NCBI GenBank assembly: GCA_903821685.1 | Contig: CAIJLW010000013.1 | Coordinates: forward strand, 1-64,000 | Reading direction: 5' to 3' | Source: an uncultured Sphingomonadales bacterium | Lineage (GTDB): Bacteria; Pseudomonadota; Alphaproteobacteria; Sphingomonadales; Sphingomonadaceae | Length of the DNA: 64,000 bases | In this document: positions 1 to 64,000 of the stretch, piece by piece | How the letters are laid out: each line of letters begins with the position of its first letter | How positions within the stretch are numbered: position 1 is the first letter of the stretch | Translations under genes and position numbers: made by a program | The notes under the pieces: generated by a model | Told to the model about the DNA's origin: nothing | The model's input: the letters and a program-made list of their open reading frames with translations, nothing else | Databases searched by the model: none

Positions 1-647
1 AGCACTTCGGGTTTGCGCGATTGCACCTTAATCCGCGACCATGCGTTTTCAGGATCGTTGCGATAATTGGCCGCGTCGGAAATTCGATCCATTTCGTCAT
101 TTAGCCAAACGCCGCGCCCGGTTGTCTTAAGCTTTTCCAACATCATCGGAAAGATGACCGACAAATGCGTGACATCGGCAATCGCGTAATCAATTTGGCG
201 CTTATCAAGCGGCCGGCGTGACCAATCGGTGAACCGTGCGCCCTTATCCAATTGTATGCCCATCCAAAGGTCAACCAGATTGGAATAACCGATTTGTTCA
301 CCCTGACCGAGCGCCATAGCGGCAATCTGGGTATCGAACATCGGGTGTGGGGTCTTACCCGTCAGGTTAAAGAATATTTCGATATCCTGCCCACCGGCAT
401 GAAATACCTTCAACACACCCTCATTTTCGCACAGCAATTCTAGCATCGGCGTGAGGTCAAGACCTTCTACTTTTGGGTCTATCGCCGCCGCTTCATTGGC
501 GTCCGCCAATTGAACCAAGCACAAGTCGGGATAATAGGTATTTTCCCGCATGAATTCGGTGTCAACCGCGACAAAGGGCGATTTTGCAAGCCGTGCGCAC
601 AATTCGGCGAGACGTGTGCTGTCGGTGATAAGTGGATGAATCTGCAT
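1..647 (-). CDS. rnd: Ribonuclease D, 3' end cut by the window edge
   Basis: This is the N-terminal 215 codons of a DEDD-family 3'-5' exoribonuclease that trims the 3' ends of tRNA precursors and other stable RNAs in the cytoplasm. The four acidic residues of the family are visible: Asp29 and Glu31 in a VDTEF context, Asp88 in HAGGQD, and Tyr154 and Asp158 in a YAIAD context, the DEDDy subtype. The HRDC domains expected in the C-terminal half lie beyond the window edge. The start at 647 is the first ATG that gives the usual short N-terminus. The gene is divergent from aspS with 94 bases between start codons, so both promoters must lie there. Confidence 0.93.
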   Translation of the reverse strand, partial: MQIHPLITDSTRLAELCARLAKSPFVAVDTEFMRENTYYPDLCLVQLADANEAAAIDPKVEGLDLTPMLELLCENEGVLKVFHAGGQDIEIFFNLTGKTPHPMFDTQIAAMALGQGEQIGYSNLVDLWMGIQLDKGARFTDWSRRPLDKRQIDYAIADVTHLSVIFPMMLEKLKTTGRGVWLNDEMDRISDAANYRNDPENAWSRIKVQSRKPEV

Positions 648-741
648 TGGGCGTTGCCCTAGCACCCATTCACGACTTGACAAAGTGCCGCTGCACTGTT
701 GACAGGCGCGCTTTCCACAGCTTTTTTGAATTGAGCAAACA

Positions 742-2526
742 ATGCACGCCTATCGTACGCACAAATGCGCCGAACTTCGCGATTCCCATGTGGGCGATAC
801 CGTCCGCCTGTCGGGATGGGTCCACCGTAAGCGGGACCATGGCGGTGTCTTGTTCGTCGATCTGCGCGACCATTATGGCATGACCCAGATTGTTGCCGAT
901 TCCGACAGCCCAGCGCTGCCGATACTAGAAGCGTTGCGCCTAGAAAGCGTTATCACCATTGATGGTGAGGTAAAGGCCCGAAGCCCAGGGACGGTAAATG
1001 CCAATCTTCCGACCGGGCAGATTGAGGTTTTTGCCCGCAGCGTCAATATTCTCAGCAAGTCCGAAGAGCTGCCATTGCCGGTTGCTGGCGAACAAGAATA
1101 TCCTGAAGAGACCCGTCTCAAATATCGTTTCCTCGATTTGCGGCGTGAAACGCTGCACGCCAATATCGTCAAGCGCACCCAGATCATCCGCGAAACCCGC
1201 CGCCGCATGGAAGATATTGGCTTTACCGAATATTCGACGCCAATTTTGACTGCCTCGAGTCCTGAAGGTGCACGCGACTTTTTAGTGCCAAGCCGCGTTC
1301 ATCCTGGAAAATTCTTCGCGCTTCCACAGGCGCCGCAGCAATATAAGCAGTTGTTGATGGTGGCTGGCTTTGACCGCTATTTCCAGATTGCACCATGCTT
1401 CCGCGACGAAGACCCGCGCGCCGACCGCTTGCCTGGGGAATTTTACCAGCTTGATCTGGAAATGAGCTTCGTCACCCAAGAAGAAATTTGGGATACAATG
1501 GAGCCAGTGATGGCTGGCGTATTCGAATCATTCGCTGATGGCAAAAAAGTAACGCCAGCAGGGCAGTTTCCGCGCATCCCGCATTCAAAAGCGATGCTCG
1601 ATTACGGCACCGACAAGCCAGATTTGCGCAACCCGCTTATCATCCATGACGTCACTGACCATTTCAAGACATCGGGCTTCGGGCTGTTTGAACGCATTGT
1701 TGAAGGTGGCGGTGTGGTCCGCGCCATTCCTGCGCCAAAGACTGCTGACAAGAGCCGTAAATTTTTCGATGACATGAACGAATGGGCACGCAGCGAAGGC
1801 CACGCTGGACTTGGCTATGTCACACGCAAGGGTGGCGAGTTTGGCGGCCCAATCGCCAAAAACCATGGCGAAGAGGGCATGCTCGCGCTCTATGACGCGA
1901 TTGGCCTTGGCCCAGACGACGGCTGCTTCTTTGCCGCGGGCAAGGAAGAACAAGCTGCAAAGCTGGCGGGCGCGGCACGTACGCGCACCGGCGAGCAGCT
2001 AGACCTGATCGAAAAAGACGCGTTCCACTTTTGCTGGATTATCGACTTCCCGTTCTACGAGTGGAGCGAAGAGGACAAGAAGGTCGACTTTGCCCACAAC
2101 CCCTTCTCAATGCCACAGGGCGGGCTGGAGGCGTTGGAAACGCAAGACCCGCTTACCATCAAGGCTTATCAATATGATATGGTCTGTAATGGCTATGAGC
2201 TCGCCTCAGGCTCGATCCGGAACCAGCACCCTGACCTAATGGTCAAGGCATTCGAACTCACCGGGCTTACGCAGGCGGATGTGGAGGAGCGTTTCGGCGG
2301 CATGTATCGCGCGTTCCAATTTGGCGCGCCCCCGCATGGTGGCATGGCCGCAGGGGTGGACCGGATGGTCATGCTTTTGTGCGGTGTTCAAAATCTGCGG
2401 GAGATCACCCTGTTCCCGATGAACCAGCGCGCCGAAGACCTTTTGATGGGCGCGCCGTCACCTGCCATGGCTAAGCAACTACGCGAATTGAATATTCGTG
2501 TTGTGGAACAGCCGCCGAAGGCTTGA
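742..2526 (+). CDS. aspS: Aspartate--tRNA(Asp/Asn) ligase
   Basis: This is a full-length (594 aa) bacterial-type class IIb aspartyl-tRNA synthetase. It has an N-terminal OB anticodon-binding domain (about 1-110), the class II core with the motif 2 arginine near residue 219 (FRDED), the bacterial GAD insertion domain, and motif 3 near residue 533 (GMAAGVDRM). His33 in RDHGG and the glycine in the SPGT loop match residues known from Pseudomonas to mark non-discriminating enzymes, which charge both tRNA-Asp and tRNA-Asn. That fits gatCAB at 46.2-49.4 kb, which would convert Asp-tRNA-Asn to Asn-tRNA-Asn. I infer the non-discriminating role; absence of asnS cannot be judged from this window. Confidence 0.97.
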
Positions 2527-2621
2527 TTTCATGGACAGGATTGCTTGCGTGCACCTTTCCGTTTGGAGACAGAGGCGCGCTTCTGCTTGTCTATGCGGAC
2601 AATAGATGCTGGAACGTCGGC

Positions 2622-3407
2622 ATGTCTATCGACCTTTCCCAATTCGAAGCCGGTAAAAAATATATCGGCACCTATGACACTGACCTGAAGGACCTTCAGG
2701 ATCGAATGTCGAAGTTACAGGCCCTGCATATTTTGCATGGTGCCCGCACCTTAATCATTTTCGAAGGCTGGGACGCCGCCGGAAAGGGTGGGGCCATCAA
2801 ACGCATGACATCATCGCTTGATCCGCGATTTTATCAGGTTTTCTCAATCATTGCGCCCACGGCAGAAGAAAAGGACAAGCATTTTCTGTGGCGGTTCTGG
2901 AACAAATTGCCGGGCAAAAAGGAAATCAGCATTTGGGACCGGAGCCATTATGGCCGCGTGCTTGTCGAGCGTGTCGAAGGGTTTTGCACAGAAGCCGAAT
3001 GGCGGCGCGGTTATGACGAGATTAATGAATTTGAATCGCGTCAGGGCGAAATCGGAACAAAAATTATCAAGATATTTCTGCATGTGACCGCCGACACGCA
3101 GGACAAGGTTTTGACTGAACGGCTAGATGACCCAGCAAAACGGTGGAAAGTTACTGCAGAGGATTTTAGCAACCGCGAAAAGCGGGCCGACTATCTCGTA
3201 GCGCTAAAAGATATGTTTAAGCGTACACATACGCGTTGGGCGCCATGGACTGTTATTGATGGCAACAACCAGAAAGCGGCGCGGATTGCTGTGCTTACGC
3301 ATGTTATTGCGGAGCTCGAGAAAAGTGTACCGCAGGAATTTCCAGATGCAAATCCGGACATTGTCACTTTGGCGCAGCAAGCGATTGGTTATTCCGCCAA
3401 GGGGTAA
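2622..3407 (+). CDS. Polyphosphate kinase 2 family protein
   Basis: A single-domain PPK2-family phosphotransferase of 261 aa, which moves phosphate between polyphosphate and nucleotides. The P-loop GWDAAGKGG lies near residues 48-56 and the second conserved motif WDRSHYGR near 105, followed by VLVERVEGF as in AMP-phosphorylating members. Substrate preference (AMP, ADP or GDP) cannot be settled by eye. The frame stays open back to a TTG overlapping the aspS stop, but the family N-terminus begins at the ATG at 2622, so I use that start; its ribosome-binding site is weak. The last 19 bases overlap the 3' end of the convergent greB gene. Confidence 0.9.
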   Translation: MSIDLSQFEAGKKYIGTYDTDLKDLQDRMSKLQALHILHGARTLIIFEGWDAAGKGGAIKRMTSSLDPRFYQVFSIIAPTAEEKDKHFLWRFWNKLPGKKEISIWDRSHYGRVLVERVEGFCTEAEWRRGYDEINEFESRQGEIGTKIIKIFLHVTADTQDKVLTERLDDPAKRWKVTAEDFSNREKRADYLVALKDMFKRTHTRWAPWTVIDGNNQKAARIAVLTHVIAELEKSVPQEFPDANPDIVTLAQQAIGYSAKG

Positions 3408-3877
3408 TCGATACGCATCACTTCCCATTCCTTGGGACCAGTCGGCAAAGTTACGGTTTTAACGTCACCTACGCGCGCGCCGCGCAATGCACGGGAAAGC
3501 GGTGCGTTCCAGCCGATACGGCCAATGCTGGCATCCGTTTCATCATCGCCGACGATGGTGATGGTACGCGCCAGGTCGTCGTTATCAGCAATAGTTACAC
3601 ATGCGCCAAAGAAAATCCGGCTTCGGTCCTCCTGCTTTGATGGATCAAGTATTTGGGCCACTTTCATTTTTTTGGAGAGCTGACCGAGTTCCCGGTCAAT
3701 CGCGCGCAGTTTCTGGCGACCATATATGTAATCGCCATTTTCGCTTCGGTCGCCATTGCCCGCTGCCCAGTGGACGATTTCGACCACGGCAGGGCGGTCG
3801 ATAGCAAACAACTGTTCGTAACGCGCACGTAAGGCCGCAAATCCAGCAGGGGTAATCGGGTTGGTGCGTTCGGCCAT
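3389..3877 (-). CDS. greB: Transcription elongation factor GreB
   Basis: A 162-aa GreA/GreB family factor that enters the RNA polymerase secondary channel and stimulates cleavage of backtracked transcripts. The N-terminal coiled coil carries GDRSENGDYIYG (about residues 42-53), with the DYIYG wording of GreB rather than GreA, and the C-terminal FKBP-like domain contains the conserved GWNAPLSRALRGARVGD stretch. Length is typical. The gene is convergent with the PPK2 gene and their coding ends overlap by 19 bases. No hairpin terminator is visible at the overlap. Confidence 0.93.
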   Translation of the reverse strand: MAERTNPITPAGFAALRARYEQLFAIDRPAVVEIVHWAAGNGDRSENGDYIYGRQKLRAIDRELGQLSKKMKVAQILDPSKQEDRSRIFFGACVTIADNDDLARTITIVGDDETDASIGRIGWNAPLSRALRGARVGDVKTVTLPTGPKEWEVMRIDYPLAE

Positions 3878-3945
3878 CGACCCTCCTTACGCGGTCGTGC
3901 CGTAAAAAGTCGAGACACCGCTGCCGCGCGTCAATTTCAATCTGC

Positions 3946-5991
3946 TTAGCCGATAGGATGAATCTCGTTGGGCGTTGCTTTGCCTAGATACGTCGTGAGC
4001 GGCGTTGCAGAGCGCACCCGCGCTTTTTCGGGATGGAGATGGTCGTACATTACTGCATTTTCGAGAACACGGTACACATAATCGCGCGTTTCGCTGAGTG
4101 GAATTTTTTCGATCCATTCCATCATGTCAATACTGCCGGTGCGCGGATCACCATATGCCCTGAGCCATTTGTTCACATTGCCGGGGCCGCCGTTATAGGC
4201 CGCGATCGCCAAGGGGTAGCTACCGCCGAAATAATCAAGCATGCGTTCAATATAGGTGGCGCCAAGTGCAATGTTGTAATCGGTGTCGACGGTCAGCGCG
4301 TCTGGGCGATAAGCCATGGCGATCTTGCCTGACGTTTCGCGCGCGGTACCCGGCATCAACTGCATCAGGCCACGTGCGCCTGCGTGGCTAACGGCTGCGC
4401 GGTCGAACTGGCTTTCCTGCCGCATGATGGCGTGGGCAAGCGTCCATGTCCGGATATGCGCAGCGGGGACGTTGACGGTTGGGTAGCTATTGCCTAGCAA
4501 ATCGGGAATACCCGCAATACGCGCGCTCCGCCCGGCCATTACGGCAAGATCGGGCCGCCCTAGCTTTCGGGACAGTCCAACGGCAGCAACATAATCCTCT
4601 TTGCCACCAGCATTAAGCGCAACCGCGCGGAAAAAGTTGCTTTGGTCACGCCAGCTTCCATATTTTGAAGCGAGCGCAGCCGCCAGAAGGACATCAGGAA
4701 CGCTGCCTGCTGCAATCACGGGCGCGGCAGCAGCTACTTGCGGCACATTTGGCATAGGTCTGCGCAGTTGTTCCAGCGCCAGTTGCCCAAAAAAGCTTTC
4801 GTAAAAAACGGAAGCCCGTTCATAGAAACGGCTAGCTGAGGTGGTGTCGTTCGCTTTCGCAGCGGCCTTTCCCGCCCAATAAAGCCCCTTTGATCGGGTT
4901 TGGGGAGATTTTGCAGCAGCGGCGTAACGTTCAAACATCGCAACAGCGTCGCGGGGGCGTCCAAGCTTCTCCAACGCGACTGAGCCTGCCAACCAAGTCA
5001 GACTGGTATAGCGGTCACGCGTCGCGAGTTCTTGATCAACCATAACGAGGCCCGCCGGAACCGCGTCGTCAACACGCGAGGCGATCCGATAGGCCAAGTC
5101 ATATTGGCCATCTTTTTTGGCAGCCTGCGCGTGCGTGAGCAGTAATTGATACCAATCTTTTAACACAGGTGCAGGAGCCGCCAGTGTGCCTCGGTTTGCC
5201 AGCAGAGTTCGCACGCCGAAGCTGTTACCCGACGCGCGCAGAGCGTCGACTCGCGCAGCGATGAGGCTTGCTTCGCTATCGGCAGAAGCACGGGCCTCTT
5301 GCACTTTAAAGTCTGCGTCTGCCGCTTTCAGCCGGGTGGCGAGCGCAGCCGCAAAAGCTGGTCGACGGTGCGGGGAGGTATACGCTATCCAACGTTCTGC
5401 GGCGCTGGTTGAGCTTGCCCATAACAATCGGTCAACGTGGGCATCATGATCTGCCGCAGTAAATTTGCTACCGGCAAAACGGTATAGTCGCGCCTCATCG
5501 TCATTATTTAAAGGCCCACTGCGCCAAGCTTCGCGCGCTTTTGTCTCAGCGCGCGTTTTGTCTCCGGATGCATCAAGTGCAATGGCGAACTTGGCGCGGC
5601 CGGTGTTTGTTAGTGGGGGCAATCGTTCGAAATAGGCAACAACTTGGCTTGGCGAGTAAGATAAGGGGTTAATAGCTTGCTCGGCTTTTTTACGCATTTC
5701 CTGGGTATTTGGCCAATCGGGATAGAGCATCAAAAAAGATGCGTAGTCGCTGAAACTGAAATTGCCGACTGCGCTTAACTTTCTCCATCGTTCTAACGCG
5801 GCGGGAATCTTGCCTTCGCTAGGGTCATAAACCACTGGCATTACTACTGTTTGTCCGGATGGCGGAGAAACTGTGCCGTTGCCGGTCCCAGATTGCCATA
5901 TTATGGGCTGTGTTTCCTGGGCGGATGCCGATGTCGCTAAAGGAATAATCAGCATCGATGCTGAAATGAGATGCTTTACCATGCTGGACAT
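3946..5991 (-). CDS. Soluble lytic murein transglycosylase (Slt70-like)
   Basis: A 681-aa periplasmic lytic transglycosylase that cleaves MurNAc-GlcNAc bonds to form 1,6-anhydro ends. A signal peptide (MVKHLISASMLI... ending ASAQ) occupies about the first 25 residues. The long middle part is alanine-rich and helical, as in the superhelical U and L domains of Slt70. The C-terminal SLT domain has the catalytic Glu526 in RQESQFD, then GARGLMQLMPGTA and the AYNGGPGNVNKW motif. The start at 5991 is the first ATG; 5982 (MVKHL) is also possible. It is divergent from dapA. A 6-base inverted repeat (ATAGCC/GGCTAT, 6034-6051) lies between the two starts. Confidence 0.93.
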   Translation of the reverse strand: MSSMVKHLISASMLIIPLATSASAQETQPIIWQSGTGNGTVSPPSGQTVVMPVVYDPSEGKIPAALERWRKLSAVGNFSFSDYASFLMLYPDWPNTQEMRKKAEQAINPLSYSPSQVVAYFERLPPLTNTGRAKFAIALDASGDKTRAETKAREAWRSGPLNNDDEARLYRFAGSKFTAADHDAHVDRLLWASSTSAAERWIAYTSPHRRPAFAAALATRLKAADADFKVQEARASADSEASLIAARVDALRASGNSFGVRTLLANRGTLAAPAPVLKDWYQLLLTHAQAAKKDGQYDLAYRIASRVDDAVPAGLVMVDQELATRDRYTSLTWLAGSVALEKLGRPRDAVAMFERYAAAAKSPQTRSKGLYWAGKAAAKANDTTSASRFYERASVFYESFFGQLALEQLRRPMPNVPQVAAAAPVIAAGSVPDVLLAAALASKYGSWRDQSNFFRAVALNAGGKEDYVAAVGLSRKLGRPDLAVMAGRSARIAGIPDLLGNSYPTVNVPAAHIRTWTLAHAIMRQESQFDRAAVSHAGARGLMQLMPGTARETSGKIAMAYRPDALTVDTDYNIALGATYIERMLDYFGGSYPLAIAAYNGGPGNVNKWLRAYGDPRTGSIDMMEWIEKIPLSETRDYVYRVLENAVMYDHLHPEKARVRSATPLTTYLGKATPNEIHPIG

Positions 5992-6078
5992 ATTATGTGC
6001 CCCATCCTTATCAGTTGCTGAATGAACGACTATATAGCCACAAGCGGCTATTATGGCCCAGAATGAAAGTCCTATGCT

Positions 6079-6954
6079 ATGTTTTCGGGTTCAATACCGG
6101 CCCTAGTGACTCCTTTTTACGACGGAGCGTTTAGCGAAAAGCATTTTCGCGCGTTGATCGATTGGCAAATCGATCAGGGCTCTAACGCGCTTGTGCCGGC
6201 TGGGACCACTGGCGAAGCATCAACGCTGTCGAATGCCGAGCATCATCGTGTTATTGAAGTGTGTATCGAACAGGCCGCTGGCCGTGTTCCTGTTATCGCT
6301 GGTTGCGGGTCGAACGACACTAACAATGCGGTTCTGCACTTGAACTTTTCAAAGAAAAGCGGGGCGGCTGCTGGGCTCGTAGTGGCCCCATATTACAACC
6401 GTCCCAATCAGGAGGGTATATACGCGCACTTTGAACATATGACGAAGAAGAACGACTTGCCCATCGTGCTGTACAATGTACCTGCGCGGACGGTGACCGA
6501 TATTAAACCCGAAACTGTTGCGCGGCTTGCGAAGCTCCCCACGGTAATCGGCATCAAGGACGCCAGCGGAGATATGCCCCGAGTCACCGATCACCGCTTG
6601 GCTTGCGGACCGGACTTCTGTTTGCTGTCGGGCGTTGATGAGCAATCGCTAGCGTTCAACGCTGCGGGGGGCAGGGGGTGTATTTCAGTTACAGCTAATG
6701 TCGCGCCGAAGCTTTGCGCTGCATTTCAGGCGGCATGTGCCTTGGGCGATTACGATCTTGCACGCCAACTGAACGACAAGCTATATCCCCTTCATTTAGC
6801 GTTGTTTTCTGATGCATCTCCTGGGCCGATAAAATATGCATTGTCGCGGGTCATCGAAGGATTTCCGACAGAATTGCGTTTACCAATGACACCACCAAGC
6901 GAGGCGAGCCGTCGACAGGTGGACGCTGCCTTGGAGAATGCAGGCCTCATCTGA
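6079..6954 (+). CDS. dapA: 4-hydroxy-tetrahydrodipicolinate synthase
   Basis: A 291-aa class I aldolase-type lyase that condenses pyruvate with aspartate semialdehyde, the first committed step of the lysine and diaminopimelate pathway. The Schiff-base lysine is Lys160 in GIKDASGD and the catalytic tyrosine is Tyr132 in YNVPARTV; the substrate loop GTTGEAS is near residue 44. Length is typical. The stop codon overlaps the smpB start by one base (TGATG), so translation of the two is probably coupled. Confidence 0.97.
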
Positions 6955-7436
6955 TGACACGTCCAAAGCCCGAAGCCTTTAACAAAGTGAAAACGGTCGC
7001 TGAAAACCGGCGGGCGCGGTATGATTTTCATATCGATGATAAATATGAGGCGGGTATTGTCCTTACAGGTACGGAGGTAAAGTCACTTCGGTTTGGCGAA
7101 GGGTCAATCGCCGAAAGCTATGCCGAGGTGCGCGATGACCAGATTTGGCTTATTAATGCCAACATACCCGAGTTTAGCCACGGCAACCGCAACAATCATG
7201 AGCCAAAACGCCCACGAAAACTGCTGCTTAACGAACGTGAAATACATAAGCTTCATGGCGCGGTTATGCGGCAAGGTATGACACTTGTTCCGCTTTCGAT
7301 TTATTTTAATGGCAGGGGCAGGGCAAAGGTTGAGCTTGCGTTGGCCAAGGGTAAAAAGGCACCTGATAAAAGGGCGACAGAAAAAGAACGCGACTGGAAG
7401 CGGGAACAAGGACGTATCATGCGGGACCGCGGATGA
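6954..7436 (+). CDS. smpB: SsrA-binding protein SmpB
   Basis: A 160-aa tmRNA-binding protein needed for trans-translation rescue of stalled ribosomes. The family features are present: [20 protein letters not shown] near the N-terminus, GTEVKSLR, the [10 protein letters not shown] stretch, and a basic C-terminal tail ([16 protein letters not shown]) that in known SmpB enters the mRNA channel. The start overlaps the dapA stop by one base and its own stop overlaps the next gene by four bases. The tmRNA gene itself is not in the window. The dapA-smpB order is common in alphaproteobacteria. Confidence 0.97.
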
Positions 7437-7999
7437 GTAAATTTAACGCTTGGTTACAGCAGCAAGCGCCAACACGGGACAGCTTTGAGCGTAGTCGCGT
7501 CTTGCGACCGTTTGCGCAGCGCGTTTTCCATCCGGCGCTTTGGCGTTTTACGCGTCGCTCCGTGCCGCGCGGTGTCGCACTTGGCTTGCTGGTAGGCATT
7601 TTCCTTTTGATACCCGGTGTGCAAATTGCAGGCGTGGCGCTTTTGGCACTACCTTTCAGGGCCAATATTCCCATCGGCGCAGCCATGACCTTTCTGAGCA
7701 TGCCTGCGACAACTCCGTTTATCTTGTTCGGATCGGTTTACGTTGGCGAGTCCGTGCTTCGCTTAAACAATGGGTCGGGCCACTTTTACCAGCTGATAGA
7801 GACTTCTGCGCCACTTTCTGCTTGGGGTGACTATGTCTGGAACGAAGCCCCGCTTGCACTTTTGCAGGGCATTGCCGGGCTTGCCATCATTTCTATCGGT
7901 ATGGCTATCATAGGCTATTTTATCGCAGCGTTGTTCTGGCGTTGGCGGGTGAGCGTGAAATGGCGACGCCGGTCGAAAGCAATTGCGTCTGGTGGATAA
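7433..7999 (+). CDS. DUF2062 domain membrane protein
   Basis: A 188-aa integral membrane protein of the DUF2062 family, with no established function. An amphipathic N-terminus is followed by hydrophobic segments near residues 48-68 ([22 protein letters not shown]), 75-100 and 138-165, with the family wording around PGVQ and the [12 protein letters not shown] stretch. It overlaps smpB by four bases (ATGA), so it is the third member of a translationally coupled dapA-smpB set. A basic C-terminal tail ([13 protein letters not shown]) suggests a cytoplasmic end. Confidence 0.85.
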
Positions 8000-8062
8000 G
8001 CCTTTGGAGGCATCGTTCCGTCCGTCTTAATAGTCTCCCATATCTTTCCGGGGAGTATAAAC

Positions 8063-10111
8063 ATGAATTTCGCTAGTAAGCTGGCACTGGCCGCTTCTGT
8101 TTCGCTGGCATCGCTAGCAACACCTTCTTTTGCGCAAGAGGCGCAGCAGCCGCCGCAGAAAGTTAGCAAAGACGGCGCACAACTCGGCACTTTCGGTTTT
8201 GATATAGCGGGCATGGATGCGAGCGTGTCGCCCGCAGATGATTTTTACTTATTTGCAAATGGCAAATGGGCCGCCACAACGGCTATACCCGCGGACAAGT
8301 CCAACTACGGAATGTTTACTGCCCTCGACGATCTCTCGAAAGACCGCGTCAAGCTAGTGCTGGATGCGGAGAAAGACCGCAAGGGAAGCAAGGCAGGCGA
8401 TGTTTACGCGAGCTATATTGATCAAGCTGCTGTAGAGAAAAAGGGCCTTGCTCCTGTACAGCCATGGTTGAAAACCGTGCGCGGTGTCAAAAGCAAAGCA
8501 GCTTTTGAAAAGCTGATGCCCATTGCGGCACGCAATGGCGTTGGTGCGCTGTTCGGTGGCTATGTTGGGCAAGATGACAAAAACCCTGACGTCTATATTT
8601 TCCAGATTTATCAAAGCGGCACCGGCTTGCCTGATCGTGATATGTATTTGATCGAAAATGATAAATTTGATGGTATAAGAAAGGCTTACAAGGACTATCT
8701 TGCACAGATGCTGACGCTTGCCGGTGAGAAAAACGCAGTGGCCCGTGCCGATGCGATCTTTGCGATGGAGAAGAAGATTGCTGTCGTACAGTGGACGCGT
8801 GAAGATTCCAGTGATGCGACCAAGACCTACAACAAAATGTCGTTGCAGCAGTTGGATGCCATAACGCCAGGGTTAAAAATGTCGCCTATCCTTGCAAAGT
8901 TGAGCCCCAAGATAAGCGACGTCATCGTCAGCCAGCCGAGTGCGCTGACAGGGATCACGAAGATATATGCGGAAACGGATTTGTCGGTTCTGAAAGACCA
9001 GATGCTCGTCAACAGCCTGTCAACTTTCTCTAACGTTCTGCCTGACGCTGTCGCCGACACGACCTTCGCCTTTTACGGCACCACCCTGCAAGGAACGCCG
9101 CAACGCGAACCGCGCTGGAAACGTGGTGTTGGATTGACCGAAGGCACCGTGGGTGACGAGGTGGGTAAAGCCTATGCTGCGAAATATTTCCCACCAGAGA
9201 CCAAGGCAGCGATGGATGTGCTGGTTAAAAATGTGCTCGCCGCAATGGGCCGCCGCATTGATAATCTCGCTTGGATGCAGCCCGAAACTAAGGTCAAGGC
9301 ACGCGCCAAGCTGGCCAACTTCACGACGAAGATCGGCTACCCCGATCGTTGGAAAGATTATTCTACCCTGAAGATCGTACGTGGTGATGTGTTTGGAAAT
9401 GACCTGCGTTCCAACCAATGGGGTTTTGACGATAACATGTCGAAGCTTGGGCAGCCAATCCGTCGCTGGGAATGGGGCATGTTGCCGCAAACGGTCAACG
9501 CTTATGCCAATTTTGGCATGAATGAAGTTGTGTTCCCTGCGGCTATTCTCCAACCACCATTTTTTGATGCAAAGGCGGATGCAGCAGTGAATTACGGCGG
9601 CATTGGTGCTGTCATTGGTCATGAGATTAGCCACCATTTTGATGACCAAGGTTCCAAATATGACGCCACGGGGAAACTATCCGATTGGTGGACCGAGGGC
9701 GACGTAAAGGCTTTTGAGGCAGCAGGCAAAAAATTGATTGCGCAATATGACGCGTACAAGATTTTTCCTGACGCATCAGTGAAGGGCGAATTTACGCTAG
9801 GCGAGAATATCGGCGACCTTGCCGGATTGACGATTGCCTATGATGCGTACCGGACTTCACTCAACGGCAAAGAGCCGTCGGTACTTGATGGAATGACTGG
9901 GGATCAGCGCTTCTTCCTTGGCTGGGCCCAGGTATGGCGGCGCAATTACCGCGAAGCCAATTTGCGTCAGCGGTTGATTACTGACCCGCACAGCCCCTCG
10001 GCGCAGCGTGCTTGGGTGGTGCGCAATCTTGACAAATGGTACGATGCGTTCCAGCCCAAGGCGGATGGAAAAATTTACCTCAAGCCTGAGGACCGCGTTC
10101 GAATCTGGTAA
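8063..10111 (+). CDS. M13 family zinc metallopeptidase (neprilysin/PepO-like)
   Basis: A 682-aa exported gluzincin. A signal peptide ends near ATPSFAQ (residue 25). The mature part has the M13 N-terminal domain and the catalytic HEISH (His520, Glu521, His524), followed by the third zinc ligand and supporting Asp in GENIGD (Glu581, Asp585). The C-terminus ends in a VRIW motif where many M13 enzymes have CxxW. M13 enzymes cleave oligopeptides; in Gram-negative bacteria they act in the periplasm. A clear ribosome-binding site GGGGAG sits at about 8051-8056. The cckA gene follows nine bases after the stop. Confidence 0.94.
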   Translation: MNFASKLALAASVSLASLATPSFAQEAQQPPQKVSKDGAQLGTFGFDIAGMDASVSPADDFYLFANGKWAATTAIPADKSNYGMFTALDDLSKDRVKLVLDAEKDRKGSKAGDVYASYIDQAAVEKKGLAPVQPWLKTVRGVKSKAAFEKLMPIAARNGVGALFGGYVGQDDKNPDVYIFQIYQSGTGLPDRDMYLIENDKFDGIRKAYKDYLAQMLTLAGEKNAVARADAIFAMEKKIAVVQWTREDSSDATKTYNKMSLQQLDAITPGLKMSPILAKLSPKISDVIVSQPSALTGITKIYAETDLSVLKDQMLVNSLSTFSNVLPDAVADTTFAFYGTTLQGTPQREPRWKRGVGLTEGTVGDEVGKAYAAKYFPPETKAAMDVLVKNVLAAMGRRIDNLAWMQPETKVKARAKLANFTTKIGYPDRWKDYSTLKIVRGDVFGNDLRSNQWGFDDNMSKLGQPIRRWEWGMLPQTVNAYANFGMNEVVFPAAILQPPFFDAKADAAVNYGGIGAVIGHEISHHFDDQGSKYDATGKLSDWWTEGDVKAFEAAGKKLIAQYDAYKIFPDASVKGEFTLGENIGDLAGLTIAYDAYRTSLNGKEPSVLDGMTGDQRFFLGWAQVWRRNYREANLRQRLITDPHSPSAQRAWVVRNLDKWYDAFQPKADGKIYLKPEDRVRIW

Positions 10112-10120
10112 GGAGCTGCT

Positions 10121-12529
10121 TTGAATAAGATATCCCCGCCAACTGAGTTTCAGATGCTTGGTGGGGATGTCGATACGTCTCCTCGCCCACAGCTGCTGCA
10201 ATTGGCGGTTCTGTCTTTGGCAATTGTGCTGTCGCTTTTGATCCTGTGGTTTTCCACCAAAAGTGTAATATTGGTTGGATCCTGCAGCGCTGGGATCATC
10301 GCTGCTGCGGGGCTTATCCAATATTTCCGTGGCGGTCGTACAGCGGACAATAGGCAAGTGCTGTCCGTACCCGATTGGTCCATTACCCATGCCGCGACCC
10401 AGTCGAGCAATGCCGCCATCGCAATCAGCGACCGCGCAGGGCGCTTAGTGTGCGCCAACGACCATTTTACGATGGCCTTTCCCGGGCTAAAGGCGCCGCC
10501 CGATCTAGGTGTTGATGATGCCAGCCGCGTCGCGCTTGTCGAAGCCGGCCGCGCTGCTTGGCGCGACGGAAGCGCGGGCATTAATGCCATAAGGAAAGAG
10601 GGCCGCAGTTACAGCGTCAAGGTCGCAAGGGCAGGCTCGGCCGACGAGTATCTTTTGTGGCGCTTGGAAACTTTGGAACGGCTCGGCATTGAAAGCCGCG
10701 CTATTGAGCTGATATCCGGACGGATAGGTCGGGCTATGTCCAGCAGTGGCGTGATGGCGGTTGCCGTGGGCCCTGATGGCCGGGTGCGCAGCGCAAACGC
10801 GGCTTTTGCGTTGCGGGCGACGGGTGCTGGTGTCGAGACGACTAGCGGGCAGCTATTTGGTGACTTTGTGCGGATGGACGAAAAAGGCAGCGTATATTTT
10901 GATCGTGAGGGCCGCAGTGGTTTGCCGATCCGGTTGCTGCACATACCCTTGAATCAGAATGCTGCGGAAGGCGCGGCGCTGTTGCTCGCCGTCGATGAAG
11001 AGGGCGCTACAGTGGACCGTGGCCTGGCACTGGCGCATGTTGAGCAATTGTTGTCGACCTTGCCGCTGGGGCTCGCTCTCGTTGACCGTGACGGGCGCTT
11101 TCTATTCGCAAACGATGCCTTCGCCCGCGTTCTTGATGTCGAACCTACAAAACTGCCGCCTTATCCGGCTGACCTTGTCATTGGCGAAGACAAAGGGGCC
11201 GTCCTTGACAGCATCCGACGTTATGGCAGCGGTTCGATGACCTCGGGTGATATTGCTATCCGGTTGAAGGAACGGCCGGATGAGGTGATTGTGTTATCCA
11301 TCGCTGGGGTACGCGGGCTGGGTGACGCCGCCGTGCTGCTTGGGCTGAAAGACAACAGCGAAGAGATAATCCTGAAACGCCAAGTCGCGCAGCAGACGAA
11401 GATGGAATCCATCGGTCAACTGGCCGGCGGCGTAGCGCACGATTTTAACAATATTCTGACGGCGATTATAGGCTATTGCGATCTTATGCTGCTGCGCCAT
11501 CAATCGGGGGACAGCGACTATGACGATATCCAGCAGATCAAAAATAATTCAAATCGCGCAGCAAGCCTAACGCGACAATTGCTTGCTTTTTCGCGGCAGC
11601 AAACCCTGCGCCCGCAAATCCTGCAGCTCGCCAATGTGGTAGCCGATGTTTCGAGCCTCCTGAAGCGCTTGCTGGGTGCGACTGTGCGGCTAGAGGTGCA
11701 CCATGGACGCAATGTAGGCGCCGTGCGGGCCGACCCTGGGCAGCTAGAACAGGTGATCATCAACTTGGGCGTGAATGCGCGCGATGCGATGCCAAAGGGC
11801 GGCGTGGTGCACATCAGCACGGCCGCAGTCAGCCAAGGCGAAGTCTCTGCGATGGGTGGCGAATCCCTGCCCGTGGGTGACTATGTTCAGCTTTCGGTTG
11901 AAGACAGCGGTTTTGGTATTCCCAAAGAAAATTTGTCTAAGATATTCGAACCATTTTTTACAACTAAGGAAATAGGCAACGGAACTGGGCTTGGTCTGTC
12001 AACGGTATACGGTATCGTGAAACAATCGGGCGGGTTCATTTTCGCCGACTCGAAACCGGGGCAGGGCACACGTTTCGATATATTCCTACCTGTTCATCAC
12101 GGCGAAGCGGCCGCATCGGAAATCGCCAAGCGTGAATTGTATAAGCCAAAGGACTTGTGGGGCAGCGGCCGGATCTTGATTGTCGAGGACGAGGATATGG
12201 TCCGCGCAGTCGCAGAGCGCGCTCTCGTGCGGCAGGGCTATGTGGTCGAAACCGCAAGCGACGGCGAACAGGCGCTTGAGTTGTTTGCCGATGGGAAGCG
12301 CTATGACTTGGTGGTGTCGGACGTCGTGATGCCCAATTTGGACGGCCCATCGATGGCACGGCAATTGTGGGAGAACTATGGCGAGATCCGGTTGCTGTTC
12401 ATGTCGGGCTATGCCGAAGAGCAATTGCGCAAAACGATCAGCCTCGACAATGTATCGTTCTTGGCTAAGCCATTTTCCGTTCAGCAGATTGCGGAAGCTG
12501 TGCACGACGCGCTTGCGAAGGACGGTTAA
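10121..12529 (+). CDS. cckA: Hybrid sensor histidine kinase CckA
   Basis: An 802-aa hybrid kinase at the top of the CckA-ChpT-CtrA cell-cycle phosphorelay. Two membrane segments lie near residues 26-42 and 48-65, then PAS-like regions, then a HisKA domain with His440 in GGVAHDFNNILTAI, an ATP-binding domain (NLGVNARDAM, GNGTGLGLSTVYG), and a C-terminal receiver with Asp734 in VVSDVVMPNLDG. The HDFNN signature and the short N-terminal membrane anchor are typical of CckA. I use a TTG start because AGGAG at 10111-10115 is spaced five bases before it; an ATG at 10154 is a weaker alternative. Its phosphotransferase partner ChpT is encoded at 59680. Confidence 0.92.
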   Translation: MNKISPPTEFQMLGGDVDTSPRPQLLQLAVLSLAIVLSLLILWFSTKSVILVGSCSAGIIAAAGLIQYFRGGRTADNRQVLSVPDWSITHAATQSSNAAIAISDRAGRLVCANDHFTMAFPGLKAPPDLGVDDASRVALVEAGRAAWRDGSAGINAIRKEGRSYSVKVARAGSADEYLLWRLETLERLGIESRAIELISGRIGRAMSSSGVMAVAVGPDGRVRSANAAFALRATGAGVETTSGQLFGDFVRMDEKGSVYFDREGRSGLPIRLLHIPLNQNAAEGAALLLAVDEEGATVDRGLALAHVEQLLSTLPLGLALVDRDGRFLFANDAFARVLDVEPTKLPPYPADLVIGEDKGAVLDSIRRYGSGSMTSGDIAIRLKERPDEVIVLSIAGVRGLGDAAVLLGLKDNSEEIILKRQVAQQTKMESIGQLAGGVAHDFNNILTAIIGYCDLMLLRHQSGDSDYDDIQQIKNNSNRAASLTRQLLAFSRQQTLRPQILQLANVVADVSSLLKRLLGATVRLEVHHGRNVGAVRADPGQLEQVIINLGVNARDAMPKGGVVHISTAAVSQGEVSAMGGESLPVGDYVQLSVEDSGFGIPKENLSKIFEPFFTTKEIGNGTGLGLSTVYGIVKQSGGFIFADSKPGQGTRFDIFLPVHHGEAAASEIAKRELYKPKDLWGSGRILIVEDEDMVRAVAERALVRQGYVVETASDGEQALELFADGKRYDLVVSDVVMPNLDGPSMARQLWENYGEIRLLFMSGYAEEQLRKTISLDNVSFLAKPFSVQQIAEAVHDALAKDG

Positions 12530-12563
12530 GTTAGATATTGAAATAGCATAAATAATTTTTTTT

Positions 12564-12578
12564 GTTCTGCTCTTGTTC
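12564..12578 (+). promoter_or_regulatory. LexA operator (SOS box) upstream of recA
   Basis: The sequence GTTC-TGCTCTT-GTTC fits exactly the GTTC-N7-GTTC direct repeat bound by alphaproteobacterial LexA. It lies 78 bases before the recA ATG, as expected for an SOS-regulated recA. The second half-site also forms the left arm of a perfect inverted repeat, GTTCTTTTAGAAC (12575-12587). Confidence 0.85.
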
Positions 12579-12655
12579 TTTTAGAACAGAAGGTGTACAC
12601 GACTGTTATTCCGGAAGGGTTTTCGGAACCAGGCATGACGCTAAGGAGTGGAAAA

Positions 12656-13735
12656 ATGGCAGCAAGTCTCAAAATTATTGACGGGAATCAGGCAAACGGT
12701 ATGAAAAATTCGGAACGTGAAAAGGCACTAGAAGCAGCCTTGGCGCAGATTGATCGCGCATTCGGCAAGGGTTCGGCGATGAAGCTGGGCAGCCGTGAAG
12801 CGATTAGCATTGATGCTGTGTCGACTGGCTCGCTTGGGCTCGACATAGCGCTTGGCATTGGCGGATTGCCAAAAGGCCGCGTGATTGAAATTTATGGCCC
12901 TGAAAGCTCGGGTAAGACAACGCTGACCTTGCACGTAATTGCAGAGGCGCAGAAGGCGGGTGGTACCGCTGCATTCATCGACGCGGAGCATGCGCTTGAC
13001 CCCGGCTATGCCAAGAAGCTTGGTGTGGATATCGACAATTTGATCGTGTCTCAGCCGGATACGGGTGAGCAGGCGCTTGAGATCGCCGATACGCTCGTGC
13101 GTTCAAACGCGGTGGATATCATTGTGATCGACTCAGTGGCTGCACTCGTTCCACGCGCAGAAATCGAAGGCGAGATGGGCGATAGCCATGTTGGTCTGCA
13201 AGCGCGATTGATGAGCCAAGCGCTCCGCAAAATCACCGGCTCGATAAGCCGTTCGAACTGCATGGTTATTTTCATCAACCAGATTCGTATGAAGATTGGT
13301 GTGATGTACGGTTCGCCTGAAACGACAACGGGCGGCAATGCGTTGAAATTTTATGCGTCGGTGCGTTTGGACATTCGCCGCACGGGCCAAATCAAGGCAG
13401 GTGAAGATATTGTGGGCAACACGACCCGGGTGAAGGTTGTGAAGAACAAGGTGGCTCCGCCGTTTAAGCAGGTCGAATTTGACATCATGTATGGCGAAGG
13501 CATTTCCAAAACGGGTGAACTGCTCGATCTGGGTGTGAAGGCCGGATTGGTTGAGAAATCGGGTAGCTGGTTCAGCTATGATTCGATTCGTATCGGGCAA
13601 GGTCGCGAGAATTCGAAAAGTTACCTGACTGAAAATCCTGAAGTTGCGGCGCGGTTGGAAGCAGCCATCCGCGGAAAGACGGAAGAAGTGGCTGAGGTCC
13701 TGATGACAGGCCCCGAAGCGGACGACGACGTTTAA
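12656..13735 (+). CDS. recA: Recombinase RecA
   Basis: A 359-aa RecA, which forms ATP-dependent filaments on single-stranded DNA, drives strand exchange and triggers LexA self-cleavage. The Walker A motif GPESSGKT is at residues 81-88, the Walker B region reads [11 protein letters not shown], and the L2 loop region ([13 protein letters not shown], then [16 protein letters not shown]) is complete. The ATG at 12656 has a strong ribosome-binding site (AAGGAG at 12643-12648), so the 21-codon longer open frame is not used. The C-terminus is acidic (EADDDV), as usual. The LexA box upstream implies induction by DNA damage. A hairpin follows at 13793. Confidence 0.98.
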
Positions 13736-13792
13736 GGCGACGGCTTCCCTTTTTTAAGAACAAGCGCGGCCTTGCCTGAGGCTGCCGCTTTC

Positions 13793-13822
13793 GACCCGCC
13801 CTGGTCCACCCTGGGGCGGGTC
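13793..13822 (+). terminator. Possible terminator after recA
   Basis: A 9-base-pair GC-rich stem, GACCCGCCC paired with GGGCGGGTC, encloses a 12-base loop and is followed by a broken T stretch (ATTTGTGTTT). It lies 58 bases after the recA stop. The T tract is poor, so termination may be partial. Confidence 0.5.
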
Positions 13823-13926
13823 ATTTGTGTTTGCATGGGTTGAGGCTTCGCTATTGGGGCGCATATACATAAAGCTAGGGCCGCACGAGACTTGACAGAT
13901 ATGATAGCGGCGGCCCAACTGCCCGT

Positions 13927-14745
13927 ATGAAGCCTATCATTCATCTTATTGGATTACCCACCGACCAAAACAGCTCATTCGCGCGTGGTGCTGCCCTTGC
14001 ACCTGCCGCAATCCGCGCGGCCTTGTGGAGCGATCGGGGCAATCTGTTTACGCAGTCGGGCCATGAAATCGGCACAGATATTGCGTTCAAAGACCTTGGC
14101 GATCTGCCGCTGTCGGACGTCGACTGTGCTGCCGATGATGCGATAATCAAAAAGGCGGTCACTGAGACTATGGATGTGGGTGGGATACCACTATCACTCG
14201 GCGGTGATCATGCCGTAACGTATCCAATCGTCGCGACGTTGGCAGGACGGCATGGACCGCTTAACATCCTGCATTTTGATGCGCATCCAGATATCTATGC
14301 TGATTTTGAAGGTAACCCGCGCAGCCACGCATCACCTTTTGCACGGATATTGGAAGCGGGTCATGCAAGGCGCCTAGTACAGGTTGGTGTTCGCACATTG
14401 AACACGCATTGCCGCGAACAGGCCGAACGCTACAATGTCGAAATACTGCCAATGTTGAATTTCCAAACAGCACAAGTGCCAGTACTTGAAGGCCCATTGT
14501 ATATTAGCATTGACCTTGACGGCATTGACCCGTCCGAAGCGCCTGGTGTGGCGCATCCAGAGCCCGGTGGTTTAACGATACGCGAGCTATTGTCCGTTCT
14601 TGCCAAACAGAAGGCGTACATTGTTGGTGCAGACATTGTGGAACTTAACCCCACGCGCGATGTGAACGACATTACCGCTATCGTCGCAGCCAAGCTTGTG
14701 CGGGAAGTTGCCGCACACATACATCAAAATAACGACCAGTCATAA
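13927..14745 (+). CDS. Arginase/agmatinase family ureohydrolase
   Basis: A 272-aa binuclear manganese ureohydrolase. All metal-ligand motifs are present: His95 in GGDHA, Asp118-His120-Asp122 in DAHPD, and Asp196 and Asp198 in SIDLDGIDP. The enzyme should split urea from a guanidino compound; whether arginine, agmatine or guanidinobutyrate is used cannot be read from these motifs. The protein is somewhat shorter than typical arginases (about 300 aa). It is followed closely by a glutathione transferase gene (11 bases), which suggests cotranscription but no shared pathway. Confidence 0.85.
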   Translation: MKPIIHLIGLPTDQNSSFARGAALAPAAIRAALWSDRGNLFTQSGHEIGTDIAFKDLGDLPLSDVDCAADDAIIKKAVTETMDVGGIPLSLGGDHAVTYPIVATLAGRHGPLNILHFDAHPDIYADFEGNPRSHASPFARILEAGHARRLVQVGVRTLNTHCREQAERYNVEILPMLNFQTAQVPVLEGPLYISIDLDGIDPSEAPGVAHPEPGGLTIRELLSVLAKQKAYIVGADIVELNPTRDVNDITAIVAAKLVREVAAHIHQNNDQS

Positions 14746-14756
14746 AGGGAACAGCC

Positions 14757-15383
14757 ATGAGCATCATTGTACACCATCTCAATAACTCCCGTTCGCAGCG
14801 CATTTTGTGGTTGCTCGAAGAGTTGAATCTTCCTTATGACATCCGCCATCATGCGCGCGATGCGGTGACCAATCTCGCGCCAGATGCGCTCTTAATGGTC
14901 CATCCATTAGGCAAGTCGCCAATGATTGAAGATGACGGGAAACTGATTTTCGAATCCGCCGCCATCGTGGAATATCTTTGCGAACGTCATAATGGGGGGA
15001 AGCTTGTCCCAGCGCGCGGTACCGATCTGCATATCCGCTACCTAGAATTCATGCACTTTGCCGAAGGTTCGGTGATGACGCCAATCTTGCTTAACCTTTA
15101 CACCGCGCGCTTGGGCGAAGCTGCTGCGCCTTTGCACCCGCGTATCCAGCAACAATTGGACAGCCATTTTGCGTTTATGGATGAGACCCTTAGAGCCACA
15201 GGTTGGTTTGTGGGGGACAGCCTGACCGGCGCCGATATCATGATGAGCTTTCCCGCCGAAGCGGCCGTCAAAATGGGGAAGGCAGCAAGCCTACCAAACC
15301 TCTCGGCTTTTGTCGAAAAAATCCACGCACGCCCCGCGTTTCAAACCGCATTGGAAAAAGGCGGGCCTTATGCCTATGCATAA
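14757..15383 (+). CDS. Glutathione S-transferase family protein
   Basis: A 208-aa cytosolic GST. The thioredoxin-like N-terminal domain (about 1-80) has VHHLNNSRSQRILWLLEEL, with Ser near the catalytic position, and the glutathione-binding GKSPMIEDDG and ESAAIVEYL segments. The C-terminal all-helical domain contains the TGADIMMSFPAE N-capping-type segment. The substrate is unknown. A GGGA ribosome-binding site precedes the ATG. It follows the arginase-family gene by 11 bases. Confidence 0.9.
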   Translation: MSIIVHHLNNSRSQRILWLLEELNLPYDIRHHARDAVTNLAPDALLMVHPLGKSPMIEDDGKLIFESAAIVEYLCERHNGGKLVPARGTDLHIRYLEFMHFAEGSVMTPILLNLYTARLGEAAAPLHPRIQQQLDSHFAFMDETLRATGWFVGDSLTGADIMMSFPAEAAVKMGKAASLPNLSAFVEKIHARPAFQTALEKGGPYAYA

Positions 15384-15446
15384 TGGCTCCCTAAACTGCA
15401 TATCTGGCTTGCAGCATAGCGAGACGTTCCCTAAGTCGCTGACACT

Positions 15447-18089
15447 ATGACATCGACCAATGATATCCGCCGCGGCTTCCTCGATTATTTCGGTGGCGCC
15501 AAACATGACGTGGTGCAGTCTGCTCCACTCGTGCCGTATAACGACCCGACATTGATGTTCGTCAATGCCGGGATGGTGCCGTTCAAAAATGTGTTCACTG
15601 GTCTTGAAAGCCGCGAAACGCCGCGTGCAGCTTCAAGCCAGAAATGCGTGCGTGCAGGCGGCAAGCATAACGATCTAGACAATGTCGGGTACACGGCGCG
15701 CCATCACACATTTTTTGAAATGCTCGGCAATTTCTCGTTCGGCGATTATTTTAAAGAACAAGCGATCACTCACGCATGGACGTTGCTTACTAAAGAATGG
15801 GGTCTTGACCCGTCGCGTTTAACGACCACCGTTTATCATACGGATGACGAGGCGTTTGACCTGTGGCGCAAGATTGCCGGGCTTCCCGAAGAACGCATCA
15901 TCCGGATTTCGACCAACGATAACTTCTGGTCAATGGGCGACACTGGACCTTGTGGGCCATGCAGCGAAATATTTTATGACCATGGCGATCATATTTTCGG
16001 GGGACCGCCGGGAAGCCCCGATGAGGATGGCGACCGTTTTGTCGAAATATGGAACCTCGTGTTCATGCAGTTCGAGCGGCAGGATGATGGGACGGACGTG
16101 CCATTGCCCAAGCCATCGATCGACACGGGCATGGGGCTTGAGCGCATCGCAGCGGTCATGCAGGGCGTCCCGGACAATTACGACACAGATACCTTCAAAG
16201 CACTCATCAACGCCTCTGAAGAGCTCACAGGCACAAAAGCTGTCGGCGAGCAAAAGGCAAGCCATCGCGTGATCGCAGACCATCTGCGGTCGACAAGCTT
16301 CTTGCTGGCCGATGGTGTGATGCCGTCCAATGAAGGCCGCGGCTATGTCTTGCGCCGGATCATGCGCCGGGCGATGCGCCACGCCCATATTCTTGGCGCG
16401 AAAGAGCCGCTGATGCACCGTCTGGTTGGCAGTCTTGCCGCCGAAATGGGGGCGGCTTATCCCGAACTCTTGCGCGCGCAGCCGTTGATTGAAGCAACGT
16501 TAAAGCAGGAAGAGACACAATTCCGCCGGACGCTCGATAAGGGCATTAAGCTGCTTGATGAGGCAACCGCGGGTATGACGTCGGGCGATATTTTAGCGGG
16601 CGATACCGCGTTTAAGCTCTATGACACGTTCGGTTTTCCATATGATCTCACTGAAGACGCGCTGCGTGCGCAGGGCTTTGGCATTGATCAGGCTGGCTTT
16701 GAAACCGCGATGAATAATCAAAAAGCGATGGCACGCGCCGCTTGGAAGGGTTCTGGCGCCAAGGCATCTGATGATGTGTGGTTCGACATTGCCGAACGCG
16801 CCGGCGCGACCGAATTCACTGGCTATGCCGCAAGCGAAGGCGAGGGGCAGGTGGTGGCTCTCGTTAAAGACGGCATCGAAGTGCAATCGGCAGCGGCCAA
16901 CGACGCCGTTACTGTCATTACCAATCAAACACCCTTTTATGGCGAAAGCGGCGGCCAGATGGGCGATGCTGGCGTTATTTCAAGCAGCAATATGCGCGGT
17001 GAAGTAACGGACACCGCAAAGCCACTCGGGCGTTTGCATGCGCATCAGGTGACAATTGGTACTGGCGAGATCAAGGTTGGCGATTTTGTCACGTTGAAGA
17101 TCGACCCTGAACGCCGTGATTCATTACGCGCGAACCATAGCGCCACGCATTTGCTGCATGCATCGCTGCGCAATCGTCTTGGCGAGCATGTGACGCAAAA
17201 GGGCAGCTTGGTTGCGCCAGACCGCTTGCGCTTCGACTTCTCGCATAATCAGGCAGTTGGTCCACAAGAAATTGCGCTGATTGAGGCTGACGTGAATGCG
17301 CAAATCCGCGGGAACCAAGCGGTCACAACCCGGTTGATGACCCCGGATGATGCCGTGGCCGCTGGTGCGCTTGCATTGTTCGGTGAGAAATATGGCGACG
17401 AGGTCCGCGTTTTGACGATGGGCAAAACGGACGATAGCCATTACTCGCTCGAACTATGCGGAGGCACCCATGTTAACGCATTGGGTGACATTGCTTTGTT
17501 CACGATCGTATCCGAAGGTGCTGTGGCAAGCGGCATCCGCCGTATCGAGGCGCTGACCGGAGAGGCCGCACGCTTGTGGCTTGTTGGCCGTGAAACACAA
17601 TTGAAGAACGTGGCCGCGATGTTGAAGACCGCGCCAGACGAAGTAGGCGTGCGCATCGAAACACTCATTAGTGAGCGCAAGCGGATGGAAAAAGAGCTTT
17701 CCGAAGCGAAGAACGCATTGGCGCTGTCCGGTGGCAGCGGCCCCAAGGCCGAAGCCGAGCAAATCGGTGATGTCACTTTCATGGGGCAGGTCATCGCTGG
17801 AATTGAACCGAAGGCTCTCCGCGGCCTCGCGGATGAGCAGATGAAGGCCATCGGCACGGGCATCGTGGCGATCATTGCTGCCAATGAAAACAGCAATACT
17901 GTTGTGGTCGCAGTATCACCTGCTTTGCATGGCACAGTGACGGCGCCAGATCTTGTGCGTGCGGCAACCGAAGCCATGGGTGCGCAAGGCGGTGGCGGGC
18001 GCCCTGATATGGCGCAAGGTGGCGGTCCAGCGGGCGCTGAACTGGCGCAGGCCGCGTTGGATGCGATCAAGGCGAAGATAGCCGGTTAA
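15447..18089 (+). CDS. alaS: Alanine--tRNA ligase
   Basis: An 880-aa class II alanyl-tRNA synthetase. The catalytic core begins with [13 protein letters not shown] and [18 protein letters not shown]; the editing domain carries the zinc-type motif His564-x3-His568 and Cys671-x3-His675 (CGGTH), used to clear mischarged Ser and Gly. The C-terminal C-Ala domain ends in a glycine-rich [13 protein letters not shown] stretch as in the family. Length is typical. The ATG at 15447 begins at the usual N-terminus. Confidence 0.98.
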
Positions 18090-18195
18090 GAGGTGAGTTT
18101 AAGTTTGGGGCTTCTTCAAGGCCTCCAGCTTGCTATATCTCCCGCCTGAAATGTACCTTTCCAATGTGCTGCATGATTAGGGTAGGGCAATAAAA

Positions 18196-18221
18196 AAGCG
18201 CGGGAGTTGCCGCCCGCGCTT
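18196..18221 (-). terminator. Intrinsic terminator of icd
   Basis: A 9-base-pair stem AAGCGCGGG/CCCGCGCTT with an 8-base loop. Read on the minus strand it is followed directly by a run of T (complement of the A run at 18192-18197). It lies 24 bases past the icd stop, and may also act weakly on alaS transcripts arriving from the other side. Confidence 0.85.
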
Positions 18222-18244
18222 CGATGTTTTTAAAGGGTTTGGCG

Positions 18245-19465
18245 TTACATCCAGCTACCCATTTTGATTTCGAGATTGGCGCGCACTTGCTCGAAGAATT
18301 GCTCCGTGGTCATCCACGCCTGATCCGGTCCGATCAGAATCGCGAGATCCTTGGTCATATGGCCGTCTTCAACAGTCTGGATGCACACTTCCTCAAGCGT
18401 TTCTGCAAAACGCGTTACATCCGGCGTTTCGTCAAATTTGCCACGGAATTTCAGACCGCCAGTCCATGCGAAGATTGACGCAATCGGGTTGGTAGACGTT
18501 GCCTTGCCCTGTTGATGCTGGCGGAAGTGGCGTGTGACCGTGCCGTGCGCGGCTTCTGCTTCAACGGTCTTGCCATCTGGCGTCATCAGGATGGACGTCA
18601 TAAGGCCAAGAGAACCAAAGCCCTGCGCAACCTGATCGGACTGCACGTCGCCGTCATAATTTTTACAAGCCCAGATGAACTTTCCTGACCATTTAAGGGC
18701 CGAAGCAACCATATCATCGATCAAACGATGTTCGTAGACAATGCCCAGTTCCTTGAACTTTTCGGCGAATTCTGCCTCGAACACCTCCTGGAACAGGTCC
18801 TTGAACCGACCATCATAATATTTCAGGATCGTATTCTTGGTGGACAGATAGACCGGCCATTCGCGGGTCACGCCATAATTCAACGACGCCCGCGCAAAGT
18901 CGCGGATCGAATCGTCGAGATTGTACATCGCCAGTGCAACGCCGGGTGACGGGTAACGAAACACTTCTTCGTCAATCCGCTGGCCATCATCACCATCCCA
19001 CACAAGACGAAGCGTGCCAGGACCAGGGACGAGGAAATCGGTTGCGCGATATTGGTCACCAAAAGCATGGCGGCCAATAACAATTGGGTCCGTCCAGCCA
19101 GGGATCAAGCGCGGTACGTTATCAATGACGATGGGTTCACGGAAGACGACGCCACCAAGGATATTGCGGATGGTGCCGTTGGGTGATTTCCACATTTTCT
19201 GTAGGCCGAATTCTTCCACGCGGGCCTCATCTGGCGTAATAGTAGCGCATTTCACGCCTACGCCGAACTCGCGAATGGCATTGGCGGATTCAACGGTAAC
19301 CTTGTCATTGGTCTTGTCCCGATATTCCATGCCTAAATCATAATATTTAAGGTCGATATCGAGATATGGCAAAATGAGACGTTCGCGTATCCACTCCCAA
19401 ATGATACGAGTCATCTCGTCGCCATCGAGTTCAACGACCGGGTTCTTGACCTTAATTTTCGCCAT
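18245..19465 (-). CDS. icd: NADP-dependent isocitrate dehydrogenase
   Basis: A 406-aa isocitrate dehydrogenase of the dimeric, eukaryote-like type common in alphaproteobacteria. It converts isocitrate to 2-oxoglutarate and CO2 with NADP in the TCA cycle. Recognisable segments are [14 protein letters not shown] at the N-terminus, the substrate loop [13 protein letters not shown], the metal region YDGDVQSD, and the cofactor-binding [15 protein letters not shown]. The start at 19465 gives the family N-terminus [13 protein letters not shown] strong terminator follows at 18196-18221. It stands alone and is divergent from psd. Confidence 0.97.
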
Positions 19466-19617
19466 GGCAGATAGAGCTTTCCATTAGGGAGATGGGTTGT
19501 TGAGCGGTGCCATAGCAAAGTCTGCCATTTGTTCAACCACCACCCTGATATTGTTGGAAGATGGTGGAACTGGCATCTAAGGTTGTAAGATTGCGACGTA
19601 TCCCCTAGCTAGACCTT

Positions 19618-20352
19618 ATGAGCAGACAAGAATTGACAAACCGGGGCTCCGGGGTTGCGAAATGGTCGTTTCCTCCCATTCACCCCGAGGGCCGTAAATT
19701 CGGACTTATCGCCGCTTGCATAACCCTGTTTTTTGCCTTTATGGCTTGGGAAACGCTGGCATGGCCCATGGGCGCCGTCACTGTTTGGACATTGTCATTC
19801 TTCCGTGATCCAGCGCGTGCGACACCCATTGATGAACGCTTTGTTGTCGCGCCGGCCGATGGGCTTGTGACCTTAATCGAAAAAGTACAGCCGCCTGTTG
19901 AATTGCGCGGACCTGATGGACTTGGCGACCAGCCAATGACCAGAGTGTCGATTTTTATGAGCGTGTTTGATGTGCACATCAACCGGACACCCATTCGCGG
20001 CACAATCAAGCGCGTTGTGTATATTGCCGGAAAATTTCTGAATGCTGATCTTGATAAGGCCAGCGAGGAAAACGAACGCCAGCATTTCCTTGTTGAACGC
20101 AGCGATGGTGTCCGCATTGGTTTTACACAAATCGCCGGATTGGTTGCGCGCCGCATCGTTGCCTTCGTCAAAGAAGGGGACAGCGTTGCCAATGGCCAAC
20201 GTGTCGGCCTTATCCGTTTTGGCAGCCGTGTTGACGTTTATTTGCCCCATGGCACGTCTTCGCGGGTCATAAAGGGCCAGCGTTGCGTCGCTGGTGAAAC
20301 GGTTCTCGCTGAAATCGGCGTGGATCAGGACCTGATTGCCGTCGCGCATTGA
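19618..20352 (+). CDS. psd: Phosphatidylserine decarboxylase proenzyme
   Basis: A 244-aa short-type (PSD-A) enzyme that makes phosphatidylethanolamine. It is an inner-membrane pyruvoyl enzyme; self-cleavage should occur between Gly202 and Ser203 in RFGSRVDVY, the place of the LGST motif in other bacteria. Hydrophobic N-terminal segments (about residues 30-60) fit membrane association, and HINRTPIRG carries the conserved histidine. Its stop overlaps the start of pssA by one base, so the two consecutive steps of phosphatidylethanolamine synthesis are coupled. Confidence 0.95.
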
Positions 20353-21119
20353 TGGGCGCGCATTCCTCCCGGCCTGGAATTCCCTTACGGGCACTTGCCC
20401 CGAATGCTGTTACTGCACTTGCACTATGTACTGGCTTGTCCGGCGCGTGGTTTGCGATGCAGGGGCGTTGGGAAAACGCAGTTGCTGCTATCGTCATTGC
20501 CGGTGTGCTCGACGCCATGGACGGTCGCATTGCGCGTATGTTGAGGGGCGAGAGCCGCTTTGGCGCTGAACTGGACTCGCTATCTGACGTGATTGCGTTC
20601 GGGGCAACGCCGGCGTTGATCATATATATGTGGGTTATGCAGGACATGCCGCGCTTTGGCTGGACGATCTCGGTGTTTTTTGTGCTCTGCGCCGCGCTTC
20701 GTTTGGCCAGGTTCAATGCACAGATCGACACCGATAACCAACCACATAAATCTGCCGGATTTAACACAGGCGTTCCATCGCCGCCGGGCGCCGCGCTGGC
20801 ACTGCTGCCGATGATGATCTGGTTTGAGACGGGTGCAGAGTGGGTGCGCGACTATCGCCTCCTTGCCCCATGGCTTTTGCTTTGTGCATTTTTGATGGTT
20901 TCCAATGTTGCAACCTATAGCTGGTCGTCGATTAAGATCCGGCGCAGCCTTCGCTTTATGGCGCTCGCCGCGGTTAGCTTGTTTGTGGCAACGTTGGTGG
21001 CGGCGCCTTGGGTCGCCCTCATCGGTGTTGGCATCTTATACGCTGGGATGCTGCCATTCAGTATGATGAGCTATGCCCGCGTCAAAAAGTCGCAACGGAC
21101 CGTTTCCGAAGCCACTTGA
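20352..21119 (+). CDS. pssA: CDP-diacylglycerol--serine O-phosphatidyltransferase
   Basis: A 255-aa integral membrane CDP-alcohol phosphatidyltransferase that makes phosphatidylserine, the substrate of the psd product. The family motif DG-x2-AR-x8-G-x3-D-x3-D is exact, beginning at DGRIAR near residue 57. About six to eight hydrophobic segments follow. I prefer the ATG at 20352, which overlaps the psd stop as TGATG, over the TTG one codon earlier. Confidence 0.95.
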   Translation: MGAHSSRPGIPLRALAPNAVTALALCTGLSGAWFAMQGRWENAVAAIVIAGVLDAMDGRIARMLRGESRFGAELDSLSDVIAFGATPALIIYMWVMQDMPRFGWTISVFFVLCAALRLARFNAQIDTDNQPHKSAGFNTGVPSPPGAALALLPMMIWFETGAEWVRDYRLLAPWLLLCAFLMVSNVATYSWSSIKIRRSLRFMALAAVSLFVATLVAAPWVALIGVGILYAGMLPFSMMSYARVKKSQRTVSEAT

Positions 21120-21173
21120 CCTCCGTTCCGCAAGGGCTATGTTCCAGTTTCGTTCTTATTTGGGAGTTGGCCG

Positions 21174-22514
21174 TTGGAGCCGTTAATCGTCATTGTCATC
21201 GTCATTTTTGCATTGTTAGGTGGGCTGGCTCTTGGTTGGTTCGCCGGTGGCCGCGCGGGCAAAGCAGGGCTTGAAACGACAAGCCAACTGCGCGCGATGC
21301 TTGATCAGGTGGTTGTCGAGCGTGATAGCGCCAAGGACCGTTTGGCGCGGCTTGAAACCAGCTTGGAGGAGCGCGAGCGCAGCTTTGAAGAACAGATAGC
21401 GGCGCTTGGTGATGCCAAAGAGAATTTGTCGGCGCAATTTGGCGAAATTGGACAGAAATTATTGTGCGAGGCGCAGGCTGCGTTCCTGCAACGCGCCGAC
21501 GAACGCTTTCACCAAGCTGGCGAGAAGAACGAAGAGCGGCTGAAGCAGCTTCTTGGGCCAGTGGGTGAGAAACTCAAAGCTTATGAAGAGCAGGTCGGCA
21601 AAATCGAGAAGGACCGCACCGAAGCTTATGGTGACCTAAAGGGCCTGATTGGTGAAATGCGCATTGGTCAGGAACGTGTGTCGAGCGTCGCTTCTGGGCT
21701 TATGAACTCTCTTCGCAATGCGCCGAAGGCGCGCGGGCGTTGGGGCGAACAACAGTTGAAAAATGTACTCGAAAGTTGCGGCTTGTCCGAGCATGTCGAT
21801 TTCGATTTGGAAACGAGCATTGATGTGGGTGACGGTCTGCGTCTGCGGCCCGATGCAGTTATCCATGTGCCCGGCGGGCGTACCTTGGTCATCGATGCCA
21901 AGGTATCGTTGAACGATTATCAGGACGCGTTTGACTCCGTCGACGATGATGTACGCGCCGTTGCCATGACGCGCCATACGCAGTCGATGAAAAACCATAT
22001 CGAGGGCTTGTCGCGCAAGGCCTATTGGGACCAGTTTTCCGAGGCCCCGGATTATGTCATAATGTTTGTCCCCGGTGAGCATTTCCTCGCGGCTGCGCTT
22101 GAGCATGAACCGCAATTGTGGGACTTTGCATTCGATAAAAAGGTCCTTTTGGCCACGCCAACCAACCTTGTGGCGATTGCGCGAACTGTTGCCAGTGTCT
22201 GGCGCCAAGAGGGGCTTGCGCGCGAAGCCAAGCAAATTGGCGCGCTGGGTAAGGAAATGTATGATCGCATTGCCGTTGCGGCGCAGCATCTGAAATCAGT
22301 CGGCAGCGGGCTTTCGTCGGCGGTGAACAACTACAACAAATTCGTCGGCAGCTTTGAACGCAATGTCATATCGACGGGCCGGAAATTTGCGGACCTGAAT
22401 ATCGAAACCGGCAAGCGTGATTTGGAAGAGGTTCCATTGGTTGAGGCACTGCCCCGTTATGGTGAAGGTGAAACGGCGACACCTATCGCCGATCAGCGCG
22501 AAGGCCTAGCATAA
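21174..22514 (+). CDS. rmuC: DNA recombination protein RmuC homologue
   Basis: A 446-aa RmuC-family protein. An N-terminal membrane helix (LIVIVIVIFALLGGLALGWF) is followed by a coiled coil (about 30-140) and the conserved nuclease-like core with RGRWGEQQLKNVLE, LVIDAKVSLNDY and YVIMFVPGE. RmuC in E. coli limits rearrangement at inverted repeats; its biochemical activity is not well defined. The start is TTG, supported by GGGAG at 21162-21166 seven bases upstream and by the hydrophobic N-terminus it yields. It lies 54 bases after pssA. Confidence 0.92.
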   Translation: MEPLIVIVIVIFALLGGLALGWFAGGRAGKAGLETTSQLRAMLDQVVVERDSAKDRLARLETSLEERERSFEEQIAALGDAKENLSAQFGEIGQKLLCEAQAAFLQRADERFHQAGEKNEERLKQLLGPVGEKLKAYEEQVGKIEKDRTEAYGDLKGLIGEMRIGQERVSSVASGLMNSLRNAPKARGRWGEQQLKNVLESCGLSEHVDFDLETSIDVGDGLRLRPDAVIHVPGGRTLVIDAKVSLNDYQDAFDSVDDDVRAVAMTRHTQSMKNHIEGLSRKAYWDQFSEAPDYVIMFVPGEHFLAAALEHEPQLWDFAFDKKVLLATPTNLVAIARTVASVWRQEGLAREAKQIGALGKEMYDRIAVAAQHLKSVGSGLSSAVNNYNKFVGSFERNVISTGRKFADLNIETGKRDLEEVPLVEALPRYGEGETATPIADQREGLA

Positions 22515-22535
22515 GAACTGGCGCTGAGGTTGCGA

Positions 22536-23348
22536 TTATCCCGCGTTCGAATGTCGAAATTGGTTCAAAACCTCATAAGCCATTACTGCGGTCGCCACAG
22601 CCGCATTTAAGCTGTCTGCTTTGCCTCGCATCGGCATTTTGACGCGCAGGTCACACTGGCTTTCATAGTCGTCAGGCAGGCCCTGCGCCTCATTCCCGGT
22701 CAAGATAAAGCACGGCGCGCTGTAGCGAGCGGCTTGGTAATCGGTATCGGTTTGCAGGCTGGTGCCAACCAATTGGCCTGGACCGCTACGCAACCAAGCG
22801 GTGAATTCCTCCCACCTGCACTGCACAATTTTTTGGGTGAAGATCGCGCCCATGCTTGCGCGGACGGACTCGACGGAAAAAGGATCGGTGCAATCATCTA
22901 TCAGAACAAGACCACCCGCGCCGACGGCATCACCGGTCCGCAACATGGTCCCCAGATTGCCGGGGTCGCGCATCGATTGGGCAACGAGCCAAATGGGCGC
23001 GGTGCTGCGGTCTAGATCCCCCAAGGCGGTCCCATGGTCGCGATAGACTCCCACCACGGTCTGAGCGTTGTCTTTACCAGATAGCTTGGCCATGATGTCA
23101 GCGCTCGTTTCTATAACGTCGCCGCCATTGTCGAGCACCTCCGCCTCCAGCGTAACTTCAAGGTCATGTAACTGCCGGTCTTTGACACGAAACAGCATTT
23201 CGGGGAGGAAACCTGCCTCCCGCGCCTCAGTCATGATCCGCAGCCCTTCTGCTAGAAAAAGCCCTGCGCGCTTGCGCAATTTTTTCTCACGCAGCCCGCG
23301 GATTTCCTTCAGCAGCGGATTTGAAAATCCGATGATATCCCGGCGCAT
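22536..23348 (-). CDS. TrmH/SpoU-family RNA 2'-O-methyltransferase
   Basis: A 270-aa SPOUT-class RNA methyltransferase with an N-terminal substrate-binding domain (NPLLKEIRGLREKKLRKRAGLFLAEG) and the SpoU catalytic domain. Motif 1 reads SMRDPGNLGTMLRTGDA, motif 2 contains ILTGNEAQGLP, and motif 3 reads ADSLNAAVATAV. The target (tRNA or rRNA ribose) cannot be told. Its ATG overlaps the HPr stop by one base on the minus strand, which makes it the last gene of the chvI-to-HPr chain. Confidence 0.9.
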   Translation of the reverse strand: MRRDIIGFSNPLLKEIRGLREKKLRKRAGLFLAEGLRIMTEAREAGFLPEMLFRVKDRQLHDLEVTLEAEVLDNGGDVIETSADIMAKLSGKDNAQTVVGVYRDHGTALGDLDRSTAPIWLVAQSMRDPGNLGTMLRTGDAVGAGGLVLIDDCTDPFSVESVRASMGAIFTQKIVQCRWEEFTAWLRSGPGQLVGTSLQTDTDYQAARYSAPCFILTGNEAQGLPDDYESQCDLRVKMPMRGKADSLNAAVATAVMAYEVLNQFRHSNAG

Positions 23349-23626
23349 CAGTCTTCGCCAAAACCGTCAACAACCAGACCCACAAGCTTTTCAATGGCGA
23401 GCTCCGCCTGTTCGCCTTCAACATGGATGATGACTTCGCTGCCCTGTGCCGCGCCGAGCATCATCAGGCCCATGATTGACGTGCCCGTAACAAACTGACC
23501 GTCCTTTTCGACTTCGACCTTAATTCCTTCAGGCAGCCGGCTCACGAAGGTCACGAATTTCGCGCTTGCGCGGGCGTGCAGGCCTTTTTGGTTGACGATC
23601 GTTACTGTTCTGCTGAGGCGCGTCAC
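23348..23626 (-). CDS. ptsH: HPr phosphocarrier protein
   Basis: A 92-aa HPr. The phospho-accepting histidine is His17 in KGLHARA, and the regulatory serine is Ser50 in TGTSIMGLMML, the site phosphorylated by HprK in other bacteria. It sits downstream of a mannose-type EIIA gene, with a four-base overlap. No EI gene and no sugar permease is in the window, so the chain looks like the regulatory PTS of alphaproteobacteria rather than a sugar importer. Confidence 0.95.
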   Translation of the reverse strand: MTRLSRTVTIVNQKGLHARASAKFVTFVSRLPEGIKVEVEKDGQFVTGTSIMGLMMLGAAQGSEVIIHVEGEQAELAIEKLVGLVVDGFGED

Positions 23627-24027
23627 CGCGATGCCTCAAGTACTTCGGAGGCAACGCTGATATATTTGCGGCCGGCTTCGCGGGCGGCCGCTACAGCCTC
23701 TTTTACGTCCAGATTTTTGCGAGCGCTGTCGAGCCTGATAAGCATTGGCAGGTTCACGCCCGCGATAACCTCGACACGGCCGCTGTCGAGTAATGAGATG
23801 GCGAGGTTTGATGGCGTACCGCCAAACAGGTCGGATAAGATAATCACGCCCTTGCCTGTATCGACGGTTTTGATTGCGGCGGCAATTTCATTGCGACGCG
23901 CTTCCATGTCGTCATGCGGTCCGATGCAGATGGTCGCAACGTTCTTTTGCGGCCCGACAACATGTTCAAGGGCTACAAGAAACTCGCTCGCGAGTTTACC
24001 ATGCGTGACTAAAATCAAACCAATCAT
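23623..24027 (-). CDS. PTS EIIA, mannose type (PtsM/ManX-like)
   Basis: A 134-aa EIIA of the mannose family. The phosphorylated histidine should be His9 in ILVTHGKLA, and LSDLFGGTPSN is the family signature. It overlaps rapZ upstream and HPr downstream by four bases each. With no EIIB, EIIC or EIID component nearby, it probably serves as a phosphate-dependent regulator; its target is not shown by the sequence. Confidence 0.93.
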   Translation of the reverse strand: MIGLILVTHGKLASEFLVALEHVVGPQKNVATICIGPHDDMEARRNEIAAAIKTVDTGKGVIILSDLFGGTPSNLAISLLDSGRVEVIAGVNLPMLIRLDSARKNLDVKEAVAAAREAGRKYISVASEVLEASR

Positions 24028-24989
24028 GTGCTTTTACTGTCCCGTCGCGGCGTAATACTGTTTGCGCCGTTAGCAGGCTCCTCAAGCGCGTCAATCGGTC
24101 TTGACGCCAGATTGCGATGCGACACCGTAAGAGCGAACCCGTCTTCGCGTAACCAATTGCCAAACGTTTCGGCCACATGCACGGATCGGTGACGTCCACC
24201 GGTGCACCCAAATGCTATATTGATGTACGCTTTACCCTGTGCGTCGTAGAGCGGTAGCAGGAAGCGGAGCAAGTCGCGGATCTTCTGCATGGCTTCGTCA
24301 TATTTGGGGTCCGCCGCAACATATTCCGCAACGCTTGCATCCATCCCCGTCATTGGGCGCAGAGCGCTGTCCCAATGTGGGTTACGCAGAAACCGGAGGT
24401 CAAAGACAAGATCTGCGTTGTGCGGCACCCCTCGGGAAAAGCCAAAACTCGTGACCGTGATGGTCGAGTGTGGAGTCGTTGCGCTCGTAAACTGCTGGCG
24501 GATAGCCTGCTGTAAATCATGCGCAGACAGCTTGCTTGTATCCACCACCGTTTCCGCCCAGCGGCGAAATGGTTCCATCAAGTTGCGGTCAATCGCAACG
24601 CCGTCCATCGCCGGGCGGTCCTGCGCCATAGGGTGGCGGCGACGTGTCTCGGCGTAGCGGCGTTCGATTTCCACGCCAGCACAGTCGAGAAATAATGTCA
24701 TAATTTCGAGATTAGGCTGAGTCTGCAGCGCCTTGATTTGCTCAATTAATGCTCCAGCATCAAAACCGCGGGTACGGCTATCAAATCCAAGCGCCAGCGG
24801 GGTATTTGGACCCTCTTCGCCGCCCGATGCTGGTATTTTGAGTAATTGTGCAGCGAGTTTAATCGGGAAATTGTCGACAGTTTCCCAGCCCAAATCTTCC
24901 AGTGTTTTAAGCACGGTCGTTTTTCCCGCGCCGGACACACCCGTGATCAACAAGATTTTCTGGGGTTCTGAAGATTTTTTTGGCTTCAA
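24024..24989 (-). CDS. rapZ: RapZ/YvcJ-family nucleotide-binding protein
   Basis: A 321-aa P-loop protein of the RapZ family. Walker A is GVSGAGKTT (residues 18-26); the C-terminal domain has the highly conserved AYINIAFGCTGGRHRSVH. In E. coli RapZ delivers the sRNA GlmZ to RNase E to tune amino-sugar synthesis, but GlmZ is not expected in alphaproteobacteria, so the role here is open. It lies between hprK (4-base gap) and the EIIA gene (4-base overlap), the usual alphaproteobacterial order. Confidence 0.92.
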   Translation of the reverse strand: MKPKKSSEPQKILLITGVSGAGKTTVLKTLEDLGWETVDNFPIKLAAQLLKIPASGGEEGPNTPLALGFDSRTRGFDAGALIEQIKALQTQPNLEIMTLFLDCAGVEIERRYAETRRRHPMAQDRPAMDGVAIDRNLMEPFRRWAETVVDTSKLSAHDLQQAIRQQFTSATTPHSTITVTSFGFSRGVPHNADLVFDLRFLRNPHWDSALRPMTGMDASVAEYVAADPKYDEAMQKIRDLLRFLLPLYDAQGKAYINIAFGCTGGRHRSVHVAETFGNWLREDGFALTVSHRNLASRPIDALEEPANGANSITPRRDSKST

Positions 24990-24993
24990 GATT

Positions 24994-25458
24994 TTACCCT
25001 CTCAATTTTAATGGTAGGGGCTTTTCCACTGGCAGATGCCCGGCTTCAACGACCGAGCGAAGCGCTAGCTCGACCTTTAGCACACTGCTGACCTGAAATG
25101 GATCAAGCTTCACCAGCGGCACCAAAAAATCAGCGATTGTGGTTCGCATATCTTCGGCGGGCATGCGGTCAACATCCTTTGCGCATGCGACGACGAGGCG
25201 CAGCGGGGCGGAAACGTCATATTCCATAGAACAGATTCCTATGCCGCGCACTTCAATTTTTCCAGCTATGCTGGGCGCGTAAGCTAATATTGGAACGCCA
25301 TCGGCGCTTTCGATATACAGGATGTCGTCACTAATCAGCTTGGCGCCGCGGTCAATTAACCGAAGAGCCAAATCTGACTTTCCGCTACCCGATGGTCCAA
25401 CTATTAGCACGCCAAGGCTGCCTATAGCGACCGCGCTACCATGAACCATCGTCGTCAT
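24994..25458 (-). CDS. hprK: HPr kinase/phosphorylase, short form
   Basis: A 154-aa protein that contains only the catalytic C-terminal domain of HprK; Firmicutes enzymes are about 310 aa. The P-loop GPSGSGKS is at residues 21-28 and the family signature IEVRGIGI follows near residue 84. It should phosphorylate HPr at Ser50. The start at 25458 overlaps the chvG stop (TAATG); an ATG at 25449 is also possible. Reading further upstream to 25503 would run inside chvG and is not supported. Confidence 0.92.
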   Translation of the reverse strand: MTTMVHGSAVAIGSLGVLIVGPSGSGKSDLALRLIDRGAKLISDDILYIESADGVPILAYAPSIAGKIEVRGIGICSMEYDVSAPLRLVVACAKDVDRMPAEDMRTTIADFLVPLVKLDPFQVSSVLKVELALRSVVEAGHLPVEKPLPLKLRG

Positions 25459-27038
25459 TAGCGTTTTGCCGTTTTGGCACAGGGAAGCGCGATTTCGAAG
25501 CATGCCCCGTCCTTACCATCAACGCGATCGCGCACCATGATGCGGCCATGATGCCCTTCGATGATTGTGCGGGCAATTGCGAGGCCAAGCCCGCTATGCT
25601 TGCCGAAATTCTCTGATGCAGGCCGTTCGCTGTGGAAACGACGAAAAATGGCCTCGCGTTCTTGAGCCGGGACGCCTGGCCCTTCGTCGCTAATGCGGAT
25701 AACAACTTCAGCGTCGGCTAGTGTCGCGGAGATTTCGACCACTGATCCGGGAGGCGAAAAGGACACCGCGTTGTCGATTAAATTGGTCAGCATCCTCTCA
25801 AGCCGAACATCTTCACCCATCACCGTAGCGATCGACCTTCGCGGCCTTGCGAACGCAATAGTCACATTTTTGTCGCTTGCCCTATCCTCACGCGCCTGAA
25901 GCAATTGTTCGATCATGTCGCCCAGATCAATCGGCTCGAACTTTGCCTTGGCAAGTTGCGAGTCCACACGGCTCGCGTCGGAGATGTCGCTTATTAAACG
26001 GTCCATACGCTGAACGTCCGCCTTCGCGACGTCCATCAACTGTTTGCGCAACTTTGGATCGTCAATCCGCTCTGCGCCATCCAGCGCAGATCGCAGCGAT
26101 GCCAGAGGGTTTTTGATTTCATGCGCGACATCCGCCGCAAATGCTTCGGTTGCGTCAATGCGTTGGCGAAGGGCGATGCTCATGTCGGACAAAGCGCGTG
26201 CCAACATCCCAATCTCATCGCGGCGCGAGGGCAGGCGCGGGACCGTAACCTCTTGCGCTCGTCCGAGCCTTACCTTGACCGCGGCACGAGAAAGATGGCG
26301 CAAGGGTCGCACAATCGTGCGGGCCAGAAATGTCGATAGTAAAATACCAATACCCAGTGCGAATAAGAAAAACATGCCGATGTTAAACCGTTCGGCACGG
26401 ACAAAGAGCCGGATATCGCGCTCGTTCGATGTAGTGAGGACAGTGTAACTTCGGTCTGGAGATTGCGACGCAGCGCTTATCATATGGGTTAGGTCAGGGG
26501 CAAAACGCACCACGGACGAAGCCTTGGATGGCTTAGCGGTGGTTAATTCCGGCCAAGCTCCTTTCGTGTCGGATCTGGGTTCAATAAACGGTTGAAGCGC
26601 CTGAGCGCCCACTAGAAAGTCGAATAGCCGGTCAATCCCGCGCGCGGCGACTTTAGGCCATGGTTCACGGTCTGGGTCGCGAAAGACATAGGTCGGCCGT
26701 TGATTGGCGAAACTATCGAGGATCTTAGTACCTTTTCGGTCGTAAATGCGAATGCGCGACTGGTTTTGCTGACCGAACTGGATGACATAAGCTGCTCTGT
26801 TTTCTTGGGCTACTAGAGGCAAGCTGCGGGCCAGAAAAGTGGCTTGGTTACGCGCGGTCTGTTCGCGCTCGGCAATTAACCGCACGCGGTAGCTGTCGAG
26901 GAAAAATAGCCCTGCGCCGAGCAACGCCAAAACGAACAGGTTTACAGCAAGGATTCGGGTGGTTAGCGATAACCCCCGGCTCCATCCCAGCTGTAGATCA
27001 GCGGGCTCAACTGTCGGCGAAGCGATATCCGGCCCCAT
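25458..27038 (-). CDS. chvG: Sensor histidine kinase ChvG
   Basis: A 526-aa membrane histidine kinase. Transmembrane segments near residues 28-48 and about 240-260 flank a periplasmic sensor domain; a HAMP domain ([12 protein letters not shown]) leads to the dimerisation helix with His306 in [10 protein letters not shown], then the ATP-binding domain ([26 protein letters not shown]). Partnered with ChvI, it senses acid or envelope signals in rhizobia and Brucella (BvrS). The ATG at 27038 overlaps the chvI 3' end by 32 bases; the longer frame to 27155 is judged artefactual. It is followed by hprK with a one-base overlap. Confidence 0.92.
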
Positions 27039-27714
27039 AAAGCGTATCGATTGCGGTGAATTCGGGGTCAATTTCGCGGAATTTACGGCGTAGCCTTTTG
27101 ATGTGGCTGTCGATGGTGCGATCATCGACATATACATCGTCCTGATAGGCGGCATCCATCAATTGGTCGCGGGTGCGGACAACGCCTGGTCGGATAGCTA
27201 ACGCCTCAAGGATCATGAACTCGGTTACAGTCAGCGTAAGCGACTGCCCATCCCATTTGACCTGATGGCGGGCTGGGTCCATTTCCAGCTTTCCGCGCAT
27301 CATTGGTTCGGGTTCGGATCCTGCTTCGCCATTAACGATCGCCTTGTCATAGGTTGCGCGTCGTAAAATGGCCTTCACGCGTGCGATTAACAAACGCTGC
27401 GAAAATGGCTTCGTGATGTAATCATCGGCGCCCATGGCAAGGCCAAGGGCTTCATCAAGTTCTTCATCTTTCGATGTCAGGAAAATGACGGGCATGTCAC
27501 TTTTTTCGCGCAACCGCCGTAGCAGCTCTAACCCGTCCATCCGGGGCATTTTGATATCGAAAATACCCAAATCAGCCGGGTTCTCCAGCAGTGCCTTCAA
27601 CGCAGTCTCTCCATCCGAATAAATCCGGGTCACATATCCTTCCGCCTGCATCGCAATGGACACAGAGGTTAGGATATTCCGGTCATCGTCGACCAAGGCG
27701 ATATGGGCACTCAT
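27007..27714 (-). CDS. chvI: Response regulator ChvI
   Basis: A 235-aa OmpR-family response regulator. The receiver carries the acidic pocket DDD (residues 9-11), Asp53 in [10 protein letters not shown] and the KPF lysine; the winged-helix DNA-binding domain ends with the recognisable [19 protein letters not shown]. The frame is open for another 231 codons upstream, across pckA on the opposite strand, but the receiver begins right after the ATG at 27714, so that is the start. It is divergent from pckA with 193 bases between them, the same arrangement known in Agrobacterium. Confidence 0.94.
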
Positions 27715-27860
27715 CCCGCGGTTATAGTCAGGCAAGGGCTTGGGTTCAATGCATTGCTCTTTAAAGGCATAGTCTTCCGTGGATAACGTTTTTCTCGTCA
27801 AATCCATCCGCCCCCTCATTTGACCTTGCTCTACGCATCGTATACCGGCGGCACCTTCCT

Positions 27861-27880
27861 TGGTGCATACGTATGCACCA
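27861..27880. promoter_or_regulatory. Perfect 20-base palindrome upstream of pckA
   Basis: TGGTGCATACGTATGCACCA is a perfect palindrome with a central CG, lying 27 bases before the pckA start codon and 146 bases before the chvI start. Even-length palindromes with a central CG are typical operators of LacI-family repressors, and such a repressor (PckR) is known to control pckA in Sinorhizobium. The regulator here is not identified. Confidence 0.6.
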
Positions 27881-27907
27881 GATTCGCAACTTTTGCCGGA
27901 GCAGCCA

Positions 27908-29524
27908 ATGTCGACACCACTGAATATCGCACTTTCACAACAGGGTTTCGGCACAAATGCAGAGCTGCATTGCAATTTAGGCACCGCCCAGCTGGTTGAG
28001 GCAGCGCTTGCGAATAAAGAGGGGATAATGGCTAAGGATGGCCCGTTGGTGGTCAAGACCGGCTTGCATACGGGGCGCTCGGCAAAGGATAAATATATTG
28101 TTCGCGATGCCGAAACCGAAAACAGCATTTGGTGGGGCAAAACCAATGTGGGGATGGACCCCGCACATTTTGCTGCATTGAAAGAGGATTTTATCGCAGC
28201 TTTGGGCGGCAAGGACAAATTATACGTCGCTGACCTGTTCGGTGGTTCGCAACCGGAACACCGTGTTAACGTCCGCGTGATCAATGAATTTGCTTGGCAC
28301 AACCTCTTCATTCGCACTTTGCTTGTACGGCCCACGCAGCATGAATTAGCCGGCTTTGTGCCCGAATATACAATCATCGATTTGCCAAGTTTCCGCGCAG
28401 ACCCCACACGTCATGGTTGCCGCAGCGAAACGGTTGTCGCGGTCAATTTTACCGAGAAGCTTATTCTTATTGGCGGCACCGCTTATGCGGGCGAAATGAA
28501 GAAGTCCGTGTTTGGCATTCTCAATTATCTTCTGCCGGTAAAGGGCGTGATGCCCATGCACTGTTCGGCCAATATCGGCGCCGATGGCCATACTGCCGTC
28601 TTTTTTGGCCTGTCGGGCACGGGCAAGACAACATTGTCCGCCGACGCCAGCCGCACGTTGATTGGTGACGATGAACATGGTTGGTCGGACACCGCTGTGT
28701 TCAACTTCGAAGGCGGTTGCTACGCCAAGATGATTCGTTTGTCCCCTGAAGCCGAGCCAGAGATCTTTGCCACGACAAAGCGTTTTGGCACTGTACTCGA
28801 AAATGTTGTTATTGACCCGGAAACGCGTGAGCTTGATTTCGACGATAACAGCCTTGCGGAAAACAGCCGCGGTTCATACCCAATTGAATTCATTCCGAAC
28901 ACATCGGAAAAGAATATGGGCCCAGTGCCCAACACGATCATTTTCCTGACCGCTGACGCATATGGCGTGCTTCCGCCCATCGCGCGGCTTACGCCCGATC
29001 AGGCGATGTATCATTTTCTGTCAGGTTACACAGCGCGTGTGGCGGGAACAGAGATTGGTGTGACTGAACCGGAGGCGACATTTTCCACCTGCTTCGGCGC
29101 GCCATTCATGCCGCGTCATCCAAGCATTTACGGCAATTTGCTAAAGGAACGTATTGCCAAGGGCAATGTGCAGTGCTGGCTGGTTAACACGGGCTGGACG
29201 GGTGGTAAGGCCACGATGCCGGGCATTAACCGTATGCCGATTAAAGCGACGCGCGCGCTGCTTAATGCTGCGCTTGACGGCAGCCTCAATAATGCAGAAT
29301 TCCGAATGGACCCCAACTTTGGATTTGAATTTCCGGTTGCGGTCCCCGGTGTCGACAGTGGCATTCTTGACCCACGTGCCGCATGGGCAGACAGTGCGGA
29401 ATATGATGTGACTGCGCAAAAATTGGTGCAGCAATTCATCGACAATTTCGCGCAATTTGCCGACCATGTCGATGAAGGTGTAAAACAATCGGCACCCAAG
29501 GCAGCTGAACGCGTCCGAACATGA
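27908..29524 (+). CDS. pckA: Phosphoenolpyruvate carboxykinase (ATP)
   Basis: A 538-aa ATP-type PEP carboxykinase, which converts oxaloacetate to PEP at the entry to gluconeogenesis. The P-loop GLSGTGKT is at residues 234-241, preceded by MHCSANIG and followed by DDEHGWSD with the metal-binding Asp; NTGWTGG and the arginine region [13 protein letters not shown] are also present. The ATG at 27908 starts the family N-terminus MSTPLN; the open frame continues to 27860 but would read through the palindrome. Divergent chvI and the upstream operator suggest regulated expression. Confidence 0.97.
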
Positions 29525-29548
29525 CCGGATCAATTGTTCGTCCGGCAT

Positions 29549-30001
29549 ATGTCTGAATTCGAAGTGCGCTTGTTCAAGGATGACGCGTCGATTGTAGCGA
29601 TCGGTGAAGGCTTGCTTTCGGCAACGCTGCCGCTTGAGGCGTGGACGCACGAGGCGCATCTGGCGGCGTGTAGTTGGCTGGTGCGCGCGCGAGGCGACAT
29701 TGATACCGAACGCGAGCTGTCCCTGATTATCTCATTTTATAATGTGGCGGTCGGCGGGGTGAATGACGACACGCGGGGCTATCATCACACGATTACGCAA
29801 GTCTATATTGCAGCGGTTAAAGCCCATTTAGCAGAAGTGGGGCACGCCCTGCCGCTGCATGAGGCAGTCAACGCATTACTTCTTTCGGAGCGCGGACGCC
29901 GCGATTTGGCGCTTCGCTTTTATTCCAAAGAACGCCTGTTTTCGGTTCAGGCGCGGCGGGAATTTGTTGCGCCAGACCGCCTTGGCCTCAAACATATTTA
30001 G
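29549..30001 (+). CDS. Uncharacterised protein with WTHEAHL and YHHTIT motifs
   Basis: A 150-aa soluble, mostly helical protein of no known function. Two conserved-looking patches stand out: WTHEAHLAACSWL near residue 30 and RGYHHTITQVYIAAV near residue 77. The histidine pairs could bind a metal ion. Similar H-x2-H plus YHxTxT patterns occur in small uncharacterised bacterial proteins; I recall this as a family without an assigned role. The ATG at 29549 is preferred over the TTG at 29534. The gene follows pckA by 24 bases on the same strand and could be read from the same promoter. Confidence 0.7.
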   Translation: MSEFEVRLFKDDASIVAIGEGLLSATLPLEAWTHEAHLAACSWLVRARGDIDTERELSLIISFYNVAVGGVNDDTRGYHHTITQVYIAAVKAHLAEVGHALPLHEAVNALLLSERGRRDLALRFYSKERLFSVQARREFVAPDRLGLKHI

Positions 30002-30050
30002 GCCGACATTTCGCGCACCCTGTCCGCCGTCACGGCCGCAGCGTTTTACG

Positions 30051-30290
30051 TCATTTGGCCTGCATAAATTTTTTGCCGGTAAAAACAGTGATCACCGACA
30101 AAGTGACAAACATTGCAACCTGATACGCAAGGGTAATTGGCAGGAAATAGTCCAAGCCGCCAACGATCAACGCTGCAAGGGCGATCCACATTAGGAAGCG
30201 GCCTGGCGATACCAATTCAGCCGCGCCGAGCAAAAGGCCAAGTGAAAGCCAAAACCAGTGAGTAGATATTGTGTCGAGCCATTCTGCCAT
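30051..30290 (-). CDS. Short NfeD-like membrane protein
   Basis: A 79-aa protein with two to three hydrophobic segments: WFWLSLGLLLGAAELVSP, FLMWIALAALIVGGLDYFLP and AYQVAMFVTLSVITVF. The wording around LGAAELVSPG resembles the membrane part of NfeD proteins, which normally pair with an SPFH/stomatin partner and end in an OB-fold domain. Both the OB domain and the SPFH gene are missing here. It may be a short NfeD family member or a truncated one. The ATG at 30290 has GGGAG upstream on the minus strand. Confidence 0.7.
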   Translation of the reverse strand: MAEWLDTISTHWFWLSLGLLLGAAELVSPGRFLMWIALAALIVGGLDYFLPITLAYQVAMFVTLSVITVFTGKKFMQAK

Positions 30291-30678
30291 TGTAGCACTC
30301 CCAAAATTCGAAACGCGAACCCATAGACCGAACCAAAACCCTAAGCTGTCAGTTGGATAAGGCCTTCTGCAGCTTCAGTCGCTTGGCAGCCAATGCTCAA
30401 GACTGCTGTTTTGCAGTTTTGTGGCGTTATGCCTGTTTATCGCTCATGGCCAGTGGCTCTTTCACCAATCCGCCGATTTCGCCAAGCGTCTTGATCAATT
30501 GCGCTGCCTCAACTGCGGATCGGATGCTTTTTGCATTTGGTTAGGTTTCGGGTCGAGGTCGGCTATGTCGAATTAGGGGTCGCATGATTGAATTGATGCA
30601 TGTACGGAGCAAATTTGAAGGTAGAACGTTCCCACCATGCGATGGGTGACGTCGTGTCTTAGTCCGGAGCGAACCATC
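30291..30678. other. Gene-poor stretch between nfeD-like and M28 peptidase genes
   Basis: These 388 bases contain no convincing intact gene. On the minus strand, 30427-30540 holds a 37-codon open stretch that looks protein-like (listed separately). The right end must contain the promoter of the M28 peptidase gene, and the left end that of the NfeD-like gene. I see no RNA gene, repeat or clear terminator. Confidence 0.5.
30427..30540 (-). pseudogene. Possible 3' remnant of an unidentified gene
   Basis: A 37-codon stretch bounded by an upstream TAA and a downstream TAA reads SIRSAVEAAQLIKTLGEIGG and then LVKEPLAMSDKQA. It has the composition of an amphipathic helical protein, but no start codon that would give a credible product. 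A neighbouring frame just upstream reads DIADLDPKPNQMQK, so a frameshift in a decayed gene is possible. I cannot name the family. Confidence 0.22.
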
Positions 30679-32163
30679 ATGCGGCTTGTACATTCAGCTA
30701 TTTTAGTCGGTCTTGTGGGCTTTTTGGCAAGTCCAGTTTTATCCAAGGCTGTGACCGAGGCCGATTTGCGCGCGCACATTGCCATTCTTGCCAGCGATGA
30801 TTTCGAGGGGCGCAAACCGGGTACTGCAGGTGAAGCCAAAACGGTCAAATATATTGCCGAACAATGGGCGAAGGCAGGTTTGAAACCCGCTGCTGCCGAT
30901 GGCGGCTGGTTTGAACCGGTACCGCTCATTCAACGTGGGCAGGGCAGTTTTGACTACAGCTTTAATGCAAACGGACGGAAATTGCGCGTTGGGTCGGATG
31001 ACATGGTCCTGATTGGCAAGCAGGCGGAATATGTGCGTACCAACCTGCCGATGGTTTTCGCAGGCATGGGCGTAAAGTCCGATGGAACTGTTGGCGCCGA
31101 TGTGGCGGGCAAGGCGGTACTCGTCCTGTTTGATGCCGAAAATGTCCCGGACAAGATGAAGTCTCCCAGAGCGCGGCGTGAGGCATTGGTCGCGGCCGGG
31201 GCAGAAGCTGTTATCTTTGTGGGCGATAGCAAGGGCAGTTGGCCATCGCTGCGCCGGTTGCTGTTGTCGCGTCCGATAGCGCTTGAAAGCCGAGAGACGC
31301 GGGCGCTACTTGAAGGTGCTGTTACAAGCGAATTTGCGGTAGGCTTGGTTACTGCAGCAGGGCAGGATTGGGACACGTTACGTGCCCACGCAAAACAAGC
31401 GGATTATGCCGGAGAATCGCTTGGCATAGATGCAGACTTCAATGTTAAAACAGATATTTATCGTTTTAACAGCTCGAATGTCATCGGTAAAATACCGGGC
31501 CGTAAAAAGAACAGTGGCGCTTTGATGTATATGGGCCATTGGGACCATTTGGGTATATGCGCGCCAGAGGGGGCGCCGGATCGCATCTGCAATGGGGCGG
31601 TCGATAATGCCAGCGGCATCGCGGTGATGAACGAAGTGGCCAAGGCATTGGCAAAGAAGAAGCATGATCGTGACATTTATTTTGTGGCGACCACAGCCGA
31701 GGAAAGCGGCTTGCTTGGCGCATATGCCTTTGCGCAAAAGCCAGTGCTCCCGCTGGATCAGATTATCCTTTCGTTAAACGTCGACACCATCGCCATCGCG
31801 CCGCGGGGGTCTAAAGTAGCAATCATTGGTCGTGGCACTACGCCGCTGGATGCCGCGGTCGAGGCTGTTTCCAAAAAAACGGGGCGCATGATTGAAAGTT
31901 CTACCAACGCCAATGCTTTCATTCAACGTCAGGACGGTTGGGCGCTGACACAAAAGGGCGTTCCGGCATTGATGGTTGGCGGTTCTTTTGCGGACCTTGA
32001 TCTTTTGCAGAAATTTTTGGGCAGCGATTATCATGGCCCTAATGATGGGTTGATGGACGCTACCGAACTTGGCGGTGCAGCTGAAGATGCCGACTTGCAT
32101 ATTGCGCTTGGGCGCTACTTTGCGGACACGAAAAAATATAAATCGAAGAAGGCTGGCGAATAA
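30679..32163 (+). CDS. M28 family exported metallopeptidase
   Basis: A 494-aa aminopeptidase-type enzyme with two zinc ions expected. A signal peptide (MRLVHSAILVGLVGFLASPVLS) is followed by a PA-type insert domain and the M28 catalytic domain: His287 and Asp289 in GHWDHLG, Asp309 in DNASG, Glu341-Glu342 in AEESGLLGA, and the late histidine in DYHGPNDG. It probably acts in the periplasm on peptides. The ATG at 30679 yields the signal peptide, while the frame's earlier start at 30637 does not. guaB starts 54 bases after it. Confidence 0.92.
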   Translation: MRLVHSAILVGLVGFLASPVLSKAVTEADLRAHIAILASDDFEGRKPGTAGEAKTVKYIAEQWAKAGLKPAAADGGWFEPVPLIQRGQGSFDYSFNANGRKLRVGSDDMVLIGKQAEYVRTNLPMVFAGMGVKSDGTVGADVAGKAVLVLFDAENVPDKMKSPRARREALVAAGAEAVIFVGDSKGSWPSLRRLLLSRPIALESRETRALLEGAVTSEFAVGLVTAAGQDWDTLRAHAKQADYAGESLGIDADFNVKTDIYRFNSSNVIGKIPGRKKNSGALMYMGHWDHLGICAPEGAPDRICNGAVDNASGIAVMNEVAKALAKKKHDRDIYFVATTAEESGLLGAYAFAQKPVLPLDQIILSLNVDTIAIAPRGSKVAIIGRGTTPLDAAVEAVSKKTGRMIESSTNANAFIQRQDGWALTQKGVPALMVGGSFADLDLLQKFLGSDYHGPNDGLMDATELGGAAEDADLHIALGRYFADTKKYKSKKAGE

Positions 32164-32178
32164 AAGGGTTACTGTTTA

Positions 32179-33678
<1,500 letters not shown>

Positions 33679-33681
33679 GGC

Positions 33682-34863
33682 ATGAGGCCCGCTGCGCGCC
33701 TGCAATCGGCCATTGAATTGGTCGATCAAATCATTCTTGCGGCCCGCGACGGCGGTGCATCCGCGGACCAGATTGCCAAACGCTTTTTCGCCGAGCGGCG
33801 CTATGCGGGGTCAAAAGACCGCCGTGCTGTGCGCGATTTGGCGTGGGGCGTCATACGGCGTTTTGGAAAGCGTCCCGCAACCGCACGTTCAGCGTTTGCC
33901 GCGATGGCGGATGCTGATCTTGAACTCGCGGCTTTATTTGACGGCAGTGACTATGGTCCCGCGGTCATCGACCCGGCCGAGGCGCGCTCAACAGGTGGCG
34001 CTTTGCCGAAATGGCTGAAGCCATTGTTCTCTGCGCATATTGACGAGGCCGAACAAGCGTCCTTGCTTGACCGCGCACCGATGGATCTGCGCGTGAACGC
34101 GCTAAAGGCCCGCCGCGAGGAGATTGCTGCGGCGTTACCCGAGGCGGAGGTTTTGCCCGCTCTTGAATTTGGGCTGCGTCTGCCCGGCGGTACGGCGATT
34201 GACAGCCATCCTGCTGTCGAAAGCGGCCAAGTTGAAATTCAGGACTTGGGCAGCCAGCTTATCGTTGAGGCATGTCAGGCAAAGGGGCTTGGCACTGTGC
34301 TTGACCTGTGCGCAGGCGCAGGCGGTAAGACGCTGGCCTTGGCTGCGGCTATGCGCAACTCAGGCCGCTTGATTGCCACAGACACGAACCGCAACCGTTT
34401 GGACCAGCTTAAGCCGCGTGCGGCCCGGGCAGGGGCAACGAACGTCGAAACACGGCTGCTGAACCCGAATAAGGAAAAGGACATGCTGTCCGATCTTGCG
34501 GGTGGCTGTGACCTCGTTCTCATCGATGCCCCATGCTCAGGCAGCGGAACGTGGCGGCGCAACCCCGAAACGCGCTGGCGCCTTGATGCTGCCCGTTTGA
34601 AACGCGTAATTGATGAACAGGCCAAGCTTCTCGACATCGGTTCGGAAATGGTCGCGCGTGGCGGGCATTTGGTATATGCGGTGTGCTCGTTGATTGAAAA
34701 TGAGGGCAAAGGCCAAGTGGCTGCATTTTTGAAATCGCATAAGGGCTGGCGCGCTTCTGAAAGCGGCGTTTCAATGGGCCGCGCGGATGGCGACGGCGTG
34801 TTGCTGACGCCTATGCATGATGGCAGTGACGGATTTTTCTTCGCGAGGCTTCAAAAGCTGTGA
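33682..34863 (+). CDS. RsmB/NOP-family RNA (cytosine-C5) methyltransferase
   Basis: A 393-aa AdoMet-dependent m5C methyltransferase, probably acting on 16S rRNA. The AdoMet site reads VLDLCAGAGGKTLALA, and the two family cysteines are Cys285 in DAPCSGSGTWRRNPE and Cys335 in YAVCSL. The N-terminal part (MRPAARLQSAIELVDQII...) is short and helical and lacks a clear NusB domain. The gene follows guaB by three bases. Its TGA overlaps an in-frame GTG of the next gene. Confidence 0.92.
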   Translation: MRPAARLQSAIELVDQIILAARDGGASADQIAKRFFAERRYAGSKDRRAVRDLAWGVIRRFGKRPATARSAFAAMADADLELAALFDGSDYGPAVIDPAEARSTGGALPKWLKPLFSAHIDEAEQASLLDRAPMDLRVNALKARREEIAAALPEAEVLPALEFGLRLPGGTAIDSHPAVESGQVEIQDLGSQLIVEACQAKGLGTVLDLCAGAGGKTLALAAAMRNSGRLIATDTNRNRLDQLKPRAARAGATNVETRLLNPNKEKDMLSDLAGGCDLVLIDAPCSGSGTWRRNPETRWRLDAARLKRVIDEQAKLLDIGSEMVARGGHLVYAVCSLIENEGKGQVAAFLKSHKGWRASESGVSMGRADGDGVLLTPMHDGSDGFFFARLQKL

Positions 34864-34898
34864 TAGCGTCGATTTTCGAACGAATTTGGATATTTTTT

Positions 34899-35420
34899 AT
34901 GCGCTTTTCGCCTGCAGCTATTGCCCTTTCGCTTACCTTTGCAATCATGTCGAGTGCGAGCATTGGCGGACGGGCGGAGGTTGACGCTCGCTCAATTGCG
35001 TTATTGAAAACGGGCGATCAGGAAGCCAGTGCTGGCCGCCTCGATACTGCGATTGGCTGGTACGAGTCAGCGCTTGCGGTCGATCCGCGCAATGGCGCTG
35101 CCTATGTTGCAATGGCGCGGGCCGTAAAGACCCAAGGGTTGGAGGGTAAGGCGGTCGGCTTCTACAAAGAAGCGCTTGAACTTGAACCGAATGATCAGAT
35201 TGCCTTGGCAGAACAGGCCGATATTTTGATTTCTAAGGGTGCATTGGAAATCGCGCGTAAGAACATTGCACGGTTGAGAACGCTGTGCCGCGCTAATTGT
35301 GCCGCCCCAACACGCCTTTCATTGGCGATTGATGCTGCGTCCCAGAAACAGCAAGCACAGGCCAGTGCCGTTGATCTCAAAGCGACTTTGGGTGCTCCGC
35401 TGGAGCCAAAGGCGAACTAA
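34899..35420 (+). CDS. TPR-repeat periplasmic protein
   Basis: A 173-aa exported protein. A signal peptide (MRFSPAAIALSLTFAIMSSA) is followed by two or three tetratricopeptide repeats: AGRLDTAIGWYESALAVDPR, LEGKAVGFYKEALELEPND and a weaker ALEIARKNIARLRTLC. Two cysteines four residues apart (LCRANC) near residue 130 could form a disulphide. No enzymatic motif is seen. A GTG at 34860, overlapping the previous stop, would extend the N-terminus by 13 residues; the ATG at 34899 gives the better signal peptide. It probably shares a transcript with guaB and the methyltransferase. Confidence 0.8.
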   Translation: MRFSPAAIALSLTFAIMSSASIGGRAEVDARSIALLKTGDQEASAGRLDTAIGWYESALAVDPRNGAAYVAMARAVKTQGLEGKAVGFYKEALELEPNDQIALAEQADILISKGALEIARKNIARLRTLCRANCAAPTRLSLAIDAASQKQQAQASAVDLKATLGAPLEPKAN

Positions 35421-35438
35421 TTTTGCCTTGAGTACTGC

Positions 35439-35924
35439 CTAAATCAGGTCGGCAAATTCCGCGAGAATGTTTTCGTATAGCCGCTTTTTGAACGGTACTA
35501 TGAGTTGCGGCAACATCGGCGCATCCACCCACTGCCAGCTGCTAAATTCCCGATGCTCCGTTTCAATGTTGATATCCGCATCGGTGCCTTTGAACCGCAT
35601 CAAAAACCAGTTTTGCCGTTGACCGCGATATTTGCCCTTCCAGATCCGCCCGATCATATCGTCAGGCAAATCATAGAAATGCTCATCGCGGCTGCGGGCC
35701 AGCACATCGACCAAATCAGCGCGGACCCCAGTTTCCTCAAATAATTCTCTTAAGGCCGCGGTTTCTGCATCTTCGCCGTCATCAATACCGCCTTGCGGCA
35801 TTTGCCAGGCGTCCGTGCCTTCGGGCCGGTCCAGGCGTTGGCCAACAAATATTTTGCCCTGCATATTGGCGAGCATGATGCCGGCGCAAGGCCGGTAAGG
35901 CAGATCTTCAAATGTAGTGGTCAT
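35439..35924 (-). CDS. rppH: RNA pyrophosphohydrolase (Nudix)
   Basis: A 161-aa Nudix hydrolase that removes pyrophosphate from the 5' end of mRNA and so starts decay. The Nudix box is complete at residues 45-67 (GGIDDGEDAETAALRELFEE followed by TGV). The N-terminal PYRPCAGIMLAN and the WQMPQGG lead-in are typical of RppH. The ATG overlaps the stop of an esterase gene by four bases. Confidence 0.93.
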   Translation of the reverse strand: MTTTFEDLPYRPCAGIMLANMQGKIFVGQRLDRPEGTDAWQMPQGGIDDGEDAETAALRELFEETGVRADLVDVLARSRDEHFYDLPDDMIGRIWKGKYRGQRQNWFLMRFKGTDADINIETEHREFSSWQWVDAPMLPQLIVPFKKRLYENILAEFADLI

Positions 35925-36880
35925 GCAGCGGGCGTTACTTCAGCGAGCATGATTTTCAAAGCCCTGATATAGCCTTCAACGTCAGTTTGAACCGACGGAA
36001 TGGCTTGGCGAATGTTGATATGGCCATGAATATTGCCATCGGCACTGATGTGCTGAACATGAACGCCGGCCTGTTTTAGTTTTTCTACATACGCCAGCCC
36101 CTGATCGCGCAAGGGGTCAAGGCTGGCGGTCGTCACGAGGCTTGGCGGCATGCCTTCTTGCGGAAAATTCAATGGCTCGGAACGATAGTCACCCGGCGAT
36201 GCCGCATGGCCTTCGCCAAAATACGTCATTGCTTCCTCTGTAAGCAAAAAGCCATTGGCAAATTCGCGCATGCTTGGCCAATCGGCATCAAGCGTGACAA
36301 CGGGATAGAGGGGAAATTGCACCAGCACGGGAACGGTAGCAGGCTTATCGCGCAGCGCCATAGTGGTCACGATGGTCAAATTGCCCCCCGCACTGTCGCC
36401 CGATGTGATGAGGCCTGTAACTTCTAGTCCGAGTTCTGTTGGGCTGCTCGCAATCCAGCGGGTTGCGGCTTCGCAATCTTCTGCCGGTGCGGGGAATGGA
36501 TATTCTGGCGATAACCTGTAGTCGATGGAGATAACTGGCAGGTCCAATAGGCGCGCGACTTCCGCGCAATAGGGCTCGTAGGAATAAAGACTGCCGATCA
36601 CGAAGCCACCGCCATGGTAGAACACCATAACTGGCCCGGCGCCGCGGTCGCTGCGGCTGTCGTAAACGCGGGCGGGGATGTTACCTGCGGGGCCGGGGAT
36701 TTCAATGTCGCGGATGACCGCAAGTTCGCCCACTGGCGCGTCGGCAACGTCGCGCATGGCCGATGTCATCGCGCGTGCCTGATCGGCAGAGACTTCCCAG
36801 AATTTAGGGCCAGGAACGGCGTTCAAAAACTGAAGGAACAAGGCCACATCAGGGCGGACGAAGGGGGCGGTTTCAGTCAT
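35921..36880 (-). CDS. Alpha/beta hydrolase, hormone-sensitive-lipase family esterase
   Basis: A 319-aa carboxylesterase of the HSL (family IV) type. The oxyanion motif HGGGF and the nucleophile motif GDSAGGN are present; the remaining triad residues are likely Asp in ASLDPLRDQG and His in GNIHGHIN. I use the ATG at 36880 because GGAG stands five bases before it on the minus strand; the frame remains open to 37042. The natural substrate is unknown. It overlaps rppH by four bases. Confidence 0.88.
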   Translation of the reverse strand: MTETAPFVRPDVALFLQFLNAVPGPKFWEVSADQARAMTSAMRDVADAPVGELAVIRDIEIPGPAGNIPARVYDSRSDRGAGPVMVFYHGGGFVIGSLYSYEPYCAEVARLLDLPVISIDYRLSPEYPFPAPAEDCEAATRWIASSPTELGLEVTGLITSGDSAGGNLTIVTTMALRDKPATVPVLVQFPLYPVVTLDADWPSMREFANGFLLTEEAMTYFGEGHAASPGDYRSEPLNFPQEGMPPSLVTTASLDPLRDQGLAYVEKLKQAGVHVQHISADGNIHGHINIRQAIPSVQTDVEGYIRALKIMLAEVTPAA

Positions 36881-37070
36881 CTCAATCTCCATTTGGTCCG
36901 CGTGATAGGGCTGTGCGTGCGGTGGGTCCAGCACATTGAATGGCAAAAATTTTGTTAACATATGGGCTGACGACATAGCCACTTCGTGCTCTGAACCCTT
37001 ACGTGCACAAAACCTCTCATATTGATAACGCCGTATTGCCATTTCACGGTGTTTCCGTCAGCGCAAGTAA

Positions 37071-38033
37071 ATGGATAATCTTACACATAGCCTCGTTGGC
37101 GCATTGCTCGGCCAAATGGGCTTGAAGCGGAAAACTGGCCTTGCGATGCCAACGCTGATTATTGCGGCCAATATTCCAGACATTGATGCGATAACGACGC
37201 TGCTTGGCGGGCAACAGCATCTGGCGCTTCGACGCGGACTTACGCATGGGCCTATTGCTATGCTTGTCCTGCCGCTGCTGCTCTGGGGCGCTATGCTTGC
37301 GTTTGATTGTTGGCAGACAAGGCAAGGAAAGCGGCCGGAAAAGCGATCGCCAGTGCATAAAGGCTGGTTGCTGGCGCTCGCCTATATCGGCTGCTTGAGC
37401 CATCCGCTGTTCGATTGGTTCAACAGCTATGGCATCCGTTTGCTTGAGCCATTTTCAAGCCAGTGGTTCTATGGCGACACATTGTTCATTATCGACATCT
37501 GGTTGTGGGCTGCACTGATTACTGGTGTTTGGGTTTCGCGGCGCCGTGAGCGCACCGACAAAGCACATTGGCGCAGGCCTGCTCTCATAAGCTTCGCAGC
37601 CATCTGTGCTTATATTTTGGCCAATGGCCTTATCACCGGCCGCGCTGAGCAATTGACGGCAGAGGCCGTGCAGAAAAAGTTCAATGTTGGGCCCACGTTG
37701 GTGGTTGCCAATCCGGTACCAGTGCAATTCTGGAAGCGCGAGACGCTGTGGCGCGACGACGGCCATTACGGGCAAGGTAGCTATTCAGTGTTCGATGGCG
37801 TAAGAATCGATAATTCCGTGCGCGCGCATTATATGGGCGTTGCGGATAAAAATGCGTTTGAGGCTAACGTCACCAGAGGGTCGCCCTTGCTGTTTTGGTC
37901 ACGTATGCCCGTCGCGCAGATAGTGGATGCAGGCAATAAGCGGACGTTGAAGATATCCGATCAGCGTTTTACCGATCCTTTGGTCGGCGACCGATTTAGT
38001 GCCTACTTCCCCATCGGAGACGAAAGCAAATGA
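37071..38033 (+). CDS. YdjM-like membrane-bound metal-dependent hydrolase
   Basis: A 320-aa inner-membrane protein of the DUF457/YdjM group. The N-terminus MDNLTHSLVGALLGQMG carries the family histidine, followed by ANIPDIDAI, RRGLTHGP and SHPLFDWFNSYG, whose His and Asp residues are the proposed metal ligands. Five or so membrane segments fill residues 1-200; the remaining C-terminal part looks soluble and ends in a beta-rich region. Its activity has not been established. It overlaps the photolyase gene by four bases (ATGA), which suggests coexpression. Confidence 0.85.
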   Translation: MDNLTHSLVGALLGQMGLKRKTGLAMPTLIIAANIPDIDAITTLLGGQQHLALRRGLTHGPIAMLVLPLLLWGAMLAFDCWQTRQGKRPEKRSPVHKGWLLALAYIGCLSHPLFDWFNSYGIRLLEPFSSQWFYGDTLFIIDIWLWAALITGVWVSRRRERTDKAHWRRPALISFAAICAYILANGLITGRAEQLTAEAVQKKFNVGPTLVVANPVPVQFWKRETLWRDDGHYGQGSYSVFDGVRIDNSVRAHYMGVADKNAFEANVTRGSPLLFWSRMPVAQIVDAGNKRTLKISDQRFTDPLVGDRFSAYFPIGDESK

Positions 38034-39427
38034 ACACCCCAGTCATCCTCTGGTTTCGCCGTGACTTGCGCCTTGCCGACCAGCCAGCATTGGCAGCGGC
38101 AATGGCGAGCGGCGCGCCAGTCATTCCGATCTATATCCTCGATGACGAGATGCCAAAACATCGCAAGATGGGCGCGGCCTCGCGCTGGTGGTTGCACCAC
38201 AGTCTGACCGCGCTTGATGCCGATTTGCAGGCGCTGGGTTCGCGGTTGATCCTGCGAGCTGGTAAATCGGACGAGGTTTTATGCGCGTTGGCCACGGAAA
38301 CCGGTGCATCAGCCATTCACTGCATCCGCCATTATGAGCCATGGTGGCGTAATGCGGAGAAGGTTGTTGCGAATAGATTGGACGAGGGTTGTGCGTTCAT
38401 ATGCCATGACGGCAACTATCTGCTCCCCGCAGGCAGCGTTACCACGGGCAGCGGCGGACAGTATAAAATCTACACGCCGTTCATGCGGGCCTTGTGGCAG
38501 CATATGCCACCGCCCGCGCCATTGGCACTGCCCACGCATATCACTGTGCCTCAGAACTGGCCAGCAAGCGAGAATATCGGCGAATGGAACTTGCTGCCCA
38601 CTTCGCCTGATTGGTCGGGCGGCATGATCAACATGTGGACGCCCGGCGAGGCGGGAGCCAAAAAGCGTCTGGAGGATTTTGTCGATAAGGCAGGGCTTTA
38701 CGACGAGAAACGGAACCTGCCATCGGTCGAAGGTTCATCGTTCTTGTCTGCACATCTGCACTTTGGCGAGATTTCACCTGCCGCGTGCTGGCATGCAACG
38801 ATGCATGCAGGTGGATCCGTTGATGTGTTCCTCAAGGAACTGGTTTGGCGGGACTACGCGCAGAATGTCATCGTTCAAATGCCGGAATATGCAACTAAGA
38901 ACGCGCGCGATGCGTTTGACAAACTGCCTTGGCGAGACGTATCCGATCCGGCGGTGAAGGCAGATTTTTTGGCGTGGACTAAGGGCCGGACGGGCTATCC
39001 TATTGTCGATGCTGGAATGCGGCAATTATGGGCGACGGGGTGGATGCACAATCGGGTGCGGATGATTGCTGCGTCGTTCTTGGTCAAGCATCTCTTGATT
39101 GACTGGCGCGAAGGCGAGAAATGGTTTTGGGATACGCTTGTCGACGCCGATTATGGCAGCAACAGCGTCAATTGGCAGTGGACCGCTGGGACTGGTGTCG
39201 ACAGCAATATGTTCGTGCGGATCATGGCGCCGCTGTCGCAGTCGGAGAAATTCGATGCCGCGCGCTATATCCGCGAATGGGTGCCCGAATTGGCGGATCT
39301 GCAGGCGCCTTATATTCACGATCCGGATGAATATGGCGCGCGTCCGAAAAGCTATCCGCGCAAGATTATTGGCCATAAAGCTGCGCGTGAGCGTGCGTTA
39401 AAGGCGCATGAGGTGGTGAAGGGCTAA
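38030..39427 (+). CDS. phrB: Deoxyribodipyrimidine photolyase
   Basis: A 465-aa class I DNA photolyase that uses blue light to reverse cyclobutane pyrimidine dimers. The N-terminal antenna domain begins VILWFRRDLRLADQPAL; the FAD-binding C-terminal half contains FLKELVWRDYAQ, GRTGYPIVDAGMRQL, GWMHNRVRMIAASFLVKHLL and the strongly conserved DYGSNSVNWQWTAGTG. It overlaps the YdjM-like gene upstream. No LexA box is seen in front of the pair. Confidence 0.95.
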   Translation: MNTPVILWFRRDLRLADQPALAAAMASGAPVIPIYILDDEMPKHRKMGAASRWWLHHSLTALDADLQALGSRLILRAGKSDEVLCALATETGASAIHCIRHYEPWWRNAEKVVANRLDEGCAFICHDGNYLLPAGSVTTGSGGQYKIYTPFMRALWQHMPPPAPLALPTHITVPQNWPASENIGEWNLLPTSPDWSGGMINMWTPGEAGAKKRLEDFVDKAGLYDEKRNLPSVEGSSFLSAHLHFGEISPAACWHATMHAGGSVDVFLKELVWRDYAQNVIVQMPEYATKNARDAFDKLPWRDVSDPAVKADFLAWTKGRTGYPIVDAGMRQLWATGWMHNRVRMIAASFLVKHLLIDWREGEKWFWDTLVDADYGSNSVNWQWTAGTGVDSNMFVRIMAPLSQSEKFDAARYIREWVPELADLQAPYIHDPDEYGARPKSYPRKIIGHKAARERALKAHEVVKG

Positions 39428-39496
39428 GGAGACAGGGTGACGGTCGGGGGAGTATAAAGTGACAGCGATATGCGCGCAGAGTGACGAGACTTTTAA

Positions 39497-40207
39497 CTAA
39501 CCTTCTAACACCAACCGATGCCCACTCTCGAATTCGGTTTCCAGCATATTTAATATCGCATCGGCGACAACGGCTGGTTCCTTGACCGTCGCCGGGTCTT
39601 CACCAGGATAGGCCTTCGCCCGCATCGTTGTGCGCGTGCGGCCTGGGTCAACGACTGCAGTGCGAACTTGCGACAGGTTCTTGACCTCTTCGCCATAGCT
39701 ATCGACCAGATTTTCCAACGCTGCCTTTGATGCGCCATATGCGCCCCAGAATGCACGCGGAGTTGCGCCTACGGACGAGGTCAGCGCGACCAAGCGGCCA
39801 GATTCACTTTTGCGCAATAAGGCGTCGAACGAGGCGATCATAACTTGCTGTGCAGAGACATTTAACGTGAACAGGCGCGCGAACTCCGCGCCGTCTATCG
39901 CGGACACTGGGCTAAGCGTGCCAAGCATCGCGGCATTCAGAATAAGAATATCCAGTTTACCCCATCGCTGGGTAACTGCGGCGGCAAGCCGCGCGATGCT
40001 GTCGCCGTCAGTTAAATCGAGCGGCGCAATGGTGGCGCTGCCGCCAGCCTCAAAAATCGCGTCTTCGACGGCTTCAAGATCTTTGGCTGTGCGTGCGGTC
40101 AGGATAACATGGGCACCTTGCGCTGCCAGTGCCGTTGCCGTTGCCGCGCCTATTCCGCGACTTGCACCGGTAACCAGCGCAATCTTGCCTTCAAATATTT
40201 TCGCCAT
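39497..40207 (-). CDS. Short-chain dehydrogenase/reductase
   Basis: A 236-aa classical SDR. The cofactor motif TGASRGIG is at residues 14-21, NAA follows near 90, and the catalytic Ser-Tyr-Lys set appears as LTSSVG and YGASKAA. The substrate is unknown. It starts three bases after the purF stop on the same strand, a purF-SDR pairing that I recall from related alphaproteobacteria, but a link to purine synthesis has not been shown. Confidence 0.9.
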   Translation of the reverse strand: MAKIFEGKIALVTGASRGIGAATATALAAQGAHVILTARTAKDLEAVEDAIFEAGGSATIAPLDLTDGDSIARLAAAVTQRWGKLDILILNAAMLGTLSPVSAIDGAEFARLFTLNVSAQQVMIASFDALLRKSESGRLVALTSSVGATPRAFWGAYGASKAALENLVDSYGEEVKNLSQVRTAVVDPGRTRTTMRAKAYPGEDPATVKEPAVVADAILNMLETEFESGHRLVLEG

Positions 40208-40210
40208 GGC

Positions 40211-41668
40211 CTAAGCTGGCTTCCGTTCGCCAAGTATCATCAGGTCGCTGGCCTCATGCTCTTCATGGTCGGTAAGGGTGGTAGGATAATCGCCTGTGAA
40301 GCAAGCGTCGCAATATTGCGGCTTATCTGCATGGCGCGATTCTTCACCAAGCGCCCGATACAGGCCGTCGATGGAGAGGAATGCGAGGCTGTCAGCCTGA
40401 ATAAACTGCCGCATTTCTTCGACATCCATGCGGCTGGCGAGCAGCTTGGAACGTTCGGGTGTGTCGACGCCGTAAAAGCAGCTGTTCATCGTTGGCGGGC
40501 TGGCGATGCGCATATGCACCTCGGCGGCTCCAGCCTCGCGCATCATCTGCACGATCTTAAGCGATGTTGTGCCGCGTACGATGGAATCGTCGATTAGGAC
40601 AATGCGTTTGCCCGCAACGAGATTGCGGTTGGCGTTATGCTTTAGCTTTACGCCCAAATGGCGTACGCCGTCGCCTGGCTGAATGAAGGTGCGTCCGACA
40701 TAATGTGATCGGATGATCCCAAGCTCGAACGGGATTTTTGCGGCTTCTGCATAGCCGATGGCAGCAGGCGTACCGCTGTCAGGTACAGGGATGACATAAT
40801 CGACATCAACGCCATTTTCGCGCGCCAGTTCAGCTCCAATGGCCTTGCGGACCGAATAGACGCTGATGCCTTCAACGATGGAATCGGGCCGAGAAAAATA
40901 GACATGCTCAAAAATGCATGGGCGTTGCGATACGGGAATGAACGGCTTGTGCGACTGGATTTCAGTCCCGCGCACAACCACCAATTCGCCTGGTTCAACC
41001 GACCGGATATATTCCGCGCCGACGATATCAAGCGCCACGGTTTCTGACGCGAAGATAATAGTATCGCCAAGTTTGCCCATCACCAAAGGACGAATGCCCA
41101 GAGGGTCGCGGCAGGCAATCATCCCCTCAGTTGTCAAACAAAGGAGGGAGTACGCGCCCTCAACGCGCTTCAACGCATCAATGAGCCGATCAAGCAACGT
41201 TCGGTAGCCGGAGGTGGCTACTAGATGGATGATGACTTCGGTGTCAGATGTGGACTGAAAAATCGATCCGCGACGCACAAGGTCGCGGCGCACCGTCATG
41301 GCGTTTGAAATATTGCCGTTGTGCGCGATAGCAAAGCCGCCAGTGGCAAGGTCAGCGTATAATGGCTGGACATTGCGCAGTGATGTCTCGCCAGTGGTTG
41401 AATAGCGGACATGGCCAATCGCGCATCGCCCGGCGAGACCGCCCATGATTTCCTCGCGGTCAAAATTACCTGCCACATGGCCCATTGCTCGGTGCGTGTG
41501 GAAATCATGATCGTCATAACTGGTGATGCCCGCAGCCTCTTGGCCGCGATGTTGGAGCGCATGAAGCCCCAGCGCCACCATGGCAGAGGCGCCTTCAGTG
41601 TCATAGACACCAAAAATCCCGCACTCCTCACGAAGTTTGTCGTCATCAAAAGGGTCGGTGGTCAGCAT
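40211..41668 (-). CDS. purF: Amidophosphoribosyltransferase
   Basis: A 485-aa glutamine-dependent PRPP amidotransferase, the first step of purine synthesis. The N-terminal glutaminase domain has its catalytic cysteine at position 16 (LREECGIFGVYD), so a short propeptide must be removed. The PRPP site reads VLIDDSIVRGTTS. The C-terminal part has CFYGVDTPER and cysteines, with a late C-x2-C (YCDAC) that could contribute to an iron-sulphur site as in Bacillus PurF; this last point is inference. An ATG at 41710 would add 14 residues; 41668 matches the family better. It is divergent from hisI. Confidence 0.96.
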   Translation of the reverse strand: MLTTDPFDDDKLREECGIFGVYDTEGASAMVALGLHALQHRGQEAAGITSYDDHDFHTHRAMGHVAGNFDREEIMGGLAGRCAIGHVRYSTTGETSLRNVQPLYADLATGGFAIAHNGNISNAMTVRRDLVRRGSIFQSTSDTEVIIHLVATSGYRTLLDRLIDALKRVEGAYSLLCLTTEGMIACRDPLGIRPLVMGKLGDTIIFASETVALDIVGAEYIRSVEPGELVVVRGTEIQSHKPFIPVSQRPCIFEHVYFSRPDSIVEGISVYSVRKAIGAELARENGVDVDYVIPVPDSGTPAAIGYAEAAKIPFELGIIRSHYVGRTFIQPGDGVRHLGVKLKHNANRNLVAGKRIVLIDDSIVRGTTSLKIVQMMREAGAAEVHMRIASPPTMNSCFYGVDTPERSKLLASRMDVEEMRQFIQADSLAFLSIDGLYRALGEESRHADKPQYCDACFTGDYPTTLTDHEEHEASDLMILGERKPA

Positions 41669-41795
41669 ATTTCGAATCCCGCTGCGCTTCGCTGGGTCGC
41701 CTATAGGCATGACGGTGCCTTATGTCTCCCCTTGTCGCACGGTTGTAACAAAGAAAATGTTGGCAGGGCTTTTGTGCATAGGTTAGGAATGCGTA

Positions 41796-42155
41796 ATGAC
41801 CGACGAAAGAGAAAGCGGATTGACGCTTAACCCTAAATATGACGCCAACGGTTTGGTGACCGCAGTGATTACGGACGAAGCCGATGGAGCGGTGTTAATG
41901 GTTGGGCACATGAATGCAGAGGCGCTTGCTAAGAGCATGGAAACCCGCACAGCTGTGTTTTTCTCACGCAGCCGGAAGCGGCTTTGGCAAAAGGGCGAAA
42001 GCAGTGGTAATTTGCTGCATATCGTTGATATCCGCATTGACTGCGATCAAGATGCAATCTGGATAGTCGCCCGACCGGAAGGCCCGACGTGCCACACGGG
42101 TACACGCAGTTGCTTTTATCGTCGGGTCACTGATGCGGGGCTTGAACCCGTTTGA
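41796..42155 (+). CDS. hisI: Phosphoribosyl-AMP cyclohydrolase
   Basis: A 119-aa single-domain HisI, which opens the adenine ring of phosphoribosyl-AMP in histidine synthesis. The family segments [34 protein letters not shown] and [14 protein letters not shown] are present, with the metal-binding Asp and Cys residues. The HisE domain found fused in enterics is absent. The gene stands alone, convergent with pyrC'. Confidence 0.96.
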
Positions 42156-42210
42156 GGCTATCGACCATTACCTGCGGCGCCCTGTTTTGCCTTTTGTTGT
42201 GGTGGCGGGT

Positions 42211-43428
42211 CTAGACAACCTTGCCGCCCTTTAGCATATGGCGAACGCGCCCTTGAACGGGTAAGCGGTCAAAGGGGGTATTTCCCGCCAATGCAGCCAT
42301 ACGGTCACCGTCGACCTGCCATGGCGCGTCTGGATCAATCAGGATTAGATCGGCCTCTTGCCCTTCGACAATATGGCCTGCGTTCAATCCCAATATCTTT
42401 GCGGGGTTAGACGCAAGGAGTTCAAACATTCGACCGGTCGAGATGACATTGTCGCGCACGAGGTTCAGCGACAGTGCCAGCAACGTTTCTGCGCCCGCCA
42501 TACCAGGCGCGCTTTCGGAAAAAGGCAGCCGCTTGTCCTCTGGACCACGCGGGTCATGTCCGGATGCGATGACGTCAATTGTGCCATCGGCAATCGCTGC
42601 GATACAAGCCAGCCGGTCGCTTTCCGAACGCAAGGGCGGCGAAAGGCGTGCAAAGGTGCGGAAATCGGAAATGGCGTTGTCCGATAAAAACAGATGTGCA
42701 GGCGTAATGCCACAGGTAACGCGCAGCCCCTTTGCCTTTGCGGCGCGGACGAGGTCAAGCCCGCGCGCTGTGGTGACTTGCCGAAAATGCACATGCGCGC
42801 CGCTTTCTTCAGCCAGCATAAGGTCGCGCGCGATGGCAAGGGTTTCAGCGACGATTGGTGCGCTTGATAGGCCAAGCAAAGTGGCCGTTTCGCCCGCAGT
42901 TGCCACGGCATGACCAGCTACACCTGAATCTTCGCAATGCAGAATGACGGGAAGGTTGAGCGCGGCACAATATTGCATGATCCGCAGCATGACGCCGCTG
43001 TCGGATATCCATTTGCGGCCAGTGGCAACGCCAATTGCGCCTGCTTCTTTCATCAGCGCGATTTCCGCCATCCGAAGCCCATCAAGCCCTTGGGTCGCAG
43101 CGGCAAGGGGATGCACCCACAAATCAGGCTTACCCTTTAACGCAGCGAAGCGCACAGTGGCAGGATCGTCATGTACTGGCAACTGGTCGGGCATCAACGC
43201 CGCGCGGGTAATCCCACCAAAGCGGAAGGCTGGCTTGTCCGTTTTGAACACGCCAAAATCGATTATGCCGGGCGCAACGATGAGGCCGCTTGCATCGACG
43301 TGATCCGCAATGGGTGCAGCCTTGCCAACTGATGCAATTTTGCCGTCTTCAATATGCAGATGCAGCGGTTCGGCCTTGTCTGCGCCGGGCAATATGACAT
43401 GGCCGTGAATGATGTTGACGCCAGTCAT
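42211..43428 (-). CDS. pyrX: Inactive dihydroorotase homologue (PyrC'/PyrX)
   Basis: A 405-aa amidohydrolase-fold protein related to class I dihydroorotase. The metal-binding D-x-H-x-H is replaced by Asp57-Phe-Gly59-Val-Phe61, and the catalytic Asp of the usual TDHAPH motif is Gly290 in ASGHDPRG. The fold-level motifs VILHCEDSG and [10 protein letters not shown] remain. It is therefore very unlikely to be catalytic. In Pseudomonas a similar inactive homologue, encoded next to pyrB, is needed to assemble aspartate carbamoyltransferase; the four-base overlap with pyrB here supports the same role. An active dihydroorotase should be encoded elsewhere. Confidence 0.88.
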
Positions 43429-44420
43429 GCCCAGCCCTCCTGACCGCGCGCTTTGCGGGTCAATATATCAAGGCAGGCCATGCGCACCGCGACACCCATT
43501 TCAACCTGTTCGATAATGGCGGAGCGTTCGACATGGTCCGCTACGCTGCTTGCGATTTCAACGCCTCGGTTCATAGGGCCGGGGTGCATGACCAGTGCGT
43601 CAGGCTTGGCCAATGCAAGCCGCCGTTCGTCGAGGCCATAAAGATGGAAATATTCACGAGGCGAGGGAATGAAATCGCCCTGCATGCGCTCGCTTTGAAG
43701 GCGCAGCATCATGATCACGTCGGCCCCGTTGAGCGCCGCATCGAAATTGCTGAAGGGAATAGCGCCAAAGGCCTCTATGCCGCTGGGCATCAGGGCCGGA
43801 GGCGCAACAACGCGGACTTCTGCGCCGAGCGATTTGAGGCAAAACAGGTTCGACCGCGCAACGCGGCTGTGCAGTACATCACCGCAAATAACCACGGTCT
43901 GACCTTCTATTTTGCCTTTGCGGCGCATGATGGTCAGCGCGTCGAGCAAAGCCTGTGTCGGGTGTTCGTGGCTGCCGTCTCCAGCGTTCAGGATTGGGCA
44001 GTCGACCTTGCTCGAAATCAATTGGACCGCGCCCGAACTGCCATGGCGAATTACAATGGCATCAGCGCGCATAGCGTTTAGGGTCATCGCGGTATCGATA
44101 AGCGTCTCGCCCTTTTTCACGCTCGATTGCGCAGCATGCATATTGACCACGTCCGCACCAAGCCGCTTTCCAGCGATTTCAAAAGACAATAATGTACGCG
44201 TTGAGTTTTCGAAAAAGGCATTGATGATCGTTAGACCCGAAAGCCTATCGTCATGCTTTGCGGCGCCAGAGCGGTTCAAGACCACCCATTGCTGCGCCTC
44301 TTTCAGAATATAGAGAATTTCCCATTTCTGAAGACTGGCGATGCCAAGCAAATGCTTGTGCGGAAAGGCATCCGACCCGCTTGGAAAGCTGTCGGCGGCA
44401 AAGGGCTGTGTCCATGTCAT
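43425..44420 (-). CDS. pyrB: Aspartate carbamoyltransferase catalytic subunit
   Basis: A 331-aa transcarbamoylase that makes carbamoyl-aspartate in pyrimidine synthesis. The carbamoyl-phosphate motif [13 protein letters not shown], the [10 protein letters not shown] segment and MHPGPMNRG near the C-terminus are all present. The N-terminal [11 protein letters not shown] stretch is somewhat longer than in E. coli PyrB. The ATG at 44420 gives the family start. No pyrI regulatory subunit is adjacent; instead the inactive dihydroorotase homologue overlaps its 3' end. Confidence 0.96.
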
Positions 44421-44500
44421 TAAAGCGATGCCCTTAATGGGGATTTGGGTGAGACTCAATCATTTTGTGGGATGTGCTGTAGGGGCGTTGTGCTGCCCCG

Positions 44501-44962
44501 CTAGCCAAGCGTCAAAGCATCAATCGCGCCTTGCAGGATAAACGCCGCCGCCCCGCTGTCGATTTTCTCAGCGCGTTTAGCGCGGCTCAGATCAGCGGCG
44601 ATCATATCACGTTCGACGGCTTGCGTGGACCAGCGTTCGTCGCGCAGCAATATAGGCAGGCCTAGATCTTCAATGTTGCGCGCAAATGCCCGGCTTGATT
44701 GGCTGCGTGGGCTTTCACTTCCATCCATATTGAGCGGCAAGCCAATGACAATGCCGCGCGTCGGACGAGTCGCAATTGCGGCCTGTAACTCAAACTTGTC
44801 CTTCGTAAACTTGCTGCGCTTGATCAAGTCAGCAGGCGAGGCAAAGGTCCAGCCAGCGTCACAAAAAGCGGTGCCAATGGTCTTGCTGCCGACATCAAGC
44901 CCAATTAGCACGCCACCTTCAGGCAATTGAGTGCGAAAGTTGGAAACCGATTCATAAATCAT
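44501..44962 (-). CDS. ruvX: Putative pre-16S rRNA nuclease / RuvX (YqgF)
   Basis: A 153-aa YqgF-family RNase H-like nuclease. The first acidic residue lies in [12 protein letters not shown], and the later ones in [14 protein letters not shown] and LRDERWST; the C-terminal [14 protein letters not shown] segment closes the fold. Members mature the 5' end of 16S rRNA and have been called Holliday junction resolvases. The ATG at 44962 overlaps the stop of the DUF3089 gene by four bases, which decides the start over the ATG at 44989. Confidence 0.93.
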
Positions 44963-46068
44963 TTTTGCAGAAATTTCCGCAGCCGCCATGTAGCATCCGC
45001 CCGGACATTGGCCCAGAACAGAGGAAAATCATACACATGATAATTGTTGCCGGGCAGGACATAGGGGCCAATCTCTGGCGGGTCGCCAATTAGCAAAAAG
45101 CCTTTGTCACCGCAGCGGGCAGGCACCGCACCCACAATCAATGCGCCAGTTATCATCTTATCGTCCGGCTTCAATGTGCCCAGATTTGCCTTCATCAAAG
45201 CAGCAGGTGCGGCACCACCATTTAACGGATTAGTACATAACATAGCCGTGTCCATGCGCGGCTGCCCTGTAAAGCCGTTGGTCGCGTTGTAGACTTTAAC
45301 CATACGGTCATATTCGGCCGGTTCGGCAAAGCTCTGCCACGCCATGATGCAGCCAGTGTCATCGGGGCCCCTGCAGGCAGGTAGTCCAATTTTAGGCATG
45401 TCAGCGGTTACCGATATTGGCCAACCAACAACATAGGCCGCGACAATCCGCTTTGCGATGGGCTTGCCTGCAACGCGGTCTTTTAACAAATGGGTTAGGT
45501 GCAACGCGCCTTGGCTGTGGCCTGCCAATATGATCGGGCGGTCTTTTTGGACTTTTGCCACAAATTCATCAAAAGCCAGCAAAATGTCCTGATACGCGGC
45601 GTCGAGTGCCTGCTGGCCTTCTGGCTTTGTCGTCAGAAACGCACCAATTGCGGCCTGACGGTAGCGCGGGGCCCACATTTCGCCAGCGCTCGCAAAAGGG
45701 GATGCAAGGCCTCGCAAGAAAAGCCGGGCACGGTCCTGCGATTCTGCGTCATTGAGGGGCGCGTTCCAATAATCCCTGCCGATATACGACGTTGGATGCA
45801 CAAAAAATATAGCGGCAGACCCGGGTATCTCTGCCTTAGCCGCACCAGTAGGCAACCAATCTGCTGGATTGCCAATTTTGCCGGGACGGGCGAACCACAT
45901 ATCATTGCCCCTATATTTGCTAGGTTCAAACGACGCCTGCTTTTCAAATTTGGCGGTCGGGACAAAGGCAAGTTCTGTCAGTTCGCTTTCATAAATGCGG
46001 ATAATGAAACCGCCCGCAATAACGAGAACGATGAGCGCTGCGACGATATATAAAAATTTACGAGCCAA
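44959..46068 (-). CDS. DUF3089 alpha/beta-hydrolase-like protein
   Basis: A 369-aa protein with one N-terminal membrane helix ([22 protein letters not shown]) and a periplasmic or exported alpha/beta-hydrolase fold. The nucleophile elbow reads AGHSQGALH. The sequence resembles DUF3089 proteins of alphaproteobacteria, which are uncharacterised. Cysteines near CRGPDDTGC could form a disulphide. It overlaps ruvX by four bases and heads the DUF3089-ruvX-pyrB-pyrX chain. Confidence 0.85.
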
Positions 46069-46208
46069 GTTTATGTCCTGAGATTTTGAGCCGATTTAGC
46101 GGATTGGACGGAAATAGCATCGTAAAATTGAACGGGGGCTGAAAGATTAGGTCTTTACCCCAAGCTTTTCCGTTGAAGCATAGCAGGCGCAATGCTAGCG
46201 GCTGCCTT

Positions 46209-46496
46209 ATGTCTGTAGATAAAGATACCGTGAACAAAATCGCACGGCTTTCGCGTATCGCGATAAGCGATGCTGAGGCTGACAAGATGGTCGGCGAACT
46301 CAATGGCATTCTTGCCTGGGTGGAGCAATTGGGGGAGGTCGACGTTATCGGCGTTGAGCCGATGACGGCCGTTATCCCCAACACCCTCCGCCTGCGTGAT
46401 GACGTCGTCACAGACGGCGACGTGCGCGATAAGGTGCTTGCCAATGCGCCAGCCAAGGAGGGTAGCTTTTTTGGCGTGCCTAAGGTGATCGAATAA
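46209..46496 (+). CDS. gatC: Asp-tRNA(Asn)/Glu-tRNA(Gln) amidotransferase subunit C
   Basis: A 95-aa GatC, the small subunit that wraps around GatA and stabilises the GatCAB complex. The family sequence is clear: [31 protein letters not shown] and the later [10 protein letters not shown]. The ATG at 46209 gives the standard N-terminus; the frame's earlier start at 46173 adds an unrelated tail. Its stop overlaps the gatA start by one base (TAATG). Confidence 0.95.
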
Positions 46497-47980
46497 TGAC
46501 TGATTTTTCAAGACTTGGGGTGGCCGCCATCCGCGATGGCGTGGCCGATGGTGCATTCAAGGCGGTGGAGGTCGCTGAAGCGTTGAATGCACGTGTGTCG
46601 GCGGCAAAGGCCCTCAACGCTTTCATCCTTGAAACACCCGAAAAGGCAATCGATGCTGCACAGGCGGTCGATGCTGACCGCGCTGCGGGCAAGCCGCTCG
46701 GCAAAATGGCGGGTGTGCCGATTGGTATGAAGGACCTTTTTTGCACGGAAGGCGTGCAGACGACGGCTGCAAGCCATATCCTCGAAGGCTTTGTGCCGAC
46801 CTATGAGTCCACCGTGTCCGCGAATTTGTGGAAGGCTGGGGCAGGGATGCTCGGCAAGTTGAACATGGACCAGTTCGCCATGGGTTCGTCGAACGAGACC
46901 AGCTATTTCGGTAATGTTGTTTCGCCGTGGCGCCGCAATGACGGCGGCAAAGCCGCACTTGCGCCCGGTGGATCGTCAGGCGGTTCGTCATCCGCCATTG
47001 CCGCGCGGCTGTGCCCTGCGGCGACGGGAACGGACACTGGCGGCTCGATTCGTCAGCCTGCGGCGTTCGTGGGCATTAGCGGCATCAAGCCAACCTATGG
47101 CCGCTGCTCGCGTTGGGGCGTGGTCGCTTTTGCAAGCTCTTTGGACCAAGCAGGCCCCATGGCGCGCGACGTGCGTGACTGCGCAATCATGCTTGAGGCA
47201 ATGGCAGGCTTTGACCCGAAAGATTCGACGTCGCTCGATCTGCCAGTGCCTGCATGGGAGGTTGGCCTTAACAGCGATCTTAAGGGCAAGCGCATTGGCA
47301 TTCCCAAGGAGTATCGCTTGGATGGTATCGACGAAGATATCGCCAAGATGTGGGATAATGGCATAGCTTGGTTGAAAGATGCAGGCGCCGAAATCGTCGA
47401 TATTAGCTTGCCGCACACAAAATATGCGTTGCCCGCTTATTATATCATCGCGCCTGCCGAAGCGTCATCGAACCTTGCACGTTATGACGGCGTGCGTTTC
47501 GGCCTGCGTGACTTGCCCGAGGGCGCTGGCTTGCAGGATATGTATGCAGCCACCCGCGCTGCAGGTTTTGGTGAAGAGGTCCGCCGCCGTATCATGATCG
47601 GCACTTATGTGCTCAGCGCAGGCTTCTACGACGCTTATTATACGCAAGCGCAGAAGATTCGGGCGTTGATCGCGCGCGATTTTGACAATGCATGGGCAAG
47701 CTGCGACCTCATCCTTGCGCCAACCGCACCAAGCGCAGCGTTTGGCTTGGGTGAGAAGAACGCCGACCCGCTGTCCATGTATTTGAACGACGTGTTTGCT
47801 GTGCCAGCTTCGCTGGCTGGACTGCCCGCAATGTCGGTTCCCGGCGGTCTTTCAAAAGAAGGCTTGCCGATGGGGCTTCAGATTATCGGCAAAGCGCTCG
47901 ATGAACAGGCTGTGCTCAATGCAGGCCTAGCCATTGAGCAGCGTTCAGGATTTACGGCGGAAGCCGGAGAGTGGTGGTAA
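46496..47980 (+). CDS. gatA: Asp-tRNA(Asn)/Glu-tRNA(Gln) amidotransferase subunit A
   Basis: A 494-aa amidase-signature enzyme that releases ammonia from glutamine for the GatB reaction. The Ser-cisSer-Lys triad is present: Lys79 in GMKDLFC, the serine of GGSSGG near residue 161, and the serine of [11 protein letters not shown] near 184. The protein pairs with GatC and GatB from the same operon. With the likely non-discriminating AspRS it would supply Asn-tRNA, and probably also Gln-tRNA. Confidence 0.97.
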
Positions 47981-47981
47981 T

Positions 47982-49448
47982 ATGACGGAATACCGCATCC
48001 AGGGAAACACCGGCGAGTGGGAGGTCGTGATTGGCCTCGAGGTACATGCGCAGGTGACCAGCGAATCCAAGCTGTTTTCCGGCTCCTCGACCGGCTTTGG
48101 TGCCGAACCCAACAGCCATGTCAGCCTTGTGGACGCCGCGATGCCGGGCATGTTGCCAGTGCCCAACCGCGAATGTCTGCGTCAGGCCGTGCGCACCGGC
48201 ATGGCGATCAATGCGCAGATCAACCGCTGGTCGCGCTTTGACCGCAAAAATTATTTCTACGCCGATTTGCCGCAAGGCTACCAGATTTCGCAGCTCTACC
48301 ACCCCATCGTGGGTGAGGGCGAAATCGAGGTTACGCTCAACGAAAAAGACCCCGATAGCCCGACCAAAAAAATAGGAATTGAACGCATTCATGTCGAGCA
48401 AGACGCGGGTAAGTTGATGCATGACCAGCATCCAACGATGTCTTTTGTCGATTTGAACCGCTCTGGCGTAGCGCTGATGGAAATCGTTTCGCGTCCTGAC
48501 ATTAGCAGCCCGCAAGAGGCTGGAGCGTATCTCAAGAAACTCCGCTCCATCCTGCGCTATGTGGGGTCATGCGACGGTAATATGGAACAAGGATCCATGC
48601 GCGCTGACGTCAACGTGTCTGTCCGCAAGCCCGGTGGTGAACTGGGTACGCGTACAGAGACCAAGAACGTCAACTCGATCCGCTTCATGATGCAGGCGAT
48701 TGAGTATGAGGCGCAGCGTCAGGTGGATCTGATCGAAAGCGGCGGCGCAGTGGTGCAGGAAACACGGCTGTTCGATGCCAACAAGATGGAAACGCGTTCA
48801 ATGCGCTCGAAAGAGGACGCGCATGATTATCGTTATTTCCCTGACCCCGATTTGCTTCCGGTTGAACTGGACGACGCGTTTCTGGAAGAATGCCGTGCAT
48901 CTCTGCCCGAGCTGCCCGATGCTAAACGTATCCGCTACGAAGCCATGGGGCTTACGGCCTATAATGCTGCCGTTCTGACCGCAGAGGCGGAGACGGCATT
49001 CTGGTTCGAAGATTTGTTGGCCGAGGGCGTGGACGCAAAACAGGGATCCAACTGGCTGATGTCCGAATTGTTCGGTGCGCTTAACAAGACAGGCAAGACC
49101 CTGGACGAAAGTCCGGTCAATCCCAAGCAAGCTGCCGAATTGCTCGGCCTCGTTTCCGATGGCACGATCAGCGGCAGCATATCCAAGCAGGTCTTTGAAA
49201 TCATGCTGGAGACAGGGCAGGCGGCATCGGCAATTGTCGAGGAAAAGGGACTGAAGCAAACCAGCGATACCGGCGCGATTGAGGCAGAAATCGTTAAAAT
49301 CATGGCTGCGAATGAAGACAAGGTGGCCGAATACCGATCGGGCAAAGACAAGTTGTTCGGCTTCTTCGTGGGGCAAACAATGAAAGCCATGCAGGGGAAG
49401 GCCAATCCGCAGATCATCAATGATTTGTTGAAAAAGGCGCTTGGCTGA
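47982..49448 (+). CDS. gatB: Asp-tRNA(Asn)/Glu-tRNA(Gln) amidotransferase subunit B
   Basis: A 488-aa GatB, which phosphorylates and amidates the mischarged aminoacyl-tRNA. The N-terminal cradle domain begins [13 protein letters not shown] and contains the [16 protein letters not shown] and MEIVSRPDI segments; the C-terminal helical and YqeY domains complete the tRNA-binding part. The ATG at 47982 follows the gatA stop by one base; the longer frame from 47934 overlaps gatA and is not used. Confidence 0.97.
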
Positions 49449-49553
49449 TACGGGCAGGAGGCAACAGCGGTGCATTTGCCGCTTCTCCCCTTGCCCCGCC
49501 GCGGCTTTCCCGTTAGGGGCTCTCGTCGTTTGTGAAACGGCAGCTTTTCGTAA

Positions 49554-49638
49554 GCGGGCGTGGCGGAATTGGTAGACGCACCAGATTTAGGTTCTGGCAT
49601 CGCAAGGTGTGGGGGTTCGAGTCCCTTCGCCCGCACCA
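49554..49638 (+). tRNA. tRNA-Leu (anticodon UAG)
   Basis: An 85-base class II tRNA. The acceptor arms GCGGGCG (49554-49560) and CGCCCGC (49628-49634) pair perfectly and the CCA end is encoded (49636-49638). The anticodon stem CCAGA/TCTGG encloses the loop TTTAGGT, which gives anticodon UAG. A variable arm and the T-arm GGGGGTTCGAGTCCC (starting 49612) follow. The long variable arm and the GTGGCGGAATTGGTAGACGC D-arm region are typical of tRNA-Leu. Confidence 0.97.
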
Positions 49639-49731
49639 CGAAAAAGGGACATTCCCGGCTGTCGTTGAACCCGAAAGCCAATTAACAGTTTTTGGCAGGC
49701 CACAGGGCCCGCCGTAGATAGAGAAGAAAAC

Positions 49732-51231
49732 ATGCAGACCGTCGAGACACAGAATGAAGGCCTGAAGCGCGCTTATCGCATGACGATTTCCGCAAAGGAC
49801 GTTGAATCCCGCATTGATGCCGAGGTGAAGAAAATTGCACCTCAAGTGCGTATGCCCGGTTTTCGTGCAGGCAAGGTTCCTGCCAATCTGGTCAAGAAGA
49901 TGCACAAAGATTCGTTGCTTCAGGACGCCCTCAATAGCTCAATTCAGGAAGGCGTCCAAAAAGCGATTTCCGACAATAAACTGCGTCCAGCGACTCAGCC
50001 GCATGTCCACCTTGGTGAGGATTATGCGCCCGGCAAAGACGCGGTTGTCGACTTCCATCTGGAAATCCTGCCTGCGATTGCAGCGCCATCCATCGATAAC
50101 ATAACGCTTGAGCGCCTGATTGTTGATGTCAGCGATGCGCAGGTTGACGAATCGATCCTAAAGCTTGCCCAAGGCCAAAAGAGCTTTGAAGCAGCCGATA
50201 AGAAATATGCTGCCAAAATGGGCGACAGTGTCGTTATCGATTTTGAAGGCAAGGTTGACGGCGTGCCTTTCGAGGGCGGCAAGGGCGAAGGCATGGCGGT
50301 AGAGCTTGGCTCGGGCCAGTTGATCCCGGGCTTCGAAGACCAGTTGGTTGGCGTGAAAGCCAATGACGAGAAGGTACTGAACGTAACCTTCCCAGAAGAT
50401 TACAACGCCGAAAACCTGAAGGGTAAGGCCGCAACCTTTGATATCGTTGTCAACGAAGTGCGCAAGCCAGTCGAAGCCAAGGCCGACGACAATCTTGCCA
50501 AGATGTTTGGCCTAGATGGCATCGACAAGCTTCGCGAACTGATGAAGGTTCAGGTTGAGCAAGAACATAACGGCCTGACCCGCACTTACATGAAGCGCCA
50601 GCTGCTTGATCAGCTTGCAGCCGATCATGATTTCGACGTGCCGCCATCAATGGTCGAAGCTGAATTCGAGCAAATTTGGGCACAGTTGGAGCAGGAAGCT
50701 GCCCGCGAGGAAGACGCTGAAGCTGCGAAAAAGGAAATGGAAGCAGAGCGCGAAGAGTACCGCGACATCGCCGTCCGTCGTGTGCGTCTTGGCCTGTTGC
50801 TCTCCGAAATTGGCCAAGCCAATGGCGTTGAAGTTAGTGCGCAGGAAATGAACATGCTCGTGCAGCAAGCTGCGCAGCAATATCGTCCTGAAGAGCGTCA
50901 GCGTTTTGTGCAATATTTGCAGGAAAACCCGATGGCAGCGGCCCAGCTACGCGCGCCGATGTTTGAAGACAAAGTAGTCGACCTCCTATTCGACAAGGCG
51001 ACTGTTTCGGAAAAGACCGTGACTAAGGACGTGCTTGAAGCGGCAATCGAGGCAGAACCAGACGCTAAGCCAACTTCCAAGAAGAAGGCGCCAGCGAAAA
51101 AGGCCGCAGCCAAGGAAGAAGCACCTGCAAAGGTAACGAAGCCTGCTGCACAGAAGGCCGCTCCTAAAAAGGATGCCGAAGCCGCGCCAGCCAAGAAGGC
51201 ACCTGCCAAAAAAGCTGCGCCTAAGAAATAA
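49732..51231 (+). CDS. tig: Trigger factor with lysine/alanine-rich tail
   Basis: A 499-aa ribosome-associated chaperone and peptidyl-prolyl isomerase. The N-terminal ribosome-binding domain has VRMPGFRAGKVP with the GFR-x-G-x-x-P signature; the FKBP-like domain (about 160-245) contains DSVVIDFEGKVDG; the C-terminal chaperone arms follow. Unusually, from about residue 444 to the end the protein is almost only Lys, Ala, Pro and Glu, with repeated PAKKA units, like a histone H1 tail. This makes it some 55 residues longer than typical. A terminator follows at 51254. Confidence 0.96.
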   Translation: MQTVETQNEGLKRAYRMTISAKDVESRIDAEVKKIAPQVRMPGFRAGKVPANLVKKMHKDSLLQDALNSSIQEGVQKAISDNKLRPATQPHVHLGEDYAPGKDAVVDFHLEILPAIAAPSIDNITLERLIVDVSDAQVDESILKLAQGQKSFEAADKKYAAKMGDSVVIDFEGKVDGVPFEGGKGEGMAVELGSGQLIPGFEDQLVGVKANDEKVLNVTFPEDYNAENLKGKAATFDIVVNEVRKPVEAKADDNLAKMFGLDGIDKLRELMKVQVEQEHNGLTRTYMKRQLLDQLAADHDFDVPPSMVEAEFEQIWAQLEQEAAREEDAEAAKKEMEAEREEYRDIAVRRVRLGLLLSEIGQANGVEVSAQEMNMLVQQAAQQYRPEERQRFVQYLQENPMAAAQLRAPMFEDKVVDLLFDKATVSEKTVTKDVLEAAIEAEPDAKPTSKKKAPAKKAAAKEEAPAKVTKPAAQKAAPKKDAEAAPAKKAPAKKAAPKK

Positions 51232-51253
51232 TCGTCCTGCTTTGGACAAACGA

Positions 51254-51280
51254 AAAGGCCCCGGGAATTCTGGGGCCTTT
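51254..51280. terminator. Terminator after tig
   Basis: A perfect 9-base-pair stem AAAGGCCCC/GGGGCCTTT with a 9-base loop, whose A and T ends make it work in either direction. It lies 22 bases past the tig stop. Confidence 0.88.
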
Positions 51281-51300
51281 CTCGTTTGGGCGGGTCCTGC

Positions 51301-51378
51301 TTACTTTAGATTAAAGCGTTCAGCCTTCATTCCCTTGACGAAGTTGAGGACGAGCCGGCCGCTTTCGGCATAGCCAGA
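51301..51378 (-). pseudogene. Possible 3' remnant of a gene between tig and clpP
   Basis: On the minus strand a 25-codon stretch reads SGYAESGRLVLNFVKGMKAE followed by RFNLK and a TAA stop, directly after an in-frame TAG. It has a strongly protein-like composition and ends close to the two-way terminator at 51254-51280, as the end of a real gene would. A neighbouring frame upstream is also open (VEQSGLMIAVVNS). I do not recognise the family, and nothing shows that it is expressed. Confidence 0.3.
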
Positions 51379-51457
51379 CTAATCGAATTTACGACTGCTA
51401 TCATCAAGCCACTTTGTTCGACGGATGAGCACTTGGAAAAACTTAACCGTTTTCGTG

Positions 51458-51486
51458 CTTGAAACTTTGGTTGCCCGCGCCGATGT
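51458..51486 (+). promoter_or_regulatory. Candidate sigma-32 (heat-shock) promoter of clpP
   Basis: CTTGAAA at 51458-51464 matches the sigma-32 -35 consensus exactly. After a 14-base spacer comes GCCGATGT at 51479-51486, which matches the -10 consensus CCCCATNT at every specified position but two. The site lies 38 bases before the clpP ATG. RpoH is encoded in the same window at 57271-58176. Confidence 0.65.
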
Positions 51487-51524
51487 AGGGACTAACGTAA
51501 AACATAACATCTTAGAGGTATTTC

Positions 51525-52157
51525 ATGCACGTTCCTTTTGATCCCGTTCAAGCATTGGTTCCCGTTGTTATCGAGCAATCGAACCGTGGGGAGCGCAGCT
51601 GGGACATTTTTTCGCGTCTTTTGCGCGAGCGGATCATTTTCGTGACGGGCGAAGTTGAGGACAACATGGCCTCAGTCATCACCGCGCAGTTGCTGTTTCT
51701 CGAATCGGACAATCCGAAGAAAGACATTTGGATGTATATCAACTCGCCCGGCGGCGTAGTCACCGCTGGCATGGCGATACATGATACGATGCAGTATATC
51801 CGTCCGAAAGTTGGTACCGTATGCATTGGACAGGCTGCATCGATGGGCAGTTTCCTCCTCGCTGCTGGTGAACCCGGCATGCGAGTCGCTTTGACCAACG
51901 CACGGATCATGGTGCATCAGCCTTCTGGCGGTGCGCGTGGCATGGCATCCGACATCCAGATTCAGGCAAATGAGATACTTCGTATTCGCAAGCGTATGAA
52001 CGATCTTTACGCGAAATATACAGGTAAGCCTCTGAAGGACATCGAAAAAGCCATGGACCGTGATACCTTCCTTGAAGCTGACGAGGCGAAGGCCTTTGGT
52101 CTGATCGATGAAGTGTACGACAAGCGGCCATCGAATGCGGATGCCGACGCAAGCTGA
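51525..52157 (+). CDS. clpP: ATP-dependent Clp protease proteolytic subunit
   Basis: A 210-aa ClpP serine protease that forms the two-ring degradation chamber. Ser106 in GQAASMGSF and His131 in MVHQPSGG are the catalytic pair; the aspartate lies further on in the AMDRDTF region. The N-terminal residues [15 protein letters not shown] are a short leader that is likely processed. The ribosome-binding site AGAGG precedes the ATG. A sigma-32-like promoter is 38 bases upstream. The partner clpX follows after 134 bases. Confidence 0.97.
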
Positions 52158-52291
52158 TCCCATTTGCGATTCACAAAGGCAGCTTGGTCAGGATGGACGG
52201 TTTGTTTTCGGCTATTGCCAAATCGAAACGCATCTTTAGGGTACTGGTATGATAACGTTCGCCAACTTTCGGCGTGCAAGCAGGATATATT

Positions 52292-53563
52292 ATGACGAAG
52301 TTGAGCGGATCAGATACAAAGAGCACATTATATTGCTCCTTCTGCGGAAAATCGCAGCATGAAGTCCGCAAGCTGATCGCAGGCCCTACTGTGTTTATCT
52401 GCGATGAGTGTGTCGAGCTTTGTAACGACATAATCCGCGAAGAAACAAAGGGCGCGCTGAACGGCCGCAAAGAGGGCGAAGTGCCCACGCCGCAGGAAAT
52501 CTGCGAAGTCCTTGATGACTATGTCATTGGGCAGCCGCAGGCGAAACGCGTTTTGTCTGTCGCTGTGCATAACCATTACAAGCGCCTTAATCACGGTGGC
52601 AAGGGCGCGGATGTTGAACTTGCAAAGTCAAACATCCTTCTGGTGGGCCCTACCGGTTGTGGGAAGACCCTGCTTGCGCAAACGCTTGCCAAGACGTTTG
52701 ACGTGCCTTTTACCATGGCAGACGCGACGACTTTGACCGAGGCTGGCTATGTCGGCGAAGATGTCGAGAATATCATTCTGAAGTTGCTTCAAGCATCCGA
52801 TTATAACGTCGAGAAGGCCCAGCGCGGGATCGTCTATATCGACGAAATCGACAAGATCAGCCGCAAGGCGGAGAACCCATCCATCACCCGCGACGTGAGC
52901 GGCGAGGGCGTTCAGCAGGCTTTGCTGAAGCTTATGGAAGGCACAACAGCGAGCGTTCCGCCCCAAGGCGGCCGCAAGCATCCGCAGCAGGAGTTCCTGC
53001 AGGTCGACACAACGAACATATTGTTCATCTGCGGCGGCGCGTTTGCTGGCCTTGAGAAGATTATTTCAAACCGCCTTGAAGGCAAGTCCATTGGTTTTGG
53101 CGCGCATGTCGCCGATCCTGATGAGCGCGGTACTGGTGAAATTTTGAAACAGGTCGAGCCCGAGGACCTTTTGAAATATGGCCTGATCCCGGAATTTGTT
53201 GGGCGTTTGCCTGTCACCGCAACGCTGGAAGATCTTGATATCGCGGCGTTGGTGAGAATCCTGTCAGAGCCTAAAAACGCGCTAGTGAAGCAATATCGCA
53301 AGCTGTTTGAGATGGAAGACGTAGGGCTGAGCTTTACCGATGATGCGCTTGAGGCCGTTGCCAAAAAGGCGATCGAGCGTAAAACTGGCGCGCGCGGACT
53401 GCGTTCAATTCTTGAGGCCATTTTGTTGGACACCATGTTTGACCTGCCGACCTATGACGGCGTCGATGAGGTCGTTGTCGACAAGGACGTCGTGGAAGGT
53501 CGCAAGACACCGGTGCTGGTGTACGCCAAATCTGCCAAGGCGGATAAAGAGGACGCTGCTTAA
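52292..53563 (+). CDS. clpX: ATP-dependent Clp protease ATP-binding subunit ClpX
   Basis: A 423-aa AAA+ unfoldase that feeds substrates to ClpP. The N-terminal zinc-binding domain has Cys15, Cys18, Cys37 and Cys40. Walker A GPTGCGKT is at residues 119-126, Walker B reads [11 protein letters not shown], and the GYVGEDVE pore loop follows the AAA+ pattern. In Caulobacter, ClpXP destroys CtrA during the cell cycle, which ties this gene to the CckA-ChpT relay encoded here. The ATG at 52292 is preferred over the slightly longer frame from 52274. Confidence 0.98.
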
Positions 53564-53636
53564 ACCAAGACCCAATTGACTGTGGCAAACTGGCCACATT
53601 TGCGCACAAAATGCACTTCAATGCTGCTATGCACAA

Positions 53637-53652
53637 TTTGCGGTAACGCAAA
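53637..53652. promoter_or_regulatory. Inverted repeat in the leader of the TonB-dependent receptor gene
   Basis: TTTGCG-GTAA-CGCAAA is a perfect inverted repeat with six-base arms, 175 bases before the receptor start codon. It could be an operator. The remaining leader holds further small hairpins, for example CCCCGA/TCGGG near 53777-53798. No known riboswitch is recognised in this 264-base gap. Confidence 0.35.
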
Positions 53653-53827
53653 ACTTTGCTTCCACCTTGCTGTCGGCTAAACGATGGCCGTCTTCTAGGT
53701 CAGGCTGTCACTTTACTGACATTTTCTGGTTCCAAGGGGAGCGCTCGGTCCCTTTCGTGTGTGTGATTCGGTTTTAACCCCGATTTCGCGCCTCGGGTGG
53801 GGATGAAATTCAAAGGGGTCCTTTACT

Positions 53828-56467
53828 ATGAAATCTCGTTTCCAGCTCGCAACCAGTGCCTTTGCACTGACGATCTGCAGCTTTTCTAGCGCTGCATTTG
53901 CGCAGTCGACCGGCTCGGTCGATTTCGAAGAAGAAGTAATCGTCGTTTCCGGTTCGCGTTCGCAGGACGTGGCTGGTATCCAGGCACCTGACTCAACGAA
54001 GGCGAAGGCTGTTCTCACGCAGGAGTTGATTGAGCGCCAGAACCCAGGTCAGACGATCTTGGATACAATCAACGTAATTCCAGGTGTCAACTTTCAGAAT
54101 AATGATGCCTATGGTTCGTCGGGCGGTACGCTAAACATCCGCGGATTTGATTCGTCGCGTATTTCGCTGACTTTCGACGGAATTCCGCTAAATGACTCTG
54201 GCAACTATGCCATTTATTCCAACCAACAGCTTGACCCAGAACTGATCGAGCAGGTTAATGTCAACCTCGGCACGACCGATGTCGACAGCCCAACCGCCTC
54301 TGCTGTTGGCGGAACGGTAAACTATCGCACGCTAACGCCGACTGAAGATTTCGGCGTAAAGCTATCTGGTTCTGCAGGTCAATTTGATTTTAGTCGCGTT
54401 TTCGCGATGGTAAATACCGGAAACATAACATCCTTTGGGACGCGTGCTTTTTTCTCGGCATCAAAGGCGAAAAACCACAATCCGTTCAACAATTACGGTG
54501 TTGTGGATAAGCAGCAGTATAACGGAAAGATTTATCAACCAATCGGCAGCAACGGAGATTTCATCTCGATTGCGGGTAACTACAACGAAAACCGTAACAA
54601 TTTCTTTGGTTCTCTGCCTTTGCGTAGCGACGCCGGTCGTGTAGTCGGCGCGCTTTCTACAAACCGTTACCCTGCGAACAACAAAGAACGCGAATATCTT
54701 ATTAATTTTCCGTGTTCTACCATTGTTGCCCCAGTCGCAGGTACTGCACAATCTGCAACGACCTGCGGAACTGAATTCGACCGACGCTATAACCCGTCAA
54801 ATACCGGAAGTGTTCGTGGCGCATCAAAGTTCACTCTTAGTGAAAAGCTTACGCTTACTGTCGATCCAAGCTATCAATATGTGAAAGCCAATGGCGGAGG
54901 TACGGTAACAGCACGTGAAGCCGGTCGTGATATTGACCCGACTGGTGGTAGCGCAGCAAACTGCACGACCGTAGTATCTGGCACCGGAGTAAACTGCCAA
55001 GCCGGTTACCTTGGCGGTTCGCCATTCTTTGGTAAGGATCTGAACGGCGATGGCGACATCCTGGATCAGGTTACTATGATTGCACCGAGCCAGACACAGA
55101 CCCATCGTCTCGGTGTAATCAGTTCGCTGCGGTATGAGATAAACGACGATCACTCGGTTCGTCTTGCGTACACATTCGACCGTGCGCGGCACCGTCAAAC
55201 GGGGCAAGTTGGTCTTTTGGATGCCACCGGCGAACCTTTAGACGTTTTTCCAGTGAACAATCCGCAAATTGCGGCCAATGGCGTAACGCTTCAAAAGCGT
55301 GACCGTTTGTCATATGCAATTCTGCAGCAGATTTCGGGTGAATATCGCGGTGAGCTCCTGGATAACAATCTGGTCGTTACGGCTGGTGTTCGCGCACCTT
55401 TCTTTAAGCGTGACCTTACCAACAACTGTTTCACCAGCTCGGCTGGTGGCTTTGTAGAGTGCTTTGGTGACGCAACCCAGAACACGCTCAACGCGGCACT
55501 GAATCCAACGCAGGCTGGCCCCCAAAATCGCGTTTTCAAATATGACAAGATTTTGCCAAATGTAGGCTTCAACTTCAAGTTCACGCCTGAATTCAGCATG
55601 TTTGCAAGCTTTGCCCAAGGCCTTTCGGTTCCAGGTACGGACAGTCTTTACAATGCGTTCTTCTTCCCAATCACGACGGCTCGCGCTCGTCCTGCACCGG
55701 AAACGACGGACAGCGTTGATGTTGGGCTTCGCTACCGTTCGGGTAACATCCAGGCGCAACTTTCTGGTTGGTTGACCAAGTTCCAGAACCGCTTGGCCTC
55801 GGCTTACGATCCAGAGTTGGACCAAAACGTGTATCGCAACCTCGGCAATGTAGATAAATACGGTGTTGATGGTTCCGTGTCATATCAGCCAATTCCAGAA
55901 TTGGCTGTCTACGTTTTTGGCTCTTACATGAAGTCGGAAATCAAGAACAACGTGGCTATCGGCGAGAATGCTGACGGTACGGCTGTTTTTGCCGCTACTG
56001 CTGGTCAGCGCGAAGGTGGTTCGCCAAAATACTCGTTCGGCGGAACGTTGCGCGGCGAACTTGGTCCAGTTGAACTTGGCATCACTGGGAAGCGCACTGG
56101 TCCTCGGAATATCTTTGACACGGGGGCTGCGACATATACTGGCACGTTCATTCCAACTGGAGCAACTCCGAGCGGAGCGCTGGGTTCAACAGCGCGGACC
56201 CAGATTTTTGGAGCATCTGCACCTGCTTATTGGTTGGTCAACCTTGATGCGAGTATCGAACTTGGCTTCGTCGGACTGAGTGAAACGCGCTTTCAGCTCA
56301 ACGTCTATAACCTGTTCGACCAATTCTATGTGGGTGGTTTCGGCGGCGGTCTTGCCCAAAGTGCATCATATAACCGAACAACCGGTGTTGCGACTTACGG
56401 CGGCCCAGGTTTCGTACAAATCGGCGCGCCACGCACGGTCAGCGGAACATTGACCTTCAAGTTCTAA
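53828..56467 (+). CDS. TonB-dependent outer-membrane receptor
   Basis: An 879-aa outer-membrane receptor. A signal peptide (MKSRFQLATSAFALTICSFS, ending AFAQ near residue 26) precedes a TonB-box-like EEEVIVVSGSR, the plug domain (NVIPGVNFQNND, GGTLNIRGFDSSRISLTFDG) and a long beta barrel ending in VSGTLTFKF with a terminal aromatic residue. The barrel contains paired cysteines (CTTVVSGTGVNC) in an extracellular-type loop. The substrate cannot be read from the sequence, and no transport partner is adjacent. It has its own promoter region and terminator. Confidence 0.92.
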   Translation: MKSRFQLATSAFALTICSFSSAAFAQSTGSVDFEEEVIVVSGSRSQDVAGIQAPDSTKAKAVLTQELIERQNPGQTILDTINVIPGVNFQNNDAYGSSGGTLNIRGFDSSRISLTFDGIPLNDSGNYAIYSNQQLDPELIEQVNVNLGTTDVDSPTASAVGGTVNYRTLTPTEDFGVKLSGSAGQFDFSRVFAMVNTGNITSFGTRAFFSASKAKNHNPFNNYGVVDKQQYNGKIYQPIGSNGDFISIAGNYNENRNNFFGSLPLRSDAGRVVGALSTNRYPANNKEREYLINFPCSTIVAPVAGTAQSATTCGTEFDRRYNPSNTGSVRGASKFTLSEKLTLTVDPSYQYVKANGGGTVTAREAGRDIDPTGGSAANCTTVVSGTGVNCQAGYLGGSPFFGKDLNGDGDILDQVTMIAPSQTQTHRLGVISSLRYEINDDHSVRLAYTFDRARHRQTGQVGLLDATGEPLDVFPVNNPQIAANGVTLQKRDRLSYAILQQISGEYRGELLDNNLVVTAGVRAPFFKRDLTNNCFTSSAGGFVECFGDATQNTLNAALNPTQAGPQNRVFKYDKILPNVGFNFKFTPEFSMFASFAQGLSVPGTDSLYNAFFFPITTARARPAPETTDSVDVGLRYRSGNIQAQLSGWLTKFQNRLASAYDPELDQNVYRNLGNVDKYGVDGSVSYQPIPELAVYVFGSYMKSEIKNNVAIGENADGTAVFAATAGQREGGSPKYSFGGTLRGELGPVELGITGKRTGPRNIFDTGAATYTGTFIPTGATPSGALGSTARTQIFGASAPAYWLVNLDASIELGFVGLSETRFQLNVYNLFDQFYVGGFGGGLAQSASYNRTTGVATYGGPGFVQIGAPRTVSGTLTFKF

Positions 56468-56486
56468 GAATTAAGCTTCAAGAATG

Positions 56487-56519
56487 AAAAAGGGCGGGGC
56501 TTCGGCTCCGCCCTTTTTT
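56487..56519. terminator. Two-way terminator between the receptor gene and mtgA
   Basis: GGGCGGGGC and GCTCCGCCC form a stem with one G-T pair around a TTCG loop, with A run before it and T run after it, so it can act in both directions. Its right edge overlaps the TAA stop of mtgA. Confidence 0.9.
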
Positions 56520-57219
56520 ATGTGTAAATGCAGCTGTCGAGGCCGTCACGTTTGACGACGCGGATGCGGGCGGAGATGCTGTTGCCATAGCGACGGGTAA
56601 AGCCGCCGACGCCGTTTACCGGGCGTTTTTTGGGTAGAGGCAAGATTGCGGCTAATCGCGCTGCCTCCGTGCGGGTAAGGTTCTTGGCGGATTTCTGGAA
56701 GTAGCGTTGCGCACCGGCCTCCGCACCATATGTGCCGATGCCCGTTTCAGCGACATTCAAATATACTTCCATGATGCGGCGCTTGCCCCAGATGTTTTCG
56801 ATCAGGAAGGTAAAGTATACCTCAGGGATTTTGCGTAAATAGCGGGTCCAGCCAGATCCTTGCCACAGGAAAACATTTTTCGCGGTTTGTTGGCTAATGG
56901 TAGAGCCGCCGCGCATGGGTCCGCCTTGTTTGTTGCGGGTGAGGGCCTTTTCGATAGCCTCGCGGTCAAAGCCGTCATGGCTACAAAATTTCCCATCTTC
57001 AGCGGCGATGACCGCACGCACCAGATTGGGAGATATATCTGAAATTGGGGTCCAGTCCCGCGTTGCACCATTGCTGTCAAACAGCATGGTCAGCGTTGTG
57101 GGAACAGGGACCACGGCATAGATCGTGGTAAGCGCAACGCTGCCGCCCACGAAATAGAGAGCCGCTTTGAAGCTGGAACGAAAGAAACGGGCGGAAAGCG
57201 AGCGCTTTGTTTTTGTCAT
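56518..57219 (-). CDS. mtgA: Monofunctional biosynthetic peptidoglycan transglycosylase
   Basis: A 233-aa GT51 glycosyltransferase that polymerises lipid II into glycan strands. One N-terminal membrane helix (AALYFVGGSVALTTIYAVV) is followed by the GT51 domain, with the catalytic Glu in VIAAEDGKFCSHDGFD, and GGSTISQQTAKN, RKIPEVYFTFLIE and the later KRRIMEVYLN. No transpeptidase domain is present. The ATG at 57219 is preferred over the TTG two codons earlier. The stop codon lies in the terminator shared with the receptor gene. Confidence 0.95.
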   Translation of the reverse strand: MTKTKRSLSARFFRSSFKAALYFVGGSVALTTIYAVVPVPTTLTMLFDSNGATRDWTPISDISPNLVRAVIAAEDGKFCSHDGFDREAIEKALTRNKQGGPMRGGSTISQQTAKNVFLWQGSGWTRYLRKIPEVYFTFLIENIWGKRRIMEVYLNVAETGIGTYGAEAGAQRYFQKSAKNLTRTEAARLAAILPLPKKRPVNGVGGFTRRYGNSISARIRVVKRDGLDSCIYT

Positions 57220-57270
57220 GCCCAAAAACTAGCGCAGTGCCTTTCGCCCGTCACCTGTTTTTACAGCGAA

Positions 57271-58176
57271 TTAAAACGCCAGAAGTAGACGCTTTTCGCC
57301 AGCGATACGGAGCATCGCCTTTTGCAGTTTTTCAAAGGCGCGCACTTCAATCTGGCGCACTCGCTCGCGGCTGACACTATAGGTCTGGCTCAGCTCTTCC
57401 AGCGTCTGCGGCTCTTCAATCAAGCGGCGCTGCGTGAGAATGTGCTTCTCGCGCTCATTCAAGCTGTCCATCGCTTCGGAGAGCAAAGCATGGCGCATGT
57501 CGCCTTCTTGGGCGTCGGCAACGCGTTCGTCTTGCAATGGCGTGTCGTCAACGAGCCAATCCTGCCACTGACCGTCGCCGTCTTCGCGCATGGGTACGTT
57601 CAACGACGTATCGCCGCCCATCGCCATGCGGCGGTTCATGTTGTTCACTTCTTCTTCGGAGACGCCCAGGTCGGTTGCGATTTTGTGCAACGCCTCTTGG
57701 TTCAAATCGCCGTCTTCAAACGCCTGAAGATTGTTCTTCATCCGGCGCAGGTTAAAGAATAGCTTCTTTTGCGCCGCTGTGGTGCCGATTTTTACGAGGC
57801 TCCAGCTGCGCAGAATGAATTCTTGCATCGACGCACGGATCCACCACATCGCGTAGGTCGCGAGGCGGAAACCACGGTCCGGATCAAATTTCTTCACGCC
57901 CTGCATCAATCCGATATTGCCTTCGGAAATCAATTCAGACACCGGCAGACCGTAGCCGCGATAACCCATAGCGATTTTTGATACGAGACGAAGGTGCGAC
58001 GTCACCAGCTGCTCGGCAGCTTTGGTATCGCCATGTTCTTGAAAGCGCTTGGCAAGCATATATTCTTGCTCAGGCTTAAGAACCGGAAATTTCCGGATCT
58101 CGCTTAGATAGCGATTAAGGCTCGCATCCCCCCCAAGGGCAGGTATCGTAGCCGGAACATTCTTTTTAGCAGACAT
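57271..58176 (-). CDS. rpoH: RNA polymerase heat-shock sigma factor RpoH
   Basis: A 301-aa sigma-32. Region 2 reads ISEGNIGLMQGVKKFDPDRG with FRLATYAMWWIRASMQEFI; the RpoH box follows as QKKLFFNLR, which separates it from the housekeeping sigma. Region 4 has the helix-turn-helix LEELSQTYSVSRERVRQIE. The ATG at 58176 is chosen because AGAGGA stands just before it on the minus strand. Some alphaproteobacteria carry two rpoH genes; only this one is in the window. clpP has a matching promoter. Confidence 0.96.
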   Translation of the reverse strand: MSAKKNVPATIPALGGDASLNRYLSEIRKFPVLKPEQEYMLAKRFQEHGDTKAAEQLVTSHLRLVSKIAMGYRGYGLPVSELISEGNIGLMQGVKKFDPDRGFRLATYAMWWIRASMQEFILRSWSLVKIGTTAAQKKLFFNLRRMKNNLQAFEDGDLNQEALHKIATDLGVSEEEVNNMNRRMAMGGDTSLNVPMREDGDGQWQDWLVDDTPLQDERVADAQEGDMRHALLSEAMDSLNEREKHILTQRRLIEEPQTLEELSQTYSVSRERVRQIEVRAFEKLQKAMLRIAGEKRLLLAF

Positions 58177-58249
58177 GTTTTCCTCTTTCATTGTGCCTTC
58201 CGCCGGGCCTCCTCAAGCACCCGATGGCAAAGCGTTCCCTTTAAAACCT

Positions 58250-59191
58250 TTATAGTTGAAGCTGCCTTAACAGAAGCTGCATGTCTTCTGGTATACCACA
58301 TTCAAACCGTAATGTTACGCCGGTGATGGGATGAATAAACCCCAAAGAGGCCGCATGCAATGCCTGCCGGTCGAATTTGGCTTGATTTGGACCGATTCTG
58401 TAATGGTTTTGTCGATTAGAATAGACGCTATCGCCAATGAGTGGATGGCCGATATGGGCCATATGGACGCGTACCTGATGCGTGCGGCCTGTTTCTAAGG
58501 TGCATTCAACCATCGCGGTTTTGGCAAAAGGCTGCGCCATGCGGTAATGCGTAACGGCGTGTCGGCCCTTTGAATCCGGCAGCACCGCCATTTTCTTGCG
58601 ATTCGTGGTTGATCTACCAATTTGCGAGCGGACCGTGCCGGCAGGCGGGGCAGGGATTCCACTTACAATCGCGATATATTTGCGTTCAATGTCATGCGCG
58701 GCGAAGAGCTTTGCGAGGCCTTCATGCGCGGCATCGCTTTTTGCAACCACAAGAAGGCCTGAAGTGTCTTTATCAATACGGTGGACAATTCCAGGTCGTT
58801 GGACGCCGCCAATGCCGGACAGCTTGCCATGGCAGTGGTGCAGAAGGGCGTTGACGAGTGTACCGTCGCTATGGCCAGCGGCAGGGTGAACGACCAACCC
58901 GGCAGGCTTGTTTACGATGATGAGATGTTCGTCTTCGAACACAACATCGAGTGCAATGTCTTGCGCTATTGCCTTGTCGGGCACGGGGGCAGGGATATTC
59001 AACTCAAATGTCTGACCGGACATTTTCTTGCTGCCTGCGTCGGCAAAGATTTGGCCATTAATACGCAAAGCTGCGTCTGAAATAAGCGCCTGAATGCGCG
59101 CCCGGGAGTATTGTGGCAGCGCAGCCGCAAGCGCGCTATCAAGACGCCCCGCGCCCAAAATGCCCGTTAATGTGGTAATTTCCCCAACCAT
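58250..59191 (-). CDS. rluD: RluA-family 23S rRNA pseudouridine synthase (RluD-like)
   Basis: A 313-aa pseudouridine synthase. An N-terminal S4 RNA-binding domain (RLDSALAAALPQYSRARIQAL) precedes the catalytic domain, whose aspartate is in GIVHRIDKDTSGLLVVAK, the HRLD motif with Ile for Leu. LETGRTHQVRVHMAHIGHPL and the RQALHAASLGF stretch complete the family signature. RluD targets helix 69 of 23S rRNA. The ATG at 59191 fits the family; the longer frame to 59374 does not. Only 16 bases separate its start codon from that of the divergent JAMM gene. Confidence 0.93.
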   Translation of the reverse strand: MVGEITTLTGILGAGRLDSALAAALPQYSRARIQALISDAALRINGQIFADAGSKKMSGQTFELNIPAPVPDKAIAQDIALDVVFEDEHLIIVNKPAGLVVHPAAGHSDGTLVNALLHHCHGKLSGIGGVQRPGIVHRIDKDTSGLLVVAKSDAAHEGLAKLFAAHDIERKYIAIVSGIPAPPAGTVRSQIGRSTTNRKKMAVLPDSKGRHAVTHYRMAQPFAKTAMVECTLETGRTHQVRVHMAHIGHPLIGDSVYSNRQNHYRIGPNQAKFDRQALHAASLGFIHPITGVTLRFECGIPEDMQLLLRQLQL

Positions 59192-59207
59192 CGCATACAC
59201 ATGGGTA

Positions 59208-59615
59208 ATGATCCTGCGTTTATCAAGCAACGACTGGCAACAACTTCTCGACTGGGCCAAAAGCGCGAGCGACGCGGAGTGCTGCGGATTGTTACGGGGC
59301 ATGGATGGCAGGGTTACCGAAGTGTCGCTGACAGAGAACGTCGCACCCGAGCCAAGCCGAAATTTTGAAATCAATCCGGCTGCACTGATAGCGGTTAATA
59401 AGGACGTAAGGGCAGGAGGGACGCCCTTGCTGGGATATTTTCACTCGCACCCAAATGGCCTTGAAGAACCCTCTGCAACGGACGTCGCACAGGCGAAAGC
59501 CGATGACCGCTTTTGGTTGATAATCGCCGGGCGTACGATAACGGCTTGGCAGCCCGCAGTCATGGAGGGTCATGTTACCGGATTTACGCCGGTAACGTTG
59601 GTCGTGGAGGGTTGA
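59208..59615 (+). CDS. JAMM/MPN domain metallopeptidase
   Basis: A 135-aa single-domain protein of the JAB1/MPN/Mov34 family. All zinc-site residues are present and in register: Glu24 in AECCGLL, and the H-x-H-x7-S-x2-D motif as His79, His81, Ser89 and Asp92. Bacterial members cut C-terminal extensions from ubiquitin-like sulphur carriers, but no carrier, E1-like or cysteine-synthesis gene is adjacent. The ATG at 59208 fits the domain start. The chpT gene begins 64 bases downstream on the same strand. Confidence 0.88.
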   Translation: MILRLSSNDWQQLLDWAKSASDAECCGLLRGMDGRVTEVSLTENVAPEPSRNFEINPAALIAVNKDVRAGGTPLLGYFHSHPNGLEEPSATDVAQAKADDRFWLIIAGRTITAWQPAVMEGHVTGFTPVTLVVEG

Positions 59616-59679
59616 AACGCCCTCAAACTCAGTCCACAAGCCGCGGCAGATCGCCCAACACCTTCAGGAAATATGATTC

Positions 59680-60321
59680 ATGTCCGAGACCGAAATTGAT
59701 TTTGCCAGCTTACTTTGCTCGCGTCTTTGTCATGACCTTTTAAGTCCTGTCGGTGCGATGAATAATGGCCTTGAGCTTCTCGCGGACGAGCATGATCCTG
59801 AAATGCGGCAGCGTTGCATGGATTTGCTTGCGGAAAGTGCGAAGGCCGCAGCAGACAAGTTAAAATTCTTCCGTTTGGCCTTTGGCGCAGCGGGCGGATT
59901 TGGCCCTGACGTGGATCCCAAAGAAGCAAAGTTGGTGATTGAGCCGCTGGTGACGTCAAGTGGACGCACTGAGCTTGAGTGGGCGGTACCTGCGCAGATG
60001 ATGCCAAAACGGGCAATTAAAATCCTTTTGAATCTTGTGCTCTTGGCCAATGATTCATTGGTTCGCGGCGGTACATTGTTTGTTGGTGCCGAGGCGCGAG
60101 AAGGCGAGCAGGAAATGGTCATTCGTGCCAGCGGCCCCAAAGTCGTCATGGATTCAGCGATCCGTGACGCGTTGACGGGGCGTATTGACCCTTCGGAAGT
60201 AGATTCGCGCACCGTGGCAGCTTGGATGGCGCATATGCTTGCGCAAAAGGGTGGCGGTATGATCCAACTGGCTGAGCCTGATGTTGAGCATCTTGTGATA
60301 GGCGCGTTGATCCGCACATAG
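59680..60321 (+). CDS. chpT: Histidine phosphotransferase ChpT
   Basis: A 213-aa phosphotransferase that carries phosphate from CckA to CtrA and CpdR. The phospho-accepting His18 lies in LCSRLCHDLLSPVGAMNNG, with the ELL helix after it; the C-terminal half is a degenerate kinase-like ATPase fold that lacks the nucleotide-binding boxes, as in Caulobacter ChpT. Its upstream kinase is encoded at 10121-12529; CtrA itself is not in the window. Confidence 0.92.
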   Translation: MSETEIDFASLLCSRLCHDLLSPVGAMNNGLELLADEHDPEMRQRCMDLLAESAKAAADKLKFFRLAFGAAGGFGPDVDPKEAKLVIEPLVTSSGRTELEWAVPAQMMPKRAIKILLNLVLLANDSLVRGGTLFVGAEAREGEQEMVIRASGPKVVMDSAIRDALTGRIDPSEVDSRTVAAWMAHMLAQKGGGMIQLAEPDVEHLVIGALIRT

Positions 60322-60385
60322 TTAAAAGAGCTATAAAAGACTGCCTTATATTGCACGCACCCTTCGACTTACCTATGGTCCGGCT

Positions 60386-61078
60386 ATGACCATGATCTGG
60401 AACCCATCGCCCAATTTTGGCGAACGCAGCCTGCCTATTACAATGCTTGTGCTCCATTACACTGGAATGCAGTCTGGCGCAGCTGCGATTGACTGGCTGG
60501 CTAATCCCGCGTCAAAGGTATCGGCCCATTATGTGGTCGATGAAGATGGCCAACTGGTGCATATGGTGCGCGAGGAACAACGCGCGCAACATGCCGGGCT
60601 ATCTTATTGGCGCGGTGTGACAGACTGCAATAGTGCCAGTATCGGCATTGAAATCGTCAATCCCGGCCACGAATTTGGATATCGCCCGTTTCCAGAAGCG
60701 CAAATGGACACGGTAACGCGGCTGGTTGCAGAATTGGTCCGTACTTACGGAATTGATCAACGCAATGTCGTCGGGCACAGCGATGTCGCACCAACCCGGA
60801 AGGAAGATCCGGGCGAGTTATTTGACTGGGAACGGCTGGCAAAACTTGGATGTGCGGTGCCGCGACCGAGAGCGAGCTTGGTTGATCCAGGTTGGCCGGA
60901 CGCCGCGTTCTTCCTCGCGCTTGAACGCTATGGCTATGGCATAAATGACGGGCGTGCAGCGACTGTGGCGTTCCAGCGACGTTTCCGGCCGGAAAACATT
61001 GATGGTGTCGTTGATGGCGAGTGCCGCGCCATCCTACTCAGCTTGCTCTTGGCGGTTGAAGGCGGGTCTGCTATCTGA
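60386..61078 (+). CDS. N-acetylmuramoyl-L-alanine amidase (AmpD family)
   Basis: A 230-aa zinc amidase with an amidase_2 domain and a short C-terminal peptidoglycan-binding domain. His24 in VLHYTG is the first zinc ligand; the later His and Asp occur in VVGHSDVAPTRKEDPG. The peptidoglycan-binding part is around FFLALERYGYGINDGRAATVAFQRRFRP. I see no signal peptide, so it may act on recycled anhydro-muropeptides in the cytoplasm, as AmpD does. Its stop lies inside the likely rnpB promoter, and the RNase P RNA starts five bases later. Confidence 0.9.
   Translation: MTMIWNPSPNFGERSLPITMLVLHYTGMQSGAAAIDWLANPASKVSAHYVVDEDGQLVHMVREEQRAQHAGLSYWRGVTDCNSASIGIEIVNPGHEFGYRPFPEAQMDTVTRLVAELVRTYGIDQRNVVGHSDVAPTRKEDPGELFDWERLAKLGCAVPRPRASLVDPGWPDAAFFLALERYGYGINDGRAATVAFQRRFRPENIDGVVDGECRAILLSLLLAVEGGSAI
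61049..61077 (+). promoter_or_regulatory. Candidate rnpB promoter inside the amidase gene
   Basis: TTGGCG (61049-61054), a 17-base spacer and TATCTG (61072-61077) place transcription start near 61084, where the RNase P RNA begins. The match to consensus is moderate, and the element overlaps the amidase's last codons and stop. Confidence 0.4.
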
Positions 61079-61083
61079 CCTTT

Positions 61084-61461
61084 GCCAGAGGGTTGGGCGA
61101 CCGCCGCTTAGCGGATAACTGCTAAGGGGAGGAAAGTCCGGGCTCCAGCGAGGAACGGTGCCGGATAACGTCCGGCGAAAGCAATTTTAGGGAAAGTGCC
61201 ACAGAAAATAGTCCACCGCATTTCGATGCGGCCAGGTCGAAACGGTGCGGTAAGAGCGCACCGCATTTCTGGTAACAGAAATGGCATGGCAAACCCCACC
61301 GGGAGCAAAACCGAATAGGGGCGGCATATGGCATCCTCCTGCCAGTCGCCCGGGTTGGTTGCATGAGCGGCGCAGCAATGCGTCGCCTAGATGAATGGTC
61401 GCACATCCGCCTCGGTTTCGGCCGAAGCGGAGGACAGAACCCGGCTTACAGACCCTCTGGC
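61084..61461 (+). ncRNA. rnpB: RNase P RNA (class A)
   Basis: The catalytic RNA of RNase P, which cleaves the 5' leader from tRNA precursors. The P1 helix GCCAGAGGGT (61084-61093) pairs with ACCCTCTGGC (61452-61461). The conserved GAGGAAAGTCCGGGCTCC is at about 61129-61146, ACAGAA at 61201, AGAGCGCACC near 61254, and GACAGAACCCGGCTTACA at 61433-61450. The P1 3' arm followed by five T (61462-61466) can also serve as terminator. The 3' end overlaps the last codons of the convergent small membrane protein gene. Confidence 0.97.
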
Positions 61462-61835
61462 TTTTTACCCCACGCGCGATATGCAAACAGCAATATTGCA
61501 ATGAGTATCGCTTCAACAATCATCGGTGGCGCGACAGGCGCGCTATAACCGTCGATCACAACGCTAACGAAACGTCCAACCAATGTTGCCGCCAACAACA
61601 CCGTAGCGGCCAGGATTGCGCCTTGGTGCTGCCGTACCGCAGCAAACAGCGTTAGGCACGAGATACCCAGAAACAGCCCACCAACATCTGCACGCAAGTT
61701 CGCACGGCCAATATCACCCACGGCCTGAAGTCCGCGTTCGGCAAAGACAGCGTCAAGGCTAAACCAATGCTGGGCAACGCCGAGCAACGCAATGACGCCG
61801 ATGACGGCGACCAAAATTCTAGTGATGATTATCAT
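61446..61835 (-). CDS. Small membrane protein, DUF4345-like
   Basis: A 129-aa protein with four hydrophobic segments: IIITRILVAVIGVIALLGVA, ADVGGLFLGISCLTLFAAV, GAILAATVLLAATLVGRFVSV and MIVEAILIAILLFAYRAW. The ANLRADVGG wording and the R-F segment resemble DUF4345 proteins, which have no known role. The ATG at 61835 starts the first helix; the frame is open 10 codons further. Its 3' end is encoded opposite the RNase P RNA 3' end. It is divergent from the Yip1-family gene across an inverted repeat. Confidence 0.72.
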   Translation of the reverse strand: MIIITRILVAVIGVIALLGVAQHWFSLDAVFAERGLQAVGDIGRANLRADVGGLFLGISCLTLFAAVRQHQGAILAATVLLAATLVGRFVSVVIDGYSAPVAPPMIVEAILIAILLFAYRAWGKKPEGL

Positions 61836-61870
61836 ACTTCCCCCCAAAGTTGACGCGCACGTCAATATTT

Positions 61871-61890
61871 ACATATTGGCACCAATATGT
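61871..61890. promoter_or_regulatory. Inverted repeat between two divergent membrane protein genes
   Basis: ACATATTGG-CA-CCAATATGT has perfect nine-base arms around two bases. It lies 35 bases before the DUF4345-like start and 38 bases before the Yip1-family start, so one bound regulator could control both. A second small repeat, TGACG-CGCA-CGTCA, stands at 61851-61864. The regulator is unknown. Confidence 0.5.
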
Positions 61891-61928
61891 TCTGTTTCAT
61901 GACAAGCCAATTCTGGAGGCCTAAGTCA

Positions 61929-62555
61929 ATGTCGATTGTGCAACGCGCCAAGAATATCATCTTAAAACCAACCGACGAATGGAACATCATTTCGCGGGAG
62001 CCGGCAACCATAAGTGGGTTCTTGGGCGGCTATGCAGCTATATTAGCAGCTATTCCAATGGCTGCAGGTATCCTGTTTACAGGTGCATTAGGCATCAGTG
62101 GTGCAGGTCTGCTTGGTGGGGGCGCTATACCCCTCGGTTTTGAGGCAATCGCGGCGATGTCGGTGATTGGATATATATTGTCGCTAATCACTCTTTATCT
62201 GATGGGGATTATCGTAAATTCCGTATCTCCCAGCTTCAATGGTAAGTCAGATTTGCATCAATCGTTGAAGCTTTTAACTTACGCGTCAACTCCAACTTGG
62301 CTGGCTGGTTTGGTAGGCTGGATACCTATATTGGGCGCGTTAGTCTCATTTGCAGCAAACGTGTATGTGATTTATCTCATTTATCTTGGGCTACAGCCAG
62401 TTTTAGGGGTGCCCAAGGAAAAGGTGGCAGGCTTCACCGTGGTCATTGTGCTCATCTATGTTGTCCTGTCTTTGATTGTGTCAGGCATCATCATCGGCCT
62501 TCTGTTTTCAACATTTTTTGCAGGCGGAGCGACAGGCGCACTGTCCGGCGCATAA
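61929..62555 (+). CDS. Yip1-family membrane protein
   Basis: A 208-aa integral membrane protein resembling the bacterial Yip1 domain. A short cytoplasmic N-terminus, SIVQRAKNIILKPTDEWNII, with the KPTDEW family wording, precedes five hydrophobic segments spread over residues 30-200, and a conserved YASTPTWLAGLVGWIPILG loop. Function is unknown. The ATG at 61929 gives the family start. It is divergent from the DUF4345-like gene. Confidence 0.85.
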   Translation: MSIVQRAKNIILKPTDEWNIISREPATISGFLGGYAAILAAIPMAAGILFTGALGISGAGLLGGGAIPLGFEAIAAMSVIGYILSLITLYLMGIIVNSVSPSFNGKSDLHQSLKLLTYASTPTWLAGLVGWIPILGALVSFAANVYVIYLIYLGLQPVLGVPKEKVAGFTVVIVLIYVVLSLIVSGIIIGLLFSTFFAGGATGALSGA

Positions 62556-62606
62556 TTTGCGTTTACGCCCCTAGCAAAATGGGCATGCCACAGCTAAGTC
62601 GGCGGC

Positions 62607-63140
62607 ATGGTGCGAACTACGCGACGAAATGACTGGGGTTTTCCCCGCTGGCGCGGTTACGGAAGTAGCAGTGAGGCGCAGCAGGTGCGTCTGTGCGACC
62701 GTTATGGCTGTAACAAGGCAGGCAATTGCCCCGCGCCTAAATCTCCGAATAGTCCAGATCGCTGGATGTTTTGTGAGGAACATGCCGGTGAGTATAACCG
62801 CGGATATGATTATTTTGAGGGGCTGACCAAGGAAGAAGCCGAAGAACGCGAGGCCAATGAACGCCGAGATTCTTCGGGTTATAAGGAATCGGCGCATTAT
62901 GGTTGGGCTGGGTCCGGCGATGGCAGCCGAAGCCGTGACGAAATGCACGCGCTCGATATACTAGGCCTTGAAAGCGATACCAACTTTGAGGACGCGAAAA
63001 AGGCTTGGCGCAAAATTGCTAAAGAAACCCATCCTGACGTGAACCCTGGCAATGCCGATGCCGCCAAGGCGTTTCAGGCGGGGCAAGCTGCCTATGACGT
63101 CTTACGCGTCGCAGAAGAACGGCGCGCGTGGAAGTGCTAG
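62607..63140 (+). CDS. J-domain protein with Cys/His-rich N-terminus
   Basis: A 177-aa protein whose last 65 residues are a J-domain with the HPD tripeptide at residues 142-144 (KETHPDVNPGNADAAKAFQ), expected to stimulate an Hsp70 ATPase. The N-terminal half has Cys30, Cys35, Cys41, Cys56 and His59 in a setting LCDRYGCNKAGNCPAPKSP then WMFCEEHAGEYN, which could bind zinc. The G/F and zinc-finger domains of classical DnaJ are missing, so it is a specialised type C J-protein. Its client is unknown. The surrounding region gives no direct clue. Confidence 0.85.
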   Translation: MVRTTRRNDWGFPRWRGYGSSSEAQQVRLCDRYGCNKAGNCPAPKSPNSPDRWMFCEEHAGEYNRGYDYFEGLTKEEAEEREANERRDSSGYKESAHYGWAGSGDGSRSRDEMHALDILGLESDTNFEDAKKAWRKIAKETHPDVNPGNADAAKAFQAGQAAYDVLRVAEERRAWKC

Positions 63141-63179
63141 CGTCTTGTACGCGCGAAACTATCGGCGCATAGGCCAGTC

Positions 63180-63572
63180 GTGATTCGAGACTTTCCGCCT
63201 TTCCGGAACTTTGCAGCTGCATTGATTGTGCTGGCGCTTGCTTTACGTATCATGGTTCCGGCAGGTTTTATGCCGTCTACAGAGCGCAGTTTTGCGCTGA
63301 CCATATGCACTGGCATGGATACCCAGACCGTTTGGATGGACAAATCGGGCACGCTGCACAAGGAAGACCCATCAAAGGGTAAATCTGTTGAGCATCAGCC
63401 CTGTGCTTTTGCTGGGACAGCGATTGCAGCGGTTTTCCTTTCCTCCGTTTCCCAAATTGCAATGGCTCCAGTTGCCCTGCCATTACCAGGTTTTGCCAAA
63501 AGGGAGGTTTCGGTTGATGCTGGTTTAGCGGCGCCACCGCCTCCTGCGATAGGACCACCTTCCTTCACCTAA
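63180..63572 (+). CDS. DUF2946-like protein
   Basis: A 130-aa protein with an N-terminal hydrophobic segment (NFAAALIVLALALRIMVPAGFMP) and a second one near residue 80. Cysteines in LTICTGMD and QPCAFAG and the overall layout resemble DUF2946, whose genes often precede TonB-dependent copper receptors. The GTG start at 63180 is the first in frame; no strong ribosome-binding site is visible. A TonB-dependent receptor gene begins 51 bases downstream, matching that pattern. Confidence 0.68.
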   Translation: MIRDFPPFRNFAAALIVLALALRIMVPAGFMPSTERSFALTICTGMDTQTVWMDKSGTLHKEDPSKGKSVEHQPCAFAGTAIAAVFLSSVSQIAMAPVALPLPGFAKREVSVDAGLAAPPPPAIGPPSFT

Positions 63573-63623
63573 ACTGACGGGCTGCATTGCGGTCGATCTC
63601 TCGTTTAGATTTGGGAAAATACC

Positions 63624-64000
63624 ATGAAATTTATGTCCATTTTGCGCGCTTCTGTGGCGTGTGTAGCTATTTCCATTATCACTCCCGCGGCTGCTGAAGA
63701 TGCTGCTGACGCCACGATCATCGTCACTGGACCTGCAGCTGCTGACAAAGCAGAAACATCAGCAAGCAAGACCGCAGGTGGCACTGACGTTATCAGTTAC
63801 AAAGATTATGCAGACAAGACTATCGTGTCGTTGCGCGATACATTGGCCTTTTCCCCCGGCGTTTATACGCAACCTCGCTTTGGCCAGGAGATCAGGATTT
63901 CCATTCGTGGTTCCGGCTTGTCGCGTGGGTTTCATATGCGTGGGTTGACGCTATTGCAGGATGGCATCCCCATCAATCTGGCAGACGACAATGGGGATTT
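63624..64000 (+). CDS. TonB-dependent receptor, 5' part cut by the window edge
   Basis: The first 125 codons of an outer-membrane receptor. A signal peptide (MKFMSILRASVACVAISIIT, ending PAAAE) is followed by a TonB-box-like DATIIVTGP and the plug domain: SLRDTLAFSPGVYTQPRFG, then IRISIRGSGLSRGF and LLQDGIPINLADDNGD. The barrel lies beyond the window. Substrate is unknown; the DUF2946-like gene upstream hints at copper or another metal, which is inference only. Confidence 0.9.
   Translation, partial: MKFMSILRASVACVAISIITPAAAEDAADATIIVTGPAAADKAETSASKTAGGTDVISYKDYADKTIVSLRDTLAFSPGVYTQPRFGQEIRISIRGSGLSRGFHMRGLTLLQDGIPINLADDNGD

Follow-up and report, generated by a model that had tools for sequence, protein, structure and literature searches.

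A conserved palindrome ahead of pckA in sphingomonads as a putative operator of a LacI-family regulator

A perfect palindrome lies between pckA and a divergent chvI-like gene in the window, the whole 64,000-nucleotide stretch of DNA that was analysed here. The features of this intergenic region and the flanking genes are as follows.

27007–27714, minus strand: chvI-like response regulator gene (PF00072, PF00486; named chvI by reading), divergent neighbour, probably not a target
27820–27825, plus strand: putative −35 element TTGACC of pckA; TTTGAC[CG] is kept 44–46 bp before the core in 34/34 motif-bearing genus sequences
27843–27848, plus strand: putative −10 element TACCGG of pckA; the 17-bp spacing is kept, with TACCGG in 25/34 and TAnnnG in the rest
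27861–27880, no strand: 20-bp perfect palindrome, putative LacI-family operator; exact sequence, one near copy in the genome
27864–27877, no strand: conserved operator core TGCATACGTATGCA, with the 12-bp core GCATACGTATGC at 27865–27876
27908–29524, plus strand: pckA, ATP-dependent phosphoenolpyruvate carboxykinase (PF01293 at 8.7e-213), proposed regulated gene

The palindrome TGGTGCATACGTATGCACCA consists of two 10-nt arms that are 100% complementary without a spacer and, with the pckA ATG at 27908, leaves 27 bases to the start codon, as the first-pass annotation had described. It was the longest perfect palindrome of the window, two others having 8-bp arms, and the window held a single match to it at ≤3 mismatches. 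One other copy at ≤3 mismatches (1 mismatch) was found in the 2.12-Mb genome, ahead of fda. Symmetry alone was not significant and is weak evidence, because a perfect palindrome of at least 20 bp was also present in 10 of 40 simulated 64-kb windows (first-order Markov); the place of the site and its conservation are significant. The conserved part spans 12–14 bp, and the outer bases that complete the perfect 20-mer differ among species. Even LacI palindromes of 16–22 nt are described as marked by a central CG (PMC4052901), and the site, at 20 nt with a CG centre, has this form; the centre was CC in 8 genus relatives.

The genus was taken as Sphingorhabdus because the nearest named record was Sphingorhabdus sp. 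EL138 (L181), whose PckA was 95% identical, and the genus set comprised 45 genomes, the source genome included. A total of 53 exact occurrences of the 12-bp core were found in 29 of these 45 genomes, compared with 0 for a reversed control pattern. Of these, 25 were at pckA and 26 at fda. The remaining 2 had a LacI gene on one side and an MFS transporter gene on the other, and came from genomes without a detected pckA (G030 and G028). Distinct contexts of the core numbered 24 at pckA, 25 at fda and 2 elsewhere; the fda contexts were gathered through core matches and so do not form a motif-blind set. Among 36 distinct genus pckA upstream sequences, the core was exact in 25, CC-centred (GCATACCTATGC) in 8, altered by one mismatch in 1 and absent from 2. 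At one locus (L106, G067:C98) the start of pckA shared 98% identity with the window protein, yet the operator was CC-centred, so even very close relatives can differ in the operator centre.

Beyond the genus, we collected 80 named pckA loci, a few of them from the same genus (L181, L182, L251 and L260), and scored 79, L224 being left out for its missing 5' end. A related motif preceded pckA in 37 of the 79 (best match within 320 bp). Mismatches were counted over 14 positions; 27/79 loci had ≤2 and 34/79 had ≤3, and three Novosphingobium loci with 4 complete the 37. With uniform bases we calculate that chance would give about 1 match at ≤3 mismatches and about 8 for 4, and the case for the three Novosphingobium loci therefore rests on shared sequence and position; L247, with 4 mismatches at 296 bp, was scored as having no motif. 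One sphingomonad MAG (L197) carried three tandem motif-like copies about 120 bp before pckA. The motif thus precedes pckA in relatives both near and more remote, and it was found ahead of one other gluconeogenic gene, fda. Its absence from the pckA promoters of close relatives had been named in the first-pass annotation as a test for refuting the idea; it was not absent, and that test did not refute it.

All 34 genus sequences that carry the core, exact or variant, shared a promoter-like module of TTTGAC[CG], 17 bases and TAnnnG, which was recognised by comparing the genus sequences and is itself putative. TTGAC preceded the core by 44–46 bp in 34/34, the core-to-ATG distance ranged over 25–46 bp, and the site is accordingly described here as phased to the predicted promoter and not to the ATG. 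The two core-less genus pckA upstream sequences still carried the TTTGAC module, and an E. coli-type promoter scan returned nothing at pckA or fda. Among the 37 motif-bearing named loci, TTGA[CT] lay 43–46 bp before the core in 27 and TTGAC 104–106 bp from it in five Sphingopyxis loci; in the other five the TTGA[CT] distance was 34, 37, 40 or 113 bp, or there was none. With a start predicted from the comparison near 27855, 7 bp beyond the −10 element, the palindrome would span about +7 to +26. Because the site falls just after the conserved promoter-like module, we propose a repressor position; the earlier suggestion of a blocking site is supported to the extent that, from its promoter phase, a bound protein is predicted to hinder initiation or early elongation.

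The second copy precedes fda, a class I fructose-bisphosphate aldolase gene (PF00274) that follows a pgk-like gene (pgk by reading). The end of the 20-mer lay 21–22 bp from the fda ATG, the fda 20-mer of this genome follows a terminator-like hairpin after pgk, and no promoter was recognised upstream of fda in this genome. A chvI-like gene was divergent to pckA in 76 of the 80 named loci, at 133–521 bp in 75 and at 1,715 bp in one. This is an old neighbourhood, and nothing was found that ties the operator to chvI. The proposal that carbon and envelope signals may meet in this region was therefore not supported, as the position of the site follows the pckA promoter and the site recurs before fda without chvI (the fda neighbour was pgk in the loci read, L002, L013, L015 and L117).

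The likely regulator of the palindrome in this genome, judged from the sequences compared below, is P0002, a 338-aa LacI-family protein (G000:C35:30668-31681) encoded just after alanine dehydrogenase (ald). It carries a LacI DNA-binding domain (PF00356, 42.6 bits, above the cut-off of 27) and a periplasmic-binding-protein-like effector domain (PF13377 at 98 bits, PF00532 at 44 bits), and most of the protein aligns to the structures of PurR and LacI. Besides P0002, this genome contains one other LacI-family gene, L003, which lies beside a glycosidase-like gene (by reading) and was set aside because G017 (93% complete) has both sites and the P0002 ortholog as the single LacI gene found. Relatives of P0002 were present among the 45 genus genomes at 71–100% identity in 28 and at 45–47% in 7, and 33 of the 34 genus genomes with a pckA motif also had a P0002-like LacI protein. 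The exception, G023, had both sites and no P0002 relative was found in it; ald was missing there too, and the two genes may have been lost together or fallen into an assembly gap. No P0002 relative was found at E ≤ 1e-30 in G012 and G066, which are without the pckA motif. Four further genomes (G011, G013, G022 and G035) had neither pckA nor a close P0002 relative among the sequences found (a 31% match only in G035), and in these pckA and the regulator look as if they had been lost together.

Across 50 named genomes, covering 33 of the 37 named loci with the motif and 17 of the 42 without it, the motif was present in 32/37 genomes with the LacI group and 1/13 without it. Divided by the LacI tree, the pckA motif occurred in 21/21 genomes with clade AB, which includes P0002, in 11/16 with clade C only, and in 1/13 with neither, where "neither" denotes E-values weaker than 1e-60 and only L353 of its weak matches was placed on the tree. 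Exceptions ran in both directions, as G303 had a pckA motif without a P0002-type LacI protein and 5/16 clade-C-only genomes were without the motif. Either clade against neither gave a Fisher P = 6e-7; Fisher P values here are inflated because 29 of the 76 AB loci are near-identical and from one genus. When 9 independent pairs were drawn on the PckA tree, about 5.5 agreed, 0.1 opposed and 3.4 tied, with a median P of 0.06, and the association corrected for relatedness is only suggestive. Because the LacI tree was built quickly and contains long branches (L302, L311, L266, L264 and L301), it places P0002 with clade B only tentatively.

The regulator had been expected to carry the palindrome at its own promoter. 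This mark was missing from P0002's clade, in which 0/76 loci had the motif within 450 bp of the LacI gene itself (0.064 expected with uniform bases), and a 14-mer scan of 86 LacI loci found no motif. It was present in the sister clade C, where GNATACGTATNC occurred within 450 bp outside the gene in 22/29 loci (0.025 expected with uniform bases; L354, identical to L309, excluded). P0002 and clade C have the recognition helix GVSQPTVSRAL in common, and this together with the motif beside clade C genes ties the motif to such LacI proteins independently of pckA. The central CG, the co-occurrence with a LacI subfamily and the motif beside sister-clade LacI genes are consistent with the operator being of LacI type, as first suspected. 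The TTGAC phase was not found in clade C loci, and no strict rule connected the recognition-helix letter (P or S) with the letters of the site. Neighbours of clade C genes in the loci read were MFS transporters (L035, L310 and L315), TonB receptors (L305 and L312) and an alpha-amylase (L307), from which we guess that maltose or related glucans are under clade C control.

We consider it likely that a LacI-family repressor uses the palindrome as its operator and governs pckA together with, as far as was seen in the genus, only fda. From the site, its conservation, its phase and its association with LacI proteins, we infer a start site, binding, repression and an effector in the following form: P0002 would occupy the two TGCATAC half-sites as a dimer, at about +7 to +26 relative to the pckA start, the bound dimer would block initiation or promoter escape, and the repressor would come off the DNA once a shift in carbon source alters its effector. 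Many LacI proteins are released from DNA by a sugar. Such release would be odd for a gluconeogenic gene, and a co-repressor or an inducer made from organic acids would fit better. It is physiologically puzzling that a LacI protein with sugar-uptake kin should repress gluconeogenesis, and the repressor reading is weakest on this point. Physiology is better served if the same LacI protein activates pckA from the same site, like PckR, CceR/GapR and Cra in other lineages; pckA activation is predicted for PckR in the account of PMC4052901, and deletion of cceR in Paracoccus is described as lowering PckA and Fba (PMC11323563). We nevertheless regard activation as unlikely, as the site lies downstream of the putative promoter module, with the TTGAC spacing held at 44–46 bp in 34/34 genus sequences and 43–46 bp in 27/37 named loci.

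The two genomes with the motif and without the LacI group (G303 and G023) would suit a regulator of another family, such as GntR or TetR, with LacI co-occurrence a coincidence; the motif beside 22/29 clade C LacI genes, the co-occurrence itself and the central CG make this improbable. The site is predicted to lie inside the transcript and its core could self-pair, so it might instead fold into a hairpin within the leader of the pckA transcript and influence translation or stability. Most outer pairs were, however, no more complementary than shuffles (25 pckA and 23 fda contexts), 2 of 16 being clearly above them (the third pair at pckA, 0.68 vs 0.37, and the second at fda, 0.43 vs 0.20). An RNA element is also at odds with a phase kept to the promoter and not to the ATG, leaves the LacI association unexplained, and appears very improbable to us. 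A functionless palindrome arising by chance, for which the 10 in 40 simulated windows with perfect 20-bp palindromes would speak, was rejected, as it is contradicted by conservation: 51 of the 53 exact genus cores lie at pckA or fda, and the motif recurs at pckA in the family.

With a LacI-family repressor as the preferred reading, we regard the site as a new example of a familiar type of metabolic switch. The main lac operator is a palindrome just after the transcription start, and the site resembles this target of the Lac repressor in being a palindromic operator just past a (here predicted) start, with the difference that one site was seen per target. Comparable systems are described in other Alphaproteobacteria. 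PckR, reported with orthologs in Rhizobiales only (SMc02975 in S. meliloti), is likewise a LacI-family regulator of pckA and fba among central carbon genes, but is a predicted activator of pckA whose regulon numbers 14 to 28 genes in each genome for three out of four families, in contrast to two targets and a repressor position here (PMC4052901). GapR/CceR of Rhodobacteraceae is also of the LacI family and has a 20-bp palindrome with pckA and fba as targets, a likeness drawn from its description; it differs in a broader regulon and in activation in Paracoccus (PMC4052901, PMC11323563). GluR of Caulobacter shares the family, a 20-bp palindrome and central carbon targets, but is described with glycolytic genes, ppdK and sucABCD as targets and not pckA, and gluR carries its own site, unlike P0002's clade (PMC4052901). 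The main text of that paper, on PckR, GapR and GluR in three other lineages, does not contain the string "sphingo"; transcription starts, Novosphingobium included, are the subject of PMC7471390. No treatment of a sphingomonad pckA operator was recognised in the literature searched, which covered a minority of subscription journals.

Sphingomonads thereby gain a concrete candidate for a switch between degrading and synthesising sugars, for which a site, two targets and a regulator can be named. It would add a fourth alphaproteobacterial lineage to the three described with LacI regulators of central carbon metabolism (PMC4052901), apparently with the opposite sign at pckA, and the target set is small enough for a test with two reporters. 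As a joint proposal that we hold to be quite possible, short of probable, sphingomonads would control gluconeogenesis in reverse of other Alphaproteobacteria, with a LacI repressor in place of an activator on pckA and an operator code common with LacI regulators of sugar uptake (MFS transporter, TonB receptor, amylase); in clade-C-only species, one sugar-locus regulator may govern pckA as well, and in the small Sphingorhabdus genomes the circuit would have shrunk to pckA and fda.

A larger regulon within the genus was rejected. One-mismatch matches to the 12-mer occurred at 11 places in 8 genomes vs 9 for the reversed control, and 9 of the 11 were inside open reading frames, the other 2 (L326 and L330) lying between them. 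CC-centred matches numbered 14 over 10 genomes, of which pckA accounted for 8, fda for 1 and other places for 5; the reversed control gave 2. The same small hypothetical gene had an upstream motif in three genomes (near position 1501 in both L108 and L121 and near 964 in L326) and is possibly a third target. In L108 and L121, where a ctaA-like gene (by reading) adjoins it, the motif was CC-centred GCATACCTATGC, with the strand differing between the two; L326 had the near-core GCATTCGTATGC. A CC-centred motif was also observed near position 1501 of L115 and L119 (G032 and G061), upstream of a TonB-receptor-like gene (by reading).
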